From: Cypionkella aquatica
Lineage (GTDB): Bacteria; Pseudomonadota; Alphaproteobacteria; Rhodobacterales; Rhodobacteraceae
Length of the DNA stretch: 64,000 nucleotides
NCBI RefSeq assembly: GCF_030161095.1
Contig: NZ_BSPP01000005.1
Location: 235,833 to 299,832 of the forward strand
Reading direction: 5' to 3'
Both the position numbers and the translations under genes were made by a program. The notes under the pieces were generated by a model. That model made no database searches, had not been told where the DNA came from, and was given only the letters and a program-made list of their open reading frames with translations. Below are positions 1 to 64,000 of this stretch, in pieces (position 1 is the first letter of the stretch; every line of letters starts with the position of its first letter).

Positions 1-6
1 TTTTTT

Positions 7-35
7 AATGATACGGCGACCACCGAGATCTACAC
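7..35 (+). other. Illumina P5 adapter remnant at contig end
   Basis: These 29 bases match the Illumina P5 flow-cell oligo from beginning to end; they begin AATGATACGGCGAC and end GAGATCTACAC. They follow a run of six T. The sequence then turns directly into coding-like DNA (a TGA at 55-57 overlapping the phnM start), with no intervening sequencing-primer site recognisable. It is untrimmed library sequence, not biology, and marks position 1 as a contig end. Nothing upstream of about base 36 should be interpreted. Confidence 0.97.
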
Positions 36-56
36 AGCAAAACAAGTGAAAGCCTG

Positions 57-1202
57 ATGATGACCGAGACGATCCTTGCCAATGCCACGCTGGTGCTGCC
101 GAATGACGTGATTTTGGGTGCAATCCGCATCGAGAACGGGGTGATTACCGCGATAGATCAAGGCGCTGCAGTGCCAAGCGGGGCCACTGATTGCGGTGGC
201 GATCTGCTGATGCCCGGCCTGATTGAGCTGCACACCGACAATCTTGAACGCCATATCGAGCCGCGCCCCAAGGTCAACTGGCCGCATGCCAGCGCCATCA
301 TCGCGCATGATGCGGAATTGGCTAGCGTTGGCATCACCACGGTGTTTGACGCGCTGCGGGTGGGGTCGATCCAATCTTCAAAAAAGATGAATTACGGCGA
401 ATATGCCCGGCATCTCGCCGACGAAATTCTGGGGCTGCGCGACAAAGGTGCGCTGAAGATCAGCCATTTTCTGCATCTGCGGGCGGAAGTTTGTAGTGAG
501 ACTTTGATCGACGAGCTGGCGAAATTCGGCCCCGCTGATCGCATCGGCATCGTGTCCCTGATGGATCACACGCCGGGTCAGCGGCAGTTCCGCGACATCA
601 ACCAGCTGCGCGCTTATGTCTGCGGCAAGCACGGGTTGTCGGAATCCGAATTTGAATCCCATATTGCCGAACAGGTGGCGATTTCCAGCCGCTTGGGCCA
701 AGCGCACGAAGCCGCCGCCGTCACCGAAGCGCGGCGTTTCGGGGCGGTGCTTGCCAGCCATGATGATACCACCGCCGCTCAGGTGGCGATTTCCGCCCGC
801 CACGGCGCGCATTTCGCCGAATTTCCGACCACGGTTGAGGCCGCCCGCGCCTGCCATGCCAATGGCATCAAGGTGATGATGGGCGCCCCGAACCTGATCC
901 GCGGCGGCTCTCATTCCGGCAATGTCGCGGCAAGCGTGCTGGCCGAGGCGGATTTGCTGGATATTGTGTCGTCCGATTATGTGCCTTCGGCGTTGCTGTC
1001 GGCGGCTTTGCTGCTGGGCGATCTTTGGGGCGATGTGGCGCGCGGTGTGGCTTGCGTGACGCAGGCCCCGGCGCGGGCGGCAGGGCTGACAGATCGGGGC
1101 AGCCTAAGCCTTGGCGCGCGCGGTGATGTGATCCGGGTGGCGCGGTTGCAAGGTGCTGCGGCGTTGCGCGGCACTTGGGTGCTGGGGCAGCGCGTCGGAT
1201 AA
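57..1202 (+). CDS. phnM: PhnM, ribose 1-methylphosphonate 5-triphosphate diphosphatase
   Basis: 381-residue amidohydrolase-fold protein of the C-P lyase pathway. It removes diphosphate from alpha-D-ribose 1-methylphosphonate 5-triphosphate, giving the substrate of PhnJ. Family marks are the N-terminal composite sheet, then PGLIELHTDNLERH near residue 55, with metal-binding histidines and a PhnM-specific acidic/His pattern, then a DHTPGQRQF segment near 170 and an ASHDD segment near 235. Length is normal for PhnM. The ATG at 57 overlaps a TGA (55-57) that would end an upstream frame, which suggests translational coupling in a phn operon truncated by the contig end. A second ATG at 60 is an equally possible start. 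Confidence 0.93.
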   Translation: MMTETILANATLVLPNDVILGAIRIENGVITAIDQGAAVPSGATDCGGDLLMPGLIELHTDNLERHIEPRPKVNWPHASAIIAHDAELASVGITTVFDALRVGSIQSSKKMNYGEYARHLADEILGLRDKGALKISHFLHLRAEVCSETLIDELAKFGPADRIGIVSLMDHTPGQRQFRDINQLRAYVCGKHGLSESEFESHIAEQVAISSRLGQAHEAAAVTEARRFGAVLASHDDTTAAQVAISARHGAHFAEFPTTVEAARACHANGIKVMMGAPNLIRGGSHSGNVAASVLAEADLLDIVSSDYVPSALLSAALLLGDLWGDVARGVACVTQAPARAAGLTDRGSLSLGARGDVIRVARLQGAAALRGTWVLGQRVG

Positions 1203-1225
1203 CGCGCCAAGCGCTGCACAAGGCG

Positions 1226-1996
1226 TCAAACAGGTGCAGCCAGCGCCACCGTGCAGCCGAGATCGCCAAGCCGGTCGCGCCAACGCTGATCAAGGCCCGC
1301 ATCGCTGAGCACATGCATGCCGCCGCCCAATTGCGCGATGCCATAGGTCAGTTGCGCGCCAAATTTGGCGGCATCTGCCACGATCACCGGGGCTGTGCTG
1401 CGCGCCAGCATCAGCGCGTTGAGCCGGGCCTCGGCCTCATCCGCGCTGGAGATTTCTCCGGCCTGCGAAATTGCACCGCCGCCCAGAAACAGCTGGTCAA
1501 ACCACAGATGCGTCAGCGCGGACTCGGCCAACGGCCCGACCATCGAGGCATTTTGCCGCCGCAGATTGCCACCCAGAAGCGTGACGCTGATCTTGGCGAC
1601 GGGCATCAGCACCTGCGCCACAGGCAGGCAATTGGTGAATACCCGCAGCGGCATCGGGTTCAACCGCAAGCGCCGCGCCAATTGCAAAACCGTGGTGCCC
1701 GCTGCCAGAAACACCGCCGTCTCTGGCCGCAGCATGGCGTAAGCTGCCTGTCCGATGGCGCGCTTGGCGGGCAGGTTGATCTGCTCGCGGCTTTCAAACG
1801 CCACTTCGGTGCCCAAGCTGACCGCGATTTGCGCGCCGCCATGGCTGCGCAAGATCTGTCCCGAAGCGACAAGCGTTAACAGATCACGCCGCACCGTCGG
1901 TTCAGACGCGCCCACCGCCGCTGCGATTTCTGCAATCGAGCAATAGCCGTGGGCAAAAAGATGCTGCCGGATGGCGGTGGGGCGATCAGTCTTCAT
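1226..1996 (-). CDS. DeoR/GlpR-family transcriptional regulator
   Basis: About 256 residues. The N-terminal winged helix (IAEIAAAVGASEPTVRRDL, then GQILRSHGGA) is the DeoR-family DNA-binding domain with its usual RRDL recognition helix. The rest is the DeoRC sugar-phosphate sensor domain, with GTTVLQLA, the TNCLPVA segment and FLGGGAI typical of the phosphosugar-binding fold. I start at the ATG of 1996 (MKTDRPTAIRQ) because the upstream in-frame extension to 2035 has no family character. It is divergent from the KbaZ/GatZ-like gene at 2134. By analogy with AgaR/GatR it probably represses that gene and senses a sugar phosphate; this is inference from position. Confidence 0.88.
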   Translation of the reverse strand: MKTDRPTAIRQHLFAHGYCSIAEIAAAVGASEPTVRRDLLTLVASGQILRSHGGAQIAVSLGTEVAFESREQINLPAKRAIGQAAYAMLRPETAVFLAAGTTVLQLARRLRLNPMPLRVFTNCLPVAQVLMPVAKISVTLLGGNLRRQNASMVGPLAESALTHLWFDQLFLGGGAISQAGEISSADEAEARLNALMLARSTAPVIVADAAKFGAQLTYGIAQLGGGMHVLSDAGLDQRWRDRLGDLGCTVALAAPV

Positions 1997-2035
1997 GGCG
2001 ATCTCGGCATGGCTTGGCTTGCACGGTGTTGCCAT

Positions 2036-2133
2036 TCAGCGATCAGAGATAATCATTGTCAATCAACCAGATGATCATTTATGATTTTTAGGAAGAAATT
2101 ATCTTCCAGTTTGATCAACAAGGATCATCAGCC
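2036..2133. promoter_or_regulatory. Divergent promoter/operator region
   Basis: AT-rich gap between the divergent DeoR-type regulator and the aldolase-subunit gene. It contains repeated TGATCA/GATCAA words and a small inverted repeat, GAAGA-AATTA-TCTTC (about 2093-2107). DeoR-type regulators usually bind short direct or inverted repeats in such gaps, so this is the likely operator region. No -35/-10 pair is clear enough to place. Confidence 0.4.
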
Positions 2134-3402
2134 ATGACCATCGCTGCATTACTCGCCCTAGCCCCGGCGCGGAAATCTGGCGAGGTGCGCGCCATCCCGT
2201 CGATCTGCTCGGCGCATCCGGTGGTGATTGCGGCCAGCTTTGCGACGGCTTTGGCGCGGGGAACCCCAATCTTGATCGAAGCGACTTGCAATCAGGTTAA
2301 TCACGAGGGCGGTTATACCGGCATGACCCCGGCCGATTTCCGCGCCTATGTGCTGGGCATCGCGGCGGTCGAGGGGTTTGATCCGGCGGGTCTGATTTTG
2401 GGTGGTGATCACCTTGGCCCCAACCCATGGACCGCCCTGCCTGCGGCGGCGGCGATGGCGAAAGCGCGCGACATGGTGGCGGGTTATGCGCAGGCGGGGT
2501 TTGCCAAGATCCATCTGGATGCCAGCATGGCTTGTGCCGATGATCCGAAGCCGCTGCCCGATGCCACCATCGCCGCGCGCAATGCCGAGCTTGCGGCTGT
2601 CGCCGAAGCGCATGCGCCAACGCCGCCAGTTTACATCATTGGCACCGAAGTGCCGGTGCCTGGTGGCGCTTGGGAAGAGGTTGAGGGGTTGGTGCCGACA
2701 TCCTCGCAAGCCGCGCTGGCAACCGCCAGCCTGCAACGCGCGGCATTTGCCGCTGCTGGCATTGAGGCCGCTTTTGCGCGGGTGGTCGGGCTTGTGGTGC
2801 AGCCGGGGGTGGAGTTTGGCAATGAAAACGTCGTTGCCTATGACCGCTCTGCCGCGGGTGATCTGATCTCGATATTGCCGCAACTGCCGATGCTGTTTGA
2901 GGCCCACTCCACCGATTACCAGACCCCGCAGGCTTTGGCCGATCTGGTACAGGATGGCTTTGGCATCCTGAAAGTCGGCCCCGGCCTTACCTTTGCGCTG
3001 CGTGAGGCCCTGTATGGGCTTGACCATATCGCCGATGTGCTGTTCCCAGACCAGCCGCGGTTGCAGGACGCGATGGAGATGCTGATGCTGCAAAAGCCGC
3101 TTTACTGGGCGAAATACTACCACGGTTCCGCTCTGCACCAGCATCTGCAACGCCATTACAGCTATTCCGACCGTATCCGCTATTACTGGACCGATCCGGT
3201 TGCCAGCGCCGCCGTCGCAGGGCTGTTGGCGCGGTTTGGGGATATGGAAATTCCCGAGCCGCTGATCTCGCAACACCTTGGCGCGGCCTATCCCGATGTG
3301 ATGCAGGGCAAGCTGGCCAAGACCGCCCCTGCCCTGCTGCGCGCCGCTGTCACCCGCGCCTTGCAGCCCTATTTCGACGCTTGTTATGGGAAGCAAGTCT
3401 AG
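2134..3402 (+). CDS. KbaZ/GatZ-like tagatose-bisphosphate aldolase subunit
   Basis: 422 residues, the usual length of the class II tagatose-1,6-bisphosphate aldolase accessory subunit (KbaZ, GatZ). Recognisable blocks are ICSAHPVVI near 25, IEATCNQVNHEGGYTGMTP near 50, GGDHLGPN near 90, IHLDASMAC near 125, and the C-terminal WAKYYHG and YSYSDRIRYYW segments. The subunit supports KbaY/GatY activity in galactitol, tagatose or N-acetylgalactosamine breakdown. No catalytic KbaY/GatY gene is beside it here. The divergent DeoR-type regulator fits a sugar-responsive locus. Confidence 0.9.
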   Translation: MTIAALLALAPARKSGEVRAIPSICSAHPVVIAASFATALARGTPILIEATCNQVNHEGGYTGMTPADFRAYVLGIAAVEGFDPAGLILGGDHLGPNPWTALPAAAAMAKARDMVAGYAQAGFAKIHLDASMACADDPKPLPDATIAARNAELAAVAEAHAPTPPVYIIGTEVPVPGGAWEEVEGLVPTSSQAALATASLQRAAFAAAGIEAAFARVVGLVVQPGVEFGNENVVAYDRSAAGDLISILPQLPMLFEAHSTDYQTPQALADLVQDGFGILKVGPGLTFALREALYGLDHIADVLFPDQPRLQDAMEMLMLQKPLYWAKYYHGSALHQHLQRHYSYSDRIRYYWTDPVASAAVAGLLARFGDMEIPEPLISQHLGAAYPDVMQGKLAKTAPALLRAAVTRALQPYFDACYGKQV

Positions 3403-3466
3403 CAGACCAGCGCCAAAAGCGGCGGATGGCCACCAGCAAAACAAAGGAGAAATTCTTGGATTTTGC

Positions 3467-3543
3467 TGGTGGCGAGAGAGAGACTTGAACTCTCGACCCC
3501 ACGATTATGAGTCGTGTGCTCTAACCAACTGAGCTACCTCGCC
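3467..3543 (-). tRNA. tRNA-Met (CAT anticodon)
   Basis: On the minus strand the sequence starts GGCGAGGTAGCTCAG and ends CTCTCGCCACCA. The 7-bp acceptor stem (GGCGAGG with TCTCGCC, last pair G-U) closes. The anticodon arm has stem CACGA/TCGTG and loop CTCATAA, giving anticodon CAT. The T loop TTCAAGT and an encoded CCA (complement of 3467-3469) are present. The acceptor begins with a paired G1-C72, so this is not initiator-like. A CAT tRNA could be lysidine-modified tRNA-Ile, but the arm sequences look like elongator Met. Confidence 0.93.
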
Positions 3544-3841
3544 ACTGGCGCGGTGAGTAGTTTGGGGGGCGGGGGGCGTCAAGGGGTATTGTGGCAGATT
3601 CTGCGGCTTGGCCGGAGTATTCTGGCGAAAGGCGGGGTTTTTGGCGGCTTGGGTGCTGCACCCGCGGGGGCGAGGTTTGCGGACCAATTTGCCTGTGCCA
3701 TAGCGGTGAAATCTGTCCCCGCTGGGACAGATTCCTGTGGGTTGTGTTTTTGAGGATGGCCACCCCTAAATATGGTGTCTAACATGCAAATTCAGCGCCT
3801 GCCCTGCCTGCGGGCGCTGTGCGGGCGGGCCGCCAATGGGA
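3544..3841. other. Gene-free stretch with a 10-bp hairpin
   Basis: About 300 bases between tRNA-Met and the hydantoinase-like gene with no convincing CDS. It contains a perfect inverted repeat AATCTGTCCC-CGCT-GGGACAGATT at 3710-3733 and several G-runs. The hairpin lacks an adjoining T tract, so I do not call it a terminator. The short frames here do not resemble known proteins. Confidence 0.6.
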
Positions 3842-5866
3842 CTATAGCACCGCTTCTTCGGGCATCGCATGGGCGACGCGAGGGCGACCCGAGGCGGTGA
3901 CGGAAATTGTCGCCTCGACAAACATCGCCTGCCCCTCAACCGAGGCTTGCCGCAGATCGCGGGCAGAGGTGATGCGCAGGTCTTCGGCACCTGCGTGTTT
4001 GGCGCGGCGTACCGCTTCCAGCGTCAGCGCGGCTTCGGTGGCGGCCATCGCGGTTTCGGGATCAGCGAAGGTTTGCAAACCATCGGGCAGATGCGCTGTA
4101 AAGCGCCCGACGCCGGGGCTGGTGACGATGGCGGTGGCGCGCTGGCTGACTTGGCCGACAACCGCGCCGATGGCATTGGCGACGCCTGCATGTTCGGGCA
4201 GGATCATCTCACACCCCAAGCGCTGACCGACTGCACCGTAGTAATAGGGGGCCGAGGCGCCAAGGCCGATCACTGGCACGCCGAGACGCGCGGTAAATTC
4301 GATCACACCCCGGTGGCGGTTCAGCGCGGCTTTTGTAAGCGCATGGCGGGCAAGCTGTTCGGGATTTTCGCCCGTAAAGCCCGGATCTTCGTCAAAGGCG
4401 GCTTCCAGCAGACATTCGACGGTCTGCGTGGTCAGCTGATCGACAATGCCCTGCGCCAAGGCGCGCGGATCGTTCGAGAACCGCTCGCCTGCGCCATTGC
4501 GGCGGCGGCCCATCAATTCGACCGCCTTTGCGGCAGCACTTGCGTCCCAAGCGTCAAGCCCGCCCAGAACGTGGCTGGCATCTGACGGCGTCACCCCGGC
4601 CATCATCACCAGACCGCGCGCGACCAGACGTTCCAATGCAGCAATTTCCAACCGGGTGGTCAGCACCTGCGCCATCGGCATCGGAGCGGTGATGCGGTCC
4701 AGCACGGTCAATTCGCGGGGACTAAGCCCGCCGGTCTGCCCCGCCATCGGCACCACAAACCGGCCATCCATATCGCCCGCCTTGTCCGACGACAAAGCTT
4801 TGTCCAAGGCGGCATGCACCATTGCACCATGATCCGCCGCCAGCAGAGAAATCGGGATCAGGCGGCGCGGGCCCAGCCGCATGCCGCCGCTGAGGCCCTC
4901 GGTGATCAGATGCACCTCTGAATCGCCACCAAGGCCAGAGGTGCGCATCGCCACCGCCTCGACCATCGTGCGGAAACCGCCGACGCGGGCGCCTTGCGGA
5001 TCAATCTCGGGCAGGCCGTCGCGCAGCAAAGCGACATCGGTGGTGGTGCCGCCGATGTCAGACACCAGCGCATCCTTGGCCCCGGTCAGCCAGCGCGCGC
5101 CGACGATGCTGGCGGCGGGGCCGGACAGAATTGTTTCAATCGGGCGTTCGCGCACCATAGCAGCCGAGATCAGCGCGCCGTCGCCGCGCACCACCATCAA
5201 CGGCGCGGTGATGCCGATTTCGGCAAGGTGACGCTCGCAGGCCGCCACCAGCCGATCAATCATGCCGATCAGCCGGGCGTTGAGCACTGCCGTCAGCGCG
5301 CGTTTCGGGCCGTTCAACTGCGCGGATAATTCGTGCGAGCAGGTGACAGGGCGACCCGTGGCGCTGCGGATCAGATCGCGGATGGCGATTTCATGCGCCG
5401 GGTTGCGGGTGGCAAAGCGCGCGGCGACGGCAAAGCCCATCACCTGCGGGCCAAGCTCGGTCAGTTGGGCGGCAAGGGCTGCCAGATCAAGCGGGGCGGC
5501 TTGCATGCCTGCATGGCTGTGGCCCCCGGCGATCTTGACCACCGGATCACCCTTCAGCGCCTCGATCAAGCCGCCACGCTCCAGATCGCCATCATCGAAG
5601 CCGACGAAGATCAGCGCGACCCGCCCACCTTGGCCCTCGACCAAAGCGTTGGTGGCAAGGGTGGTGGACAGCGACACCAAGGCCACATCCTGCGCAGCGA
5701 CCCCCGATTGCGCCAAGGCCGCGTCAACGGCACGGCCAATCCCAAGCGCAAGATCGGCGCGGGTGGTCAAGGATTTCGCCTTGCCGATCACCAGATCGGC
5801 AGCGTCGTCCACGATCACCGCATCGGTATAGGTGCCGCCGGTATCCACGCCCAGAAAATGCGCCAT
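3842..5866 (-). CDS. Hydantoinase/oxoprolinase (HyuA)-family protein
   Basis: 674 residues, typical for the ATP-dependent HyuA/acetone-carboxylase-beta family. The N-terminal GVDTGGTYTDAVIVD is the phosphate-binding loop of the actin/hexokinase-like fold. SLSTTLATNALVEGQGG and the central SDIGGTTTDVALLRDG are the other two signature blocks, and GGFRTMVEAVAMRTSGLGGDS follows. Members hydrolyse hydantoins, 5-oxoproline or related cyclic amides, or carboxylate ketones. The substrate cannot be read here because no HyuB partner gene is adjacent. A GGGAAG ribosome site lies just before the ATG at 5866. The sigma-54 gene rpoN starts upstream on the same strand. Confidence 0.88.
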   Translation of the reverse strand: MAHFLGVDTGGTYTDAVIVDDAADLVIGKAKSLTTRADLALGIGRAVDAALAQSGVAAQDVALVSLSTTLATNALVEGQGGRVALIFVGFDDGDLERGGLIEALKGDPVVKIAGGHSHAGMQAAPLDLAALAAQLTELGPQVMGFAVAARFATRNPAHEIAIRDLIRSATGRPVTCSHELSAQLNGPKRALTAVLNARLIGMIDRLVAACERHLAEIGITAPLMVVRGDGALISAAMVRERPIETILSGPAASIVGARWLTGAKDALVSDIGGTTTDVALLRDGLPEIDPQGARVGGFRTMVEAVAMRTSGLGGDSEVHLITEGLSGGMRLGPRRLIPISLLAADHGAMVHAALDKALSSDKAGDMDGRFVVPMAGQTGGLSPRELTVLDRITAPMPMAQVLTTRLEIAALERLVARGLVMMAGVTPSDASHVLGGLDAWDASAAAKAVELMGRRRNGAGERFSNDPRALAQGIVDQLTTQTVECLLEAAFDEDPGFTGENPEQLARHALTKAALNRHRGVIEFTARLGVPVIGLGASAPYYYGAVGQRLGCEMILPEHAGVANAIGAVVGQVSQRATAIVTSPGVGRFTAHLPDGLQTFADPETAMAATEAALTLEAVRRAKHAGAEDLRITSARDLRQASVEGQAMFVEATISVTASGRPRVAHAMPEEAVL

Positions 5867-5919
5867 CTGACTTCCCGCTATAGAACTGCCTTCGCAAATA
5901 GCGGCGCTGTCGGGTGAAG

Positions 5920-7248
5920 TCAGCCCTCAACGCGACCTTTTCGGCTGGTTCGCGGCAGAATAGCCTTGCGTTTGCGTCTGGAGGCGGTGGGGATGCCCTC
6001 GGCCTCGCGATATTTGGCGATGGTGCGCCGTGCAAGGGTGACACCGGTGTCGATTGCCAAAGCCATGGTCAGCGCTGCATCTGACAACGGGCGGCTGGGA
6101 TTTTCCGCCGCGATCAGCCGGGCCATCCTGCCGCGCATCGCAGCCCCCGAAATCAGCGGCTGGCCGTTGCCGCCCAAGGCCGGGCTGAACATCTGCCGCA
6201 GCCACCAAGTGCCGCGCGGGCTGTCCAGACTGGCCCCTGCCACCACCCGGCTGATCGTGCTTTCGTGAAAGCCCAAAGCCTCGGCCAGATCGGCCATTGT
6301 CATCGGGGCAAGGCCGGTCGGCCCGAGCCGGATCGCTTCTTGCTGGCGGGCAAGGATTTCACGCCCAACCAGCAGCAGGGTGGAATTGCGCGCCTCGACC
6401 ATGCGTTGCAGCGATTTGGCTTGCGCCAAGCCGTCTGCCGAGCCTGCCTCGGAGCGCTCTACCCGCAGGCTGGGCAGGGCAGATCGGTTCAAAGCGATGC
6501 CCCAACCCGTGGGGGTGGCTGTCACAACCAGATCAGGCTCGCGCGTTTGCGCAGCGGAAACGCTGGCAAATTCCGCCCCCGGCTTGGGATTCATCGCGCG
6601 GATCACCTTGAAGCGTTGCAAGACGGCGGCCTCGGTGGTGTTGCACACCTTGGCCAGACGCGCCAGATTGCCGGTGGCGAGCAGATCAAGATGCGACAGC
6701 ACGGCCGCCATATCGGCATCAAAGGCATCAGCCTCAATCGCCTGCAAGCGCAGACATTCCGCCAGATTGCGCGCAAATATCCCCGTCGGTTCAAACTGTT
6801 GCAAGCGCTGCAGCACGGCCTCGACCTCGGGCAGGGTCGAGCGGGTCTCGGCCATCACAAGGCTAAGTTCGGCGCCAAGCCAACCCGAAGGCTCTAACAC
6901 CTCGGCCAGAGCCACCGCGATTTTCAGCTGTTTCGGGGCGAGGTTCAGGCGTTCAATCTCGCCCATCACATGCGCCATGAGGCTGGGGCTGGTGTCCGCC
7001 GTCTCGGCCGCAAGCCCCAGACCGCTGCCCGCCACCAAGACGCCGGACCAACGCGGCAGCCAATCTTGCAGGCTGGGCGCCGGGGCAGGATCCAGCCTCA
7101 GATGCGGGTTTTGCGCGGCTTGTTCTTCTAGAAATTTGGTCAGCCCTGCCGCATCGGTGCGCAAAATCGCGATCGAGGCTTGCAGGCTGGCGTTCAGCTC
7201 TAGCCGCTGAGTCTGGGTCAGGCCGATCCGCGATTGGGGTGATCTCAT
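5920..7248 (-). CDS. rpoN: RNA polymerase sigma-54 factor RpoN
   Basis: 442 residues. The N-terminal GLTQTQRLELNASLQASI is region I, which binds core polymerase and answers to activator ATPases. A core-binding domain follows. Near the C-terminus, LARRTIAKYREAEGIP is the RpoN box that reads the -24 promoter element. The HTH segment (MADLAEALGFHESTISRVV) lies about residues 315-335. It is slightly shorter than E. coli RpoN because the acidic region II is reduced, as in other Rhodobacterales. Rhodobacters often carry several rpoN copies with different partners. This one is not beside nif, ptsN or hpf genes, so its regulon cannot be guessed. Confidence 0.93.
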   Translation of the reverse strand: MRSPQSRIGLTQTQRLELNASLQASIAILRTDAAGLTKFLEEQAAQNPHLRLDPAPAPSLQDWLPRWSGVLVAGSGLGLAAETADTSPSLMAHVMGEIERLNLAPKQLKIAVALAEVLEPSGWLGAELSLVMAETRSTLPEVEAVLQRLQQFEPTGIFARNLAECLRLQAIEADAFDADMAAVLSHLDLLATGNLARLAKVCNTTEAAVLQRFKVIRAMNPKPGAEFASVSAAQTREPDLVVTATPTGWGIALNRSALPSLRVERSEAGSADGLAQAKSLQRMVEARNSTLLLVGREILARQQEAIRLGPTGLAPMTMADLAEALGFHESTISRVVAGASLDSPRGTWWLRQMFSPALGGNGQPLISGAAMRGRMARLIAAENPSRPLSDAALTMALAIDTGVTLARRTIAKYREAEGIPTASRRKRKAILPRTSRKGRVEG

Positions 7249-7366
7249 GGTGCAAGGTTAGTCGCAGTGGATGCCGCGCGCAACGGGCCGTTGCACGGCC
7301 GCGCCACGCAAGGGTGGTGTTTGCGGCCATGGCCCGCTACCACTCGCAAAACAACCGAAAGCCGCG

Positions 7367-9562
7367 ATGCAGACCGATTTTCCCATCGTCAAAGATCTGG
7401 TGCTGGTGGGCGGCGGTCATGCGCACGCCTTGGTGCTTCGGATGTGGGCGATGCAGCCCTTGCCCGGCGTGCGGCTGACGCTGATCAACCCGGACCCCGC
7501 CGCGCCCTACACGGGGATGCTGCCCGGGCTGATTGCGGGCCATTACGCGCGCGACGAGATCATGATCGACCTTGTGCGGCTGGCGCGCTTTGCCAATGCG
7601 CGGCTGGTGCTGGACAGAGTGCGCCTGATCGACCGCAGCGCGCGCCTGCTGCATCTGGCTGCTGGTCCACCGCTGACCTATGATCTGTGCAGTATCGACA
7701 TCGGCATCAGCTCGGATCTGCCGGATCTGCCGGGGTTTGCCGAATTTGGCCATGCCGCCAAACCGTTGGGCGATTTCGCCGATGACTGGGCGGCCTTTAT
7801 CGCGCGGGCTTTGCCCAAGCCCAAGATCACGGTGATCGGGGCGGGTGTCGGCGGGGTTGAATTGGCACTGGCCGCCAAACACCGACTGCCAGCCGCTGAG
7901 GTGACGCTGTTGGAACAAGGCCCCACCGCCCTGCCCGCCATCGGGCGCGGCGCGCGGGCGGCTTTGCTGGGCCATCTTCAGCGTGCCGAGATCCGGCTGA
8001 TCACCGCCGCAGCACCTGCCCGCCTGCGGCAGGATGCGGTTTTGCTGCAAGATGGCACCGCGCTTGCGTCAGACTTCACGCTGGCCGTGGCAGGCAGCCG
8101 CCCGCAGGCTTGGCTGGCTGAGACTGGGCTTGCCCTCCAGGACGGGTTTCTCAGCGTATCGGATCGGTTGCAAACCTCGGACCCTGCAATTTTTGCGGCG
8201 GGCGATTGCGTGCATATGGGCTTTGCACCGCGCCCAAAGGCGGGAGTCTATGCAGTGCGCGCAGCCCCGATCCTGCTGCATAATCTGCGCGCAAGCCTGT
8301 TGGGACAGGCGCTGAAAGCCTTCAAGCCGCAGCGCGATTACCTCAAGCTGATCTCAACCGGGGGCAAGTCTGCGGTGGCCGATAAATGGGGGCTGCCGCT
8401 GGATGGCGCTTGGCTGTGGGCGTGCAAAGACCGCATCGACCGCAGATTCATGGCAAAATTCGGCCGCTATCCGACGATGGCGCGCGAGGTGCCGCATCCC
8501 GCAGTGCCCGGCCTGATCGAGGCGATGGGCGACAAGCCGATGTGCGGCGGCTGTGGTGCCAAGCTGGGGGCGGCGGACCTGTCTGCAGCCTTGGCGGGCC
8601 TGCCGAAACCGCAGCGGGCCGAGGTGATCTCGGGCCCCGGCGATGATGCGGCAATTCTGGCGGTGCCGGGGGGCGTGCAGGTGATCACCACCGACCATCT
8701 GCGCAGCTTTAGCCATGATGCGCGGATGATGGCAAGGATCGCGGCGGTGCATGCTTTGGGCGATGTCTGGGCAATGGGGGCAGCGCCGCAAGTGGCACTG
8801 GCGCAGATCACCTTGCCCCGGCTGTCGCCTGAAAAAGCCGCGCTGATGCTGGCTGAGATCATGACCGAAGCCGCCGCCGTTTTTCGTGAGGCGGGGGCTG
8901 ATGTGGTCGGCGGCCATACCGCGATTGGTGCAGAACTGACTGTGGGTTTCACTGTCACCGGCTTGACCACGCGCGCGATCACCAAGGGGGGCGCGCGGCC
9001 CGGTGACGTGCTGATCCTGACCAAACCGATTGGCTCTGGCACAGTGATGGCCGCCGAGATGGCGATGGCATTGGTCCCCGGCCTGATCTTGGGCGAAGCC
9101 GTTGCCGCAGCCTTGCAGCAGATGATTCAACCGAATGGCCCGGCGGCCGCGGTGCTGGCCCCCTATGCGACCGCGATGACCGATGTGACCGGCTTTGGCC
9201 TTGTGGGACATCTGCTGGAAATCCTTGATGCCTCAGGCGTCGCGGCCACTTTGCACAGCGCGGCGATCCCCACCCTGCCCGGTGCCTTGGCATTGGCCGC
9301 AGCGGGCCAAGCCTCCAGCCTTGCGCCCGCCAACCGGGCGGCGGCGATTGGCCGGATCAGCGGGGCCGAAACCGCCCTGAAAGCCTTGCTTTACGATCCG
9401 CAAACCGCAGGCGGCCTGCTTGCAACCGTCCCCGCCGAGATCGCAGCAACCCTGCTGCACAGCCTGCCAAACGCCCATCTGATCGGCGAGATCATCCCCG
9501 GCCCAATCTCGGGCCCAATCTCCGGCTTAATCTCGGGCCCAGCCCGGATAGAGCTGCGCTAA
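7367..9562 (+). CDS. selD: FAD-dependent oxidoreductase fused to selenophosphate synthase
   Basis: About 731 residues from the ATG at 7367; the in-frame extension back to 7271 has no family character. Residues 1-370 are an NDH-2/sulfide-quinone-reductase-like flavoprotein, with VGGGHAHALVL at 14-24, a second dinucleotide motif VIGAGVGG near 157 and IFAAGDC near 275. Residues 388-731 are SelD. CGGCGAKLG around 393-401 aligns Cys396 and Lys399 with the catalytic Cys17 and Lys20 of E. coli SelD, and GPGDDAAIL follows. Cys is present instead of selenocysteine. SelD makes selenophosphate from selenide and ATP. Fusion to a flavoprotein suggests that it handles reduced selenium, which is inference. 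mnmH lies convergently next door. Confidence 0.93.
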   Translation: MQTDFPIVKDLVLVGGGHAHALVLRMWAMQPLPGVRLTLINPDPAAPYTGMLPGLIAGHYARDEIMIDLVRLARFANARLVLDRVRLIDRSARLLHLAAGPPLTYDLCSIDIGISSDLPDLPGFAEFGHAAKPLGDFADDWAAFIARALPKPKITVIGAGVGGVELALAAKHRLPAAEVTLLEQGPTALPAIGRGARAALLGHLQRAEIRLITAAAPARLRQDAVLLQDGTALASDFTLAVAGSRPQAWLAETGLALQDGFLSVSDRLQTSDPAIFAAGDCVHMGFAPRPKAGVYAVRAAPILLHNLRASLLGQALKAFKPQRDYLKLISTGGKSAVADKWGLPLDGAWLWACKDRIDRRFMAKFGRYPTMAREVPHPAVPGLIEAMGDKPMCGGCGAKLGAADLSAALAGLPKPQRAEVISGPGDDAAILAVPGGVQVITTDHLRSFSHDARMMARIAAVHALGDVWAMGAAPQVALAQITLPRLSPEKAALMLAEIMTEAAAVFREAGADVVGGHTAIGAELTVGFTVTGLTTRAITKGGARPGDVLILTKPIGSGTVMAAEMAMALVPGLILGEAVAAALQQMIQPNGPAAAVLAPYATAMTDVTGFGLVGHLLEILDASGVAATLHSAAIPTLPGALALAAAGQASSLAPANRAAAIGRISGAETALKALLYDPQTAGGLLATVPAEIAATLLHSLPNAHLIGEIIPGPISGPISGLISGPARIELR

Positions 9563-9607
9563 GCCGTTTCACAATGGTCTAAATATCCCCCGCGGAGCGT
9601 CCCGAGC

Positions 9608-10663
9608 TTACCGCACGACCGCCGTTTGCACGGCGCGTGCCACCAGATCCGCCAGCCGCGCCAGATCCTGCGCGCCCAGATCCTGCGCGGCAATCTCGGT
9701 CAGGCCAGTCTCTATCCGCGCGCGGTGGCGGGCATAGCGCGGGTCGTAGTGATGCTGCATCAGCCCGGCGGCAAGCTCGGCAAAATCGCCCGCCCCTGCC
9801 ATGGCTTGCCATGCGGCGATGCGGTCGGCGGCATGGAAGGGGCGCAGTTGTTCGACAATCCGCAGCAGTCGCGCGGCATCGGCGGTCATATCGCTGTACG
9901 CCCGCAGCAGATAGGCGGCCCGCGCAGGGACTTCTGCGGCGATGGCGATGCGGGGGGCGGATTGCATTGCCTTCCATATGCCCGGCGGCAAGCGACATTC
10001 GCCGACTTTCGAGCTTTCGGCCTCGATCACCACAGGGCGGCTGGGGTCCAGTTTCGACATCGCCATCGCCAAGGCGCAATCAAACGCCTTTTGTGACGGC
10101 TGCGCGCCGCGGTTGCCAAACACCGAGCCGCGATGATGGGCGAGCCCTTCGAGATCCAGCACCTGAACACCAAGCGCGGGCAACAGATTGAGGATTTCTG
10201 TTTTGGCCGATCCAGTATTGCCGTCCAGCACCACGACTTTGCACGGAAACGGCGTGTCATACAGCGCCTTGACCACCAGCCCCCGCCACGCCTTATAGCC
10301 GCCCGCAATCGTCTCTACCCGCCAGCCGACCTGCGAAAGGATAAGCGCAAATGACCCCGAGCGCTGGCCACCGCGCCAGCAATAGACCAAAGGCCGCCAG
10401 CCGCCGGGCTTGTCCGCCAGTGGCCCCTGCAAATGCCGCGCCACGTTCTGCGCCACCAAGGCCGCGCCGATCTTGCGGGCGGAAAACGGGCTGACCTGTT
10501 TGTAGATCGTGCCAACCTGCGCACGTTCGGCATCATCCAGCACCGCGAGGCTGATCGCGCCCGGCAGGTGATCTTCGGCATATTCGGCGGGGGCGCGGGC
10601 GTCGATGATGTCATCAAAGCCATGCGCTGCAAGATCGGAAAGCGAGGTCAGGGTGATTGCCAT
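9608..10663 (-). CDS. mnmH: tRNA 2-selenouridine synthase MnmH (SelU)
   Basis: 351 residues. The N-terminal rhodanese domain carries the active cysteine in YCWRGGQRSGS (Cys95). The C-terminal part has a P-loop, LDGNTGSAKTEIL (Walker A at about 147-155). This order is diagnostic of MnmH/YbbB, which geranylates and then selenates the wobble 2-thiouridine of tRNA Lys, Glu and Gln. Selenophosphate from SelD is its co-substrate, and the selD fusion gene is the convergent neighbour, ending 45 bases away. No selA/selB/selC is seen here, so the locus may serve selenouridine rather than selenocysteine. Confidence 0.94.
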   Translation of the reverse strand: MAITLTSLSDLAAHGFDDIIDARAPAEYAEDHLPGAISLAVLDDAERAQVGTIYKQVSPFSARKIGAALVAQNVARHLQGPLADKPGGWRPLVYCWRGGQRSGSFALILSQVGWRVETIAGGYKAWRGLVVKALYDTPFPCKVVVLDGNTGSAKTEILNLLPALGVQVLDLEGLAHHRGSVFGNRGAQPSQKAFDCALAMAMSKLDPSRPVVIEAESSKVGECRLPPGIWKAMQSAPRIAIAAEVPARAAYLLRAYSDMTADAARLLRIVEQLRPFHAADRIAAWQAMAGAGDFAELAAGLMQHHYDPRYARHRARIETGLTEIAAQDLGAQDLARLADLVARAVQTAVVR

Positions 10664-10740
10664 GCAGCAAGCCTAGCCGATCCGTCGCGTGGCGGAAAGG
10701 TGGCGCTGCGTGGCGCTGTCCGGTGGGACAAACTGCGGTG

Positions 10741-11445
10741 TCAGCGGAAGAAATCTTTCAGTTTGGCCAAGGCACTGATTTCGGCGGGCGGGGCGGGTTC
10801 TGCCAGCACGGGCTTGTCGGTTTTGGGTTGTCTTGCCACTTTGGCGGGTCTTTCTTCGGCCCCGGTCGATGATCTGGGGGGTGCCACCCGCAAGGCCACG
10901 GCGTTCATAAAGCGCTGGCCGTCGCCCTCGGCCAAGGCCTGCGCGCCGTCAGAGATGCCGCGCAACAGATCATCCAGCCAATCCTGATCCGCCTTGGCGA
11001 AATCGTGTAGCACATAGGCCGCCACCGCATCTTTGTGGCCGGGATGGCCGATGCCCAGCCGCACCCGGCCGTAAGCTTCACCCAGATGCGCGTGGATCGA
11101 GCGCAGGCCATTGTGGCCAGCGTGACCGCCGCCCTGTTTGACGCGGGCCTTGCCGGGAGCGAGGTCAAGCTCGTCATGCAGAACCGTGATGTCAGCCAGA
11201 TCAATCTTGAAGAAATCCACCGCCGCGCGCACCGATTGCCCCGACAGGTTCATGAAAGTCTCGGGCTTGAGCAGCACCACCTTTTCCGAACCCAAGCGCC
11301 CCTCGGACACCTGACCCTGATAACCGCGCCGCCATGGCGTAAAGCCGTGGTCTGCGGCGATGCGATCCAGCGCCATGAAGCCGATGTTGTGACGATTTTC
11401 GGCATATTTCGCGCCCGGATTGCCAAGGCCCACAAACAGTTTCAT
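10741..11445 (-). CDS. pth: Peptidyl-tRNA hydrolase
   Basis: About 234 residues from the ATG at 11445 ([11 protein letters not shown]); the longer frame upstream is not conserved in style. [20 protein letters not shown] carries Asn9 and catalytic His19. [10 protein letters not shown] and [19 protein letters not shown] (catalytic Asp) and GHNGLRSI complete the family pattern. The protein recycles peptidyl-tRNA dropped from stalled ribosomes. The last 45 or so residues are a Pro/Ala/Lys-rich tail beyond the enzyme core, as in other Rhodobacterales. rplY lies about 1.9 kb away on the same strand, with a glycosyltransferase and a broken gene between. Confidence 0.95.
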
Positions 11446-11515
11446 CCCGCCGCCCCATTGTCGCTTGCCCGCGATAGATGCCCTGCGGGGGGCGCGGATG
11501 CAAGGTGGCGGTCGC

Positions 11516-11532
11516 GGTCCCAACTCGGGACC
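11516..11532. repeat. Small palindrome GGTCCC-AACTC-GGGACC
   Basis: A 6-bp inverted repeat with a 5-base loop in the gap between the divergent pth and glycosyltransferase genes. A near-identical element (GGTCCCGACTCGGGACC) recurs at 22005-22021. The rest of 11446-11696 is AT-rich and holds no gene. A TTGACT at about 11621 could be a -35 box for the glycosyltransferase gene, but no matching -10 is clear. Confidence 0.5.
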
Positions 11533-11696
11533 ATTTCAAAGCCATTATATTTCAATAGGTTAAAAATAAATCTTAGGAAAAAATTAACATTTGCCGCCAA
11601 AATCCCCGCTGCGCAGTGCTTGACTTGCCACCCCGTGCAGATCAGCTTAGACGCAATGGCTGACCCAGACAGCACAACAAGAAAGACCCATCAGGC

Positions 11697-12731
11697 GTGC
11701 GGATTACGGTTTTGGCGTCGATGCGAAACGAGGGGCCGTTCATCGTTGAATGGCTGTGCTGGTATCGTATGCTGGGCTTTACCGATGCCGTGGTGGTGAC
11801 AAACAATTGCACCGACCACTCGCCCCAGCTGCTGGATGCGCTGCAAAAGGCCGGGTTGGTGCATCACTTGCGCCACGATATTGAGCCCGGCAAGCCGATC
11901 ACCCGCGCCAAACTGAACGCCGCCGCCAATCACAAGGCGGTGCGCCGCGCCGATTGGCTGATGATCTGTGATGTCGATGAGTTTCTGGTGATCCATCGCG
12001 GCGATGGGTTGATCGGCGATCTGCTGGATCTGGCCAGCGATCAGCCGGATTATCTGGGCATGTCGATCAATTGGCGGGTGTTTGGCACCTCGGGGCGCAA
12101 GACGTTCGAGGATCGCCCTGTGCATCGGCAGTTCACCAGCGCGCATGCCACCACGCATCGCTCGTCGCGGTTTGTGAAGTCGATCTTCCGGCTGCCAAAG
12201 TATTTCAGCCATCTGGCCGAACACACGCCACGCGGCTTTGACTATGAGCGCGCGGCGCAGAAACGCGGCGCAACCGGGGGCATCTGGGTGAACAGTGCCG
12301 GGCAGAAATTGCCGCACTGGGTGCCGCTGAAAACCCATCTGACGCTGATGCCCGAGCCGCTGGTCAGCCACGAGGTGGCGCAGATCAATCATTACATGCT
12401 GCGCTCGAATGAGACGTTTCGGCTGAAACGTGGCACCAAATCTCCGGTGGCTTTGGGCAACCGCTATCGTGCGCTGTATTATCGCACGGCGGATGCGGGG
12501 CGCGAGATGGATATATCGGCGTTCCGCTATTCGGCGCGGTTTGATGCGGTGTTTGAACAGGTGATGGCAGCACCAGATGTGGCGCGGCTGCATGCTTTGT
12601 GTTGCGCCGACCATATCCGCGCCATCGCCGAAAAGGCGGGCAAACGCGCTGAAGATGATCCACGTTTTACGGCGTTTATGGCGCAGGCGGATGCATTGGC
12701 CTGCGGCCATCAGGCCAGCAGCCTCGCCTGA
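11697..12731 (+). CDS. Family 2-like glycosyltransferase
   Basis: 344 residues from a GTG start. An in-frame TGA at 11661 and no ATG between force this choice; AAGAAAG at 11678 is a weak ribosome site. The N-terminus ITVLASMRNEGPFIVEWLCWYRMLGF and the following VVVTNNCTDHSP and LMICDVDEFLV (DxD motif, about residue 88) are typical of the Glyco_tranf_2_4 subgroup common in Rhodobacteraceae. It probably transfers a sugar from an NDP-sugar to a surface polysaccharide; acceptor and donor are unknown. No transmembrane segment is visible. The final 22 bases overlap the convergent broken gene at 12710. Confidence 0.82.
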   Translation: MRITVLASMRNEGPFIVEWLCWYRMLGFTDAVVVTNNCTDHSPQLLDALQKAGLVHHLRHDIEPGKPITRAKLNAAANHKAVRRADWLMICDVDEFLVIHRGDGLIGDLLDLASDQPDYLGMSINWRVFGTSGRKTFEDRPVHRQFTSAHATTHRSSRFVKSIFRLPKYFSHLAEHTPRGFDYERAAQKRGATGGIWVNSAGQKLPHWVPLKTHLTLMPEPLVSHEVAQINHYMLRSNETFRLKRGTKSPVALGNRYRALYYRTADAGREMDISAFRYSARFDAVFEQVMAAPDVARLHALCCADHIRAIAEKAGKRAEDDPRFTAFMAQADALACGHQASSLA

Positions 12732-13182
12732 AACCGATCAGCACACAGGCGGGCGGTGCGCGCATGGCTGTCGCCACGACCTTGGCCGCGTTGCAGATCG
12801 GGGCAAAGCTGCATCACTTCGGCAGGTGGGTCACGGGTCAGCGCCGCAAGACATTTTGCCCCCAGAAACAGGCTTTCGCTGGCTGCAGCATTGGCAAAGA
12901 CGATTTCGGGGCGATCAAACAGCAGATGCTGATAGCTGACCCAACCACCCGTGCCGATACTGACACCGGGCCGCCATGTCATGTGCTTGGCCGAGGCCAG
13001 ACTCTCAGGTGCGCCTGCGAAGATTTCACTGTGGCAGCTTGCGATGATTTGGCGATCCTGTCGCCTGCGCACAGATTGTCGATCAGCCGTTCGCGGGTTG
13101 CGTTGAAGGTTTCGGTTGAAATGCTGCTGGCCGGGCCACCGAGGTCAGCGTTTGAAAATGCCCGCATCGTGTAAATCGCCAT
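12710..13182 (-). pseudogene. Frameshifted gene of unknown function
   Basis: On the minus strand a frame opens at ATG 13182 behind a GGGAG ribosome site (MAIYTMRAFSNADLGG). It stays protein-like to about 13060. The adjacent frame then carries on with equally protein-like sequence (RQIIASCHSEIFAGAPE, then RPGVSIGTGGW and FDRPEIVFANAAAS) to a stop at 12710. The two frames overlap at 12979-13072. A single indel would give one product of about 157 residues. I do not recognise the family. It could be a true pseudogene or a base-call error. It is convergent with the glycosyltransferase. Confidence 0.5.
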
Positions 13183-13276
13183 CGCCACTCCCAACGCGGA
13201 ACCATCGCGCTTGCTCGGACAGTGATCGGAGCGCGTGTCAGGGTTTGGTTTCAAAGCACTCGATCAAATCATATGC

Positions 13277-13306
13277 AAAACGCGGCAGGTTACCCCGCCG
13301 CGTTTT
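13277..13306 (-). terminator. Intrinsic terminator of rplY
   Basis: Perfect 10-bp inverted repeat AAAACGCGGC / GCCGCGTTTT around a 10-base loop, 25 bases after the rplY stop in its direction of transcription. The GC-rich stem ends in a run of four T on either strand, so it could work both ways. Confidence 0.85.
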
Positions 13307-13330
13307 GTCAGTCTAAGCGATGAAAGACGC

Positions 13331-13927
13331 TTATTCCGCTTCCGAAGCCTCGACGTAACCAGCCGGAGCCGCCACGTTGGCGATCACGAAGTTACGGTCG
13401 ATGGTGGCTTTGGTGCCTTCTGGCAGAACCACGTCATTGATGTGGATCACATCGCCGATGTTTTTGCCGGTCAGATCGACTGTGACGTGATCCGGGATGT
13501 CGCCTGCAAGGACGTTCAGTTCCACATCGTTGCGCACAACGGTGAGGGTGCCGCCTTTTTTCAGACCCGGAGCCGCATCATGGTTGATGAAGGTCACGTG
13601 AATGAACAGGTTGATGCGGTTTTCGTCGTGCAGGCGCATCAGGTCGATATGCGTCGGCAGGTCTTTGACCACGTCACGCTGCACTGCGCGGCAGATCACA
13701 TGCACGTCCGCGTGGCCTTCAACCTTCAGGTTGAACAGCGACGACAGGAAGCGGCGAGCTTTCAGGCGCTTGAGCAAGGCGTTGTAGTTGACCTTGATGG
13801 CCAAGGGTGCAGTGTTATCGCCATAGACGATACCGGGAACGAAGCCATCACGACGTGATTGACGAGCGGCCCCCTTGCCTGTCCCCGTACGAACTTCGGC
13901 GTGAAGATCAAGGATCTCGCGTGCCAT
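13331..13927 (-). CDS. rplY: 50S ribosomal protein L25 (CTC/TL5 type)
   Basis: About 198 residues starting at ATG 13927 behind a good GGAGA site seven bases upstream. The N-terminal L25 domain ([26 protein letters not shown]) binds 5S rRNA. The C-terminal beta domain is that of the long general-stress-protein CTC form. This is longer than the 94-residue E. coli L25 but normal for alphaproteobacteria. pth and rplY neighbour each other in many bacteria. Here the glycosyltransferase and the broken gene separate them. Confidence 0.95.
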
Positions 13928-13985
13928 TGTGTTTCTCCATATATATATCCGCCAACGTTCAAGGGTGCATGGCGCGATCGCGGGC

Positions 13986-14450
13986 CTATAGCGGGGAATC
14001 ACCCGGAAGGAAAGCTGGTTTTTCAGGGGCTGCATGGCCATGGCCCTGCATGGCCTGTGCCAGGTCTGCGATACTTTGGCGCGCGAAATGGCTGTGCAGC
14101 ACCGCCTCGGCCTCGGTCATCGCAGCGCTTACAAGGGTTTGCATGGCAGCGACGATGCCACATTCGGGCGGGGCTTTGGGCAATTGCAGCGACAAAAACG
14201 GCTCGTCAATCGCGGCATAGACATCGGCAACCGAAATCTGGGCGGCGGGGCGGGCCAGTCGCCAGCCACCAGCATGGCCCTTTTCCGATTGCAACAGGCC
14301 TGCCGCACGCAACCGCCCCAGCACGCGACGCACCACGACCGGATGGGTCTGGTTCTGGGCAGCGATGGCTTCGGATGTCATCGGCGTTTGGCTAAGCGCC
14401 AGATGACCAAGGCTGTGCAGGGCGAGGGCTAGTTTTCCGTTGTGTTTCAT
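13986..14450 (-). CDS. Rrf2-family transcriptional regulator
   Basis: 154 residues from ATG 14450. The N-terminal winged helix ([50 protein letters not shown]) is that of Rrf2 proteins. Only one cysteine is present in the sensor region (PPECGIV), so it does not look like an IscR/NsrR-type Fe-S protein with three cysteines; it is closer to the YwnA-like branch. It is divergent from a thioredoxin-reductase-like gene, and its own start codon lies inside a perfect palindrome (14448-14470). Autoregulation and control of the neighbour are therefore likely. Confidence 0.88.
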
Positions 14451-14470
14451 GTAACTTTTATAGTTACATG
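14448..14470. promoter_or_regulatory. Palindromic operator between rrf2-type gene and flavoprotein
   Basis: Perfect 9-bp inverted repeat CATGTAACT-TTTAT-AGTTACATG. The leftmost three bases are the complement of the regulator's start codon. Its size and AT-rich dyad resemble known Rrf2-family operators. It sits 25 bases before the flavoprotein start, so binding would block both genes. Confidence 0.75.
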
Positions 14471-14495
14471 ATTCGCAGCAAGCAAGGAAAATCAG

Positions 14496-15422
14496 ATGAG
14501 CATGGAAAATCGGCCCCAGAATGTGCCCGAAACTGTCGATGTCGCGGTGATCGGTGGCAGCTTTGCCGGGCTTTCGGCGGCGCTGTATTTGGGGCGGGCG
14601 CGGCAGCGGGTCGTGGTTTACGATCTGGGCGAAACCCGCAATCGGTTCTCGACGGCGGGGCATGGTTTTTTGGGGCAGGACGGCGTGGCCCCTGCGGCCA
14701 TACAGGCGGCGGGGCGGGCGGATGTGCTGGCCTATCCCACCGTGCAGATCCTGGCCGAGCGGGTCACGCAGATTGAACGCAGGGGCGATGTATTTGCGGT
14801 GCAGGCCAAAACGCTGATCCATGCGCGCCGGGTTATTCTGTCTTATGGCATGGTCGATACTCTGCCAGCCCTGCCGGGATTGGCGCAGGGTTGGGGCGAC
14901 TGGGCGCTGCAATGCCCCTATTGCCACGGCTATGAGAACGCCGACCGCGCAACCGGCATCTTGATGGGGGCCGATGGGTTGCCGCATCACGCCAGCCTGC
15001 TGCGCGCTTGGACCGATGATCTGACGGTGTTTGCCAATGGCTACCAGTTGACGGCGGACGAAAAGGCCAGTCTTGCCCACGCCGGGATTGCGCTGCATGA
15101 AAGCCCGGTTGTGGGGTTTCAAGCCGATACGGCGGGGTTGCGGGTGGTGCAGTTGCAATCGGGTGCAGCGGTGGCTTGCGCGGTGATCTATCTGACCTCA
15201 CGCTCGGCCCCTGCTTGCGATCTGGGGGAGCAGTTGGGCTGTGCGCAGATGGATGGCCCGACCGGCCCCTATCTGGAGGTGGATATGATGCAGCAATCCT
15301 CGGTGCCGGGGGTCTATGCGGCGGGCGATCTCAGCCGTCCGGTGTATGGCGCGGTGTTTGCCGCCCGCGATGGCGCGATGGCGGGCGTGGCTGCGCATCA
15401 ATCCCTGATACCACCCTTGTAA
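14496..15422 (+). CDS. Thioredoxin-reductase-like NAD(P)/FAD oxidoreductase
   Basis: 308 residues. FAD site VAVIGGSFAGLSAALYLGRA at about 16-35, a redox-active pair in LQCPYCHGYEN near residue 143, and the C-terminal GVYAAGDLSRPVYG FAD motif. The CPYCHGYE form replaces CATCDG of classical TrxB and marks a TrxB-like subgroup whose electron acceptor is mostly unknown. An AAGGA site precedes the ATG. The central NADPH motif usual in TrxB (GxGxxA) is weak here (GILMGADGLPHHAS), so cofactor use may differ. It is divergent from the Rrf2 regulator and followed by an MFS transporter. Confidence 0.88.
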   Translation: MSMENRPQNVPETVDVAVIGGSFAGLSAALYLGRARQRVVVYDLGETRNRFSTAGHGFLGQDGVAPAAIQAAGRADVLAYPTVQILAERVTQIERRGDVFAVQAKTLIHARRVILSYGMVDTLPALPGLAQGWGDWALQCPYCHGYENADRATGILMGADGLPHHASLLRAWTDDLTVFANGYQLTADEKASLAHAGIALHESPVVGFQADTAGLRVVQLQSGAAVACAVIYLTSRSAPACDLGEQLGCAQMDGPTGPYLEVDMMQQSSVPGVYAAGDLSRPVYGAVFAARDGAMAGVAAHQSLIPPL

Positions 15423-15529
15423 ACCTTGGGATAATTTGATCAAACACCGGTCAATCTGGCCCAAGGGTGTCGCTGTTGAGCAAGCCAAAGCGCCGGCGGG
15501 CGCTTAGCCAAGGCAGTGAGGAGAGCAGA

Positions 15530-16669
15530 ATGACCGCCCTATCCACCCTGCGCATCGCCCGCCCCGCCGTGGCGGCTTTTGCCGCGATGGGGGTGTTGTG
15601 GGGCTCTTTTGCCGCCGATCTGCCCGATATCAAGACAATGCTGGACATTGACGAGTCTCATCTGGGAGCCTTGATGTTCATGACGCCGATTGCAGCGGTC
15701 TGCGCAATGCTGGTGGCACCGCGTCTGGGGGTGGCATTTGGGCGGCGGGCGATGCTGCTGTCTTGCATGTTGATGTGTCTGGCCTTCACTTTGCCCGGAC
15801 AAACCGCAAGCCTGATGCTGTTTCCCTTGGCGATGATGGCCTGCGGTGCGGGCACTGGGCTGACCGATGTGCTGATGAACGCGCGGGTCGCGACGATTGA
15901 GATGCAAAGTGGCCGCCCGCTGATGAACCTGTGCCATGCCGCCTATAGTTTCGGCTATGCGGGCGGCGCGATTGCCACCGGGGCGTTACGCAGCGCCGGG
16001 TGGTCGCCGGCTTGGGTGCTGTGCAGCATGGCTTTGCTGGCGGCGGTTGTGACGCTGGCGGCCTATGAAAAAGATGGGCGGATTGAGGGGCTTGCACGGC
16101 CCAAGGGCAAGGGAGCGGCGCATCTGGGGCTGGTGCCCGTGATCGGTGGCGCTATGGTGCTGATTGCGTTTCTGACCGAAAATGCCGCCGAAAACTGGTC
16201 AGCGCTGCATATTGAGAAAAACCTTGGCGGCAGCCCGTCAGACGGCGCGATGGGGCCTGCAGTCATGGCGATCACCATGGGGGTGGCGCGGCTGTTCGGG
16301 CAGGGTCTGGCGACGCGGGTGCCTGCAATCTGGCTGCTGACGGCGGGGGCGATGATCTCGGCTGCGGGTGCGTTGGGGGCGGCTTTGGCGCTGAGTCCGG
16401 CGATGGCTTATGCAGGGTTCATCGTGATGGGGATTGGATCAAGCGTGATCGCGCCGACGGTGTTTTCGCTGGTCGGACAACGTGCCGATCCTGCGGCGCG
16501 GGCGCGGGCGGTGGCGCGCGCCACGCTGATCGGCTATTTCGGCTATTTCTTTGGCCCGCCCGCGATTGGCTTTGTGGCTGGCCATGTCGGATTGCGGGCG
16601 GCCTTTGTCTGTGCGGCGGTGATGTTGGCTGGCATCCCGGTGTTGGCACGGGTGTTGTTGCGGCGCTAA
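15530..16669 (+). CDS. Major facilitator superfamily transporter
   Basis: About 379 residues starting at ATG 15530, preceded by a strong AGGAGAG site; the longer frame from 15467 lacks one. Roughly ten to twelve hydrophobic segments are visible, e.g. AVAAFAAMGVLWGSFAADL, AMLLSCMLMCLAFTL and GGAMVLIAFLTENAAENWSALHI. The loop LVAPRLGVAFGRRAML after the second segment resembles the MFS motif A region. The ENAAENWSALHI stretch is shared with a subgroup of small MFS proteins. The substrate cannot be inferred, and there is no pathway gene beside it. Confidence 0.85.
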   Translation: MTALSTLRIARPAVAAFAAMGVLWGSFAADLPDIKTMLDIDESHLGALMFMTPIAAVCAMLVAPRLGVAFGRRAMLLSCMLMCLAFTLPGQTASLMLFPLAMMACGAGTGLTDVLMNARVATIEMQSGRPLMNLCHAAYSFGYAGGAIATGALRSAGWSPAWVLCSMALLAAVVTLAAYEKDGRIEGLARPKGKGAAHLGLVPVIGGAMVLIAFLTENAAENWSALHIEKNLGGSPSDGAMGPAVMAITMGVARLFGQGLATRVPAIWLLTAGAMISAAGALGAALALSPAMAYAGFIVMGIGSSVIAPTVFSLVGQRADPAARARAVARATLIGYFGYFFGPPAIGFVAGHVGLRAAFVCAAVMLAGIPVLARVLLRR

Positions 16670-16697
16670 GCTGGCGAGGGATTCATCGCAGCGCTGG

Positions 16698-17861
16698 TCA
16701 CGCCCAATCGCCCTCAAAATCCTTCGGCACCAGCACTTGTTCGCGGCTGATCTGGGCCGCTTTTTGCACGCCACACAAAGCCATCGAGATGTCGAGTTCC
16801 TTCTGGATGACCTCTAGCGCCTTGGTGACACCGGCCTGCCCCATAGCCCCCAGACCATAGATGAAGCTGCGGCCAATGAAGGTGGATTTCGCCCCCATCG
16901 CCAGCGCCTTCAGCACATCTTGGCCCGAGCGGATGCCAGAATCCATGTAAACCTCGGTCTGATCGCCCACCGCTTTCACAATCGACGGCAGCACCCGGAT
17001 TGCCGACAAAGCGCCGTCCAACTGCCGCCCGCCGTGGTTGGACACAACCATCGCATCGGCCCCGACATCAGCCGCCATGCGCGCATCGTCGGCGTCCAAG
17101 ATGCCCTTCAGGATCAGCTTGCCGCCCCATTGATCGCGGATGCGACGGACCTTGCCCCAATCCAGCATCGGGTCAAACTGCTCATTCGCCCATTTGGTGA
17201 GGTCAGCGAGGTCAGTCACACCTTTCACATGGCCGACGATATTGCGGAAGGTGCGGCGCGGGGTTTGCAGCATGCCCATCGACCATTGCGGTTTGGTCGC
17301 CATGTTGATCATGTTTGGCAGGGTCAGTTTTGGCGGGCTGGTCAGGCCGTTTTTCAGATCTTTGTGGCGCTGTCCAAGAATTTGCAGATCAAGCGTCAGC
17401 ACCAAAGCCGAGCATTTCGCAGCCCGCGCCCGCTCGATGATGGCATCGACGAAATCTTCGTCTTTCATCACATAAAGCTGAAACCAGAACGGCGTCGGGC
17501 TGTGGGCGGCCACATCCTCAATCGAGCAGATCGACATGGTGGACAGGGTGAACGGCACACCGAAAGCGGCGGCGGCGCGGGCGGCTTTGATCTCACCATC
17601 CGGGCTTTGCATACCCGTCGAGCCTACTGGGGCCAGTGCGACCGGCATGGTGATCTGGTTGCCCAGCATCGAGACGGCCGTGCTGCGCCCGGTCAGATCG
17701 CGGGCAACCCTTTGGCGCAGGCGGATCTTGGCGAAATCAGTGGTGTTCTCGCGGAAGGTTTGCTCGGTGTAGGAGCCGCTTTCACAGTAATCATAAAACA
17801 TCTTCGGCGTGCGCTTTTTGTAAAGCTGCTTCAGATCGTCGATGCAGGTGATCACGGGCAT
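16698..17861 (-). CDS. lldD: L-lactate dehydrogenase (FMN-dependent)
   Basis: 387 residues from ATG 17861. Member of the FMN alpha-hydroxy-acid dehydrogenase family: PVALAPVGSTGMQSPDGE (FMN loop), FWFQLYV (Tyr130), SNHGGRQLDG with catalytic His276 and Arg279, and MDSGIRSGQDVLKALAMGA with phosphate-binding GAKSTFIGR. Length and the KMFYDYCESGSYTEQT start are those of LldD, which oxidises L-lactate to pyruvate and passes electrons to quinone. Other hydroxy-acid substrates remain possible. A 12-bp inverted repeat lies just upstream (17878-17908). Confidence 0.92.
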   Translation of the reverse strand: MPVITCIDDLKQLYKKRTPKMFYDYCESGSYTEQTFRENTTDFAKIRLRQRVARDLTGRSTAVSMLGNQITMPVALAPVGSTGMQSPDGEIKAARAAAAFGVPFTLSTMSICSIEDVAAHSPTPFWFQLYVMKDEDFVDAIIERARAAKCSALVLTLDLQILGQRHKDLKNGLTSPPKLTLPNMINMATKPQWSMGMLQTPRRTFRNIVGHVKGVTDLADLTKWANEQFDPMLDWGKVRRIRDQWGGKLILKGILDADDARMAADVGADAMVVSNHGGRQLDGALSAIRVLPSIVKAVGDQTEVYMDSGIRSGQDVLKALAMGAKSTFIGRSFIYGLGAMGQAGVTKALEVIQKELDISMALCGVQKAAQISREQVLVPKDFEGDWA

Positions 17862-17877
17862 ATGCGCGGCCTTTTGC

Positions 17878-17908
17878 TGAAATTGGTAACGGATGATTAC
17901 CAATTTCA
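17878..17908. promoter_or_regulatory. Inverted repeat upstream of lldD
   Basis: Perfect 12-bp dyad TGAAATTGGTAA-CGGATGA-TTACCAATTTCA beginning 17 bases before the lldD start. The half-site AATTGGT/ACCAATT is that bound by GntR-family LldR/PdhR proteins, but those sites have a 3-base centre and here the half-sites stand farther apart. It may be an operator or a leader hairpin. Confidence 0.6.
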
Positions 17909-17955
17909 GGGTTTCGGCGCAATGGGCTTTGCACCCAAGAAAACCCGCACAACAG

Positions 17956-17982
17956 AAAAACCGGGGGGCTTCCACCCCCCGG
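17956..17982 (-). terminator. Intrinsic terminator of trpA
   Basis: On the minus strand the sequence reads CCGGGGGG-TGGAAG-CCCCCCGG followed by TTTTTC. The 8-bp GC-only stem plus five T, about 50 bases past the trpA stop, is a textbook Rho-independent terminator. Confidence 0.9.
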
Positions 17983-18033
17983 CCCCCCGTTATCTGTAAA
18001 TGTTATCTGTAAAAATCGTTGCGATCCGCGCGA

Positions 18034-18825
18034 TCAGGCCGCGTGTGCGCCTGCAGCAAGGCTGGCGACAAAGCTCAGCACCTCGGCCACCGGCTTGCCA
18101 GCCGCGATCTGGGCAACTATGGCAGAGCCGACCACGCTGCCGTCAGCCACCGATGCGATGGCCTGTGCCGCCTCTGGCGTGTTGATGCCAAAGCCGACGA
18201 TCACGGGCAGATCGGTCGATTGCTTGATGCGCGCGACTTCGGGCGCGACATCGGCGGCCTGTGCCGCAGCCGCCCCGGTGATGCCGGTAACCGAGACATA
18301 ATAGACAAAGCCCGACGTGTTCTGCAGCACTTTCGGCAGGCGTTTTGCATCAGTGGTGGGCGTCGCAAGCCGAATGAAGTTCAGCCCAGCGGCTTGCGCG
18401 GGCAGGCACAACTCGCTGTCTTCTTCGGGCGGAAGGTCAACGACGATCAGGCCGTCTATGCCAGCCTCGGTTGCCTGTTGCAGGAAAAGATCAACGCCGC
18501 GGGAATAGATTGGGTTGTAATAGCCCATCAGCACGATCGGGGTGATCTTATCGCCGCTGCGGAAATCACGCACCATCTGCAGGGTCTTGTCCAGCGTCAT
18601 CCCCGCTTCCAGAGCGCGTTGGCCGGCAAGCTGAATGGTCGGGCCATCGGCCATCGGATCGGTGAACGGCAGGCCAAGCTCGATTACATCGACGCCAGCG
18701 CCCGGCAAGCCTTTCATCACCGCCAGAGACCGCTCCACATCCGGGTCGCCCGCCATGATATAGGCGACGAAGGCCTTTTTGTTCTGCGCGCGCAAACCTG
18801 CGAAGGTATCGTCGATTCTGCTCAT
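18034..18825 (-). CDS. trpA: Tryptophan synthase alpha chain
   Basis: 263 residues from ATG 18825 ([12 protein letters not shown]). [17 protein letters not shown] places catalytic Glu49 and Asp60 exactly as in other TrpA proteins. [32 protein letters not shown] and [10 protein letters not shown] are the remaining barrel motifs. It cleaves indole-3-glycerol phosphate to indole and glyceraldehyde 3-phosphate and channels indole to TrpB. trpB is not adjacent, so trpA is transcribed alone here, as its own terminator supports. Confidence 0.97.
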
Positions 18826-19066
18826 GTTCCGGCCCATCCCTGCAAAGCTTTGAAGGGTTTGCATGGGAAAGCCCGGAAAATCAATGGCCCATCACGCCGC
18901 CCGCCACAGGCCAAGCCTTGCCGTTTCACATTGGCCCAAATGCGCCCACCAGAGGCTGCAACAAAGCCGCGCGCCCCGGATTACAAAGGGAAAGCCTTGA
19001 CCGCACCGCCACTCCTGCCTATGCCGCAGGCGGTCTTGGCATTCAGCCAGCAAAAGAGGTGCCGCT

Positions 19067-20164
19067 ATGGGTTTCAAAATGGGTATCGTTGGTCTGCCGA
19101 ATGTCGGCAAATCCACCCTGTTCAACGCGCTGACCCGCACGGCGGCGGCGCAGGCGGCGAACTTCCCGTTCTGCACCATCGAGCCCAATGTCGGTGAAGT
19201 GGCGGTGCCGGATGCGCGGCTGGACAAACTGGCGGCGATTGCGGGCAGCAAACAGATCATCCCGACCCGGATGACATTTGTCGATATTGCGGGCCTTGTG
19301 CGGGGTGCGTCGAAGGGCGAGGGCCTCGGCAACCAGTTCCTCGCCAATATCCGCGAATGTGATGCGGTGGCGCATGTGCTGCGCTGCTTTGAAGACGGCG
19401 ACATCACTCATGTCGAGGGCAAGATTGACCCGGTGGCCGATGCGGAAACCATCGAGACCGAACTGATGATCGCGGATATGGAAAGCATCGAGCGCCGTTT
19501 GACCGGGTTGGCAAAGAAGCTGCGCGGCGGCGATCAGGACACTTTGGATCAAGATCGCCTGCTGCGCGCAGCACTGAAACTGCTGGAAGCGGGGCACCCG
19601 GCGCGTAACCTTCAGGTAGCCGAGGAAGATCAGCGGCAATGGCGGCTGTTGCAGCTGCTGACCTCCAAGCCAGTTTTGTATGTCTGTAATGTCGAGGAAT
19701 CCTGTGCGGCGGACGGCAATGCCCAATCGGCCCGCGTGGCCGAAATGGCTGCCAAACAGGGTGCCGGGTCGGTGGTGATCTCGGCCAAGATCGAAGAAGA
19801 GATTTCCCAGCTCGCCGATGACGAAGCCGCGATGTTTCTGGAAGAAATGGGGCTGCACGAGGCGGGCTTGGACCGTTTGATCCGTGCCGGGTATAAATTG
19901 TTGGGTCTGTCGACCTATTTCACCGTCGGCCCGAAAGAAGCCCGCGCCTGGACGATCCACAAGGGCATGCTCGCCCCGCAGGCGGCTGGGGTGATCCACG
20001 GCGATTTCGAGAAGGGCTTTATCCGGGCCGAGACCGTCGCCTATGACGATTATATCGCCGGCAAAGGTGAGGCCGGGGCGAAAGAAGCGGGCAAGTTCCG
20101 GGTGGAAGGCAAGACCTATGAGGTCAAAGACGGCGATGTGCTGCATTTCCTGTTTAATGGCTGA
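19067..20164 (+). CDS. ychF: Redox-regulated ATPase YchF
   Basis: 365 residues, the normal YchF/Ola1 length. P-loop [15 protein letters not shown] at 9-23, the G3-region [20 protein letters not shown], and the C-terminal TGS domain ([31 protein letters not shown], then [15 protein letters not shown]). It is an Obg-like protein that prefers ATP and associates with ribosomes. The upstream in-frame sequence has no family features, so ATG 19067 is the start. Confidence 0.97.
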
Positions 20165-20170
20165 GACCTG

Positions 20171-20202
20171 CCCCCGGTTGTCCACGCGTGGACAACCGGG
20201 GG
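20171..20202 (+). terminator. Perfect 32-base palindrome after ychF
   Basis: CCCCCGGTTGTCCA-CGCG-TGGACAACCGGGGG, a 14-bp stem closed by CGCG, starts seven bases after the ychF stop. Such a stem can end transcription, but no T tract follows (GGCTCTAAATAT), so it may act mainly as an mRNA 3'-end stabiliser. Confidence 0.7.
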
Positions 20203-20281
20203 GCTCTAAATATATCAAGGGGTTATGGATACCCCGTTAAGCTTTTGTTCATCACTGCCCATTTGCATCGCCTAACCGCTG

Positions 20282-20926
20282 CCCGCAAAGACCGAAGGCT
20301 TCGCCCCCGCCGCCAACTGCACCACCGCCCCCTCAGCGGCGCAAAGCGTCACGGTTTATGCAGGCCTGATCGAGGTGCGGGATTGGTGAGATACCGAGGA
20401 TAAGGCGATCTACGCCTCTCCGCTGCCGAACATCCGCCTCGTCTACTACGCCAATGCCACCTACGCCACCGCCCTGCACCGCGCCGCTTTGGGCACCGTG
20501 CGCGGTGTCACTCAGTTCACCACCGATGCCGCCACGCCTTCCAAACAAGGCAAAATGACCGAACGCTCGGTGTTCCGCCCCTATGGCGAGGCGATCACCT
20601 ACGACGCTGACATTGGCGTCGCGAACGGGAGCAAAGGCTACATCGGCGAGCGCTACGACGGCGACGCTGGCCTGCAATGCCTCAACGCAAGGTATTACGA
20701 CCCCAAACTCAGCATGTTTATCCAGCCCGATTGGTGGGAGGTGATGAAGGCAGGGGTGGGGACCAATCGGTATGGGTATAGCTTCGGCGATCTGGTCAAT
20801 AAGAGTGATCCGTCAGGGCATCAAGCAAAAGAACGAGAGCCATCTTGGTTCGATAGGGCAGTCGGTTCGTCGGTACAGCTTTCTCTGAAGCTGTCCTCGG
20901 AGGGCGAACTGATAGGTATGCCGTGA
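20282..20926 (+). pseudogene. C-terminal remnant of an RHS-repeat protein
   Basis: From about 20402 the frame gives IYASPLPNIRLVYYANATY, then LGTVRGVTQF, FRPYGEAITYD, GYIGERYDGDAGLQCLNARYYDPKLSMFIQPD and GTNRYGYSFGDLVNKSDPSGH. That is the RHS/YD-repeat core end that precedes the variable toxin tip. The same frame continues upstream (SVTVYAGLIEVRDW) but is interrupted by TGA at 20387-20389. It runs past the tip junction and stops at 20924-20926, while the toxin domain is in the next frame. No N-terminal RHS part exists upstream because ychF is intact there. It is therefore a displaced, decayed fragment. A TTG at 20489 is the only obvious start for the intact part. Confidence 0.8.
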
Positions 20927-21474
20927 CAGATACGGCAAAAAATACTGCCAAATCTGCTCCAAACATGATTCCGGGCAAAGTGGCCGCCAATCGAGCTGAA
21001 GAAGCATTTTTGCGCGGTGACTACTTGAGCGCAGCCACTTGGGAGCTATCAGGTATGGCGGAAGTTGCCGTGGCCGTTTATACTGGAGCGGTATCAACTG
21101 CTGCTCGTGCCCCTACATTAGCAACTGTTTCAACTGAGACAAAAGTTCTTCAATTAGGCGGTCCTTACAAAGACGTCAAAGGTATCCCTGGATATGAAGC
21201 TCATCAAACGCCAGCGAACTCTGTCAGTCCACTACCGACCGGAAAAGGGCCTGCCGTTGCGATGCGTGTTGAGGATCATCAGATGACCGCAAGTTGGGGT
21301 AACTCAAGGGAATCTCGAAACTATCGTCAAGCACAAGCGGATCGAATTTCTCAAGGCGATTTTCGGGGTGCGCAGCAAATGGATGTAGATGATATTATAG
21401 GTAAGTTTGGAAATAGATATAATCAGGCAATAGAACAGATGCTCAACTATTCGGAAAGCGAGGGACACTACTGA
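20923..21474 (+). CDS. Polymorphic-toxin C-terminal domain, detached from its RHS core
   Basis: 183 residues from a GTG. The frame is open upstream to 20857 and reads on sensibly there, so the domain was probably once joined to the RHS core and is now one base out of frame. Residues 1-60 (TAKNTAKSAPNMIPGKVAANRAEEAFLRGDY) form a linker region. Residues from 75 carry GGPYKDVKG, an H-x-TPA-NSVS block, GPAVAMRVEDHQMTASWG and a helical MDVDDIIGKFGNRYNQAI end. I recall this pattern as a toxin tip in RHS, filamentous haemagglutinin and LXG proteins. The biochemical activity is not known to me; the conserved His/Asp/Ser set suggests an enzyme. The stretch is visibly AT-richer than flanking genes, a sign of transfer. 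Its stop overlaps the next start (TGATG). Confidence 0.72.
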   Translation: MTDTAKNTAKSAPNMIPGKVAANRAEEAFLRGDYLSAATWELSGMAEVAVAVYTGAVSTAARAPTLATVSTETKVLQLGGPYKDVKGIPGYEAHQTPANSVSPLPTGKGPAVAMRVEDHQMTASWGNSRESRNYRQAQADRISQGDFRGAQQMDVDDIIGKFGNRYNQAIEQMLNYSESEGHY

Positions 21475-21896
21475 TGGATTTTCAAATTTTTCCACTTAAG
21501 GGTGTTGGCTTAATAAAGTTTGACATGAGCCCATATGAAGTTCGAGCTATAATTGGCAGTGAGTATAAGACATTTAAGCGAACATCCCAGTCTTCGTTCC
21601 CTTGTGATTTTTTTCAATCCGATGGAATATTCTGTTATTATGATTCAAGTGGGCTATTGGAAGCAGTGGAATTTTCTGGCCCTGCCAGACCTAAAATAGG
21701 TGATGTGGACATTTTGGGCGCAGCTTTTGGCAAAGCTGTTTCTTTACTCTCTGGTCTTGATGATCAAACTGTACTCGAATCCGATGGTGCGATTGCATAT
21801 CAGCTAGGGATAAGTATTTTTGCGTCACTGGCGAAAGATGACCCATCGGCTCCTATTGAAAGTTTGTTGGCATTTCGATCAGGATACTATAACTAG
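21474..21896 (+). CDS. Probable immunity protein for the RHS toxin tip
   Basis: 140 residues, coupled to the toxin by a TGATG overlap. The N-terminus GVGLIKFDMSPYEVRAIIG, then FCYYDSSGLLEAVEFSG, resembles small immunity-like proteins with an 'I.F.MSP.EV...LG' start that follow polymorphic toxins. It is acidic and has no membrane segment, which fits a protein that binds a cytosolic toxin. The call rests mostly on position, size and low GC shared with the toxin. It may be kept because it still protects against kin that carry an active toxin. Confidence 0.65.
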   Translation: MDFQIFPLKGVGLIKFDMSPYEVRAIIGSEYKTFKRTSQSSFPCDFFQSDGIFCYYDSSGLLEAVEFSGPARPKIGDVDILGAAFGKAVSLLSGLDDQTVLESDGAIAYQLGISIFASLAKDDPSAPIESLLAFRSGYYN

Positions 21897-22004
21897 TCCA
21901 GCGAGCGCTTTTGTCAAAGTAAACTAGCATAAGATGGTCTGTTACAATCCCTAACAAGACCTTAACATCCCACCCTAACCCTATGAATCCAAACACATAA
22001 AAAA

Positions 22005-22021
22005 GGTCCCGACTCGGGACC
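22005..22021. repeat. Small palindrome GGTCCCGACTCGGGACC
   Basis: An 8-bp inverted repeat around one base, preceded by a run of A and about 110 bases after the immunity gene. It is nearly the same as the element at 11516-11532. On the minus strand it is followed by TTTTTT, so it could terminate leftward transcription, for example of the small frame at 22042-22278. Confidence 0.5.
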
Positions 22022-22041
22022 GCCCCTCACCCTTCCACCAG

Positions 22042-22278
22042 TTATGCCCGCAGCCGCCGCTCCCCCACCCCGGTGCCGCCACAACCCGAGCACCCCGCCC
22101 CGCCGCATGTCCCGCTGGGCATCACCTGCGACTCCTGCCCCGGCACCCCCCGCAACACATCCCGCAGCAAAAACTCCGCCACCCCCAAATTCCCCAACCG
22201 CGCCACCGCCCCTGCCGCCGCATTGGTATGCGAGGTCGACAAAACCAACCGCCGCCCAGCCGCAAAACCGCACCCCAC
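22042..22278 (-). CDS. Possible small Gly/Cys-rich protein
   Basis: 78 residues from a GTG behind GAGGGA. It reads GRRLVLSTSHTNAAAGAVARLG, then NLGVAEFLLRDVLRG, and ends with a Cys/Gly cluster (GTCGGAGCSGCGGTG) that could bind metal. The + strand here is extremely C-rich, so all frames are biased and long frames arise easily. I list it because this frame has a believable hydrophobic pattern and a leftward terminator-like palindrome just past its end. No family recognised. Confidence 0.35.
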   Translation of the reverse strand: MGCGFAAGRRLVLSTSHTNAAAGAVARLGNLGVAEFLLRDVLRGVPGQESQVMPSGTCGGAGCSGCGGTGVGERRLRA

Positions 22279-22330
22279 CCCCGCTTTCCCTCTTGCCCCC
22301 GCCCCCCTGCCCCGCTAAATAAAGCCCGTC

Positions 22331-22420
22331 GGAAGCGTGGCTGAGAGGCCGAAAGCACTCGGTTGCTAACTGAGCGTAGGGGGAACCCTACCGTGGGTTC
22401 GAATCCCACCGCTTCCGCCA
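22331..22420 (+). tRNA. tRNA-Ser (GCT anticodon)
   Basis: 90 bases with encoded CCA. Acceptor GGAAGCG pairs with CGCTTCC. The anticodon arm CTCGGTTGCTAACTGAG gives GCT. There is a long variable arm (CGTAGGGGGAACCCTACCG), the class II mark of tRNA-Ser, and a T loop TTCGAAT. tRNA-Ser genes are common integration targets. The accessory DNA that starts just downstream makes that plausible here, though no second copy of the tRNA 3' end was seen in the window. Confidence 0.95.
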
Positions 22421-23025
22421 ATACCCAGTTTCTGATAGTGTCACGCAGTCCCGCATTGAGTTATTTTATCCAATTATTTCCGTGCGTTGCGCGGAATTTG
22501 GGTTTCCGCGCGTCCCACTGAGTCTCCCTCAGGTTGCCTGAATCCCGGTTTTGAGCTAGGACAGAAGCTGTAGGGGGGGACTACCTTTGTCATCTCCATT
22601 GAAAAGAGCCTGTCACTGCCCAAGGCATTGAGAACACCAGAGAAAAGAGCTGTAAAAGCTGACGGTGGTAGTGTGCGGCGATGAAAGATGGTCGATGAAA
22701 TGGCGGGCAAATCGCGCATCTACCGCGCAGAATATTTCATTGTGCTGGCAGAGTCCGCGCATTGCCTAGCACTTGGCTAACACTCAATGAAATAAAGGCT
22801 TTCGCGCTGATGAATGGCCACAAAGTAAGCTCGGCAAAGGCTGTGTTGGGCGGCAGGAAGGTTGATCGTTAGGCAGCAAACTCCGAAATCCATGCGGAGT
22901 TTGCTGCGTCATTTCGGAGTTTGCGCAAGCCTTTGAAAGGACACTGGAAAAACGCAGGCATGATGCGATGATGCAAAATGCGGACTCCGAACTGCTCTTC
23001 CGAGTATTGCGTTAGAAATTGCGCC
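22421..23025. other. Gene-poor stretch between tRNA-Ser and the prophage
   Basis: About 600 bases without a convincing gene. It contains an inverted repeat GCGCGGAA-TTTGGGT-TTCCGCGC (22489-22511), a short frame at 22688-22780 that could be the tail of a lost gene, and near the right side a cluster of CGGAGTTTGC-like words (22875-23012). The left end of the Mu-like prophage should lie in the second half of this stretch, left of the leftward methylase gene. Confidence 0.5.
22873..22924. repeat. Inverted and direct repeats of CGGAGTTTGC
   Basis: GCAGCAAACTCCG (22873-22885) and CGGAGTTTGCTGC (22895-22907) form a perfect 13-bp dyad with a 9-base loop. A further ATTTCGGAGTTTGC (22911-22924) repeats the right arm and is the exact complement of GCAAACTCCGAAAT at 22875-22888. 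Degenerate copies may follow at 22980-22992 and 22998-23012. Clusters of oriented repeats like this are expected at transposase-binding ends of Mu-like phages, but the dyad could also end transcription of the methylase gene. Confidence 0.6.
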
Positions 23026-23853
23026 TTACGGGGCGTTCCTAACGGCCAGCGGCCAGTTGGAAATTAGCAGTTCAGCCCGATCACTGACCTCGCCCGTGCG
23101 GTTAGTGATGCTGTAAGTGGTGGTCACCCCCTCAATATGGAAGGCGGTGAATATCTCACGGATTTCGGGCACGTCATTGATCGAAAGGATAAAGCGGCCT
23201 TGGATGTGGCTGAGCTGATCGGCCATGCGGGCGAAGCTGGTGCGGTCGAACATCGCCTTGCCATAGTCCGTTTCGCAGCCCCAATAAGGCGGATCACAGT
23301 AGAACAGCGTGCCAGGGCCGTCATATCTGCGGATGAAATCAGACCAGTCCAGGCACTCAACCACAACGCCTGCAAGGCGGCTGTGCAGGTCTTCGAGCAT
23401 CGGCTCCAGCGTGGTCAGGTTGAAGCGGCCGGGGCGGTCTTTGGATACGCCGAAATTGCGACCTGAGACTTTACCGCCGAAGGCAGTGCGCTGGAGGTAA
23501 AGGAAGCGCGCGGCACGTTCGAGGTCGGTGAGCGTTTCAGGGTTGGTATCGACAAGTCGGTTGAACTCCGCCCGTGTAGTCAGTTGGAACCGCAGAACTT
23601 CGAGAAACTGCGGATAGTGGCGCTGGAGAATGCGGAAAAGGTTGGCGACATCCCGGCCATAGTCGTTGATCACCTCGGCCTTGGGGCGCTGGCTGCGGCG
23701 CAAGAATATACCGCCCATGCCGACGAAAGGCTCGGCATATGTCGTGCAGGGTGTGGCGTCGATGATAGCGCATATGCGCTTGGCTAGGTTACGTTTTCCC
23801 CCGAGCCAAGGGGCCACGGGGGAGATCGCGTTTGCGGGATTTAGGGCGTTCAT
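23026..23853 (-). CDS. DNA adenine methyltransferase (Dam/D12 class)
   Basis: 275 residues. APWLGGKRNLAKRI is the SAM-binding motif I of the D12 class; YAEPFVGMGGIFLRR follows. GTLFYCDPPYWGCE is the DPPY catalytic motif near residue 187. The order (motif I first, DPPY last) marks an alpha-class N6-adenine methylase such as Dam. It probably protects phage or host DNA from restriction or marks it for regulation. It is transcribed leftwards with the small ORF and repressor, so it is likely the outermost gene of the prophage's lysogeny block. No restriction partner is present. Confidence 0.9.
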   Translation of the reverse strand: MNALNPANAISPVAPWLGGKRNLAKRICAIIDATPCTTYAEPFVGMGGIFLRRSQRPKAEVINDYGRDVANLFRILQRHYPQFLEVLRFQLTTRAEFNRLVDTNPETLTDLERAARFLYLQRTAFGGKVSGRNFGVSKDRPGRFNLTTLEPMLEDLHSRLAGVVVECLDWSDFIRRYDGPGTLFYCDPPYWGCETDYGKAMFDRTSFARMADQLSHIQGRFILSINDVPEIREIFTAFHIEGVTTTYSITNRTGEVSDRAELLISNWPLAVRNAP

Positions 23854-23907
23854 GATTGTCCTGGCTCATTGGGAGAGCCTGGAACATATCAGGAACAATC
23901 CTGCGTG

Positions 23908-24141
23908 TCAGCCAAAGAAGCCCTTCTTTATCGGCGCTTCAGGTTTTGGCGTCAGCACACTAGGACCTCTGGCCAGCTCGTTCTTGCCATTCTGAAGGAT
24001 GCCGAAGGAGGTTAGGCTGACACCCTTGCGAAGCAGAATGTGATGGGACTGCGCACCGGCTGCGAGCAAGCAAACCGAATATCCGCAAACATCCCAGCCG
24101 TCTGCTAGCAATTTTCCGAGTTCATCATCATCGGGAATCAT
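23908..24141 (-). CDS. Small phage protein of unknown function
   Basis: 77 residues from ATG 24141, chosen because AGGAG lies eight bases upstream. It reads MIPDDDELGKLLADGWDVCGYS, then AGAQSHHILLRKG. The 'GW.V.GYS....AG...H.ILL..G' pattern resembles small DUF4177-like single-domain proteins of phages, but I do not claim the family. It is between the repressor and the methylase and probably cotranscribed with both. Confidence 0.6.
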   Translation of the reverse strand: MIPDDDELGKLLADGWDVCGYSVCLLAAGAQSHHILLRKGVSLTSFGILQNGKNELARGPSVLTPKPEAPIKKGFFG

Positions 24142-24167
24142 CAATTTCGCTCCTGCATGTTGCAATT

Positions 24168-24923
24168 TTAAAATTTGCTGACGGCGGCATACACCCGTCC
24201 GATAACGGTCATTCTCGACACGGTTTCGAGATCAAGGTTGCGTGACGGATACTTACCGCTGTTGTCAGAGAGCAGATTTATTGTGCCGTCTGGGAGGCGC
24301 TCGATCCGTTTAACCATCAAATCACCCGCCACATCAAAGACATAGATAAAGCCGTTTCGAACATCTTTCTTGGAGGTATCGACCAACATCGGCGCGCCAT
24401 TCATGATGGTGGGCTCCATGCTGTCGCCTTGAGCAGACAGTATTACCGCAGATTCTGGCCTGACGCCTAGATCAGCAAGCCAGTTTGGCTCGAAGGCTAT
24501 GCGTGTAGTTGCAGTTTCGTTGATTGCAACTGAGCCATGACCGGCGGATGCGCGCACCTCATCATAAAGGGGGATGGTAACCATATCGGACATGGCACCT
24601 TCGTTCGGGTGCTCTTGTTCAGCCAGCAATTCCTTAGCCTCTGCCCGACGTTGTGCTTGTACTATGACGTCAAGGGCCGTGCGGAACATCTGGCCTTCGC
24701 CGTTTATTACCCAATTCATGTTCACATTGAACAGGCGGCTGTAGGCAGCAAGTGTGTCTGCATCAGGGGTGCGATCTCCGCGCTCGTAATACGCGATACT
24801 GTTTTTACTGACGTTAAGTTGTGCAGCCAGATCATCGCGATCCATGTCTCCCAAAGCCTGCCGAACAGACCTAAGCCGCGCAGCGAGGGGCGTTTTCGGC
24901 TCGTTTTCAGGTCTAGCCAACAA
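24168..24923 (-). CDS. Phage repressor, XRE helix-turn-helix plus S24 peptidase
   Basis: 251 residues from a TTG start (no in-frame ATG upstream of the HTH; GGTGGA is the ribosome site). Residues 14-75 are an XRE HTH (DDLAAQLNVSKNSIAYYERGDRTPDADTLAAY). Residues 115-250 are a LexA/CI-type self-cleaving domain, with a putative cut site in RASAGHG, nucleophile Ser168 in AQGDSMEP and general base Lys205 in DLMVKRIE. It should keep the prophage silent by binding the dyads just upstream (24926-24972) and be cleaved on RecA activation. Classical Mu c has no such domain, so this is an SOS-inducible design. Confidence 0.92.
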   Translation of the reverse strand: MLARPENEPKTPLAARLRSVRQALGDMDRDDLAAQLNVSKNSIAYYERGDRTPDADTLAAYSRLFNVNMNWVINGEGQMFRTALDVIVQAQRRAEAKELLAEQEHPNEGAMSDMVTIPLYDEVRASAGHGSVAINETATTRIAFEPNWLADLGVRPESAVILSAQGDSMEPTIMNGAPMLVDTSKKDVRNGFIYVFDVAGDLMVKRIERLPDGTINLLSDNSGKYPSRNLDLETVSRMTVIGRVYAAVSKF

Positions 24924-24925
24924 TC

Positions 24926-24972
24926 CACCATTTAAACAACAAATGGTGTTTACTAAGCACCATTTGTTGTTT
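24926..24972. promoter_or_regulatory. Operator: three CACCATTT half-sites between repressor and early operon
   Basis: Perfect 15-bp inverted repeat AAACAACAAATGGTG (24934-24948) and CACCATTTGTTGTTT (24958-24972), nine bases apart, with a further CACCATTT at 24926-24933 that pairs with 24941-24948. The AT-rich element lies exactly between the leftward repressor start and the rightward Ner-like gene. It is the expected binding region for the S24 repressor and/or the Ner-like protein and must also hold both promoters. Confidence 0.85.
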
Positions 24973-25073
24973 ATCCATTATTTATGCGGCCCGTTCAAAA
25001 AGGCCGCTGTTGCGTTTCAAGCCTCAACAAAAGGCGAGTGTTTGCGGCACCCGCCCAAAGCTGGAGAACCCCG

Positions 25074-25370
25074 ATGAATAATCAGACCTGGTCGAAGGCC
25101 AGGATCAAATGCGCCCTGGAAGAAAAAGGCATGACCATGACCGGTCTTGCCCAACTCCAAGGTATTGACCCGTCCCACTTCCGGCACGTCTGGAACCGGA
25201 CCAATCGCCCTGCGGAGGCAGCACTTGCTGAGTATCTCAGCGTCCCCGTCGCAGAGCTCTTCCCGGACCGTTATCCCATCAGAAAGTCTCGCATCCTTTC
25301 TAAGGAGAATGAGGCCCTGATTGCCAGTAAAAAAGCACAACGTGAAGCTGACAAGCGGGAGGCGGCATGA
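25074..25370 (+). CDS. Ner/Nlp-like early regulator
   Basis: 98 residues from ATG 25074 with GGAGA upstream. The N-terminus WSKARIKCALEEKGMTMTGLAQLQGIDPSHFRHVWNRTNRPAEAALAEYLSVP is a lambda-repressor-like HTH of the Ner/Nlp type: it has the 'VP..ELFPDRY' end in PVAELFPDRYP. In Mu, Ner binds between the early and repressor promoters and turns down both. Position immediately right of the operator matches that role. The C-terminal 30 residues are a charged tail. Confidence 0.85.
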   Translation: MNNQTWSKARIKCALEEKGMTMTGLAQLQGIDPSHFRHVWNRTNRPAEAALAEYLSVPVAELFPDRYPIRKSRILSKENEALIASKKAQREADKREAA

Positions 25371-25720
25371 CCCTTCGTTTGTCAGTAAACCGCTGCGGCT
25401 TTGACATGGGTTCGGGCGAGTTGCGCGATGCGATTGCTGACTTGACCCTGTCGGCCAGCGAGATCGGCGCGGCCATCGGCATGCTCAACGCGACCGTCTC
25501 GGCCCCCCCAACTGAAGTGCGCGCCACCGCGTCGGCCCTGCGCATTCATCGCAACTGGTTGTTGGAGCAGGTCGAACTGCTGCGCGCGAAGCTGCGGCTA
25601 TGTGAAAAGCGCGCTCGTGAGGCGGTGGTTCGCCGAACCGTCGAAAGCATGACGGTGACGCTTTTCCCGTCACCACATGCGCCGGTGATCAAGACTCGCG
25701 AAGAACGGGCGGTGCAGTGA
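25367..25720 (+). CDS. Early prophage protein, helical, unknown function
   Basis: 117 residues; ATGA overlap with the Ner-like gene signals coupled translation. The middle (LRDAIADLTLSASEIGAAIGMLNATV, then RIHRNWLLEQVELLRAKLRLCEKRAREAVVRR) is helical and charged and could pair as a coiled coil. No domain recognised. It is likely one of the small early accessory proteins that Mu-like phages carry between ner and A. Confidence 0.65.
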   Translation: MTLRLSVNRCGFDMGSGELRDAIADLTLSASEIGAAIGMLNATVSAPPTEVRATASALRIHRNWLLEQVELLRAKLRLCEKRAREAVVRRTVESMTVTLFPSPHAPVIKTREERAVQ

Positions 25721-26082
25721 TGGGCGAAGTGTTGCAGCTGCGCGTACCCGCCATCAAACTCGGTCATGATGACGTGATCCTTGTGCCGCGTGAGACCAAC
25801 ACCGAGGCCGCGAGGGCAGTGCTGGCTCGGCCCAGCCTGCACACCGAGAACATGATGCGCGCTGCCTGCATCTGGCTGCGCGATAACAGCGACTGGATCG
25901 ATCAAGAACGGGCGCGGCATGTCTTGAAGATGCTGGACCGTCAAAAGATCGAAGATGCCAGCTGGGCGCGCGAAAAGCGCGAAATGTACATCATCGGACT
26001 GTTTGCGGCGATCTGCCTGATCGGTATCGCGATCTTCGACGCCGCATGGGGCGCGCATCTGGCCGCAGGGGTGGCGCGATGA
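25717..26082 (+). CDS. Early prophage protein with one membrane segment
   Basis: About 121 residues; starts GTG 25717 or ATG 25720, overlapping the previous stop. Residues 1-85 are soluble and charged (VLQLRVPAIKLGHDDVILVPRETN). A single hydrophobic segment MYIIGLFAAICLIGIAIFDA lies at about 90-110 near the C-terminus, so the bulk probably faces the cytosol from a tail anchor. Function unknown; superinfection exclusion is one possibility given the location, but nothing shows it. Confidence 0.6.
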   Translation: MMGEVLQLRVPAIKLGHDDVILVPRETNTEAARAVLARPSLHTENMMRAACIWLRDNSDWIDQERARHVLKMLDRQKIEDASWAREKREMYIIGLFAAICLIGIAIFDAAWGAHLAAGVAR

Positions 26083-26309
26083 TCAAGCTGCTCACGTCTG
26101 CACAGCAGGCTGCGCTTCGCGAGATCGACGCTGAAAAAGTCACAAAGCGCAACTGCGGAATTGGCGCTTGGCGCATCTTTGGGCCAGTTCAACCGACCGT
26201 CGTTGGGCGCGTGATCAGCATGAAACTCGCTGAGTGGGCCAAGGCGGAATACGGCGAAATCTGCGTTTTAACATCCGCCGGTCGTCAAGCCTTGTCGCTT
26301 AATCAATAG
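26079..26309 (+). CDS. Small early prophage protein, unknown function
   Basis: 76 residues from ATG 26079 (ATGA overlap). MIKLLTSAQQAALREIDAEKV, then SMKLAEWAKAEYGEICVLTSAGRQALS, reads like a small winged-helix-style domain in which the last strand-helix ends 'LT..GR.AL', a pattern seen in DNA-binding ORFs. No further evidence. It ends the first tight gene cluster; a 49-base gap follows. Confidence 0.55.
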   Translation: MIKLLTSAQQAALREIDAEKVTKRNCGIGAWRIFGPVQPTVVGRVISMKLAEWAKAEYGEICVLTSAGRQALSLNQ

Positions 26310-26358
26310 CACCGCGCGATCAACGCGCGGGCATTCCTTAGTGTTTACAGGCACCTAA

Positions 26359-27210
26359 ATGACAGAAATTCACTACATTTCCCTTGATCATATCGAGGTT
26401 CCGTCCGACCGGGCGCGTGATTTTGACCCAGCATGGGCGGAAGGGCTGGCCGCGGTCATCGCGGTGCAAGGTTTGCTGCACCCGATCCGCGTAAGGTCAG
26501 ATGGCGACGGCTATCGCTTGATCGCCGGGCGGGTGCGCCTTGAAGCCTATCGCCTGTTGGATCGGCGGGAAATTCCAGCCACTGTTTCCGACGCGCAAAC
26601 CGATGATGAGGCGCTGCTGGAAGAGGTAATGGAAAACCTCGGTCGTGCAGAGTTGATCGCATTGGATCGCTGCCACCACCTTCATGGTTTGAAGCAAGTC
26701 TGGGAACGATTGCATCCGCAATCCAAGCGTGGCGGCGACAAAAACGTTAAAAAGGGCAAAGAAGGGACCAAACTGCAAAGTTTGCAGTTTGGTGAAAAGC
26801 CAGCGGAGGTCTTCGGTTTTGCCGAGGTGACCGCGAAGAAAATCGGCCTCTCTGCTCGAACAATCATGATGGCCGTCAAAATCTGGTCCGACCTGACGCC
26901 AGACAGCCGCCAGCGGCTGGCAGGCACGCCTTGGGCGGAGAAGCAGTCAGAGCTTATGCTGCTCTCAGGCGAAAAACCCAAGCGCCAAGCGGAAATCCTC
27001 GACAAGCTGCTGGCGCAAAACGCCCGTGTCTCCTCGGTGGCCGACGCGATGGGGTTGCTCAACAACGGCGTCATCTTTGATGATGTCGAGCGCAAGTTCC
27101 TGACGGCTAACAAGGTTTTTGGGAAGTTGGCCGATCCGGTGCTTGATCGCCTGATCGCCGCCAACCAAGAGCGCATCGTCGCCTCCCTGCAGCGTCAGGG
27201 TCGCATCTGA
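26359..27210 (+). CDS. ParB/Srx-fold nuclease-domain protein
   Basis: 283 residues. Residues 5-110 are a ParB N-terminal domain: ISLDHIEVPSDRARDFDPAWAEGLAAVIAVQGLLHPIRVR, then YRLIAGRVRLEAYRLL (the GERR-like box appears as AGRVRLEA). The middle is a helical DNA-binding region. Mu-like phages of Rhodobacteraceae often carry such a protein before the transposase. It may help in target-site or DNA handling, but no parS site or ParA is present, so plasmid-type partition is unlikely. Confidence 0.8.
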   Translation: MTEIHYISLDHIEVPSDRARDFDPAWAEGLAAVIAVQGLLHPIRVRSDGDGYRLIAGRVRLEAYRLLDRREIPATVSDAQTDDEALLEEVMENLGRAELIALDRCHHLHGLKQVWERLHPQSKRGGDKNVKKGKEGTKLQSLQFGEKPAEVFGFAEVTAKKIGLSARTIMMAVKIWSDLTPDSRQRLAGTPWAEKQSELMLLSGEKPKRQAEILDKLLAQNARVSSVADAMGLLNNGVIFDDVERKFLTANKVFGKLADPVLDRLIAANQERIVASLQRQGRI

Positions 27211-27677
27211 TGACCCGGCACCGCGACCCTTTGACCAAAGACCTCTTTAGCTGGCAGCCGCCTAAGGTGGCTGTTGGCTATGGTCCTGATGTTGCTGGGC
27301 GCGGAGCCTTGGAAAACAAGATTGCGCGGCTGATTTCGCGTGCGCTGCGTGATGCCAGAGCAGAGGGGCGACTGGACCGCGCTGATATTGCGGGCCGCAT
27401 ATCGCTTTATCTGGGGCGCACGGTTTCAGAGGCAATGTTGAACAAATGGTCGTCAGAGGGCTCAGAAGATCATCGTATCCCGTTGGACGCGTTCATCGCC
27501 CTTGTTGATGCAACAGGTGCGAAGGATTTGCTGGGCTTTGTGCCGGGTGAGTTCGGGCTGACGGTCATTGAAAGCGAATACGCTGAAATGATCGAAGAGC
27601 AGCTTTTGGACGAGCATATCGAAGAAATGCAGTCGCGCAGACAAGTGCTTTCGGCGCGTCGGAGGGTGCGGAAATGA
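27210..27677 (+). CDS. Early prophage protein, unknown function
   Basis: 155 residues, TGATG overlap with the ParB-like gene and ATGA overlap with the transposase gene. It reads DLFSWQPPKVAVGYG near the start, IARLISRALRDARAEGRLDRADIAGRISLYLGRTVSEAMLNKWSSEG in the middle and a charged C-terminus. The middle segment looks like an HTH. Homologues in Mu-like phages of alphaproteobacteria sit in this place, directly before MuA; the job is unknown. Confidence 0.7.
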   Translation: MTRHRDPLTKDLFSWQPPKVAVGYGPDVAGRGALENKIARLISRALRDARAEGRLDRADIAGRISLYLGRTVSEAMLNKWSSEGSEDHRIPLDAFIALVDATGAKDLLGFVPGEFGLTVIESEYAEMIEEQLLDEHIEEMQSRRQVLSARRRVRK

Positions 27678-29827
27678 CGCAGGTTTTCTTCACAGCACGC
27701 GAGTTGGCCGAGGTCGCCACAAAGCGCGGCGTTACCGCCTTCCCGCAAAGCGAGCGTGGCGTTCAAGTTCATGCGGCCCGTGAGGGCTGGATAGATTTGC
27801 CGCCGAACCTTTGCCGTAAGCGCAAAGGCCTTGGCGGTGGGCGCGAGTATCACCAGTCTCTACTGCCATTTGAATTGCAGCAGGCATTGGCCAGCAGAGA
27901 TATGAAAGTGCATCGGGCTGCAGAAGTCCTGCAGCGTCAGGAATCTGATGGTCGCAAACTCGCCACCCTGAAAACCGCCTCGCTTTCCGCCCGTCAGCGC
28001 GGCGTGATGGAAGCCCGGTCGCAGGTTCTGTTGGCGATAGAAGCTTATCAAATCCCGCGCGGTCAATCGCGTGCATCGGCGGTCAAGGACTTCGGCTTGG
28101 CTCAGGCAGAGTTTCGACATTGGCTGACCGATCCAGAGATGTTTGGGCTGACAGAGGCAGTCCTTACGATGGCCAATGATCGGCAGAAAGGTGACCAATC
28201 AATCAGCATCCGCACCATCCAGCGCTGGTTTGCAGCGCGTGAAGCACGCGGAGTCGCAGGACTTGCTCCGGTTGTCAGCAAAGAAGCCGATCCTGTACCG
28301 CCAGGCTTTGTGGATTTCCTGAAACACTATGCTATCGGCTCCAAACCGCACGCCACCGAGGCGCTCGCCGCCTATATGGACACCAACCCAGCATTCCCGC
28401 TGACCATTGATCAGGTGCGCCACACCCTGAAGGTCAAGCTGAACGACATCGAAAAGAACGTCGGACGCGAAGGATTGCTGACGCTGCGGTCGCGAATGGC
28501 CTATATCCAGAGGACGACCGAGGGGCTTTGGCCGACCACGATCTACACCGCCGATGGCAAAACCTTTGACGCCGAAATTGCCGATCCGGTCAGCGGCAAT
28601 GCTATCCGCCCGGAAATCACCTCGGTGCTTGATGTCGCCACGCGCAAATGTGTTGGCATTGCGATCTCGCGCAAGGAAAACGTCATTGCGGTGGTCGAGG
28701 CTCTGCGCCGATCTTGTACCAGCAACGGTGTCTGCGCGATTTTCTACACCGACCGAGGGCCGGGGTACAAAAACAAGACCGTTGACGGCGATGTCGGCGG
28801 TTTGATGGGACGCCTCAGCATCACCAAGATGCACGCGCTGCCATACAATTCGCAGGCCAAAGGCATCATCGAACGCTTCAACGGCACCTGTTGGAACCCG
28901 CTGGCCCGTCGTTTGCCCACCTACATCGGCGAAACGATGGACAAGCAGGCCGGGAATGCGATCCACAAGCTGACCCGTTCGGAAATCAAGCAATTCGGTC
29001 GTTCGAACAACCTGCCGACGTGGGAGCATTTCCTTGCGATGTGCGAACAGACCGTCACGGAATACAATGATGCACCGCACAGTGGCCTGCCAAAGATCGA
29101 AGACCCGATCACCGGAAAAATGCGGCATATGTCGCCCAACGAATGCTGGGCCTCGCATGTTGCATCGGGTTTTGAGCCCGTCACGATTGATGCTGACGAG
29201 GAAGACGATTTGTTCCGGCCCTATGAGGTGCGGATTTGTCGCCGAGCTTTGGTCGAATGGAACAAAAACCAGTATTTCCACACTGATCTGGAGGCTTGGC
29301 ACAGCCGCAAGGTCTGGGTTGGCTATGATCTGCATCGGGCCGATAAAGTTTGGGTTCGTGAGTTCGAGGAAGAAGACGGTCAGCCGGGCCGCTTGATCTG
29401 TGTGGCTGAATTCTCGGGCAACAAAGAGCGTTACATCCCCCACACCTATCAACGCGAGGCGGAAGAGAAGCGCGTCAAAGGTCAGCTTAAGCGGATCGGC
29501 AAAAAGCAGCAGCAGATCGTTGAACAGTTGGACGATGCCCGGCTCATTGATCTTGGGGTGGCGATGCCCATGCCCGTTATCACGCCGGAGCCAGAATTGG
29601 CCGAAGTGGTGCGACCGATGAATTTCCCCAAACCGAAGGCGGTGCCACGCGCGCAGCACCCGGATGTCGAGCTGGCGTTCGATGTGTTGGCTGACGCCTC
29701 AAAGCTCACCAGTGGGCGGCGTCAGCTTTTGCTGGACCTGACGGCTGGTCGGGCGGGGCGTGAGTTTTTGAGAATATCAGGCGTGGACCTTGCCATGTTG
29801 GACGACCTGCTGAGGTCCGCCGCCTGA
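27674..29827 (+). CDS. Mu-like transposase A (DDE recombinase)
   Basis: 717 residues (MuA is 663). Residues 1-65 are a Mu-type HTH (FFTARELAEVATKRGV, GWIDLP) that binds the internal enhancer. The catalytic RNase-H domain shows YTADGKTFD (Asp294), IFYTDRGPGY (Asp360) and KGIIERFNGT (Glu400), matching MuA Asp269, Asp336 and Glu392. A beta-barrel region and a basic C-terminal tail follow. It cuts phage ends and joins them to target DNA for lysogeny and replicative transposition. With MuB downstream this defines the element as a transposable phage. Confidence 0.95.
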   Translation: MTQVFFTARELAEVATKRGVTAFPQSERGVQVHAAREGWIDLPPNLCRKRKGLGGGREYHQSLLPFELQQALASRDMKVHRAAEVLQRQESDGRKLATLKTASLSARQRGVMEARSQVLLAIEAYQIPRGQSRASAVKDFGLAQAEFRHWLTDPEMFGLTEAVLTMANDRQKGDQSISIRTIQRWFAAREARGVAGLAPVVSKEADPVPPGFVDFLKHYAIGSKPHATEALAAYMDTNPAFPLTIDQVRHTLKVKLNDIEKNVGREGLLTLRSRMAYIQRTTEGLWPTTIYTADGKTFDAEIADPVSGNAIRPEITSVLDVATRKCVGIAISRKENVIAVVEALRRSCTSNGVCAIFYTDRGPGYKNKTVDGDVGGLMGRLSITKMHALPYNSQAKGIIERFNGTCWNPLARRLPTYIGETMDKQAGNAIHKLTRSEIKQFGRSNNLPTWEHFLAMCEQTVTEYNDAPHSGLPKIEDPITGKMRHMSPNECWASHVASGFEPVTIDADEEDDLFRPYEVRICRRALVEWNKNQYFHTDLEAWHSRKVWVGYDLHRADKVWVREFEEEDGQPGRLICVAEFSGNKERYIPHTYQREAEEKRVKGQLKRIGKKQQQIVEQLDDARLIDLGVAMPMPVITPEPELAEVVRPMNFPKPKAVPRAQHPDVELAFDVLADASKLTSGRRQLLLDLTAGRAGREFLRISGVDLAMLDDLLRSAA

Positions 29828-29861
29828 TCACTGACGAGCAGTAGAAGAGAGGACAGAATAA

Positions 29862-30638
29862 ATGAAACAGGGCTTCGTTGAAACAAGAAACTACACAAAG
29901 TTCATGGAGGGCATGACCGCGCTTGAGGCGCGCGGGTCAGTTGAATGCCGGTTGGTCGTCGTAGACGGACTTCCGGGGTTGGGCAAAACGACCATCCTGC
30001 ATCGTTGGGCGGCGATGGAAGATTGCATCTATTTGCGCGCCAAGACCGAATGGTCAGCGTATTGGATGATGTCCGAATTGTTGATCGGCCTCGGTGTTTC
30101 TGACGCTGAAATCCCGCGCGGTCATGAAAAACGCTTCCGCGCATGTATCGCCGCCCTCTCTGAACGCTTGGCACGCGCGCAAACCGCGCGTCAGCAATTT
30201 GCCATCGTCATTGATGAAGCGGACCACGTTTCTGGCAAGTCCGCATTGGTCGATACAATCCGCGACTTCACAGATCTGACCGAGGTACCCTTCGTGCTTG
30301 TCGGCATGGGGCGCATCCGGGACAATTTGACCAAGCACCCGCAGACTGCCAGCCGGATCAGTCGCTACATCCGCTTTGAACCTGCTGGCATTGATGATGT
30401 TCAGGTCTTCCTAGATCGCAAATGCGCGATACCTGTGGCCCCTGATCTTGCCAGCTTTGTCGCGCAGGCAACTCGTGGCTTTAATCGGGAAATTCTTGAA
30501 GCCATCGTGTCAATCGAACGCTTTGGCCAGCGTAACGCTCCCGCAGGCCCCGAGGGGCTGACGCTGCGGGAAATGGCTGGTGAGCATTTGATCAATGACC
30601 GGAAATCGGGTCAGGCAATCATGGTGCCGGGTCGCTGA
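29862..30638 (+). CDS. MuB-like AAA+ ATPase, target-DNA activator
   Basis: 258 residues. Walker A GLPGLGKTT at 36-44, Walker B FAIVIDEAD at 112-120, and sensor/arginine-rich stretch ASRISRYIRFEPAG near 165. The order HTH-like start (FVETRNYTKFMEGMTAL) then AAA+ core is that of the AAA_22-type MuB/TniB relatives. MuB coats target DNA in an ATP-dependent way, recruits MuA and gives target immunity. The gene follows the transposase with a 34-base gap. Confidence 0.92.
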   Translation: MKQGFVETRNYTKFMEGMTALEARGSVECRLVVVDGLPGLGKTTILHRWAAMEDCIYLRAKTEWSAYWMMSELLIGLGVSDAEIPRGHEKRFRACIAALSERLARAQTARQQFAIVIDEADHVSGKSALVDTIRDFTDLTEVPFVLVGMGRIRDNLTKHPQTASRISRYIRFEPAGIDDVQVFLDRKCAIPVAPDLASFVAQATRGFNREILEAIVSIERFGQRNAPAGPEGLTLREMAGEHLINDRKSGQAIMVPGR

Positions 30639-30639
30639 A

Positions 30640-31218
30640 ATGGTCGAAGCATCCACTCAGACACAAGTGCTTTATGGCGTCGGATCGGCTTGTCTATCTA
30701 TTGATGCGTTGGCCGCAACCATTGAGCGTCCGCGCTACAAGATTGCCAAAGCATTGCATCGGCTGATTAATCGCGGCCTGATCGAGCGCCGGGAAGAAGG
30801 TTGCTTTACCGCAACCGCCGCAGGGCAAGCCTTTATCGCAGGCGGCGCGGAAATCCCAAACGGCGCGCCAACCGCTGAAGCAGCTTGCCGCAAGCCAGTG
30901 CGAGGCACCCTGCGGCAACGAGCTTGGCAGGCCATGCGGGTCCAATCCTGTAGCTTCACGATCCGCAAAATCGCCATGCTGGCGGCGCGTGACGAGGTCA
31001 ACGCTGAACAGGATTTGCACAAGTGGTATCGCGCGCTTGAAGCGGCCGGATATTTGCAGCGCCAGCCGCGACGCGAGGCTGGAACTGCGACGACCAGCAA
31101 TGGCCTGCTCCGATTCACTTTGCTGCGCAATACCGGGAATATCGCGCCGGTCCACAGCATCAAATACGGCTGCATCCGCGATCCGAACACCGGGGAGGAT
31201 ACGCCATGCACAAAGTAG
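30640..31218 (+). CDS. Winged-helix protein of the early region
   Basis: 192 residues from ATG 30640, one base after the MuB stop. Two winged-helix-like units are visible: LSIDALAATIERPRYKIAKALHRLINRGLIERREEGCFTAT (residues 18-60) and FTIRKIAMLAARDEVNAEQDLHKWYRALEAAGYLQRQP (about 108-145). It probably binds DNA, perhaps as an early regulator. No precise homologue named. Confidence 0.7.
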   Translation: MVEASTQTQVLYGVGSACLSIDALAATIERPRYKIAKALHRLINRGLIERREEGCFTATAAGQAFIAGGAEIPNGAPTAEAACRKPVRGTLRQRAWQAMRVQSCSFTIRKIAMLAARDEVNAEQDLHKWYRALEAAGYLQRQPRREAGTATTSNGLLRFTLLRNTGNIAPVHSIKYGCIRDPNTGEDTPCTK

Positions 31219-31586
31219 CGCTTGGGCTTGATCTTCCCGATCCTGAGTGGGTGCAGCTGCTGCGCACGGAAGTCGATGTAAAGCGCCGCAGCATTGCAGC
31301 TGTCGCCCGTGACATCGGCATGCCGCGCCCTTCGCTTTCGATGCTGCTGTCAGGCACCTATCCCGCTGGACTGGACAAGGTTTCAGCCAAATTTGCGGCG
31401 GTCGTCATCTCGAAGTTTCGCGGGCAGGTGCTGTGCCCACATTTGCGCAAAGGCATCGGCATCGATGTCTGCAAAGGCCATGCCTTGGCACCCATGAAGA
31501 TGTCTGCCCCGGACGAATTGAAATTCTGGGCGGCATGTCGCGCGTGCCCCCTAAACCCAATCACCCAAACCAAAAAGGAGGCCTGA
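31206..31586 (+). CDS. Early prophage protein with HTH and Cys-rich end
   Basis: 126 residues. LRTEVDVKRRSIAAVARDIGMPRPSLSMLLSGTYPAGLDKV is a clear HTH. The C-terminal half carries four cysteines (VLCPHLRKGI, DVCKGHA, FWAACRACPLNP) that could bind zinc or an Fe-S cluster. This combination is common in small ORFs of Mu-like phages just before the DUF3164 gene. It begins inside the preceding gene. Confidence 0.68.
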   Translation: MHKVALGLDLPDPEWVQLLRTEVDVKRRSIAAVARDIGMPRPSLSMLLSGTYPAGLDKVSAKFAAVVISKFRGQVLCPHLRKGIGIDVCKGHALAPMKMSAPDELKFWAACRACPLNPITQTKKEA

Positions 31587-31587
31587 A

Positions 31588-32217
31588 ATGGCAGCTGACT
31601 TCATCATCACCGGCGATCACCCGACCCACATGCTCGACAGCAAAGGGCGCGCGGTTCCCGTCGCCAACGTCAAAGACGCGGACAAGCTGATCTCGCAAAC
31701 CGTCGATAAAATTCATGGATTTGCGGACGATTTGAACGGTCAGGTCGAGCGCTTCAAAGGCCATACTTATGACGACGTCTACACCACGGTCGCTCTTTTG
31801 GCCGAGCATTATGGCGTCAAGCGCGGCGGCGAGAAGGGCAATATCACCCTGACCAGCTTTGACGGCCTGAAGCGTGTCAGGATTAGCATTGCTGATCAGG
31901 TGGCGTTCGGCCCCCAGCTGCAAATCGCGAAACAGCTGGTCGATCAATACATTGAGGAATTCCGGGACCGCATCCCGGATGAGATCATGCCGCTGCTGAC
32001 CCATGCTTTTCACATGGAAAAGCCGGGCGTGGTAAATTCTGACGCGGTCTACGGGCTGCAAAACCTCAAGATCGAACATCCGATCTGGGAACAGGCTATG
32101 CGCGCGATCACCGATAGCCGCGTGCTCATCGGGTCCAAATCCTATGTCGTGATTGAACGGCGGGCAGATTATGGCGCGGCGTGGAAACAGGTCACCATCA
32201 ATTTGGCGAAAGCCTGA
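31588..32217 (+). CDS. DUF3164-family Mu-like phage protein
   Basis: 209 residues. Hallmarks are the long middle VDKIHGFADDLNGQVERFKGHTYDDVYTTVALLAEHYG and the GNITLTSFDGLKRVRISIADQVAFGPQLQIAKQLVDQYI block. Members are near universal in Mu-like phages in the place of the Gam region. Their function has not been shown; host-nuclease inhibition or replication support are guesses based on location. It overlaps the next gene by TGATG. Confidence 0.88.
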   Translation: MAADFIITGDHPTHMLDSKGRAVPVANVKDADKLISQTVDKIHGFADDLNGQVERFKGHTYDDVYTTVALLAEHYGVKRGGEKGNITLTSFDGLKRVRISIADQVAFGPQLQIAKQLVDQYIEEFRDRIPDEIMPLLTHAFHMEKPGVVNSDAVYGLQNLKIEHPIWEQAMRAITDSRVLIGSKSYVVIERRADYGAAWKQVTINLAKA

Positions 32218-32855
32218 TGGGCATGCAGATCCCATTTCACACCTCGCGCGGGCCGGTTGATCTGGCGATGCTTTGTCCAGGTGATTTCGCCGGGTCGATG
32301 ATCGCGGAGGCGCTTTCCAAGATCAACCGCTTCACGGGCCACAGCCGATTGCCGTGGTCAGTTGCCGCGCATTCGCTGCTGGTGGAAGCACTCTGCCCCA
32401 CCAAGGCGCTGAAAGGCTGGGCGCTGTTACACGACGCACATGAGGCGTTCCTTGGCGATATCACGACGCCTGCTTTGGAGTTGATCTGTGCATCAGGCAA
32501 CCCCGTGGCGGTCCAGAACGCGATCAACAATGCCAAGGGCCGCATGGACCGGGCAATCGGGGCGGCGTGGTCATGCGCACCACAGCCGATGAGCTTGGAA
32601 ATCCGCCGTGCTGACTGGATCGCGCTGCAGGCCGAGCGGCTATACTTTTTCAAGGAGCCTCTCCCGGCGGAACTCACCGAGGACGAACGCCGGGACGCTT
32701 TGCATGGTGCTGCGCTGATCCTGCGCCTGCCACATGGCTCCGATTGGCTATGGGCCGCGCGTTCGTGGCTGAACCGCGCACAAGAACTTCAAATCGACGG
32801 GCTGCTAACGCTGCCCAGCGAGACTGCCCCGTCCAGCACGTCGCTGGTCGGTTAA
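32217..32855 (+). CDS. HD-domain phosphohydrolase (YfbR-like)
   Basis: 212 residues from ATG 32217. The HD motifs are RLPWSVAAHSLLVEAL (first His near 48), WALLHDAHEAFLGDITTP (HD pair near 70) and a late Asp in RRADWIALQAERL. This matches phage HD nucleotidases/dNTP hydrolases related to 5'-nucleotidase YfbR. It may change the nucleotide pool during replication, or hydrolyse a nucleotide signal; both are inference. Confidence 0.8.
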   Translation: MGMQIPFHTSRGPVDLAMLCPGDFAGSMIAEALSKINRFTGHSRLPWSVAAHSLLVEALCPTKALKGWALLHDAHEAFLGDITTPALELICASGNPVAVQNAINNAKGRMDRAIGAAWSCAPQPMSLEIRRADWIALQAERLYFFKEPLPAELTEDERRDALHGAALILRLPHGSDWLWAARSWLNRAQELQIDGLLTLPSETAPSSTSLVG

Positions 32856-32871
32856 CCCCAAGGAGGAACCT

Positions 32872-33144
32872 ATGGGCACTGTTAACAAAGGCAATATTAT
32901 CCGCGAAATCGCCACCAAGAGTCGCGTCCCCGAGGTCGTGGTCAAGGACATTCTTGAGCAGTTTCTTGACGGCATCACCGCGCGCGCCGAGGCAGGCGAC
33001 ACTATTTCGCTGATCGGATTTGGCAAGTTTCAGGTGAAAGCACGCCCGGCACGCCCGGGTCGCAATCCGGCCACCGGCGTTCCGATGGAAATCCCAGAAA
33101 GCCGCAAGCTGACCTTCAAGCCATCCCCGAAGAAGGTGGCCTGA
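32872..33144 (+). CDS. HU/IHF-family DNA-bending protein
   Basis: 90 residues behind a perfect AAGGAGG site. NKGNIIREIATKSRVPEVVVKDILEQFLDGI is the dimerising helical half. DTISLIGFGKFQVKARPARPGRNPATG is the DNA-binding arm with the RNP.TG tip. In Mu, host IHF and HU are needed for the transpososome. A phage-coded HU may make the element independent of host supply. Confidence 0.93.
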   Translation: MGTVNKGNIIREIATKSRVPEVVVKDILEQFLDGITARAEAGDTISLIGFGKFQVKARPARPGRNPATGVPMEIPESRKLTFKPSPKKVA

Positions 33145-33161
33145 CCGTCCCTTGCGAAACC

Positions 33162-33183
33162 CCGCCCGGATCACACCGGGCGG
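33162..33183. repeat. GC-rich hairpin after the HU gene
   Basis: Perfect 8-bp dyad CCGCCCGG-ATCACA-CCGGGCGG, 18 bases after the HU stop. No T tract follows, so it is a possible transcript end or attenuator rather than a sure terminator. Confidence 0.55.
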
Positions 33184-33234
33184 CGGTCGGTGCGGCGTGG
33201 TGGCCGTGTCCTGATGAGCAGCCCGGAGGTAGAG

Positions 33235-33813
33235 ATGAGCTATATGTTGCGTGACCGCCCCGATGGGCAATTTGAGATCGTGCTGTCCCGGCCGATCCTT
33301 GTCGGCATTTTTCCCGAGAAGGATGTGGCATCGCGGGTCATGTTCTTCCTTCAGGAAGAAGAGATCGAGTTGCCCGAGCAAGCCGTCTCGTCATTCGGTC
33401 AGGCTTTGCGCGATGCAGCAGCGGCTGAGGCAGAGACACAGGCTTCGCTTCTGGATGTAGTTGAGGTGAAACGGGCCTCCCCCCCCCTGAGGCATACACC
33501 TGCCGTTGTGGCAAAGCCGAAGGTGCCTGCTGTACGGCCAAAGACCGCGCCTCTGATGGTCGTCTCCGACCGCCTGACCGAAGCTCAGTTGGAAGAGGCT
33601 TTCGCGCGCATCAGTTCGGGCGAAAAGCTCAATCTGATCGCTCCGACCTTCGATCTGACCGTTGGGCAGTTGCGCTCGGTCTGGGCGCAACAATGTCGCA
33701 AGCTGCAGGAGCATTTGGCGGGCGGCGGCAAGGTGCCATGCGCGATGTGTAAAACACCGTTTGTCCCGTCGATTTCTCACCCCGACAGCTGCGCGCGGTG
33801 CAGCCGTGACTGA
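33235..33813 (+). CDS. Phage protein with C-terminal zinc-ribbon-like cysteines
   Basis: 192 residues; ATG 33235 chosen because GGAGG lies just before it, although an ATG at 33214 is also in frame. The N-terminal 60 residues are compact (YMLRDRPDGQFEIVLSRPILVGIFPEKDVA). A Pro/Lys/Ala linker follows. The C-terminal part has an HTH-like segment (EEAFARISSGEKLNLIAPTFDLTVGQLRSVWAQQC) and two Cys pairs (CAMCKTPF, CARCSRD) spaced like a zinc ribbon. It is likely a DNA-binding regulator of the early-to-middle switch. Confidence 0.65.
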   Translation: MSYMLRDRPDGQFEIVLSRPILVGIFPEKDVASRVMFFLQEEEIELPEQAVSSFGQALRDAAAAEAETQASLLDVVEVKRASPPLRHTPAVVAKPKVPAVRPKTAPLMVVSDRLTEAQLEEAFARISSGEKLNLIAPTFDLTVGQLRSVWAQQCRKLQEHLAGGGKVPCAMCKTPFVPSISHPDSCARCSRD

Positions 33814-34105
33814 TGGCATTTACACCCCAGATGAAATCAGTGCGTGCCAAGCCGCAATGTCTAAACCGGCACCCATTGAGGCGTTGATGCTGTTGGCATC
33901 GGGCAGAGTCGTCGCTCATGTTAGTGACGATGGCAGGCAGGTGTTTCTGGACACCCTCGATGGGCAGAAGATCCGAGATCGCGGGCACAAAATGTCCATC
34001 GCAGGGGCTTGGCCGCTCTATATTGCCGGAATGATTGATAAAAACTGCGCCCTCTCGGATGCAGGTCACGCGATCCTGGCATCTGCTGCAGGTGAACCGG
34101 CATGA
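33806..34105 (+). CDS. Small phage protein, unknown function
   Basis: 99 residues from a GTG inside the preceding gene. It starts DGIYTPDEISACQAAMSKP and contains LMLLASGRVVAHVSDDGRQVFLDTLDG with a KMSIAGAWPLYIAGMI segment that is only weakly hydrophobic. No domain recognised. ATGA-type overlap with the GemA-like gene follows. Confidence 0.6.
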   Translation: MTDGIYTPDEISACQAAMSKPAPIEALMLLASGRVVAHVSDDGRQVFLDTLDGQKIRDRGHKMSIAGAWPLYIAGMIDKNCALSDAGHAILASAAGEPA

Positions 34106-34530
34106 ACACCACAGCCATCATCAACATCGCCAAAGGCCAACTGCAGATGGTCGAGGACGATTACCGCGCCATGCTGGCCCGCGTGACGGGGAAGGTCAGT
34201 TTGCGCGTCATGACCGAGCGTCAGAAACTTGACGTTCTTGACGAATTGAAGCGCCTCGGTTTTCGGGTGAAATCCGGCGGGCGCAAACTTCCGGCCTCTG
34301 TGAAGCCCTATGTGCGGTTGATCCATGCTCTATGGAAATCCTGCCATCGCCTCGGAGTGATCGACGATGCTTCACGCCCGGCGCTGCGGGCGTTTTGCAA
34401 GCGTTTCGTCGCCCCCGATGACGCTTCGGTCGCGGTTGATCCTGATCTGCTCGATTCAGTGCAGGCCACACCGATCATCGAAGCGCTGAAAAAGATGGAA
34501 CAGCGCGGCAAAGCCCGGAGGGCTGGCTGA
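34102..34530 (+). CDS. GemA/gp16-like regulatory protein
   Basis: 142 residues. IINIAKGQLQMVEDDYRAMLARVTGKVSLRVMTERQKLDVLDELKRLGF and VRLIHALWKSCHRLGVIDDAS, then LRAFCKRF, are the conserved blocks of the phage GemA (DUF1018) family. In Mu, GemA changes host gene expression and DNA topology early after induction. Its place shortly before mor is the same here. Confidence 0.9.
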   Translation: MNTTAIINIAKGQLQMVEDDYRAMLARVTGKVSLRVMTERQKLDVLDELKRLGFRVKSGGRKLPASVKPYVRLIHALWKSCHRLGVIDDASRPALRAFCKRFVAPDDASVAVDPDLLDSVQATPIIEALKKMEQRGKARRAG

Positions 34531-34955
34531 TGGCAATGCGGTCAATTCGGGCGAAAAACGCCGATATCCAGCGTGCGTGGAGCAACGTCGAGGTGCTCCT
34601 GCCGGAGGCAGCTGCCAACCTTGGCATGTCTGTCGATTGTCTTCAGGACCGCGCTATTGCGCTCGGCTTGCCCCAGCGCCGCACAGGTCGTCGCGAGGTC
34701 ATCCGCCCACATCAAGAAAAGGAATTCCGCCTGATGTGGCGGGCAGGCGTGGCGGCGCGTCAGATCGGCGCGCATTTCGACTGCAGCTATTTCGCGGTGG
34801 TCAATACCGCTGTCAGGCTCGAACTGGAGGCGCGTGGCGCAGGTTTCAGGCCCCGTATGACGCTCTCGGCCTACTGCGAGGTGCGGCTCGGTGTTGCGAT
34901 GCGCGCCAGCGTTGCCGCTGAATCTGTCCATCAAAAAGGGGTGGTCAGGGGATGA
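34530..34955 (+). CDS. Phage helix-turn-helix protein, unknown function
   Basis: 141 residues, TGATG and ATGA overlaps on both sides. Two HTH-like stretches can be seen: VLLPEAAANLGMSVDCLQDRAIALGL and FRLMWRAGVAARQIGAHFDCSYFAVVNTAVRL, the latter resembling GcrA-like or sigma-70-region-4-like recognition helices. It lies between GemA and Mor and may add to control of the middle switch. Confidence 0.65.
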   Translation: MAMRSIRAKNADIQRAWSNVEVLLPEAAANLGMSVDCLQDRAIALGLPQRRTGRREVIRPHQEKEFRLMWRAGVAARQIGAHFDCSYFAVVNTAVRLELEARGAGFRPRMTLSAYCEVRLGVAMRASVAAESVHQKGVVRG

Positions 34956-35344
34956 CCCAGCAGCTGCCCGTCAATGTTAACGCTCTGCCGATGTCGCTTG
35001 TCGATGTCGCGGAGACGCTTGGCATGCGGGTGGCTCTGGCCTTGATCCAACACTTCGGCGGGCTGGAGGTGAAATTCCCTGTGGCACCCAAGGCGGATCA
35101 CCCCGTCATTTTGGCTCTTGGTGAAACCGATGCGCTTGCGCTATGCCAGTTTCTGTCGGGCAATCAGATCTACGTCCCACACGCCCGTGCGCCAAAATCG
35201 GTGCGGGCTGATGTGATGCGGATGGAAGCGCGCGGCATGGATCGCGCTTCGATTGCGCGGGCCTTGGGCGTGTCTACCCGGCATGTGCGTCGGGTGGCAA
35301 ACAGCCGTGACGATAAGCGTCAACCCGATCTTTTTTCAGAATAA
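34952..35344 (+). CDS. Mor-family middle-gene activator
   Basis: 130 residues. SLVDVAETLGMRVALALIQHFGG is the dimerisation part, NQIYVPH the typical strand, and MRMEARGMDRASIARALGVSTRHVRRVA the C-terminal HTH of Mor/C proteins. Mor activates the middle promoter of Mu. It closes the early block; a 95-base non-coding gap with a hairpin follows, where its target promoter would be expected. Confidence 0.88.
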   Translation: MTQQLPVNVNALPMSLVDVAETLGMRVALALIQHFGGLEVKFPVAPKADHPVILALGETDALALCQFLSGNQIYVPHARAPKSVRADVMRMEARGMDRASIARALGVSTRHVRRVANSRDDKRQPDLFSE

Positions 35345-35352
35345 TCGCCAGA

Positions 35353-35369
35353 CCGGACCTGATGTCCGG
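35353..35369. repeat. Hairpin CCGGAC-CTGAT-GTCCGG between Mor and lysis genes
   Basis: Perfect 6-bp dyad nine bases after the Mor stop. The same CCGGACCT..TGTCCGG words appear in the stronger terminator at 42619-42645. It probably ends early transcription in part. The remaining 35370-35439 gap should carry the Mor-dependent middle promoter, but no box is certain. Confidence 0.55.
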
Positions 35370-35439
35370 GCAACTCGCACCCCACGCGCGAGGCATACCC
35401 CGATCATAGCGCTTTCCCTCTGATCAAGGTTGCCCCTCT

Positions 35440-36480
35440 GTGTCCTACACCTTCAAAAAGCCCGCCCGCCCGGTCACGCGCGTTTTCGTGCATTGCTCGG
35501 CCTCCGACAATCCAGCCCATGACAACGTTGCCACGATGGACGCTTGGCACAAAGCGCGTGGCTGGTCCGGCGTCGGTTACCATTTCTTCATCCGCAAAGA
35601 CGGCACGCTGGAAATGGGCCGTGATCTGGAAAAAATCCCGGCAGCTCAAGAGGGCAACAACGTCGGCACAATCGCGATCTGCCTGCATGGCCTTCTGGAG
35701 GAAAAATTCACCGAAGAGCAGTTCAAAACGCTGCGGTCTTTGTGCCGTCAGATCAACAAGGCATATCGCAACATCATGACCTTCCACGGTCATTGTGAGG
35801 TAGCAAACAAGACCTGCCCCGTTATCGACTACCGCAAAGTATTGGGCTTGGACCCCAAGGCGCATCTTAACGATATCACGATGGCAGCTGATTATCAGGT
35901 CGCGACGGTCCCGCCGCTGGATGGCGAAGGCCTTGAGGTGCTCGAAAGCAATGTGGTTTCGATGACGCTGGGCAGCAAAGGCGAGCTTGTGAAGCTGTTG
36001 CAGCAATCCTTGGCAAAGCTGGGCTACTTCGCCGGTGCGTTGGATGGTGATTTCGGCGCACGCACGCGGTCAGCCGTCTTGGCCTTCCAAGCCGACAACC
36101 ATCTGATCGCCGATGGCATTTTTGGCGCATTGTCGCGTGAAGCGATGACAGTGGCAAAACCGCGCGCCGTAGCGCCGCAGCGGGCCATGGCCTCGCTGGC
36201 CAGCTTGTCGGCGGGTGGCAGCCGCATTGCCAGTGCGTCGATTGCCAACGCGGTCGTCGGCACGCTGGTAGGCGGTGGCGGCGCGATTGCCGTTATTGAT
36301 CAGCTCACCGGCGCGGTGTCGCAGATCACTGGGCAATCCAATGCGATTCAAAAGCTGTTTGCTGATCACGGTTTGATCGGCGGCGGTGTCATCCTCGTGG
36401 CAGGCATCTTTATCGCTTGGCAATCCTGGCGCGCAGGGCAAGCCCGCGTTGAAGACCAGCGCACCGGCAAGACGGCCTGA
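35440..36480 (+). CDS. Endolysin: amidase plus peptidoglycan-binding domain and membrane segments
   Basis: 346 residues from a GTG. Residues 13-135 are an N-acetylmuramoyl-L-alanine amidase of the T7-lysozyme/PGRP fold, with zinc ligands His18 (FVHCSAS), His116 or His118 (FHGHCE) and Cys126 (KTCPVID), plus YHFFIRKDG. Residues 175-235 are a PG_binding_1 repeat (LGSKGELVKLLQQSLAKLGY, GDFGARTRSAVLAFQ). The C-terminus adds hydrophobic stretches at about 267-285 and 311-329. Membrane segments on an amidase lysin are uncommon and might act as a built-in anchor or pinholin-like part. An XhlA-like gene follows. Confidence 0.88.
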   Translation: MSYTFKKPARPVTRVFVHCSASDNPAHDNVATMDAWHKARGWSGVGYHFFIRKDGTLEMGRDLEKIPAAQEGNNVGTIAICLHGLLEEKFTEEQFKTLRSLCRQINKAYRNIMTFHGHCEVANKTCPVIDYRKVLGLDPKAHLNDITMAADYQVATVPPLDGEGLEVLESNVVSMTLGSKGELVKLLQQSLAKLGYFAGALDGDFGARTRSAVLAFQADNHLIADGIFGALSREAMTVAKPRAVAPQRAMASLASLSAGGSRIASASIANAVVGTLVGGGGAIAVIDQLTGAVSQITGQSNAIQKLFADHGLIGGGVILVAGIFIAWQSWRAGQARVEDQRTGKTA

Positions 36481-36509
36481 AGGCCGCTATCGAGCAGAAA
36501 GGCTCTTAA

Positions 36510-36755
36510 GTGTCTGATATTTCGCAATTCGTAGAACGGCTGCAAAACGCCCATCAGCGGCTGGACCTGCATGATGGGCGCATCAACCGGCTGGAAGTTA
36601 ATACGGCCGAGGAGAAAGTGCGCGCCGTGAACATCGAGAAGTCGCTCACCAAAATTCAGGACGGTATCACTTGGGTACTGCGCTTGGTGGTGGGTGCCTT
36701 GATCCTTGCGGCAATCGGCTTTGCGCTGAAAGGTGGTTTCCATGTCGGTCCGTGA
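36510..36755 (+). CDS. Haemolysin XhlA-like small membrane protein
   Basis: 81 residues from a GTG. Residues 1-50 form an amphipathic heptad helix (FVERLQNAHQRLDLHDGRINRLEVNTAEEK). One transmembrane segment, TWVLRLVVGALILAAIGFAL, lies at 54-73. This is the XhlA/holin-accessory layout. It is probably an antiholin or holin partner of the preceding lysin. The C-terminus overlaps the start of the next gene. Confidence 0.75.
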   Translation: MSDISQFVERLQNAHQRLDLHDGRINRLEVNTAEEKVRAVNIEKSLTKIQDGITWVLRLVVGALILAAIGFALKGGFHVGP

Positions 36756-37245
36756 AGACGCCCGCCGTAAAGCCCGCGGCGATTACATCTATCGCCGGAT
36801 GACCGGCTCCACGATCTCGATTGCGTACGGCATCTCTGAGGCCACCTTCGGGCGCTGGAAGAAAGCGGCCAAGGATGAAGGCGATGATTGGGATAAAGCG
36901 CGCACCGCCTCTGTGATCGCCGGTGAAGGCATTGAGACCGTGGTATCTTCGGTCGTCGAAGACTTCATGATCATGGCGCAATCCCTGCTGGATGACATCC
37001 GCGACAATCCTGAACTCACCACAGCGGCCAAAGTTCAGCACCTGGTCGCGCTTGCAGACGCCATGACCAAGATGACGTCAGCTGCGCGCAAGCTGGCTCC
37101 GAAAATCTCCGAGCTTGGTGTTGCCCAGGATGTGATGGGGCATTTGCTGGAGTTCGTGCGTCAGAATTTCCCGCAGCACGCCGCTGCGATCTTGGAGATC
37201 ATCGAGCCTTTCGGTGAACGCTTGGCTGGGCTTTACACGTCATGA
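36742..37245 (+). CDS. DUF1804 protein, likely small terminase (Mu gp27-like)
   Basis: 167 residues from ATG 36742 with an AAAGGTGG site; two further in-frame codons upstream are less likely. SVREDARRKARGDYIYRRMTGSTISIAYGISEATFGRWKKAAKDEGDDWDKAR is the conserved HTH start of DUF1804. The rest is helical. Mu gp27 lies immediately before the large terminase gp28 and is considered the DNA-recognition subunit; the same order holds here (ATGA overlap). Confidence 0.85.
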   Translation: MSVREDARRKARGDYIYRRMTGSTISIAYGISEATFGRWKKAAKDEGDDWDKARTASVIAGEGIETVVSSVVEDFMIMAQSLLDDIRDNPELTTAAKVQHLVALADAMTKMTSAARKLAPKISELGVAQDVMGHLLEFVRQNFPQHAAAILEIIEPFGERLAGLYTS

Positions 37246-38891
37246 AGCGTCCGCAGCTGAAGGCGGCTGTCAGCAAAAAGGATTTCAAAGATCGCCTTGC
37301 CGTAATGGCTGGCGATTTTTCCCGCTGGATTGAACTCAGCGTCGATGACTTCCCGGCCGATCTCGCCGCCAAAGCTGAACGGTTGCGCCGTGTGCGCGCC
37401 GAAGATGGTTTCCAGTATTTCTTGGAAACCTACCTGCCGCACTATGTGCGTGGCGAGCATAGCTTGTTTCACAAGCACATTTTCGCTCGCGTGCCGGAAA
37501 TCCTCGGCAGCCCAAAGGGTGTCCGGGATCTGTTCATCGCACCGCGCGGCTCGTCCAAATCGACCCACCTGTCGTTAGGTTTTGCACTCTATTGCATCGT
37601 GCTGGGCAAAACCCGCTACTGCCTCGAGGTCTGTGACGTCTATGCGCAGGCAGCGCTGCTGATTGAGGCGCTGAAGGCCGAGCTGACCACCAATCCGCGC
37701 TTGAGCCATGATTTTCCTGACGCTTGCGGTCAGGGTCGCGTCTGGCGCGAGGGCGAGATCGTCACCCGCACCAATATCCGAGTCGAAGGCTTGGGCGCGT
37801 TGCAGAAGATCCGGGGTCGTCGCCACGGGCCGTATCGGCCTGACCTGATGTTTTTCGATGATCTGGAAAATGACGAAGCAGTGCGCAACCCAGATCAGCG
37901 TAAAAAGCTGGAAACATGGATCACGCGGGCAGCCCTGAAAGTCGGCCCGCCCGATGGCTCGATGCACGTCATCTGGGTCGGCACCGTGCTGCATTTCGAC
38001 GCGGTGCTGGTGCGCGCGGCAAAATCGCCAGTTTGGCGGGTGACTGAGTTCCAAGCCGTGGTCAAATGGCCGGATCGCATGGATCTTTGGGACCAGTTTG
38101 AAGAGGCTTACAACAACGACGGCGAAGAATCTGCCACGGCCTTCTATAGCGCCCGCAAGGCCGAAATGGACGCGGGCGCTATCGTCAACTGGCCCGGCAT
38201 CCAGTCCCTCTTGTTCCTGATGCTGGAACGCGCGGCCTCTCATGACGCTTTCCAGACCGAATACCAAAACAAGCCGCTGAGTGAGGGCAACCCATTTGGC
38301 AAGCTGATCTATTGGGTCCAGCCGATGCGCGAGTGGGTGCATTTCGGCGCTATCGACCCTTCGCTCGGCAAGAAAGGCAATGGCCGAGACCCGTCCGCTA
38401 TCTTGATCGGCGGAATGGATCGGCTGACCGGCAAGATGGATGTGGTTGAGGCGTCGATCCGCAAACGCCTGCCCGACATCATCATTTCTGACACCATCAA
38501 AATGCAGCGCGATTATCGGTGTCTTTTGTGGTTTGTGGAATCGGTGCAGTTCCAAGAGTTTCTGCGCACCACGCTGATGATTGAGGCGGCAAAGCAGGGC
38601 GTGGGCATTTCGGCAATCCCGATCATCCCCAACAGTGACAAGAACCTGCGCATCGAGCGGCTGCAGCCGCCGATCTCGGCCGGGCTGATCCGTCTGCATC
38701 CTACACAACAAACCCTGATCGACCAGTTACAGCAATGGCCGAATGCCGATCACGATGACGGACCCGACGCGCTCGACATGCTGTGGCAAAATGCGCTGCT
38801 CTATTCGGGCGGCGCGTCGGCGGGCGGCGGCGGGCATTTGATGACGGCCAATGACAGCGCGCGCGATTCATACGGAGATTACAGGCTATGA
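37242..38891 (+). CDS. Large terminase subunit (Mu gp28-like)
   Basis: 549 residues. Walker A IAPRGSSKST at about 99-108, Walker B PDLMFFDDLEN at 200-210, coupling segment VIWVGT near 250. The RNase-H-like nuclease half starts at FGAIDPSLGKKGNGRDPSAI near 368 and has the late acidic pair in DHDDGPDALD near 518. It packages DNA into proheads and cuts by headful, which in Mu-like phages includes flanking host DNA. It overlaps the portal gene by ATGA. Confidence 0.94.
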   Translation: MKRPQLKAAVSKKDFKDRLAVMAGDFSRWIELSVDDFPADLAAKAERLRRVRAEDGFQYFLETYLPHYVRGEHSLFHKHIFARVPEILGSPKGVRDLFIAPRGSSKSTHLSLGFALYCIVLGKTRYCLEVCDVYAQAALLIEALKAELTTNPRLSHDFPDACGQGRVWREGEIVTRTNIRVEGLGALQKIRGRRHGPYRPDLMFFDDLENDEAVRNPDQRKKLETWITRAALKVGPPDGSMHVIWVGTVLHFDAVLVRAAKSPVWRVTEFQAVVKWPDRMDLWDQFEEAYNNDGEESATAFYSARKAEMDAGAIVNWPGIQSLLFLMLERAASHDAFQTEYQNKPLSEGNPFGKLIYWVQPMREWVHFGAIDPSLGKKGNGRDPSAILIGGMDRLTGKMDVVEASIRKRLPDIIISDTIKMQRDYRCLLWFVESVQFQEFLRTTLMIEAAKQGVGISAIPIIPNSDKNLRIERLQPPISAGLIRLHPTQQTLIDQLQQWPNADHDDGPDALDMLWQNALLYSGGASAGGGGHLMTANDSARDSYGDYRL

Positions 38892-40321
38892 GCCGCAAAA
38901 AAGACCGCCGCACCGCCGCCTTTGCCGAGGCGGCACCCCGCACGAACTTGCCGGTTGAAGCCCGCACCATGATCGCCAACGCGACCAACGATATCACCAT
39001 CCCGTTTTTCAACGGGGCTTTGCAACATGCCGACGACACGCTGATCAAACGCGGCGGCGGCAAAGGCCTGAAGATCTATGACGAAGTGGCGCAAGACCCG
39101 CATGCCGGGGCGATGCTGCAAAAACGCCGCTCCAGCCTGACGGCGCGGGAATGGGCTGTCACCGCATCCTCCGATTCGGAACTGGATCAGCAGGCCGTCG
39201 AGGTGGTGCGCGAAATCTTGGCGTCGATCCCGTTCGACCGGATTTGCGAAGACCTGCTTGATGCCACCTTGAAGGGCTTTGCAATTTCTGAAGTGGTCTG
39301 GGCGCGTAAGGGAAATCGGATCGTGCCCGCCCAGGTCAAATCGCACGACCAGCGCCGCTTTGCGTTCGGTCAGGATTGGCGGCCGCGCCTGTTGACCTGG
39401 GCAAACATGCGCGACGGGATTGAGTTACCAGAGCGCAAGTTCATCGTTCACCGGCATGGCGTCAAAGGCAACAATCCCTACGGCCTCGGGGTTGGTTCTC
39501 GGTTATTTTGGCCGGTGCTGTTCAAGCGCGAAGGTGTGGCGTTCTGGCTGCACTTCCTCGACAAGTTCGCTGGCCCCACGGTCATCGGCAAAACGCCCTA
39601 TGGCACCATCAGCGAAGAACAGCGCCGTTTGCTGAATTCGCTGACATCGATCCGCACCAGTTCGGCAATCACCGTACCCATCGGCACTGACGTATCCTTC
39701 CTTGAGGCCGCACGCGGCGGCTCGGTAAGCTATCAGGAATTCTTAACCTATTGGGACAAGCAGATTTCGATCTGCGTCACCGGCGAGACGCTGACCACCG
39801 ATATCGGCAAATCGGGGTCAAAGGCCGCGTCAGAAACCCATGCCGATATGCTCGACATGCTGGTCGATAGCGATGCTGATTTGCTGACCGACTCCTTAAG
39901 TGACACGCTGATCCGGTGGATCGTGGAATATAATGTGCCCGGAGCCGGGGTGCCAAAGGTCAGCCGAGAGCGTCAGGAAAGTGCCACCGCCCGCGCTGCC
40001 GCCCGCAAGGCAATGGCCGAAGCGGAAGCGGCAGAGGTTGATACACTTGTCGCGATCCTGACGCTGGCCGCGCGCATCGAGGACGACGGCCAAGCGCGCG
40101 ACTTCCTCGTCGGCTTCGAGGTTGTCACACGAATGGCCGATGCTTCAATCGACCAACTGGTGATCGCACGCGTGGCATTTGCCGCCGCAACACCGACGCG
40201 CGGGCCAAAGCCGCCGGCTGTTACGACTGACAATCCCGCAGCCTTTGCCGACGGCTCAAAAAAAAACTTCCGCAGCATGATCATTGCTGCTTTGCCGCCG
40301 AGGACGGGCCAGTTGATCTGA
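38888..40321 (+). CDS. DUF935 portal protein (Mu gp29-like), ends early at a frameshift site
   Basis: 477 residues as read. DPHAGAMLQKRRSSLTAREWAVTASS, RLLTWANMRDGIELPERKFIVHRHG, NPYGLGVGSRLFWPVLFKREG and ICVTGETLTTDIGKSGSKAASETHADMLDMLVDSDADLL are the DUF935 blocks. The last 20 residues (after the A9 run at 40258-40266) do not fit the family. The expected ending, with a His/Cys-rich patch then FAAEDGPVDLITDQL and a helical end, is in the -1 frame, which is open from 40231. Either a programmed -1 shift or an indel/base-call error is needed for a full portal protein. Confidence 0.88.
   Translation: MSRKKDRRTAAFAEAAPRTNLPVEARTMIANATNDITIPFFNGALQHADDTLIKRGGGKGLKIYDEVAQDPHAGAMLQKRRSSLTAREWAVTASSDSELDQQAVEVVREILASIPFDRICEDLLDATLKGFAISEVVWARKGNRIVPAQVKSHDQRRFAFGQDWRPRLLTWANMRDGIELPERKFIVHRHGVKGNNPYGLGVGSRLFWPVLFKREGVAFWLHFLDKFAGPTVIGKTPYGTISEEQRRLLNSLTSIRTSSAITVPIGTDVSFLEAARGGSVSYQEFLTYWDKQISICVTGETLTTDIGKSGSKAASETHADMLDMLVDSDADLLTDSLSDTLIRWIVEYNVPGAGVPKVSRERQESATARAAARKAMAEAEAAEVDTLVAILTLAARIEDDGQARDFLVGFEVVTRMADASIDQLVIARVAFAAATPTRGPKPPAVTTDNPAAFADGSKKNFRSMIIAALPPRTGQLI
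40258..40266 (+). other. A9 run, candidate -1 ribosomal frameshift site
   Basis: Zero-frame codons TCA AAA AAA AAC include the heptamer A AAA AAA, a strong -1 slippery sequence in bacteria. The -1 frame is open from 40231 to 41820, and its first 60 or so codons give the expected DUF935 C-terminus. Runs of nine A are also where real indels and assembly errors occur. Confidence 0.6.
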
Positions 40322-40428
40322 TCACCGATCAGCTGGTCCAGCAGACCAAGCGGCTCTTAGAAAAGCGCATTGAGGCGATCCGTCAGGCCGTAACCGCTGA
40401 CACTCTTGATCAGGCGCGCGCCAAACTT

Positions 40429-41820
40429 GTGATGTTGGCGGCGAACTGGACGCCTGACGCGCTGGCAAAGCAGCTTGCCGACGCGATGGAGCTTTCAGCC
40501 TATTCCGGGCGCGAAGCGGCGTTTCAGGATGGGGATGTCTCCCCAAGTTTTGCAGCGACGGCCGTCAGGCTGACCTTCCGCGAACAGGTGGATTTCCTGC
40601 GGCAGAAACGGCCGACACCGAGCAAATGGTGGCTCGATACCCTGCAAGGCAACCATGATCGGTCGTTCGTCATCGCGGGTGCGACTGACGTTGCCATGCT
40701 CGAGGAGTTTCAGGACGCATTGGCAGGTCATGCCGAGAACGGCGGTCGGGTAGAAGATTTCGCCGCTGATTTTGACCGCCTCGTTGAAAAGTATGGCTGG
40801 GATTATCGCGGCGAGCGTGATTGGCGCATCCGCACCATTTTTGAGACCAACATGCGCACCAGCTTCATGGCGGGTCGCCTGAAGCAAATGCGCGACCCGG
40901 ATGTGGTGAAGCTGCGTCCGTTTTGGCAGTATGTCCATGCCGACAGCCGGATTCCGCTGACGCCGCGCAAGCTGCACACTGATTGGAATGGCCACGTTCT
41001 GCGTTGGGATGATCCGTGGTGGGACACCCATTTCCCGCCGAATGATTGGTTGTGCAGCTGTGGCGTCAAATCCCTGTCGCGCGGCGATTTGCGCCGCCTT
41101 GGTAAAGATGGCCCAGATGAAGCCCCGCGAGATGCAGTGATGCCGGTCATCGATCCGGCCTCTAAGCAGATGATCATGCAGCCTGCCGGAATCGGCTATG
41201 GTTGGGACTACATGCCCGGAGATCTGTGGGAGCGCGGTTTGGTGCCATCGGCCCTGATCGACGAAGGGGGAGGTGCCGCAGCCGGTCTGCGCCAGTTGGT
41301 GTCCATCGATACGCCGGAGCCGATTGCCGATCTTGTCGCGCGCGCTCGCCCAACCACTGCCAAGCTCTTGGCCCCAGACTTGCCAGTCGAAGACTATGTG
41401 ACGGCCTTCCTGAAGCCTTTTGGCGCAGAGATCGGCCGGGCTGTGCTGTTTACGGATGCAGCAGGCGTGCGGATGCCGATTTCGGATCAAATGCTGCGCA
41501 CCCGCGATGGTCAGTTCAAGGCCCTGAAGCGCGGACGCGAAATCTATGCGGCGCTGATGGCTGAGATGATCCTCGACCCTGATGAGATCTGGATCGGCCT
41601 GATTGAAAAGGCCAATCCGGCAAACCGGGCTGCATCTGATATCTGGCTGGACCGGCGCTATATCCGGGCCTACCCGGATTTGGGCTTTATGGCTGCATTT
41701 CAGGTGGGGCGGAAATGGTGGGAAGAAACCACCGTCTATCCCACCGCAGGGTCCACCAGTGAGCCGTTCAAAGGGCTTGATGTGCGTCGTGGTGGCAAGT
41801 TGATCTGGAAAAGAAAATGA
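40429..41820 (+). CDS. Mu F-like head morphogenesis protein with PBECR2-like nuclease domain
   Basis: 463 residues if started at the GTG, but the frame is already open from 40231 and no start with a ribosome site is visible. Codons before about 40540 are really the portal C-terminus. FREQVDFLRQKRPTPSKWWLDTLQGNHDRSFVIAGA opens the SPP1-gp7/Mu-F domain. RIRTIFETNMRTSFMAGR, WQYVHADSRIPLTPRKLH and HFPPNDWLCSCGVKSLS are its signatures. From about residue 300 the frame adds VLFTDAAGVRMPISDQML, EMILDPDEIWIGLIE and RRYIRAYPD, typical of PBECR2 (a barnase-EndoU-ColicinE5/D-RelE-like fold). The head part helps build the portal/capsid; the end may be an injected or protective nuclease. Confidence 0.82.
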   Translation: MMLAANWTPDALAKQLADAMELSAYSGREAAFQDGDVSPSFAATAVRLTFREQVDFLRQKRPTPSKWWLDTLQGNHDRSFVIAGATDVAMLEEFQDALAGHAENGGRVEDFAADFDRLVEKYGWDYRGERDWRIRTIFETNMRTSFMAGRLKQMRDPDVVKLRPFWQYVHADSRIPLTPRKLHTDWNGHVLRWDDPWWDTHFPPNDWLCSCGVKSLSRGDLRRLGKDGPDEAPRDAVMPVIDPASKQMIMQPAGIGYGWDYMPGDLWERGLVPSALIDEGGGAAAGLRQLVSIDTPEPIADLVARARPTTAKLLAPDLPVEDYVTAFLKPFGAEIGRAVLFTDAAGVRMPISDQMLRTRDGQFKALKRGREIYAALMAEMILDPDEIWIGLIEKANPANRAASDIWLDRRYIRAYPDLGFMAAFQVGRKWWEETTVYPTAGSTSEPFKGLDVRRGGKLIWKRK

Positions 41821-41845
41821 CGGCCCACGGTGATTTGGGCCGTCA
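41818..41845 (+). terminator. Hairpin at the end of the F-like gene
   Basis: TGACGGCCCA-CGGTGATT-TGGGCCGTCA, a perfect 10-bp stem whose first three bases are the stop codon. Only a weak T follow-up (TGTCGG), so it may terminate partly or protect the mRNA. 41846-41926 holds nothing else. Confidence 0.6.
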
Positions 41846-41926
41846 TGTCGGGGAGCTCCCAGGAGTATCACCACTCGCCGCGTTGCCGACACCAGTAAAA
41901 TAGCCCGAAATTAGAGGAATTTCAAT

Positions 41927-42439
41927 ATGGCAGGCGTCACCTTCACAGTTGAGCTTAACACTCTCGCTGCCCGCGAGCGGATCAGTGATCTGGTTGATCG
42001 CATGGAAAATCCGACGCCGTTCTACAAAGCGGTCGGTGAACACCTGGTCAACTCTACGAAGTCGAACTTTGACCACGAGACGGCACCCGATGGCACGCCT
42101 TGGCAGCCCTTGCGGCCATCGACCCTGCAGCGGCGGATCAAGCTTGGGCAGACATCCTCAAAAATTCTCACGGTGTCAAAGCGCCTTAAGGCATCGATTA
42201 TCTATCAGGTCGAGAGCGACGGCGTCAGAATCGGATCTCCGGTCGAATATGCGGGCGTTCATCAGCTTGGTGCGGCGCAGGGTGCGTTCGGAGCCTTCAG
42301 GGGCAAAGACAAGTTGGGCCGCGATCATTTTCACCATCTGCCTTGGGGAAACATCCCCGCCCGGCCGTATATCGGTGTGTCTGCGGCTGACGACGCTGAG
42401 ATTATTGAACTGGCGGAGGCATGGCTTGGTGAGGAGTAA
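41927..42439 (+). CDS. Phage virion morphogenesis protein (Mu gpG-like)
   Basis: 170 residues behind AGAGGAA. ERISDLVDRMENPTPFYKAVGEHLVNSTKSNFDHETAPDGTPWQPL and LGQTSSKILTVSKRLKASIIYQV, then RIGSPVEYAGVHQLG and NIPARPYIGVSAADDAEI, form the gpG/tail-completion family pattern. In Mu, gpG works in tail or head-tail joining. It is set apart from the next gene by about 250 bases that hold a terminator. Confidence 0.9.
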   Translation: MAGVTFTVELNTLAARERISDLVDRMENPTPFYKAVGEHLVNSTKSNFDHETAPDGTPWQPLRPSTLQRRIKLGQTSSKILTVSKRLKASIIYQVESDGVRIGSPVEYAGVHQLGAAQGAFGAFRGKDKLGRDHFHHLPWGNIPARPYIGVSAADDAEIIELAEAWLGEE

Positions 42440-42618
42440 ATCGGGGCCGCGATATGCGCGCCACAGGGCGCGCGCGGCAATCCTTGTGCGGCAATCCCCC
42501 GCTCGCAGGGTAATACCCCCGTTAACCCCCCGTTAGAAACGCGCTGTGCCCATGTTCGGGCTTGACCGACCGCCTGCGTCTGTCATCCTACCGCCAAATC
42601 CACAAAAAGAGACATTCT

Positions 42619-42645
42619 GCCCGGACCTCGTGTCCGGGCGTTTTG
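42619..42645 (+). terminator. Intrinsic terminator before the protease gene
   Basis: GCCCGGAC-CTCGT-GTCCGGGC followed by GTTTTGC, an 8-bp GC-rich stem with a short T run. It divides the packaging/portal block from the capsid block. The stretch 42440-42618 before it has no CDS I can support; a promoter for the capsid/tail genes may sit here or just after the hairpin. Confidence 0.8.
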
Positions 42646-42692
42646 CTTCGCGCGACCCTGCATGGTTGGTCCGGTAACCGCTGGATGGACCG

Positions 42693-43811
42693 ATGCCCCC
42701 CAAACCCCTGACTGCCCGTATTGAGGTTTTTCGCCCCGGTACCTTTACGCCGATGCAGGGCGCTGCCCTGACCTATTCTGCCGCCGATTTGCGCGCCGTT
42801 GCAGATGCCTATGATTTTGAGAACGCCCCTGTGCCGGTTGTCGTGGGTCATCCGACCACCGACGCGCCCGCGTATGGCTGGGTGCAGTCGTTTGACTTCG
42901 ACACCGCCAAAGATCGGTTGTTTGCCAATGTCGGCGAGATCGACCCGGCATTTTCTGATGCTGTGAAAGCTGGCCGCTACAAAAAGGTCAGCATGTCGTT
43001 CTTCCCGCCGACAGCGGCGGCAAACCCGGTGCCCGGCACTTGGTATCCCAAGCACGTCGGGTTTCTCGGCGGTGCCGCCCCGGCTGTCGCTGGCCTGAAG
43101 AATGTGGCCTTCGCCCAAACCGACGATGCAGTCACCTTTGCCGCTGCGTTCGGCGAACGTGGTTTCGAGGAAACCGCCAGCCTGTTCCGGGCAATCCGCG
43201 AATTCCTGATTGAGAAATTCGGCATGGAAGACGCCGACAAGGCGCTGCCGGGCTATCGCATCGAATGGCTGGGCGACATGGAAATCACCGGCCAGGAGGG
43301 TCGCGTCGGTTTCGCCGCACCCGTCGTCACCCCCCCCAAACCTCAGGAGCCTGCTGTGACCCAGCCCGATCCCGCCTTCGCTGCGCGCGAGGCTGACATT
43401 TCGGCCCGTGAAGCCAATTTGGCCGCACGCGAGGCAGAAATCGCCCAATCCGAAAATGCCACCTTCGCCGAAGGCCTCGTCACCGATGGGCGTTTACTGC
43501 CCGTGCTGAAGGACAAGCTGATCGCGGTGCTGAATGTTCTGCCCGGTCATGCCGCTGTTAGCTTTGCCGAAGGTGGCGAGAAGCTGACCCCCGGCGCGGC
43601 TCTGCGTAAGATCCTGTCGGAACAGCCGAAGATCGTGAACTTCGGCGAAGTCGATTTGTCCAACGCGCCCCCACAGGTCGGCGAAGCTGCGTTCTCGGCT
43701 GATGGTCAGGCGGTCGATAGCGCCGGGCTGGAGCTGCATGCCAAGGCCGTCCGCTTCCAAGCCGAGCATCCCGGCACCGAATATCTCGACGCCGTGCGCG
43801 CCGTTTCCTGA
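42693..43811 (+). CDS. Prohead protease with scaffold part (Mu gpI/Z-like)
   Basis: 372 residues. The N-terminal half (RIEVFRPGTFTPMQGAALTYSAADLRAVADAYD, PVVVGHPTTDAPAYGWV, GRYKKVSMSF) is the Mu gpI-type protease. The middle AAREADISAREANLAAREAEIA is a heptad coiled coil typical of scaffolds. The C-terminal part is like the Z scaffold made from an internal start in Mu. It should cut itself and the scaffold during prohead maturation. The GHP..DAP.YGWV block is the best family mark. Confidence 0.88.
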   Translation: MPPKPLTARIEVFRPGTFTPMQGAALTYSAADLRAVADAYDFENAPVPVVVGHPTTDAPAYGWVQSFDFDTAKDRLFANVGEIDPAFSDAVKAGRYKKVSMSFFPPTAAANPVPGTWYPKHVGFLGGAAPAVAGLKNVAFAQTDDAVTFAAAFGERGFEETASLFRAIREFLIEKFGMEDADKALPGYRIEWLGDMEITGQEGRVGFAAPVVTPPKPQEPAVTQPDPAFAAREADISAREANLAAREAEIAQSENATFAEGLVTDGRLLPVLKDKLIAVLNVLPGHAAVSFAEGGEKLTPGAALRKILSEQPKIVNFGEVDLSNAPPQVGEAAFSADGQAVDSAGLELHAKAVRFQAEHPGTEYLDAVRAVS

Positions 43812-43832
43812 CCCGCAACCCCCGAGGAACCC

Positions 43833-44174
43833 ATGCAGTTTTATCAAGAAGTCCTGACGGTCACCGTCGTCTCCACCGGCCTTTTCAACGCCTATGACCT
43901 GATCGGCTTTGATGGCGCAAAAGTCACCACTGATGACGCCCTCGTGCTGGGTGGCGCGAAAAGCCCCAGCACAGAAATCGGTCAACCGACCGGGATCATC
44001 GCAATGGGCGTTCTGCGCGTCAAAGCTGTGGGTGCAATCACGCTTGGCGCGCGCGTCATGTCTGCCGCAGCCGGTGGTGTGAAGGTCGTCGGAGCCACAC
44101 CCGCCAATCCCATCGGTCGCGCGCTCAACGCCGCCGCCGACGGCGAATTCGTCACCGTTCTCAAACTCAGCTAA
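43833..44174 (+). CDS. DUF2190-like capsid decoration protein
   Basis: 113 residues. Small beta-rich protein with VVSTGLFNAYDLIGFDGAKVT, an IGQPTGIIAMGVLRVKAVGAITLGARVMSAAAGGVKVVGA block and a GRALNAAADGEFVTVLKL end. The last two blocks are typical of DUF2190/gpD-like proteins that stabilise the shell. It lies between protease and major capsid genes, the usual place. Good GGAAC-type spacing, no overlap. Confidence 0.8.
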   Translation: MQFYQEVLTVTVVSTGLFNAYDLIGFDGAKVTTDDALVLGGAKSPSTEIGQPTGIIAMGVLRVKAVGAITLGARVMSAAAGGVKVVGATPANPIGRALNAAADGEFVTVLKLS

Positions 44175-44186
44175 GGAAAACCCCCG

Positions 44187-45131
44187 ATGGCTCCCTTAAA
44201 TACCCGGACCGCCGCCGTCATCGACCCGATCTTGTCGACCCACGCGCGCGGTTATCGCAATGCCGATTTCGTCGCACAATTCTTGTTCCCGCGCGTCACG
44301 ATCCCCAACCGCTCGATGCGCATCATCCGGTTTGGCAAAGAAGCCTTCCGCATGCTGAACACCAAGCGTGCGCCCGGCGCGGACAAAAAGCGCGTGCAAT
44401 ACGGCTATGCCTCCGATGGGGTTTCGCTGACCCAAGACGCGCTGGAAGGTGTTGTCCCGTTTGAGCACCAAGAGGAAGCCGCTGGCGTTCCGGGCATCGA
44501 CTTGGGTTCTGCCGCGATCAATATGGTGATGGACGCCATCGACCTCGGCCTTGAATATGACTGCGCCACGATGGCGCGCAATGTCGCGAACTACGATGCC
44601 AACCACAAACTGACCCTTGCCGGTGCGGCCAAATGGTCAGACGGCACCTCCGATCCGGCGGCGGATATCACCAACGCCAACGAGGCGATCCGGGCATCAA
44701 TCGGTCGCTACGCCAACACACTGACCCTCGGCCCGAAAGTGTTCAATGCGCTTTGCCGCCACCCGAAGGTGAAAGACCAGTTCAAATACACCTCGAAAGA
44801 AAGCATTACGGCTGAAATGCTCGCGGCGTTCTTCAACCTGAAAAAGGTGGTTGTCGGCACCGCTGTTTACCTGCCTGAGACGGCGGATGACTCGGTGATG
44901 GCAACCGACATCTGGGGATTGGACGCGATCCTCGCCTATGTGCCGATGACGGGGGACACCTATCAGGTGCCGTCCTACGGCTACACCTACGAGCTGAAGG
45001 GCTATCCGCACGTCGAAGTGCCCTACGCCGAGCGCAACAACGACAGCTGGATCTACCCGATCAAAGCCGAACGGCGCGCTTACATTACCGGCGCTGAAGG
45101 CGGCTTCTTGTTCACGGGGGCTTCAACCTGA
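44187..45131 (+). CDS. Major capsid protein
   Basis: 314 residues. Start IDPILSTHARGYRNADFVAQFLFPRVTIPNRSMRIIRFGKEAF, then a GYASDGVSLTQDALEGVVPFEHQEEAAG loop and TLGPKVFNALCRHPKVKDQFKYTS. The fold order (N-arm, E-loop, P-domain helices) and position after the decoration gene mark it as the HK97-fold shell protein. It resembles capsids in phages that also lack an N-terminal delta domain. Highest codon bias is expected but cannot be measured here. Confidence 0.88.
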   Translation: MAPLNTRTAAVIDPILSTHARGYRNADFVAQFLFPRVTIPNRSMRIIRFGKEAFRMLNTKRAPGADKKRVQYGYASDGVSLTQDALEGVVPFEHQEEAAGVPGIDLGSAAINMVMDAIDLGLEYDCATMARNVANYDANHKLTLAGAAKWSDGTSDPAADITNANEAIRASIGRYANTLTLGPKVFNALCRHPKVKDQFKYTSKESITAEMLAAFFNLKKVVVGTAVYLPETADDSVMATDIWGLDAILAYVPMTGDTYQVPSYGYTYELKGYPHVEVPYAERNNDSWIYPIKAERRAYITGAEGGFLFTGAST

Positions 45132-45634
45132 TGGACGACCGGATCGAAGTTACCCTGAGTTCTCCGACCAAAATCGACCTCCGTGTCCTGATGGCAGGTG
45201 TTCAGTCAGTGTCGGCAGCCGAGCTTGAGCTTCTCAAGGAAGCCGGTGTCGTTGTCACTGTCGCTGCTGTGGCCAATGAGGCTTTGGTCGCGACCCTCCC
45301 AGTTGCGCCCGTTTTCGACCAGGACGCCTTCAATGCTGCTGTCGCGGCCGAGGCCAGTAAACTTGCCAAGCAAGCCTTCGACGGTGCGCTCGATAAGCTC
45401 GAAGCCGAAGTGAAAGAACTCTCGGCACTGGCGGAGAAGGAAAAGGCCGAGCTTTTGGCGCGGCTTGATGAAGCCGGGAAACTGCTCACCGCCGAGCGTC
45501 AGAATTCTGCCGATCTGGTCGAAAAGCTGACGGTCGCAGAGGCCGACATGGCTGCTCTCAAGGCAGCACCGGCTGTCATCGCGAATACCCCCGTCGCCAA
45601 GACCACCGTCAAAAAGGGTGCAGCGACTAGCTGA
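45131..45634 (+). CDS. Phage coiled-coil protein, unknown function
   Basis: 167 residues, TGATG overlap with the capsid gene. The start IEVTLSSPTKIDLRVLMAGVQSVSAAELELLKEAGVV looks like a compact domain. Residues 70-145 are an Ala/Glu/Lys/Leu heptad coil (LDKLEAEVKELSALAEKEKAELLARLDEAGKLL). A lysine-rich end follows. It may be a head-completion or scaffold-related protein. Confidence 0.65.
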   Translation: MDDRIEVTLSSPTKIDLRVLMAGVQSVSAAELELLKEAGVVVTVAAVANEALVATLPVAPVFDQDAFNAAVAAEASKLAKQAFDGALDKLEAEVKELSALAEKEKAELLARLDEAGKLLTAERQNSADLVEKLTVAEADMAALKAAPAVIANTPVAKTTVKKGAATS

Positions 45635-45713
45635 TCGCATCGGCGCGACAGCACCTTGGCTGGGGCCGTTGTTCCCTTCGGCCCCAGCCACTTTCCTGAA
45701 CCCCGAAGCACGG

Positions 45714-45968
45714 ATGACCCCGATGAACTCTGTCGAACATGCTGCCCTTCCTGTTCATGGCTGTCGCCCCCAACCCGCTGCAGCGCTTGAGCGCGTCAAT
45801 GCGATGAAACAGATCGAAGAGCGGGTGCTGCGCGCCCTCGACGAGTTGAAAGAGTTTCCCGAAACCGATCAACGTTGGCTGGCGACCGGGCGCACCGACA
45901 TTGAAAAAGGCTTCATGGCGGTCGACCGCTCGGTGTTTAAGCCGAGCCGGGTGGAGATCGTCGAATGA
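45714..45968 (+). CDS. Acb2/Tad1-type hairpin protein, candidate anti-CBASS sponge
   Basis: 84 residues from ATG 45714 (ATG 45723 also possible). The C-terminal 50 residues form two predicted helices, with MKQIEERVLRALDELKEF then DQRWLATGRTDIEKGFMAV and DRSVFKPSRV. The 'RW.A.GRT.I..GFMA..R.V.KP' motif is the mark of the Acb2/Tad1 hairpin family. Studied Acb2 proteins form hexamers that trap cyclic di- and trinucleotides and so stop CBASS and some other signalling defences. It sits in a run of tiny overlapping genes between capsid and tail genes, a common place for anti-defence cargo. The activity is inference from the motif. Confidence 0.75.
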   Translation: MTPMNSVEHAALPVHGCRPQPAAALERVNAMKQIEERVLRALDELKEFPETDQRWLATGRTDIEKGFMAVDRSVFKPSRVEIVE

Positions 45969-46198
45969 AGTTTTTCATCTTCGATTTCAGCCCAATCGAC
46001 CGGATGATCATCCGCCTGTTCAGCTTTCTGAGCAGCTGGATCGCGTCAATGCGCGCGGCATACCGCCTGCGCATCGCGCCGAACGTCGGCTATTTGCGGG
46101 CGCGCTGGTTAGCGCATGCGCTGAACGGCCGCCGTGTTGGCGGTGTGGCCTGCGACGGCGAACTTGGTGCGCCTGCTGTCGCGAGCTTGGTGGGCTGA
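45965..46198 (+). CDS. Small basic phage protein, unknown function
   Basis: 77 residues, ATGA overlap with the Acb2-like gene. It starts MKFFIFDFSPIDRMIIRLFSFLSSWIASMRAAYRLRIAPN. The first 40 residues are hydrophobic-amphipathic and may touch membrane. The rest is Arg/Ala/Gly-rich. Placement beside the sponge candidate makes it worth testing as a second anti-defence protein. Confidence 0.6.
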   Translation: MKFFIFDFSPIDRMIIRLFSFLSSWIASMRAAYRLRIAPNVGYLRARWLAHALNGRRVGGVACDGELGAPAVASLVG

Positions 46199-46199
46199 C

Positions 46200-46619
46200 A
46201 TGACCTATGCATCCCTCAGTGACCTGATTGATCGGGCTGGCGCGGACGAAATCCGTCAAACCGCTGACCGCGACCGTGACGGCACGCCGGATGCGCCGGT
46301 CGTCGATGCGGCGCTGATGCACGCAGACAACATCGTCAACGGATATGTCCGCACCAAATATACCCTGCCTCTGGTATCGACCCCGCCGATCTTGCGCACT
46401 TGGGCGGTTTCAATCGCTCGGCATTTTCTGCACCGCAACGGACCGCCTGACTATGTGACCGCCGATTACAAGGACGCGATCAGTGGTTTGAAGGATGTCG
46501 CACGCGGTCTGGTGGCCTTGCCGGATGCGTCAGGAACTGAGCCCACCCCGACCTCGGGCAGCTTCATGTCGGAAATTCCTGACGCCCATTTCTCCAATCC
46601 GGGGGATTGGCTGTGCTGA
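46200..46619 (+). CDS. Mu gp36-like head-tail connector (DUF1320)
   Basis: 139 residues from ATG 46200, one base after the previous stop. YASLSDLIDRAGADEIRQTADRDRDGTPDAPVVDAALMHADNIVNGYVRTKYTLPL and LRTWAVSIARHFLHRNGPPDYVTADYKDAISGLKDVARG fit DUF1320 closely. These proteins form the ring joined to the portal (adaptor). Overlaps the next gene. Confidence 0.9.
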   Translation: MTYASLSDLIDRAGADEIRQTADRDRDGTPDAPVVDAALMHADNIVNGYVRTKYTLPLVSTPPILRTWAVSIARHFLHRNGPPDYVTADYKDAISGLKDVARGLVALPDASGTEPTPTSGSFMSEIPDAHFSNPGDWLC

Positions 46620-47041
46620 ATATCCTGTATCAGCGCCTGCTCGACAGTGGGAAATTCGTCTCGGTTGGTATTTCCGAAGATATTGAAGCCATCGCAGGCC
46701 GCGCCACCGCCGCCGATGATGGCGCGCTGTTTGTGGTGCCTTACCGCGAACGGGCGATGGCTGCGCGTTATGCCACGGGCGGTCATAGGCAAAAGGTCGA
46801 TGCTCAGTTTCTGGTCGCCATGGTGTTTCGCCAGCACGACGATCCGCGCGGCACCGAGCGTGCCCTGCGTTTCGATGCCCTGAAAAACGACGTCGAGCAG
46901 ACTCTCGCAGGCTGGTCGCCAGCCGAAGGGGGCGATCCGTGCTCGCTCACCAGTGGCGAGGGCTCGGGCCTGCCCAACGGCGTCAGTCTTTACATCCAAA
47001 CATGGCAAACCAGCCGCTATCTGATCGGAGCCCAACCATGA
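46613..47041 (+). CDS. Mu gp37-like tail-joining protein (DUF1834 type)
   Basis: 142 residues from GTG 46613 (TTG 46607 is an alternative). YQRLLDSGKFVSVGISEDIEAIAG, then FVVPYRERAMAARYATGGHRQKVDAQFLVAMVFRQHDD, and the C-terminal GVSLYIQTWQTSRYL are like gp37/tail-terminator proteins, which have a 'FLV....D..G' beta core. It probably caps the tail tube at the head end. Confidence 0.78.
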   Translation: MLNILYQRLLDSGKFVSVGISEDIEAIAGRATAADDGALFVVPYRERAMAARYATGGHRQKVDAQFLVAMVFRQHDDPRGTERALRFDALKNDVEQTLAGWSPAEGGDPCSLTSGEGSGLPNGVSLYIQTWQTSRYLIGAQP

Positions 47042-47280
47042 TCAATCCTGACCACCCCCTTCCTGCCAGTGGCGGCAGCTACATGCGCAACGCGGATGGC
47101 TCGCTGACCCGGATCAACGAGGAAGGCCAGCCTATCGATGACGAGGGCAACGTCATTGACGCTGCGCCCGCTGACGCCCCGGCCGAGGTCGCAGCGCCCG
47201 ATCCTGTGCCCGCCAAACCCACCCGCGCTGTCCGCAGCTCGACTGCCGCCGATGCGGCGCTGACCGAAAAGGAAGTCTGA
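47038..47280 (+). CDS. Small acidic phage protein
   Basis: 80 residues, ATGA overlap. It reads GGSYMRNADGSLTRINEEGQPIDDEGNVID and then a Pro/Ala-rich stretch. Proteins with 'GGSY.R..DG.L' starts lie just before the tail tube gene in many Mu-like and GTA-like clusters. Disordered composition; no enzyme motif. Confidence 0.65.
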   Translation: MINPDHPLPASGGSYMRNADGSLTRINEEGQPIDDEGNVIDAAPADAPAEVAAPDPVPAKPTRAVRSSTAADAALTEKEV

Positions 47281-47281
47281 C

Positions 47282-48220
47282 ATGTTCATGCGTCTTCAGG
47301 CGCTGCTGGTGAAAGCGGAGGTGACTTATGGCACCGATCCGGTTCCAACGGGTGCTGCCAACGCGATCCTCGCGCAAAACGTCAAGATCAGCCCGATGAA
47401 GGGCAGTGACGTCAAACGTGACTACGACCGGCCCTATTTCAGCGCGGCCCCGACCATCCCGGTCGGCCTGCATATGTCGATCTCGTTTGAAATCGAGTTG
47501 AAGGGCAACGGTGCCGCTGGCACTGCCTTGGCCTTTGGCCCGCTGCTTCGCGCCTGCAAGTGGGCACAGGTTTTGGTGGCCAGCACCTCAGTTACTTACA
47601 CCCCGCATTCCGGCACGCAGGAAAGCTGCACGATCTACTGGTATCTCGACGGCCAGCTTTACAAATTGGTGGGCGTGCGCGGCACCTTTACCTACAAGCT
47701 CAATGCTTTGGGAATCCCGGTGCTGGCTTTCGAGATGACCGGCCTGTGGGCAGCACCGTCGACAGTGGCTATCCCGACCGTGACCTTGGGCACCCAGCTC
47801 AGCCAGATCCCCCAAGTTGCCAGCTCGGCCAACACACCGACCTTCACCTATGGCGGCACCGCACTGATCTTGCGCAGCTTCGAATTCAACGCAGGCGCAG
47901 AGGTCAAACCGCGCTTCTTGGTCGGCAAGGAAGAGATCATCATCACCAATGCCGAAGAGTCGATCAAGTTCACCATCGAGACGCCGCCGCTTGCCACCTT
48001 CAACCCTATCGCGGTTGCGGCAGCGGCCAGCACCGCCGCGATGGTGCTGGTCCACGGCACCGGTGCGGGCAAGATTTGCACCCTCAACATGCCTGCGGTC
48101 CAGATCGCGCGCCCCGAGGGCTTTGATGATCAGGACGGCATTGTCGAAATGGCGCTGACCGGCATGCCGCTGCCAGTCGCAGCCGCTGGCAATGACCAAG
48201 CCTCCCTCGTGTTCACATAA
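47282..48220 (+). CDS. Tail tube protein (non-contractile type)
   Basis: 312 residues. FMRLQALLVKAEVTYGTDPVPTGAANAILAQNVKISPMKGSDVKRDYDRPYF, then IEFEIELKG-like ISFEIELKGNG, and a repeated beta-sandwich character in the middle (TYKLNALGIPVLAFEMTGLW). The tube start 'A.YGTDPVPTGA.NAI....V...P..G' is frequent in siphovirus-tail Mu-like phages. There is no sheath gene before it, which argues for a non-contractile tail. Confidence 0.85.
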   Translation: MFMRLQALLVKAEVTYGTDPVPTGAANAILAQNVKISPMKGSDVKRDYDRPYFSAAPTIPVGLHMSISFEIELKGNGAAGTALAFGPLLRACKWAQVLVASTSVTYTPHSGTQESCTIYWYLDGQLYKLVGVRGTFTYKLNALGIPVLAFEMTGLWAAPSTVAIPTVTLGTQLSQIPQVASSANTPTFTYGGTALILRSFEFNAGAEVKPRFLVGKEEIIITNAEESIKFTIETPPLATFNPIAVAAAASTAAMVLVHGTGAGKICTLNMPAVQIARPEGFDDQDGIVEMALTGMPLPVAAAGNDQASLVFT

Positions 48221-48230
48221 GGATCGCCCC

Positions 48231-48554
48231 ATGAAAATCGTCAAAAACAGACCGTTTAAAGCCACTGTAAAGGTGGTTTATCCCGGCGATGATGCTGGCA
48301 GTGACAGCTTTGTCGGGCACTTCGTGGCCTTGGATCGCAACGCCCTGAAGGAGCTGAAACTCGGCACAATCGAGGCCGAAGACGCTTACATCGACATGAT
48401 CTTCAAGGGCTGGGAAGGCCTCGTGGACAGCGAAGATGCCCCGTTCGGCGTCACCCCGGAAAACCGCGCGGCTTTGCTGAGCGACATGGCCATCCGCCAA
48501 GCCATCATCGCGACCTACACCACGGAACTGGCGGGCTTGCGCCGGGGAAACTGA
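48231..48554 (+). CDS. Tail assembly chaperone, upstream frame (lambda G-like)
   Basis: 107 residues. RPFKATVKVVYPGDDAGSDSFVGHFVALDRNALKEL, then GLVDSEDAPFGVTPENRAALLSDMAIRQAIIATY, is the pattern of small chaperones in front of the tape measure gene. The gene ends AGLRRGN just after the slippery heptamer at 48545-48551. A fraction of ribosomes should shift -1 there to make the long form. It keeps the tape measure protein soluble and guides tube polymerisation. Confidence 0.9.
   Translation: MKIVKNRPFKATVKVVYPGDDAGSDSFVGHFVALDRNALKELKLGTIEAEDAYIDMIFKGWEGLVDSEDAPFGVTPENRAALLSDMAIRQAIIATYTTELAGLRRGN
48545..48551 (+). other. Programmed -1 frameshift heptamer GGGAAAC
   Basis: Zero-frame reading is CGG GGA AAC TGA, so G GGA AAC fits the X XXY YYZ rule. 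It sits directly before the stop of the first chaperone frame. Lambda uses the almost identical GGGAAAG at the same place in its G/T genes. The -1 frame reads GKLTWAGAAWARGEFARDKRG and continues through the second chaperone part. Confidence 0.92.
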
Positions 48555-48922
48555 CCTGGGCGGGTGCGGCTTGGGCGCGGGGTGAATTCGCCCGCGACAA
48601 GCGCGGCCCGTCCGACATGGATCGCCTTGCGGACTCAGCCCGCGTCTTTGGCCTGACGATTGAAACCAACGACACCTTCCAGTGCGACGGGCTTTGGGAG
48701 GATCACTTAGCCGGTTGGAACGCTTGGTGTGCGGTGTCGGGCCAATGGCGCACAGCACCCCTGTCGGGAAACTGGGGCGGCAAAGTCATCTGGATCGGCC
48801 TCGACTATGCCTCCGCCCGCGCCGCCCTCGACCTCGCTGGACTGACCGTAACGCCCGAAGCTTGGGCAGATGTGCGCGCCATCGAAAGCGGCGCAATTGA
48901 GGAGCTAAACCGCCGTGGGTGA
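48551..48922 (+). CDS. Tail assembly chaperone, frameshift extension (lambda T-like)
   Basis: Made only as the C-terminal part of a -1 fusion product (48231-48551 joined to 48551-48922, about 230 residues). LTWAGAAWARGEFARDKRG leads into DMDRLADSARVFGLTIE and GLWEDHLAGWNAWCAVSGQWRTAPLSGNWGGKVIWIGLDYASARAALDLAG, which is the DUF1799-type domain. An ATG at 48617 could start it alone, but it has no ribosome site and would lose the first 21 conserved-looking residues. Confidence 0.88.
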   Translation: MTWAGAAWARGEFARDKRGPSDMDRLADSARVFGLTIETNDTFQCDGLWEDHLAGWNAWCAVSGQWRTAPLSGNWGGKVIWIGLDYASARAALDLAGLTVTPEAWADVRAIESGAIEELNRRG

Positions 48923-51900
48923 CATGCGCGTCAGTATGCTGGTCGAGATGAAAGCCGCGCAAGCGCGTGCTGAAGCGGCTGGCCTGCGCGGTGACATTGA
49001 AAAGCTGGGCACTGGGGCTGCAACGGCGGGGCAGGCGACTGGGCGTACAGCTGCCAATGTCGTCGATCTGGCAACAGCGTCGAGATCTGCCGCCTCGGCG
49101 GTCACGCAACAGACGACAGCTTTGCAACAGATGATCGCCGTCTCCACCGGCTTGGCATCGTCTACCCAATCCAGCGTGGCTGCCGAGCTCGCCCATGGTC
49201 GTGCCCTTGACGAGACCCGCGCGCGCTTCGATCCGCTGTTCGCCGCCAGCCGCCGCTATGAGATGGAGCTGCTGGCGATTGCGGATGCGGAGCGTGACGG
49301 CGCATTGACCGCCACGGGAGCCGCGCAGGCTCGGGCCAGAGCGGCGCAAAGTATGTCGCCGGTTTTGGCGGGAGTGTCCAAGAACGCGGGCACGGCGTCG
49401 GCATCCGTTGCGCAGCTGGGTTTCCAGTTCAACGATATCGGCGTCATGCTCGCGGCCGGTCAAAACCCGCTGATGCTGGCGATCCAGCAGGGCACCCAAA
49501 TCACCCAAGTCTTCGACCAGATGAAAGCTAAGGGAGAGCCAGTCGGCAAATCTCTGAAGGCGGCATTGCTCGGCATGGTGTCACCGATGAACCTGGTGAC
49601 GATGGGGGCCATCGCCATGGGCGCGGTGGTGGTCTCCGCGCTGGTTGGCCTGATCGGTGAAACCGTTACCGCCGACGAATCCATTGAAAACTTGTCGAAA
49701 TCGGCAGGTGAGTTCGCACAGGTAGCCGGTCGCAGCGTTGGGGATGTCACCAAGGAATTCGGTGGGCTGAACAGTGAAATCGTCAGGATGCAGGAAAACC
49801 TGACGGCACTCGCGGGCATCAAGGCATTGCGCGATATTGCCACTACGACCGGCGCGCTAAAAGATGAGGTCTTTGGAAGCTGGGTCGCAACGCCAAAAGA
49901 CAACATCGGCGATCTACTAGGGGCGAAAAAGCAATACTCTGAAGGCAGAGGGCTGACCTACAGTGACGATGATCCCGCCATTCAGCGGTTTCAGGACGGC
50001 CTAACACAACTTGGCGCAACTGAAGGCACCCGTAATCAGCTGCTAGCAGTACAAGGGCTTCGATCTGAACTCTTGGCCGCAGCTGGCAGCATCGGCCAAA
50101 TGAACGGCGCGCAGTCTGCCTTTTACCAAAATTTGCTGGAAACCGAAGCCGCCGTGCGCCGCATCGCGGTTGCTGAAGCCGAGCAGAACCGCCAACGCAT
50201 CGAGCTGCAGCGCGCGGCCGGGATCGAAAACGACCGTATGGGCGGGCCGACAGCGCTTGATCGCTTGACGCGCGATCCTGCTGCGGAGGCGAAAACCCGC
50301 ATTGCGGCGGACACCGCGCGCAAGTCCGCTGCGGAAGTGATCGCGGCGGCCGAGCGCGAAAATGCTTTGGCCGCAGCCAAGCTGCAGTATGGCGCGCAAA
50401 GCGTTCAGGTCCGCGCGCTTGAGGCACAGCAGCTCCTGAGGACCGTCGACGCGGAAATTCAACGTCTGGGCATCCAGCGTCAGGGCGATCAGGCGCAAGC
50501 GATGCGCGCGGCGGCTGTCCAGCAGATCGGCCTGATGGAACAGCAGCGTGCGGCAGCTGCCGAGAGCGCCCGCTCGACGATGCTGACGAGCCTGAACCAA
50601 GAGGCCGAGATCGTCAAACTGACGGCCAAATATGGCGCGGACAGCCTTGAGGTCGCCTATGCCCGCGCCGGTGCCGAGCGCGAGGCGCAAGTGGCGCTGT
50701 TGGCCTCGCAAGGCATCGCGGGTGATCAAGCCGATGAGATGATGCGGGCATGGGATGCTGCGCGGGGCATTGCCTCGGTCAACATGGCGGCGGGGATTGG
50801 GGCTGCAGCCGGTCAGGCCCAGATGCTTGCCGCCAGCCTTGGCGTGTCTTTGGCACATGCCATCGGGTTGATGGGACTGAGTGCAAAGGGCGCAGCAACC
50901 CCGAACTTTGGTCTGAGCATGGGGATCGGCTCGGAAGCCGACACTGGCCCCACTGCCTTGGGCTTTGGCAATCTGAGCAGCCTGCCGAGCCGCTATGAGC
51001 TGCCGAAGATCGTCGCGGACAAAAAACCCTCAGGCGGCGGCGGCAAAAAAGCCGAGACCGACAGCGTGCTTGAGCTGATCCGGGCGGAGCGCATGGAATT
51101 GGCCGTGCTGCGCGAGACCGATCCGGTGAAGGCCGAGTTGCTGCAAAAGTCTGAGCAACTGAAGGGTGCGACAACCGCGCAGAAGTCCGAGCTTGAGGGC
51201 TTGATCCGCACCCGCATGGCGGAAAAGACCGCGCTGGAGGCAATCAAGCAGGCGCAAGAAGAACTCAAATCTACCATGAAATCCGCCTTCGTGGGCTGGA
51301 TTTCTGGCGCGAACAGCTTCCGCGATGCCTTGAGCCAAGTGCTGGGCAAGCTGGCAGAAATGGCCGCCAGTTCGGCGTTTGACATGCTGTGGGGCGGCGG
51401 CACTGGAGGCGGAGGGGGCTTTCTCGGCAGTTTGCTGGGCGGTGTCTTGGGCGGTGGGACAAGCTCTGGCGGCACCGGGTCGCTGGGCCTGCCGCTGCCA
51501 TTTGCAGACGGTGGGTTGCTTCAGGGCAAAGGCGGGCCGCGCGAGGACAATCACGTCGTGCGAGTGTCGGCGGGGGAATACATCGTCAACGCTGCCGCCA
51601 CGGCCAATGCGCTGCCGCTGCTGCAGGCAATCAATGCAGGCGTGCCGGTGGATCAGCTGATGGGCGTGATCGCGGGCACCCGGCCTGTCGGAGCCTATGC
51701 GGACGGTGGCTATGTCGGCACAGCGCCGGTCGGGTATTCCGCGCCAGCCTCCTGGCAGGCGGGCGGCGGGCGGCAGGGCAGCGGAGGGCCTCCCGTTTAC
51801 AACATCACCAATCATCAGACGATCAACGTCGATGGTGCCACGGGCGATTCCGAGATCCGCAACATGGTGCTGGAAGGCGTGCGCGCGGGCCAAGAACTTT

Positions 51901-51968
51901 ACGACCGTGAAGTGCTGCCCGGCCGGGTGATGGAAGTTGTCGGCGATCCGCGTATTTCGGGGAGATAG
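48915..51968 (+). CDS. Tail length tape measure protein
   Basis: 1017 residues from a GTG overlapping the chaperone end. It has an Ala-rich helical N-terminus (DMRVSMLVEMKAAQARAEAAGLRGDIEKL), the signature QLGFQFNDIGVMLAAGQNPLMLAIQQGTQI near 155-185, a hydrophobic segment MGAIAMGAVVVSALVGLIGETV near 230, long helical middle, and a C-terminal region FADGGLLQGKGGPREDNHVVRVSAGEYIVNA with Gly repeats. This is the lambda-H/'prophage tail length' family. By the roughly 1.5 angstrom per residue rule the tail would be about 150 nm, a rough estimate only. Confidence 0.93.
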   Translation: MGDMRVSMLVEMKAAQARAEAAGLRGDIEKLGTGAATAGQATGRTAANVVDLATASRSAASAVTQQTTALQQMIAVSTGLASSTQSSVAAELAHGRALDETRARFDPLFAASRRYEMELLAIADAERDGALTATGAAQARARAAQSMSPVLAGVSKNAGTASASVAQLGFQFNDIGVMLAAGQNPLMLAIQQGTQITQVFDQMKAKGEPVGKSLKAALLGMVSPMNLVTMGAIAMGAVVVSALVGLIGETVTADESIENLSKSAGEFAQVAGRSVGDVTKEFGGLNSEIVRMQENLTALAGIKALRDIATTTGALKDEVFGSWVATPKDNIGDLLGAKKQYSEGRGLTYSDDDPAIQRFQDGLTQLGATEGTRNQLLAVQGLRSELLAAAGSIGQMNGAQSAFYQNLLETEAAVRRIAVAEAEQNRQRIELQRAAGIENDRMGGPTALDRLTRDPAAEAKTRIAADTARKSAAEVIAAAERENALAAAKLQYGAQSVQVRALEAQQLLRTVDAEIQRLGIQRQGDQAQAMRAAAVQQIGLMEQQRAAAAESARSTMLTSLNQEAEIVKLTAKYGADSLEVAYARAGAEREAQVALLASQGIAGDQADEMMRAWDAARGIASVNMAAGIGAAAGQAQMLAASLGVSLAHAIGLMGLSAKGAATPNFGLSMGIGSEADTGPTALGFGNLSSLPSRYELPKIVADKKPSGGGGKKAETDSVLELIRAERMELAVLRETDPVKAELLQKSEQLKGATTAQKSELEGLIRTRMAEKTALEAIKQAQEELKSTMKSAFVGWISGANSFRDALSQVLGKLAEMAASSAFDMLWGGGTGGGGGFLGSLLGGVLGGGTSSGGTGSLGLPLPFADGGLLQGKGGPREDNHVVRVSAGEYIVNAAATANALPLLQAINAGVPVDQLMGVIAGTRPVGAYADGGYVGTAPVGYSAPASWQAGGGRQGSGGPPVYNITNHQTINVDGATGDSEIRNMVLEGVRAGQELYDREVLPGRVMEVVGDPRISGR

Positions 51969-51970
51969 AG

Positions 51971-52630
51971 ATGGCATTTGCGTTTCCACTCAGTGTCGCC
52001 AACTTCATGGACATTCTGCCGATTGAGGCGATTTCGCTGGCCACACCAGAACAGGTGGAGATCAACCAAACCGGTGGCGGTGAGGTGATGCAGGCCGATC
52101 TGGCCCCGATGCTGTGGCAGGGTGAGATCAAGCTGGGTGAGATGACGCCAAATGATGCTGCGCTGGTGACAGCGCGCCTCGACATCCTGCGCCCGGCTGG
52201 CCGCAGCTTCTATCTCTACGACACCCGCCGTCCCGGTCCGTTGCTGGATTTGACGGGGGCAGCCCTTGGGGCCAGCACACCCACAATCCACACGCTCGCG
52301 GCCAACAATCGGGACATGCGCATCCAAGGTCTGCCGGTGGGCTACCGCTTGAGCGTCGGCGACTATCTGGCCTTTGACTATGGCACCACGGTCATTCGCC
52401 GCGCGCTGCACCGCATCGTGTCTGCGCCAGCAGCGGTGCCAACAGGCGGCATCTCTCCGACCTTCGAAGTAAGTCCGATGATCCGCCCAGGTGCAGCTGT
52501 CGGCGCAAGCGTCACGCTGATCGATGCGGCCTGCAAAGCACTGGTTGTGCCCAACTCAATCAATGTCGGAGTGACCTCCAAAACCATCACCAACGGCATG
52601 TCATTCCGCTTCATGCAGACCCTGAGGTAA
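51971..52630 (+). CDS. Distal tail protein
   Basis: 219 residues, two bases after the tape measure stop, behind GGGGAGA. FAFPLSVANFMDILPIEAISLATPEQVEINQTGGGEVMQADLAPMLWQGEIKLG, then ARLDILRPAGRSFYLYDTRRPGPLLD. This start ('FP......DILPI....L') and the sequence of genes match the distal tail/hub proteins of Rhodobacter gene-transfer-agent-like tails. It should sit between tube and baseplate hub. Confidence 0.75.
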   Translation: MAFAFPLSVANFMDILPIEAISLATPEQVEINQTGGGEVMQADLAPMLWQGEIKLGEMTPNDAALVTARLDILRPAGRSFYLYDTRRPGPLLDLTGAALGASTPTIHTLAANNRDMRIQGLPVGYRLSVGDYLAFDYGTTVIRRALHRIVSAPAAVPTGGISPTFEVSPMIRPGAAVGASVTLIDAACKALVVPNSINVGVTSKTITNGMSFRFMQTLR

Positions 52631-52631
52631 C

Positions 52632-53306
52632 ATGCGCAGTTATACCGCAGCCGAACTTTCAGCACTACAGACCCGTTCCGGCTATCTGGTCCGATTGTTG
52701 TTCTGGATTCAGGTCCGCGACCGCGCCACCAATGCGCGCGTGAGCTTCGGCTTCTGGACCGGCGAGGATGATCGCAGCTTTACCGTTGGGGCCGAGACGC
52801 GGGCCTATTTCGGCGGCGGCGGTCTGGTCAGCATCGATCCGATTGTGATGCAGTCGGGTCTGACGGTACGGATGCAGCGCGTGACGCTGTCGCCGCTGGC
52901 CCCCGAGGTCAACACCATGCTGCGCGGCTATGACGGCTGGCGCGCCCCGGCCGAGATCCACCGCGTGTTTTACAACCCGGAGTCGGGTGGGCTGATTGCC
53001 AACCCCAAGCGGCTTTGGAAGGGCGTGGTGGATGGCGCACCTATTCAGACGCCCGCCATCGGGGGCGAGTCCAACGTGGTCATCACTCTGGCAAGCGCGC
53101 TGGAAAGCCTGACGCATAGCCTGACGCTCACCCGGTCGGATGCCGTCCAGCGCCAGCGCAGCGATGATCGCTTCTACCGCTACAAAGACCAGACCGGCAG
53201 CGTCAGCACCAGCTGGGGCGAAAAGCGTGAAACGGGCGCACCACCCGCACCCGCCACCCTGCCGGGAATTACGTCGATCCCCTTGTTCAAAGGCAATAAC
53301 CGATGA
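52632..53306 (+). CDS. Baseplate hub protein (DUF2163-like)
   Basis: 224 residues. LVRLLFWIQVRDRATNARVSFGFWTGEDDRSFTVGAETRAYFGGGGLVSIDPIVMQSGLTVRMQRVTLSPLAPEVNTMLRGYDGWRAPAEIHRVF and NVVITLASALESLTHSLTLTRSDAVQRQRSDDRFYRYKDQ are the blocks of DUF2163/phage_BR0599-type hub proteins; the last includes the 'R.......D..F.Y.......W' end. It precedes the NlpC/P60 gene in GTA-like tails, as here. Confidence 0.82.
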   Translation: MRSYTAAELSALQTRSGYLVRLLFWIQVRDRATNARVSFGFWTGEDDRSFTVGAETRAYFGGGGLVSIDPIVMQSGLTVRMQRVTLSPLAPEVNTMLRGYDGWRAPAEIHRVFYNPESGGLIANPKRLWKGVVDGAPIQTPAIGGESNVVITLASALESLTHSLTLTRSDAVQRQRSDDRFYRYKDQTGSVSTSWGEKRETGAPPAPATLPGITSIPLFKGNNR

Positions 53307-53707
53307 GGCATGACGACTGGAAAGTGCGCCTGATTGACTATGTCAGCAGCTGTGCCAGGCTGCCCTTCGCCTATGGTCAGCACGATTGCGCGCTCTTTGC
53401 AGCGGGCTGCATTAAGGCGATGACCGATGTGGATCTTGCGGCAGACTGGCGCGGCACTTACAGCTCGTTAAAGGGCGGTTTAATGGCCCTTAAAAGAGCC
53501 GGATACGCTGACCATCTGGCACTGGCCGCAGATCATTTTGAAAAGATCGCGCCTGCCTTCGCAGCTGCCGGTGATCTTGCCGTGATTGATGGACCAGAGG
53601 GAGCCGCCTTGGGCGTGGTGCAAGGCGAGGGCGTCTATGTGCTGACCGCCACTTCACTCGGAATCCTGCCGCTGAGCGATGCCATCGCCGCTTTCCGGGT
53701 GCCATGA
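53303..53707 (+). CDS. NlpC/P60-like tail peptidase
   Basis: 134 residues, ATGA overlaps at both ends. YGQHDCALFAAGCIKAMTDVDLAADWRGTYSSLKGG gives the catalytic Cys29 in the 'DC..F..' block. A candidate His/Asp pair is less clear (GDLAVIDG follows, as in DUF6950 relatives, where 'GDV.V....' takes the place of the His). It probably opens the host wall during DNA entry. Missing or shifted His makes activity less certain. Confidence 0.8.
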   Translation: MRHDDWKVRLIDYVSSCARLPFAYGQHDCALFAAGCIKAMTDVDLAADWRGTYSSLKGGLMALKRAGYADHLALAADHFEKIAPAFAAAGDLAVIDGPEGAALGVVQGEGVYVLTATSLGILPLSDAIAAFRVP

Positions 53708-56700
53708 TGCAACGTTATCTGTTCACCCTCTTTACGGCCATCTTTGCCTTTTTGCTGACTGCCACCGATGCCGCAGCGGCACCGGTTCTGGCTCCGCTTG
53801 TTTCGGCGGTAAGCGGAGCTTTCGCGGCGGGCGGCTTCCTGACCACTTTCACAGGGCGGCTGCTGACCTCTGTGGCTTTCTCGGCCCTAAAGGGGGCGCT
53901 GGCCACCAAGCCAAAGACCCCCGGCATCACCACCGAACAGACCGCAACCGGCGGCACCAATCCGGTGGGCTTCATCCTGGGCGTCTCGGCCACGGCCGGG
54001 GATGCTGTCTGCCCGCCGATGACCCACGGCAAGTATGGCAAAACACCAAACGCCTATCTCACCTATGTCATCGCACTAGGAGATATCGCGGGCCAAACGC
54101 TTGACCGTGTCGCCATCGATGGGGCTTTTGTCACGCTCGGCACAGTCGCGCATGCAGATTATGGCCTGCCGGTCACCGGCAAATATGACGGCTATGCGTG
54201 GGTCAAATACTATGACGGCAGCCAGACCGTCGCGGACCCGATGCTGCTGGCAAAGTATGGCAGCTATCCAGAGCGGCCGTGGCTGTCAGACATGATCGGC
54301 CTTGGCGTGCCTTACGCAATCTGCACCTTCCGCTACCGCCGCCAACTCTTCTCATCTTTCCCCTCAGTCCTCTTCGAGTGCGGTGGCATCAAGCTTTACG
54401 ATCCGCGCAAAGACACCACCATCGGCGGCTCGGGCGCGCATCGCTGGGGTCAGCCTGCCACCTATGCCGCCACCCGCAACAATGCGGTGATCGCCTATAA
54501 TATCGCGCGCGGCATCACCATTCCGGGCTTGGGAACTTGGGGCGGCAGCATCGAGGGCGCGGATCTGCCCAACGCCTCGATGTTTGCGGCGATGAACGAA
54601 TGCGACGTCACCATCGGCACGCCCGCTGTGGCGCAATACCGCGCAGGCATTGAGGTGCGCGTCGATGCCGAGCCTGCAGCCATCGTTGAAGAGCTGTTAA
54701 AGGGGTGTTTAGGCACCATCGCCGAATCCGGTGGTGAGGTTAAATTCCGCGTCGGCGGGCCGGGTCTGCCGGTCTATTTTATGACCGATGACGACATCGT
54801 GGTCACCAAGCCGCAGGACTTTGATCCCTTCCCGAACGCGGCAGCACGCAAGAACGGCATCGATGCCAAATATCCAGATCCCGAGACCGTCTGGAAAACC
54901 AAATCGGCCCCGTCACGCTACAACACCACTTGGGAGGCCGAGGACGGGGGGCGCAGGATCAGCGCGCTGGATCTGCCCGCATGCCCATTCCCGGATCAGG
55001 TGCAGCGCCTGATGTATGCCTATATCGCCGACGAGCGGCGGTTTCGCAAACACGGGCTGACCCTGCCGCCCGATGCGGCGATCTTGGAACCGCTCGATGT
55101 GGTCAGCTGGACGTCCGCCCGCAACGGTTATGCCTCCAAGCTGTTTGATCTGGCCGAGGTCGCCGATGACGTCAAAACCCTCCTGCAGCGGGTGTCGGTG
55201 CGCGAGGTCGATGCCAGCGATTACAGCTGGTCGCCGACATGGGTGCTGCCGGTCTCGGTCGGATCATCGCAGCCGGTCGATCCCCCGGCGCAGACGCTGG
55301 ACACGTGGGCGGTGGCACCGCTGTCTATTCCTGACGCCACCGGCACCGCCCGCCGCCCCGCCATCCGCATGAGCTGGTCTGCCGCCGATATGGATGCGGT
55401 CGATGCGGTGCAATATCAGGTGCGGGTGAAAGCCACCTCGGCCGTGGTGAAAATCGGCACGGTTTCGGAGGTCGAGGGCGGGCAAGTCATCCTTGCCGAA
55501 GGCATCGTGCCGAACACGCTCTATCAGGCGCGCGGCCTGCCGGTGACACCCGGCCGGGCAGCGGTCTGGAGCGATTGGCTGGACGTCACCAGCCCGGACG
55601 TCAGAATTGACACGGTCGATCTCACCCCGACGCTGAACACAACGATCAGTGATACGGTTGCAGCGGCCGCAGCCGCGCAAGCCGAATTGAATCTGCTGAC
55701 GGCGGGGCTTGTGACCGATGTAAACGGGGCGCTTGCCTCCATCGAGGCGCGGACGCGCGCGGGCCTTGACGGCTGGCTGACAGATCCAATTTTTTCGCGT
55801 TGGACTTCTGGCAACCTTACCGCGACTTACTGGTTTTCGCGCACCGGCACTGGCACTTACGCAACAAAAATCGCTGGCCTCTTTGGCTCTGCAATCTCAA
55901 TCAACGTCCCAACAGGGACAGGCGTGATCCAATTTGTCGCGCGGTCTGACTTAGAGACGAACGGCATGAAAGGGGCTGATCCTGACGCGCCTTATGTGGT
56001 CGTAACGACGGCAATTGAGTGCATTTCCGGCAGCATCACCAACCCTTATCTGCGGCCCGAATGGTCAAATGATTTGACGACTTGGACGCGCGGCGATTTG
56101 CAATCGGCGGCGGCTGCCACTGGCAGTTTCAGCCAGTTGGGTATTTCCGTTAAGCCCGGCATCGTTCAGACGGTCGAAACCTTGTGGAAGCGCCCAGCCG
56201 GAACATTCGCTTACGTCCGCCTCGTCGGCTACCCTAAAAGCTCGTCAAACCTGCCACAGACGCAACAAGTCTGGCATTTCGTGCAAATACGGGCGGCGAG
56301 CGAGGCCGAGCGCAATGCTTGGAACGTGCCCGCCATGCAGGCCACGATTGACACCCAAGCCATCACGATCAGCGGCCAAACCTCTGCGATTGCCACCCTG
56401 ACCACAAATCTTAGCGCTACAAACACCACGGCGACAAACGCCGCCACCGCAGCTGCGGACGCCTATTCATTGGCGGGCAGCAAGGGCAAGGTCATTTACG
56501 GATCAAGCACGCCCGTCGCGGGCGATCAGCAGGCCGAAAACTTGTGGATCGACACCACGGGCGGCATCAACGCGCCAAAGCGCTGGCTGGGCGGGGCGTG
56601 GGTCATTGCGCGCGACAAGGTGGCTGTGGATGCTGCTGCGGCAGCTGCGGCTGCGCAAAGCACGGCTGATGCGTTAGCAGCCAATCTTGCCACAAACTAC

Positions 56701-59244
56701 CTTACGACCGTCAATACCAACGCTGCAATTGCAGCCGTCGATACCCGGCTGAGCGCTGCTATCTCGCCCTATCAAAGCCAAAAGCTGCACTCGGATTTCA
56801 AGCTCGGGGATTACTATTGGGCGGGTGGGCTGACGCATACGATTGCCTCTTTGCCGACCGATACTTCTATCGTCGCCCTTTATAGTGACGTGAATCTGGT
56901 GTCGGTCGCGAGCCTTGGACTTGTCCTCGAGGCGGGGCCGCAGACCGCCTCTCGAAACATGGTAGAGCGGGCCAACCGCCCCTTTATCACGGGCCAAAAG
57001 ATGCGGCTGCGCATGAAAACGCGGCTTGTGACAAACCCTTCAACTGGATCACACGCGACGGCGCTTCGGGTCAATATCACGGATGCGAGCGGTGCTTATC
57101 TGACAACCGTAAACGTCGCGCAATTCACAGGAATGGTTGTGGCCGATGGCTGGGTGATCCGCGAATATACCCTTGACCCGGTAGCTTGGCGCACGGCGAG
57201 TGGCAACGCAACCGCAGCGAGCTGGCGGTTGGCTGTCAACATTTCGGGCCTCAATTCCGCTCGCCAGCAAGTCGAGTGGATTGAGGTCGAGGACGTGACT
57301 GTAACTGACGGGCTGGGCGCTTCGATCACGGACATTAAGGCGGTGAATGTCTCGGCCCTGACCGGGACTGCGCTTGGCACGCTTCTGACACAGCTGGCCG
57401 TCGATGCGGGTGGCACCTCCGCGCTTTTGACAACCCAATCATCTGCGATTGCGATGCTGAACGGCTTTGCGGCGGTGACATATAGCCTGCGCCTCGTGTC
57501 GGGTAGCGCAGGGGCATACTTTGAGATTGTGGCGACGGATGATCCGGTTTTGGGGCCAGCCAGCACGATCACACTTGCGGCCAAACACATCGAAGTTCTG
57601 GCATCCAGCCTGAGAATTTCTGACAGCGGCAACGTGTTTCCTGACTTCAATATGGCCGACCCGGCGTTTTACAGCACGTCAAACAGCGCGGCGTTTACAT
57701 TCATTGCCACGGGGCAGGCGGCGCTCGGCACAAAGTATCTGAGCATCAATCCGGCATCATCCGCAAGATCGGTGGACACGGGCTGGTTTGTGGTTGAGCC
57801 GGGCGAGGAGTATCTGGTGTCAGGTGCGGCCTTCATGGCCGCCACTGCCGCAGGTCAAGGGACCGCAACGCTCACAATTGAGACAGGCTCTATTGATGCA
57901 GCCGGGGCCATTACGGTTCTGACCTCGGATATTGTCCAGCAGCGCGCAAACCTGAGTTTTCCCGGCTTTCTGGAAAGCATCAACATTTTGACGGGCGCTG
58001 CGGCGCGACGGGCGCGGTTCAAGCTTACGCGCGCCGCAAACGGTGCGGGCGCTGGCAATGCTGGCGGCTTCAAGATGCAGAAGAAATCAGGCGGCGTTCT
58101 GATCGCAGATGGTGCGATCACCGCCGAGAAAATGGACGTTGCATTTCTGAATGGCGAGCGGGTATCGGCCTCATTTCTGGACGTGGACGACCTGCTGACC
58201 ATCCTGCCGCAAGCAGGGCTGCGATACCAAAAATCTGCGGTCAATGATGATGCGACCGACGGTCTTTATTTCGGGGTTTCTACGGATGGTTTTGGCCTTG
58301 CCGCGAGCCGAACCGATGTTGGCGGCAAGCAGCAATACATCAAGCTTTCATCCGAAACGGGCCTGAAAATCCAGAACGCCCGGCACTTCGTTTCCGGGGT
58401 GGCAGCGCCTGTTGCGAACTCCTACACGGCGAGCGGCACAATCACGCTGCCGGTCGGGACGCGGCTGATCGACCTTGAGATTTACGGCGGCGGCGGCGGT
58501 GGCAAAGGCGGGACAGGAAACGGCGGGGATGGCGCGGCTGGCAGCAATGGCGGCAACACAGTTGTGCAGCTGTGGGACGGCGCGACAAACACCGGAATTT
58601 CTTGGACGGGCGTAGGTGGCTTGGGCGGCACATTGACCCGGACCAGCGACACGGGCGGATCGGGTCAAGGCTCGCCAGTCGGTGTTGGCGGCAAAGGCAA
58701 CCGCCGCGCTTCGGGAAGCGATGCAACTGGATACGCGGCGGGCGGCGCGGGCGGTGGTGATACATCAACCAGCGGCGTTGGCGGGGCCGCCGCTATCGCC
58801 AAAAACGTCAAAGACTTTGATGTTTCGGCCTATGCAAACCCCAAGCTTGTGATCGCCCAAGGCGCGGGAGGGCTTGCCCCAAGCACTGGCCGCAAGGGCG
58901 GCATCGGCTCGCCCGGCATGATCAAGTATAGCACCCGCGCAACGGTCCCGGCTCCGGCTGATGTGATCCCGCTGAGCCCGACCGTCACTGGGTCGATAAG
59001 CAAAGTCGGCTTCAGCGTCACCTTCCCAAATCTGGGGGCGGGCCTGTGGGTTTTGAGCGAGGTTGCAGGCACGAACAACCTAGACATTGGCCTTGTCGAT
59101 ATTGGCGATGGGGCAAGCGTGATGATCTATCAGGTTAATACGGCAACCTTCATGTCATCAAAAACGCCTGTCCGACTGAGTGGCGGTGGGAGTGCTTCGC
59201 GGGCAATCAACTATGCGTTTTATTCAATGGGGAACTGGGGATGA
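53704..59244 (+). CDS. Tail tip/host-specificity protein J-like with fibre end
   Basis: 1846 residues. The start (LFTLFTAIFAFLLTATDAAAA) is signal-peptide-like, yet the protein is probably assembled in the cytosol, so this may be a tail hydrophobic plug as in some J-like proteins. Residues 60-560 are the J-like hub (PKTPGITTEQTATGGTNPVGFILG, GGIKLYDPRKD, FPDQVQRLMYAYIADERRFRKHGLTLPP, EPLDVVSWTS). Fibronectin-like region to about 640, then Ala/Thr-rich coiled and beta repeats, and near 1590-1690 a glycine-rich domain (GGGGGGKGGTGNGGDG) that may form a polyglycine helix adhesin. It determines the host receptor. Confidence 0.9.
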   Translation: MMQRYLFTLFTAIFAFLLTATDAAAAPVLAPLVSAVSGAFAAGGFLTTFTGRLLTSVAFSALKGALATKPKTPGITTEQTATGGTNPVGFILGVSATAGDAVCPPMTHGKYGKTPNAYLTYVIALGDIAGQTLDRVAIDGAFVTLGTVAHADYGLPVTGKYDGYAWVKYYDGSQTVADPMLLAKYGSYPERPWLSDMIGLGVPYAICTFRYRRQLFSSFPSVLFECGGIKLYDPRKDTTIGGSGAHRWGQPATYAATRNNAVIAYNIARGITIPGLGTWGGSIEGADLPNASMFAAMNECDVTIGTPAVAQYRAGIEVRVDAEPAAIVEELLKGCLGTIAESGGEVKFRVGGPGLPVYFMTDDDIVVTKPQDFDPFPNAAARKNGIDAKYPDPETVWKTKSAPSRYNTTWEAEDGGRRISALDLPACPFPDQVQRLMYAYIADERRFRKHGLTLPPDAAILEPLDVVSWTSARNGYASKLFDLAEVADDVKTLLQRVSVREVDASDYSWSPTWVLPVSVGSSQPVDPPAQTLDTWAVAPLSIPDATGTARRPAIRMSWSAADMDAVDAVQYQVRVKATSAVVKIGTVSEVEGGQVILAEGIVPNTLYQARGLPVTPGRAAVWSDWLDVTSPDVRIDTVDLTPTLNTTISDTVAAAAAAQAELNLLTAGLVTDVNGALASIEARTRAGLDGWLTDPIFSRWTSGNLTATYWFSRTGTGTYATKIAGLFGSAISINVPTGTGVIQFVARSDLETNGMKGADPDAPYVVVTTAIECISGSITNPYLRPEWSNDLTTWTRGDLQSAAAATGSFSQLGISVKPGIVQTVETLWKRPAGTFAYVRLVGYPKSSSNLPQTQQVWHFVQIRAASEAERNAWNVPAMQATIDTQAITISGQTSAIATLTTNLSATNTTATNAATAAADAYSLAGSKGKVIYGSSTPVAGDQQAENLWIDTTGGINAPKRWLGGAWVIARDKVAVDAAAAAAAAQSTADALAANLATNYLTTVNTNAAIAAVDTRLSAAISPYQSQKLHSDFKLGDYYWAGGLTHTIASLPTDTSIVALYSDVNLVSVASLGLVLEAGPQTASRNMVERANRPFITGQKMRLRMKTRLVTNPSTGSHATALRVNITDASGAYLTTVNVAQFTGMVVADGWVIREYTLDPVAWRTASGNATAASWRLAVNISGLNSARQQVEWIEVEDVTVTDGLGASITDIKAVNVSALTGTALGTLLTQLAVDAGGTSALLTTQSSAIAMLNGFAAVTYSLRLVSGSAGAYFEIVATDDPVLGPASTITLAAKHIEVLASSLRISDSGNVFPDFNMADPAFYSTSNSAAFTFIATGQAALGTKYLSINPASSARSVDTGWFVVEPGEEYLVSGAAFMAATAAGQGTATLTIETGSIDAAGAITVLTSDIVQQRANLSFPGFLESINILTGAAARRARFKLTRAANGAGAGNAGGFKMQKKSGGVLIADGAITAEKMDVAFLNGERVSASFLDVDDLLTILPQAGLRYQKSAVNDDATDGLYFGVSTDGFGLAASRTDVGGKQQYIKLSSETGLKIQNARHFVSGVAAPVANSYTASGTITLPVGTRLIDLEIYGGGGGGKGGTGNGGDGAAGSNGGNTVVQLWDGATNTGISWTGVGGLGGTLTRTSDTGGSGQGSPVGVGGKGNRRASGSDATGYAAGGAGGGDTSTSGVGGAAAIAKNVKDFDVSAYANPKLVIAQGAGGLAPSTGRKGGIGSPGMIKYSTRATVPAPADVIPLSPTVTGSISKVGFSVTFPNLGAGLWVLSEVAGTNNLDIGLVDIGDGASVMIYQVNTATFMSSKTPVRLSGGGSASRAINYAFYSMGNWG

Positions 59245-59780
59245 TGCAGATTTGCTATGAGCCAGAAACGGGCGTCGTGCTGTTCACGGTAAACGGCTCA
59301 GAAATCCCGGCAGGTCTGAGTGGCTTTTGGATTGCGGTGGACGATCACGATATTGGCGATTTGTCGGCTTGGCGGGTGATCGACGGCGCGCTTGTTCTGT
59401 TCGATCTGGAGCCGATGCGGCTTGCGTTTCGGGCGGCGGTAAATGCCAAGCGACTGGCGGTCATCACCGCTGGTACCACGGTGCAGATCACTGGCCACGG
59501 GCCGGTGGCGCTGCAAGGTCGGCCGGAGGATCAAACCAGCCTTCAGGGCCTCGCTTTTGGCGCGCAGCTGCGCGTCGGCATGGGCGACAGCACGACGCTG
59601 ATGGACTTCCTTGATCGGGAAAACGTGCTGCACCAGTTGGTGCCGATGCAGATGCTCGAGCTTTGGCAAAAAGGCGCGGCGTTTGTGTCGGCGATCTATG
59701 CGCGCTCCTGGGCGATCAAGGAAATGGACCCCGCCACCACCGATATCGATGATCCCGAATTGTGGGTGCCCGACGCTTAG
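59241..59780 (+). CDS. Tail fibre accessory protein (DUF4376-like end)
   Basis: 179 residues, ATGA overlap with the tip gene. The first 60 residues are beta-rich (QICYEPETGVVLFTVNGSEIPAG). The rest, with ALQGRPEDQTSLQGLAFGAQLRVGMGD and VLHQLVPMQMLELWQKGAAFVSAIYARSWAIKEM, matches the DUF4376 pattern of phage tail assembly/fibre proteins. It likely helps mount or fold the fibre and is the last structural gene of the phage. Confidence 0.82.
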   Translation: MMQICYEPETGVVLFTVNGSEIPAGLSGFWIAVDDHDIGDLSAWRVIDGALVLFDLEPMRLAFRAAVNAKRLAVITAGTTVQITGHGPVALQGRPEDQTSLQGLAFGAQLRVGMGDSTTLMDFLDRENVLHQLVPMQMLELWQKGAAFVSAIYARSWAIKEMDPATTDIDDPELWVPDA

Positions 59781-59975
59781 AACGACAGGCCTTTTAAGGA
59801 GGCCGGGGGGTGCGTCAACACCCTCCGACACGGGGCTTCATACCACTGATGCCCCAATGACCAGCAAAACCTTCCGACTCCGCGAGGTGAAAACCAGCTA
59901 CACCATCGCGGCCAAAGGGCGGAGGTGCTGATCTCGAACTACGAGTTGGGCGGGTTTTGATGGTGACAATGTCGG

Positions 59976-60065
59976 TCAGCTGATGAAGGCGATCAAACCC
60001 AATGCTGCAAGCCCCGCAACACAGCCAAGCGCAAATGAATATATGAGGACGCGATTAAACGTCAT
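59976..60065 (-). CDS. 29-residue single-span membrane peptide
   Basis: Minus-strand frame from ATG 60065 to TGA 59976. The peptide is MTFNRVLIYSFALGCVAG followed by a hydrophobic LAALGLIAFIS. A strong ribosome site, CGGGAGG, lies seven bases before the ATG, which is why I list it in spite of its length. It lies head-on to the last fibre gene, in the region where Mu-like phages keep right-end cargo. It could be a toxin-like or exclusion peptide; nothing shows which. Confidence 0.5.
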   Translation of the reverse strand: MTFNRVLIYSFALGCVAGLAALGLIAFIS

Positions 60066-60553
60066 GTCGCACGCCTCCCGATATTTATGGATGTGACCGA
60101 GGTTGGGTCAGTTGCCGCGATGCATCAATGATTCCTTACACGCTAAGCGGTATGTGGCCCATTGGCATGGCGACTTGGGAACTGGCGAGGTGGATCTGCA
60201 TTACCTCATCAGTGCCGATTGCTGCCCAGTTTGGCGGTCGGTGTGATCAGCGGAAAGCGCTGCTGTTAGCCCTTAGATGTAGCGCTGACGTTGGAGAGCC
60301 GGGGCTGATGAGGCCCCGGCTTTTTCATGTTCTGGCAGCGGGGCCACTGGTCGCAGCGAGCGCGTCGCGCATGTCGAAGGCGGAACTTTCGGTCGAGACG
60401 CTTGACCAATCGGGGCCGACTAGCCCCGGCTGTATTTATACTTCCACAAGCTTCATCTTGCCGTTGGCGCACTAAATGTGCTGGACGCGCTATTTCAAGG
60501 AGTGCAAATTTGGCAGCATTGCTACTCAATTTTCAAGTTTTTGAGGACACCGA
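60066..60553. other. Gene-poor right boundary region of the prophage
   Basis: About 490 bases with no convincing CDS. It holds the terminator at 60297-60325 and a second hairpin GGGGC-CGACTA-GCCCC near 60414-60429. The right end of the Mu-like element should be here or shortly right of it. A frame at 60128-60475 runs through both hairpins and looks random. Confidence 0.55.
60297..60325 (+). terminator. Strong intrinsic terminator right of the tail genes
   Basis: AGCCGGGGC-TGATGAG-GCCCCGGCT followed by TTTT, a 9-bp stem with U run. It ends rightward transcription, most likely of the late phage operon or of an unrecognised small transcript upstream. Confidence 0.88.
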
Positions 60554-61366
60554 ATGTTCGACTACATCGCCGCTTGGATCGGACAACATGACGGATGGAT
60601 TTCTGTGAGCCTCATCCCTTTGCAAACAAAAGGGCCCTCCATCGTGCCCAACTTCGTAGCTGCAGCTGTAACATTTCTGGCGGCATTCTTTTCGTTTTGG
60701 CTGACACTGAGGCGAGACATCATCTCGCGCAAACATGAAGCTGACGCACGGGTCTCCGCTCGGGAGTTAGAAAGCGAGAACCGAAGACAAGAACGACTGA
60801 AGGCGGGTGCAGCGGAAGCTCTCTCAGGCTTCTTCAAGCTCCAACAGTGGGTCGAGGTTTTAGGCGCAATCAAGCAGCATATAGATGCTCAATATGCAGA
60901 TAAAGATGTGGGCATCATACGTGAAACCGACCCATTCTTGGTCATTGGCCCAACTGCTGGAAAGTTGGTAGAACCTGATCGATTGTTCCCGGCAGAATTC
61001 AGCTTCCTGTTGACCGCTGACAATAGCAAAATTCTAAGCGCCATCGGCCTGCTTGAGCGCCGCGCTGTGAATTCGAGCCATCTCTTCACTCTTTATTCGA
61101 CCGAGCGGGAAGCACTCAACAGGTGGCAAAGCAATCTACCCGGCTATGAGAGGACCTTGGACGGGCCTTTGGCGACCGAAAAAATTCCAGCCCAGTTTGT
61201 CAGTGAGTTCAATTTTCGCGGAGCGCAACTCAATCGGCTAATCGTCGGCCTAATCGAGCATTTGGATGAAGATTTTCAAAATGCAGTCAAGACAACTCAG
61301 CAGTTTCTCGACGCTGCACATACCTTCTATGCTCCGCACTTCCCCAAGATCGAAGCTATGAGTTGA
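60554..61366 (+). CDS. Membrane-anchored coil protein, unknown function
   Basis: 270 residues. One hydrophobic segment, FVAAAVTFLAAFFSFWLTL, at about 33-52, is followed by a basic charged helix (RRDIISRKHEADARVSARELESENRRQERLKAGAAEAL) and a helical soluble domain with no motif I know. It has the look of accessory membrane proteins found on phages and islands; base composition is slightly AT-richer than the phage genes. A defence or exclusion function is conceivable but unsupported. Confidence 0.65.
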   Translation: MFDYIAAWIGQHDGWISVSLIPLQTKGPSIVPNFVAAAVTFLAAFFSFWLTLRRDIISRKHEADARVSARELESENRRQERLKAGAAEALSGFFKLQQWVEVLGAIKQHIDAQYADKDVGIIRETDPFLVIGPTAGKLVEPDRLFPAEFSFLLTADNSKILSAIGLLERRAVNSSHLFTLYSTEREALNRWQSNLPGYERTLDGPLATEKIPAQFVSEFNFRGAQLNRLIVGLIEHLDEDFQNAVKTTQQFLDAAHTFYAPHFPKIEAMS

Positions 61367-61435
61367 TGTCAAACACAGTAGAAATTGCGGAGTAATGTAT
61401 TGCACCGCTGCGCAGGTCTGTGATTGTTCTTGCAA

Positions 61436-61765
61436 ATGGTCAGGCGCTCCACTCCCCAAGCACAAATTGACGAACAGGCTTTCCCGGTGCGCTTGTTCAT
61501 TTTGGTACCAGAGATGGGGTTTGGCACACTCATGGTACCGATGCATAAGTGGTTGGTTGCCAATGTCGGGCAGACGAACCACGCACTCCACGGAAGCGGT
61601 AAGGCGACCCAGCGAGATGCAGTTGCGCTGTATCTGCGGAACCCGATCGATGCTGTGAAGTTTTTGCAAGCTTTTCCAATCCTAGAACTGGCTGACGGGA
61701 CTGTGAAGCCGGGCTATTACTCACCCGCCGCGCCCCGCGGTAACAGCGAAGAAGAGGATCTCGAA
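61436..61765 (+). other. In-frame extension upstream of yedK, likely a separate small protein domain
   Basis: 110 codons from ATG 61436 (TTG 61424 also possible; TGA at 61421-61423) with no stop before the YedK start. It reads FPVRLFILVPEMGFGTLMVPMHKWL, then QRDAVALYLRNPIDAVKFLQAFPILELADG, which looks like a real compact domain with a 'V..YFR...DA..FL..FP.LELADG' close. I recall similar small proteins encoded just before yedK in alphaproteobacteria as separate genes. Here the two are one reading frame, so a fusion of about 316 residues could be made besides the normal YedK. Confidence 0.6.
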
Positions 61766-62386
61766 ATGTGCAACCTCTACAACCAGACAAAGGCTGTCGA
61801 CGCCATGCGGCAGCTATTCGCGGGCATTGAGAACCGCACGGGCAACCTGGAACCCGGATCGATCAGCCCCAACTATCAGGCACCAATCATCCGCCATATG
61901 GGCGAGGGACGGCTAGAACTGGCGATTGCGCGCTGGGGCATGCCATCACCGAAGTCGGTGCTGAAGACCGAGCGCGACCCCGGCGTAACCAATGTCCGCA
62001 ATTTGGCGTCGCCGCATTGGCGCAAATGGTTGGGCCCGGCCCATCGATGCCTTGTTCCGGTGACGTCATTTGCAGAGTGGAATCAGGGCAACAAATGGTT
62101 TGGCCCGACCGACGAAGGCGCGCCGATGTTTTTTGCAGGGATCGAGGTGCGGGGCTGGAAATCAGTTCGCAAGGTCAAAGATGGCGAAACGGTTGATGAC
62201 CTCTTCGCGTTTCTGACATGCCCGCCTAACGCTGAAGTCGGAGCGATACATCCCAAGGCGATGCCAGTGATTTTTACCAAGCCTGCTGAGTGGGAAACGT
62301 GGCTGGGTGCGCCTTTTGAGATCGCGGCCCAGCTGCAACGGCCGTTGCCGGATGGTGATTTGCAGTTGCTGGATGGGCCAATCTAA
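61766..62386 (+). CDS. SOS response-associated peptidase YedK/HMCES-like
   Basis: 206 residues from ATG 61766, with AGAGGA eight bases upstream. Start MCNLYNQTKAVDAMRQLF is the alphaproteobacterial form. Cys2 becomes the N-terminal nucleophile that links covalently to abasic sites in single-stranded DNA, so the start must be here for activity. SPNYQAPIIR (Asn), LAIARWGMPSP, NVRNLASPHWRKWLGPAHRCLVPVTSFAEW with catalytic Glu, and the IHPKAMPVIF histidine (His of the HxxxMP motif) complete the SRAP domain. It protects abasic sites as a DNA-protein crosslink. It is common on phages and islands. Confidence 0.92.
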   Translation: MCNLYNQTKAVDAMRQLFAGIENRTGNLEPGSISPNYQAPIIRHMGEGRLELAIARWGMPSPKSVLKTERDPGVTNVRNLASPHWRKWLGPAHRCLVPVTSFAEWNQGNKWFGPTDEGAPMFFAGIEVRGWKSVRKVKDGETVDDLFAFLTCPPNAEVGAIHPKAMPVIFTKPAEWETWLGAPFEIAAQLQRPLPDGDLQLLDGPI

Positions 62387-62504
62387 AGGGCTTGCAAGCC
62401 TAACTGTGCAAAGATTTCCGTGCCAAAGGCTTTGCTATTCCGCGCCAAAGGTCGCGCCGCGCCACAGAAGCTAGGACGCTTGGTTCGAAGGAGGGTTCGG
62501 GACC

Positions 62505-63722
62505 ATGACTCGCCAGCTTCATTTGCTCACCGCGCGAACGGTTGCGGGCCTCAAGGATCCGGGGAGATATGCCGATGGAGGCAATCTGTACCTGCGGGTT
62601 TCGCCGACTGGCGCAAAGCGATGGACCTTCCTTTACACGATTGGCGCGAGGAAAAACCGAGAGCTTGGCCTTGGGTCCGCTGCCACCGTCACACTGGCGG
62701 AAGCCCGCGAGAAGGCCACGGCAGCCCGCAAGTTGCTGGTCAATGGCATCGACCCCAAAACCGAAAAGCGGGAGGAAGAGGCCGCGCGCGAAATTGCCTC
62801 TGTCCGGTTTGGGGACTTCGCGGACGCCTACATCAAGGATCACGAAGCCGGGTGGAGCAACCCCAAGCATATCGCGCAATGGCGAATGACCCTGAGTGAC
62901 AGCTATTGCAAGAAGATCAGGTCGCGCCCGATTGCCGAAATTCAGGTTGATGACGTTCTGGCTGTTCTGAAGCCCTGCTGGCAGACTCGGCCAGAAACAG
63001 CGCGCCGCATCAGGATGCGACTGGAAAAGGTTCTGGATGCGGCCAAGGTCAAAGGGCTGCGCACTGGTGAAAACCCTGCGCGTTGGCGTGGCCAACTGGA
63101 CCATCTGTTGCCGCGGCACTCCAAATCTTCAGACGATCATCACTCATCGATGGCTTACGCCGAGGTCCCGGCTTTTCTGGCTAGCCTAGGGCAAAAGCGC
63201 GGTTTCTCGGTCCTTGCCTTACGGTTTGCGATTCTGACTGCGGCGCGCACCGGCGAGGTGATCGGCGCGCGCTGGGACGAGATCGACATGGAGGCCGGGC
63301 TTTGGACCATTCCTGCCCAGCGCATGAAAGCCCGCCGCGCCCACCGTGTGCCACTGACTGCCCCGGCGCTGGAAGTCCTGAACGAAGTGAAGGGCGCGCA
63401 TGCCGAATGGGTTTTCCCCGGCCCCGGCCTGCAAGCGCCGCTCAGCAACATGGCAATGCTGAGCCTCTTGAAGCGTGCTAAGCTGAACTGCACGGTGCAT
63501 CGGTTCCGGTCAGCGTTTCGCGATTGGGCGGCCGAAACTACCAATTTTCCGTCTGAAGTCTGCGAAATGGCGTTGGCGCATGCTGTCGCCAACAAGACCG
63601 AAGCAGCCTATCGACGCGGCGATCTGTTTGAAAAACGACGGGCACTGATGGAGGCGTGGTCGGGCTTTCTGACCGAGCCAAAAGCCAACAATGTTGTGCA
63701 ACTGAAAGCGGTGGCAAAATGA
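62505..63722 (+). CDS. Tyrosine integrase (P4/DUF4102 type)
   Basis: 405 residues behind GGAGG. The N-terminal arm-binding domain (LTARTVAGLKDPGRYADGGNLYLRVSPTGAKRWTFLYTIGARKNRELGLGS) is DUF4102, the P4-integrase start. The catalytic core has Arg248 (TAARTGEVIGARW), His332-x-x-Arg335 (VHRFRSAFRDWAAE), His359 (ALAHAVANKTE) and nucleophile Tyr369 (AAYRRGD). Such enzymes insert islands at the 3' end of tRNA genes. The nearest tRNA is tRNA-Ser, 40 kb to the left. It is not part of the Mu mechanism and marks another mobile element. Confidence 0.95.
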   Translation: MTRQLHLLTARTVAGLKDPGRYADGGNLYLRVSPTGAKRWTFLYTIGARKNRELGLGSAATVTLAEAREKATAARKLLVNGIDPKTEKREEEAAREIASVRFGDFADAYIKDHEAGWSNPKHIAQWRMTLSDSYCKKIRSRPIAEIQVDDVLAVLKPCWQTRPETARRIRMRLEKVLDAAKVKGLRTGENPARWRGQLDHLLPRHSKSSDDHHSSMAYAEVPAFLASLGQKRGFSVLALRFAILTAARTGEVIGARWDEIDMEAGLWTIPAQRMKARRAHRVPLTAPALEVLNEVKGAHAEWVFPGPGLQAPLSNMAMLSLLKRAKLNCTVHRFRSAFRDWAAETTNFPSEVCEMALAHAVANKTEAAYRRGDLFEKRRALMEAWSGFLTEPKANNVVQLKAVAK

Positions 63723-64000
63723 ATGATGAAGACCCGGATGATGATCGTTATTCGATGGCCACGATTGGTGATATTTTCACGGATGCGCTGAAGCCGTACG
63801 CAGAAGAAGACCGGCGAATTTTTGAAAACAATTCGCCGAAGTGGGTCGCGGATGTTGAACGCATGCTGACCAGCCGGAACGAGAAAGAAGCGGCAGCAAA
63901 CTTTCGTGGCTTTCTCGATGCTGACGGTGGCATGCAGAAAATGCGGGAAACGTTGGTGCGCTTCTCGAGCGGGCATAAAACCAAATGGTCGCGGCCAAAA
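63719..64000 (+). CDS. Partial CDS running off the window, unknown function
   Basis: 94 codons open to the last base, ATGA overlap with the integrase gene. It starts NDEDPDDDRYSMATIGDIF and goes on with KWVADVERMLTSRNEKEAAANFRGFLDADGGMQKMRETL. The sequence is acidic and helical. Coupling with the integrase stop suggests an integrase-associated gene, possibly an excision or accessory factor, but the domain is not recognised and the C-terminus is missing. Confidence 0.7.
   Translation, partial: MNDEDPDDDRYSMATIGDIFTDALKPYAEEDRRIFENNSPKWVADVERMLTSRNEKEAAANFRGFLDADGGMQKMRETLVRFSSGHKTKWSRPK

What the first reader, a model, noticed from the sequence alone, without database searches (positions are those of the whole stretch)
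45714..46198. Candidate anti-CBASS sponge and a coupled unknown gene
The 84-residue protein ends in the Acb2/Tad1 hairpin motif (RWLATGRTDIEKGFMA..R.VFKP). Acb2 proteins trap cyclic nucleotides and block CBASS. The next gene (77 residues, amphipathic start) overlaps it by ATGA and is uncharacterised, so it may be an additional counter-defence gene. This points to CBASS or related signalling defence in the host's relatives.
Basis: partly seen in the sequence, partly recalled or inferred. Interest (0 to 1): 0.7.

Follow-up and report, generated by a model that had tools for sequence, protein, structure and literature searches.

The report
Acb2-type phage sponge, altered pocket
A dormant virus in a bacterial genome carries a small protein of the Acb2 family, which soaks up bacterial alarm molecules, but a key residue of one of its binding pockets is replaced, and the gene beside it belongs to a small, so far uncatalogued family.

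Summary
Both genes exist as described: an 84-aa ORF (45714-45968) and a 77-aa ORF (45965-46198) overlapping by ATGA. The 84-aa protein is a clear Acb2/Tad1-hairpin member (PF24729, E 2.9e-13, 50 bits against a cut-off of 27). Its AlphaFold model has Acb2/Vs.4 structures as its nine best PDB matches. It sits in the structural operon of a Mu-like prophage, just before gp36, as its homologues do in phages RcapMu and RcWaterboi. First, the tyrosine that corresponds to T4 Acb2 Tyr8 is a cysteine. In a capped sample of 230 other distinct homologues with a letter at that column, 226 have Tyr or Phe, 3 Cys and 1 Asp (phage T2, altered N-terminus). Published work calls T4 Y8A binding-deficient, so capture of cyclic dinucleotides should not be assumed; other conserved hairpin positions are kept. 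Second, the 77-aa ORF has strong coding bias and is a divergent member of a small phage family with a shared C-terminal motif; no Pfam or PHROGs model matched the members scanned. Relatives also occur in stretches without acb2, so it looks like cargo of a variable slot. No binding was tested.

The parts
45714..45968 (+). Acb2-family (PF24729) protein, 84 aa; a start at 45723 (residue 4) is also possible
   Evidence: Pfam E 2.9e-13; Foldseek ranks 1-9 = Acb2/Vs.4; same slot as RcapMu44 and RcWaterboi gp42
45762..45764 (+). codon 17, TGT (Cys), at the position of T4 Tyr8 / Pseudomonas phage Acb2 Tyr11
   Evidence: alignments; T4 and p26 chain letters; codons
45965..46198 (+). 77-aa protein of a small uncatalogued family, C-terminal motif ALNGRRVGGVACDGELGAPAVASLVG
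   Evidence: coding bias; a profile built without it from four relatives finds it at E 3e-6 for the whole sequence, 3.4e-5 for the best stretch; no Pfam, PHROGs, PADLOC or NCBIfam match
46200..46619 (+). gp36 (PF07030) head-tail adaptor, the gene that directly follows acb2 in 31 of 41 distinct loci with a gp36 match
   Evidence: PF07030 E 1.8e-31, phrog_195 E 1.1e-37; gaps
45657..45690 (+). strong G+C-rich hairpin between the capsid genes and acb2, without a run of T
   Evidence: -42.8 kcal/mol for 45630-45720, z -4.4; the consensus scan did not call it a terminator; comparable hairpins by eye in 5 of 8 relatives folded, two pairs of which are close kin
44187..45131 (+). major capsid protein (context)
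   Evidence: phrog_1005 E 3.9e-97
27674..29827 (+). Mu-type transposase (context: transposable prophage)
   Evidence: phrog_310 E 3.2e-135; next gene phrog_296 DNA transposition protein E 2.7e-35

Best explanation
The 84-aa gene is a late-operon acb2 of an RcapMu-type, Mu-like prophage. Shown: family, fold of the protomer, gene position, and Cys in place of the dinucleotide-stacking Tyr. Inferred: the protein still folds and oligomerises like Acb2 and still binds signals through the second, cyclic-trinucleotide site, but has lost or much weakened its cyclic-dinucleotide pocket. It would then counter trinucleotide-signalling defences (such as cA3-NucC) rather than 3',3'-cGAMP ones, and would not disturb decoy cyclic dinucleotides of a Panoptes-like guard. 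The 77-aa gene is accessory cargo in the variable acb2-gp36 slot, probably co-translated through ATGA. It is perhaps a small membrane- or nucleic-acid-associated protein (basic, predicted N-terminal helix of low confidence, C-terminal Gly/Cys motif); its function is inferred only weakly.
For: PF24729 match. Weak phmmer hit to Acb2 chains first in the list, E 7e-4. AF2 model pLDDT 83.5 with helices 22-46 and 53-75. Foldseek ranks 1-9 of 150 are Acb2 or T4 Vs.4, probability 0.99-1.00. Same slot in RcapMu and RcWaterboi. Column 17: Y 222, F 4, C 3, D 1, gap 5 among 235 other distinct proteins. The nearest seven relatives of the window protein (64-66% identical over residues 12-78) have Y. T4 Y8A is called binding-deficient and does not activate Panoptes; aromatic-to-Cys F82C lowers binding (passages). 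Dinucleotide and trinucleotide pockets are independent (passage of review PMC12043709). K32, R54, W55, T61, M68, R72 and F75 are kept; by counting along the aligned letters T61 is T4 T68, whose change to M lowers affinity (passage), and F75 is T4 F82.
Against: No ligand binding was measured. Cys is not Ala and might still support a contact. Residues of the trinucleotide site could not be read from a held paper, so its retention is inferred from conservation only. The N-terminal segment, where Cys17 lies, is modelled with low confidence (block means 49 and 57). Foldseek E-values are only 0.03-0.06 for this short protein. The substitution comes from one genome and could be private, or an error that cannot be checked here. 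No match to four families of cyclic-nucleotide defence was found in the own genome (SMODS, ThsB, mCpol, Cas10 palm), so there is no visible target in the present host.
Confidence: 0.45

Rival explanations
1. An ordinary, fully active Acb2: Cys17 is tolerated and the protein still traps dinucleotides and trinucleotides.
For: Other strongly conserved hairpin positions are kept. Cys recurs at this place in two other lineages, one of them seen in six contigs of six metagenomes, so it is compatible with persistence.
Against: Tyr or Phe in 226 of 230 other distinct proteins. T4 Y8A is reported as binding-deficient.
Confidence: 0.25
2. A decaying, non-functional acb2 allele in a prophage whose hosts no longer use the matching defence.
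For: No SMODS, ThsB, mCpol or Cas10-palm match in the own genome. Natural loss of Acb2 function is described in T-even phages: PMC12657218 for T2, PMC12657230 for Bas35 (passages); T2 vs.4 indeed lacks the Tyr8 segment. A11 and D71 of the window protein are also unusual among 84 relatives.
Against: The ORF is intact with coding score 0.312 bits/codon, above the in-frame median. Prophage genes scanned are open frames with strong matches, though their completeness was not tested as such. A prophage need not meet its target defence in its present host.
Confidence: 0.22
3. The 77-aa protein is a second counter-defence factor that works together with Acb2.
For: ATGA overlap with acb2 in the window and in the two close kin L040 and L056. 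Phages often cluster counter-defence genes (general knowledge).
Against: L318/L319 (identical proteins) and L320 have a relative with no acb2 match in the 3-8 kb held around them; in L318 it lies just before gp36. Other inserts in the same slot are a GapR-type DNA-binding protein and other small ORFs, so the slot takes general cargo.
Confidence: 0.15

Closest known systems
Acb2 of Pseudomonas phages (p26; PDB 8h2j, 8ixz) and T4 Vs.4 (PDB 7uq2)
   Same: PF24729 hairpin, two-helix protomer, conserved N-x-x-K and the T, M, R positions; small phage gene
   Different: Cys instead of the stacking Tyr (T4 Y8); lacks the 18 extra residues that T4 has between the helices; late-operon position next to gp36
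RcapMu44 and RcWaterboi gp42 (Mu-like phages of Rhodobacter capsulatus), annotated as hypothetical
   Same: 54-55% identical, same slot between the capsid genes and gp36
   Different: they have Tyr (GYKPQ) and a longer C-terminus, and abut gp36 without a 77-aa gene
Phage T2 Vs.4
   Same: natural acb2 allele without the Tyr8 segment
   Different: there the N-terminus is altered as a whole; here a single residue of the motif differs
Tad1 (same Pfam hairpin)
   Same: shares the C-terminal hairpin profile
   Different: Tad1 has an N-terminal beta-sheet (review PMC12043709, passage); no strand was called in the 84-aa model

Membership tests
Acb2 | significant match to the Acb2/Tad1 hairpin profile | tested here: met
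   PF24729 50.2 bits, cut-off 27, profile positions 1-58 of 58; the same profile rings in 0 of 14 control genomes
Acb2 | antiparallel two-helix protomer like 8h2j/7uq2 | tested here: met
   Foldseek ranks 1-9 of 150, probability 0.99-1.00, TM 0.60-0.68 by query length, E 0.028-0.061
Acb2 | short N-terminal helix | tested here: inconclusive
   residues 1-20 low confidence, no helix called
Acb2 as a dinucleotide sponge | aromatic residue at T4 Tyr8 | tested here: not met
   Cys17; hence not filed as a dinucleotide sponge
Acb2 as a dinucleotide sponge | Lys of the N-x-x-K motif (Lys26 of Pseudomonas phage Acb2; its role is recalled, not read here) | tested here: met
   K32; K in 226 of 235 other rows
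Acb2 | hexamer assembly | not testable with these tools
   only a monomer was modelled
Acb2 | binding of cyclic di- or trinucleotides without degradation | not testable with these tools
   needs biochemistry
Tad1 | N-terminal antiparallel beta-sheet before the two helices | tested here: not met
   no strand in the model; 84 aa in all
77-aa protein: any catalogued family | match in Pfam, PHROGs, NCBIfam or PADLOC | tested here: not met
   0 families in each at E up to 10 for the window protein; relatives from L040 and L318 also 0 in PHROGs and Pfam, not scanned in the other two

The most novel reading that the evidence does not exclude
Tyr-to-Cys at the stacking position is a recurrent natural specificity switch. 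At least three separate Acb2 lineages have dropped the dinucleotide pocket but kept the trinucleotide site, which would let phages keep blocking cA3-type defence without tripping guards such as Panoptes that watch cyclic dinucleotides. The adjacent 77-aa family would be a new cargo gene family of the same late-operon slot.
Probability: 0.15. Interest if true: 0.65.

Novelty: new variant of a known kind. Interest (0 to 1): 0.42.

Why it matters
Acb2 is easily called anti-CBASS from a profile match alone; this case shows that a confident match can carry a changed key residue. If such alleles keep only the trinucleotide site, they are natural separation-of-function variants and would test whether guards such as Panoptes select against dinucleotide capture. 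The acb2-gp36 junction is also a usable place to look for new small cargo genes in Mu-like phages.

Tried and rejected
Rejected: 77-aa ORF as a chance ORF (coding bias; relatives). 77-aa ORF as an orphan, which the first searches suggested (searches found no convincing relative); one search gave one weak hit besides the own genome in 394 genomes (G348, E 8.5e-4), and the acb2-gp36 gaps showed the family. Tad1 identity (no strand in the model). The Streptomyces locus L007 matches only residues 8-37 (50%) and was treated as chance and dropped from the seed profile.

Alphaproteobacteria, and Rhodobacteraceae in particular, are inferred from the named phage hits and from a family with at least 393 genera sampled. 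Single-sequence model of the 77-aa protein (pLDDT 67, pTM 0.38) is too weak for a fold search, and none was run. Three Acb2 or Tad papers asked for by DOI are not held, so trinucleotide-site residues could not be checked. JBD68 was fetched from a recalled accession meant for JBD67 and not used as evidence.

Limits: searches kept only the best 80 of 301 and of 540 relatives, so the sample behind column 17 is capped and leans to near kin of the queries. Seven rows (L007, L018, L019, L020, L021, L022, L080) were left out when building the Acb2 profile; 311 loci were then searched with it and 304 matched. Rows with a gap at column 17 (5 of 235) are not in the 230; three of the four Phe rows (L018-L020) are divergent hairpin proteins whose alignment there is uncertain. 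Two homologues fetched later (L312, L313) have Tyr and are not in the count. In one search the neighbourhood of L312 was read on the wrong strand and is not used. In one search only 14 first-look candidates per genome were scored in the rows shown.

Full report
What is there. The two ORFs are at the stated places and overlap by ATGA. The 84-aa protein matches Pfam PF24729 (Acb2/Tad1 hairpin) over the whole profile with 50.2 bits against a cut-off of 27 and PHROG 717, of unknown function, at E 6.7e-9. PADLOC and NCBIfam have no match for either protein. A single-sequence search of the PDB finds the Acb2 chains 8h2j and 8ixz first, at E 7e-4 over residues 42-78. Next in that list, from E 0.0013, are TAL-effector repeats without a stretch that passes on its own.

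Fold. With an alignment of 42 sequences (the window, two genome contigs and IMG/VR loci), AlphaFold gives a two-helix hairpin (residues 22-46 and 53-75), mean pLDDT 83.5, pTM 0.66; residues 1-20 are poorly modelled. Foldseek against the PDB counts 150 matches at E up to 10 (50 shown), none at E 0.001 or better. Ranks 1-9 are Acb2 or T4 Vs.4 with probability 0.99-1.00, while rank 10 falls to 0.35.

Setting. The window holds a Mu-like transposable prophage. Genes with PHROGs or Pfam matches are, in order, a ParB-like protein, a regulator, transposase, DNA transposition protein, endolysin, terminase, portal, minor head protein, neck protein, protease, scaffold/cement protein, capsid, gp36, tail terminator, tail tube, tail assembly and tail fibre. 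The 1017-aa ORF at 48915-51968 is taken as tape measure from length and place only. In the 8-10 kb shown, RcapMu and RcWaterboi have the same order of capsid, acb2 homologue (54-55% identical), gp36 and tail genes, with acb2 directly before gp36 and annotated as hypothetical. In a paper on these phages (PMC8601537, passages only) the terms 'cyclic' and 'CBASS' do not occur in the main text. Searches of the held library for Acb2 with Rhodobacter, and for anti-CBASS with Alphaproteobacteria and prophage, gave one paper each, unrelated by title and start of abstract.

The changed pocket. An alignment of 18 family members, T4 Vs.4 included, puts Cys17 of the window protein in the column of T4 Tyr8, which is Tyr11 in the Pseudomonas phage protein. 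From 311 loci held at that time, 304 gave a profile match and 236 distinct proteins, the window's included. Among the 235 others column 17 is Tyr in 222, Phe in 4, Cys in 3, Asp in 1 and a gap in 5. The sample is capped at 80 loci per query and leans to kin of the queries. The Asp row is phage T2, whose vs.4 begins with a different N-terminus. The three Cys rows are two lineages: L038 (one contig, fetched twice) and the pair L100/L118 (six contigs). Nearest relatives of each Cys lineage have Tyr, and the Cys codons are TGT or TGC, one step from Tyr. So Cys seems to have arisen three times; this rests on nearest relatives, not on a tree. With so few cases the preference for Cys is weak evidence: the transition to His is as easy and was not seen, but three cases decide nothing.

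Why it matters for function. [quoted passage not shown] Passages of PMC12657230 call Y8A binding-deficient and T68M affinity-lowering. The window protein keeps the residues aligned with Phe82 (F75) and T68 (T61). The review PMC12043709 (passages) says that dinucleotide and trinucleotide pockets of Acb2 are independent, the latter at the trimer interface. From this I infer weakened dinucleotide capture and possibly retained trinucleotide capture. This is inference: three primary papers asked for are not held.

The 77-aa gene. Its codon score (0.375 bits/codon) exceeds all 470 off-frame windows and the median of 94 in-frame windows from 16 prophage genes; its own alternative forward frames score below zero, one reverse frame 0.18. 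First searches found no convincing relative: PDB (2 chains, E 0.48 or worse), phages (6 records, E 5 or worse), plasmids (3 records, E 2 or worse), viral contigs (none) and 289 genomes of the class (own only). In 394 genomes of the family there was one weak hit besides the own (G348, E 8.5e-4). Measuring the approximate gap between acb2 and gp36 showed that in 41 distinct loci with a gp36 match, 31 have gaps of -10 to +11 bases, 9 (window included) have 101-542 bases, and one (L103) has its gp36 match elsewhere; 186 other distinct loci had no gp36 match and 11 were too short. In L040 and L056 the insert starts with a 97-aa ORF that overlaps acb2 by ATGA and ends in the same motif; L318 from G348 has an 87-aa ORF of the kind just before gp36. 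A profile built from L040, L056, L318 and L320 without the window finds the window ORF at E 3e-6 (best stretch 3.4e-5) among 29,594 ORFs, a set that holds repeat copies of the window's locus and of the seeds; that stretch is the C-terminal motif, the N-terminal half aligns only by chance-level score. In that search L194 (E 0.0013) and L242 (E 0.074) are the next rows. L242 has a clear C-terminal likeness by eye and lies upstream of acb2 there; L194 was not followed. Relatives were sought in phages with the L318 and L040 proteins: none, and one record at E 3. Profile scans of IMG/VR and of 394 family genomes added no new sound member: four IMG/VR loci, each from a contig already known, and one further genome hit with three stops inside, E 7.1e-4. 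No acb2 match was found in the held stretches L318, L319, L320, L323, L324, L325 and L327; these stand for four sources, and the L318 and L319 proteins are identical. So the family is real but small, not tied to acb2, and found near gp36.

Other inserts in the slot. L056, L057 and L249 carry a GapR-type ORF (PF10073 E 7e-32 for the L056 copy; the other two by likeness); L059 and L037 carry another small ORF kind (by eye). This makes the acb2-gp36 junction a variable cargo slot.

Host defences. In the own genome no SMODS, ThsB, mCpol or Cas10-palm match was found. Controls rang in 3, 1, 1 and 5 of 14 named genomes; the mCpol control was below its cut-off. SMODS rings in 5 of 101 genomes (own included), 4 over the cut-off. 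One of these, G325, also holds an Acb2 homologue followed by gp36, so sponge and CBASS-type synthase do meet in one genome of the family. mCpol was found in 0 of 61 genomes, own included. Acb2 homologues are rare in hosts: own genome only among 61 genomes, 3 of 394 family genomes by protein and 5 of 289 class genomes by profile, 4 over the cut-off, the own genome counted each time.

Verdict. Member of the Acb2 family: nearly certain. Working dinucleotide sponge: unlikely but untested. The 77-aa gene: member of a small, so far uncatalogued cargo family; I favour a small membrane- or nucleic-acid-associated protein at low confidence.

Noticed in passing
window 45657-45690: A 12-bp, very stable G+C hairpin lies between the capsid genes and acb2; comparable long hairpins sit before acb2 in L002, L004, L011, L040 and L056 but not obviously in L006, L013, L015. 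It may be a leaky terminator or processing site that sets late gene levels.
   Followed up: partly
L003 3438-4243 (Rhizobium phage RHph_X2_26): A gene annotated as a TIR-domain protein directly precedes the closest listed phage homologue of the window's Acb2.
   Followed up: no
L056 3652-3903, L057, L249: GapR-type (PF10073, tested for the L056 copy) small DNA-binding proteins occupy the acb2-gp36 slot in several Mu-like phages.
   Followed up: partly
L059 and L037, between acb2 and gp36: A further kind of small ORF (86-87 aa, alike by eye) in the same slot.
   Followed up: no
L242 about 1070-1345: A small ORF with an N-terminal hydrophobic stretch and the C-terminal motif of the 77-aa family lies upstream, not downstream, of acb2.
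   Followed up: partly
L313 and L314 (genome G325): A relative genome holds both an Acb2 homologue next to gp36 and a CBASS-type SMODS synthase.
   Followed up: no
L040 2995-3357: This Acb2 homologue (120 aa) has a C-terminal extension of some 35-40 residues.
   Followed up: no
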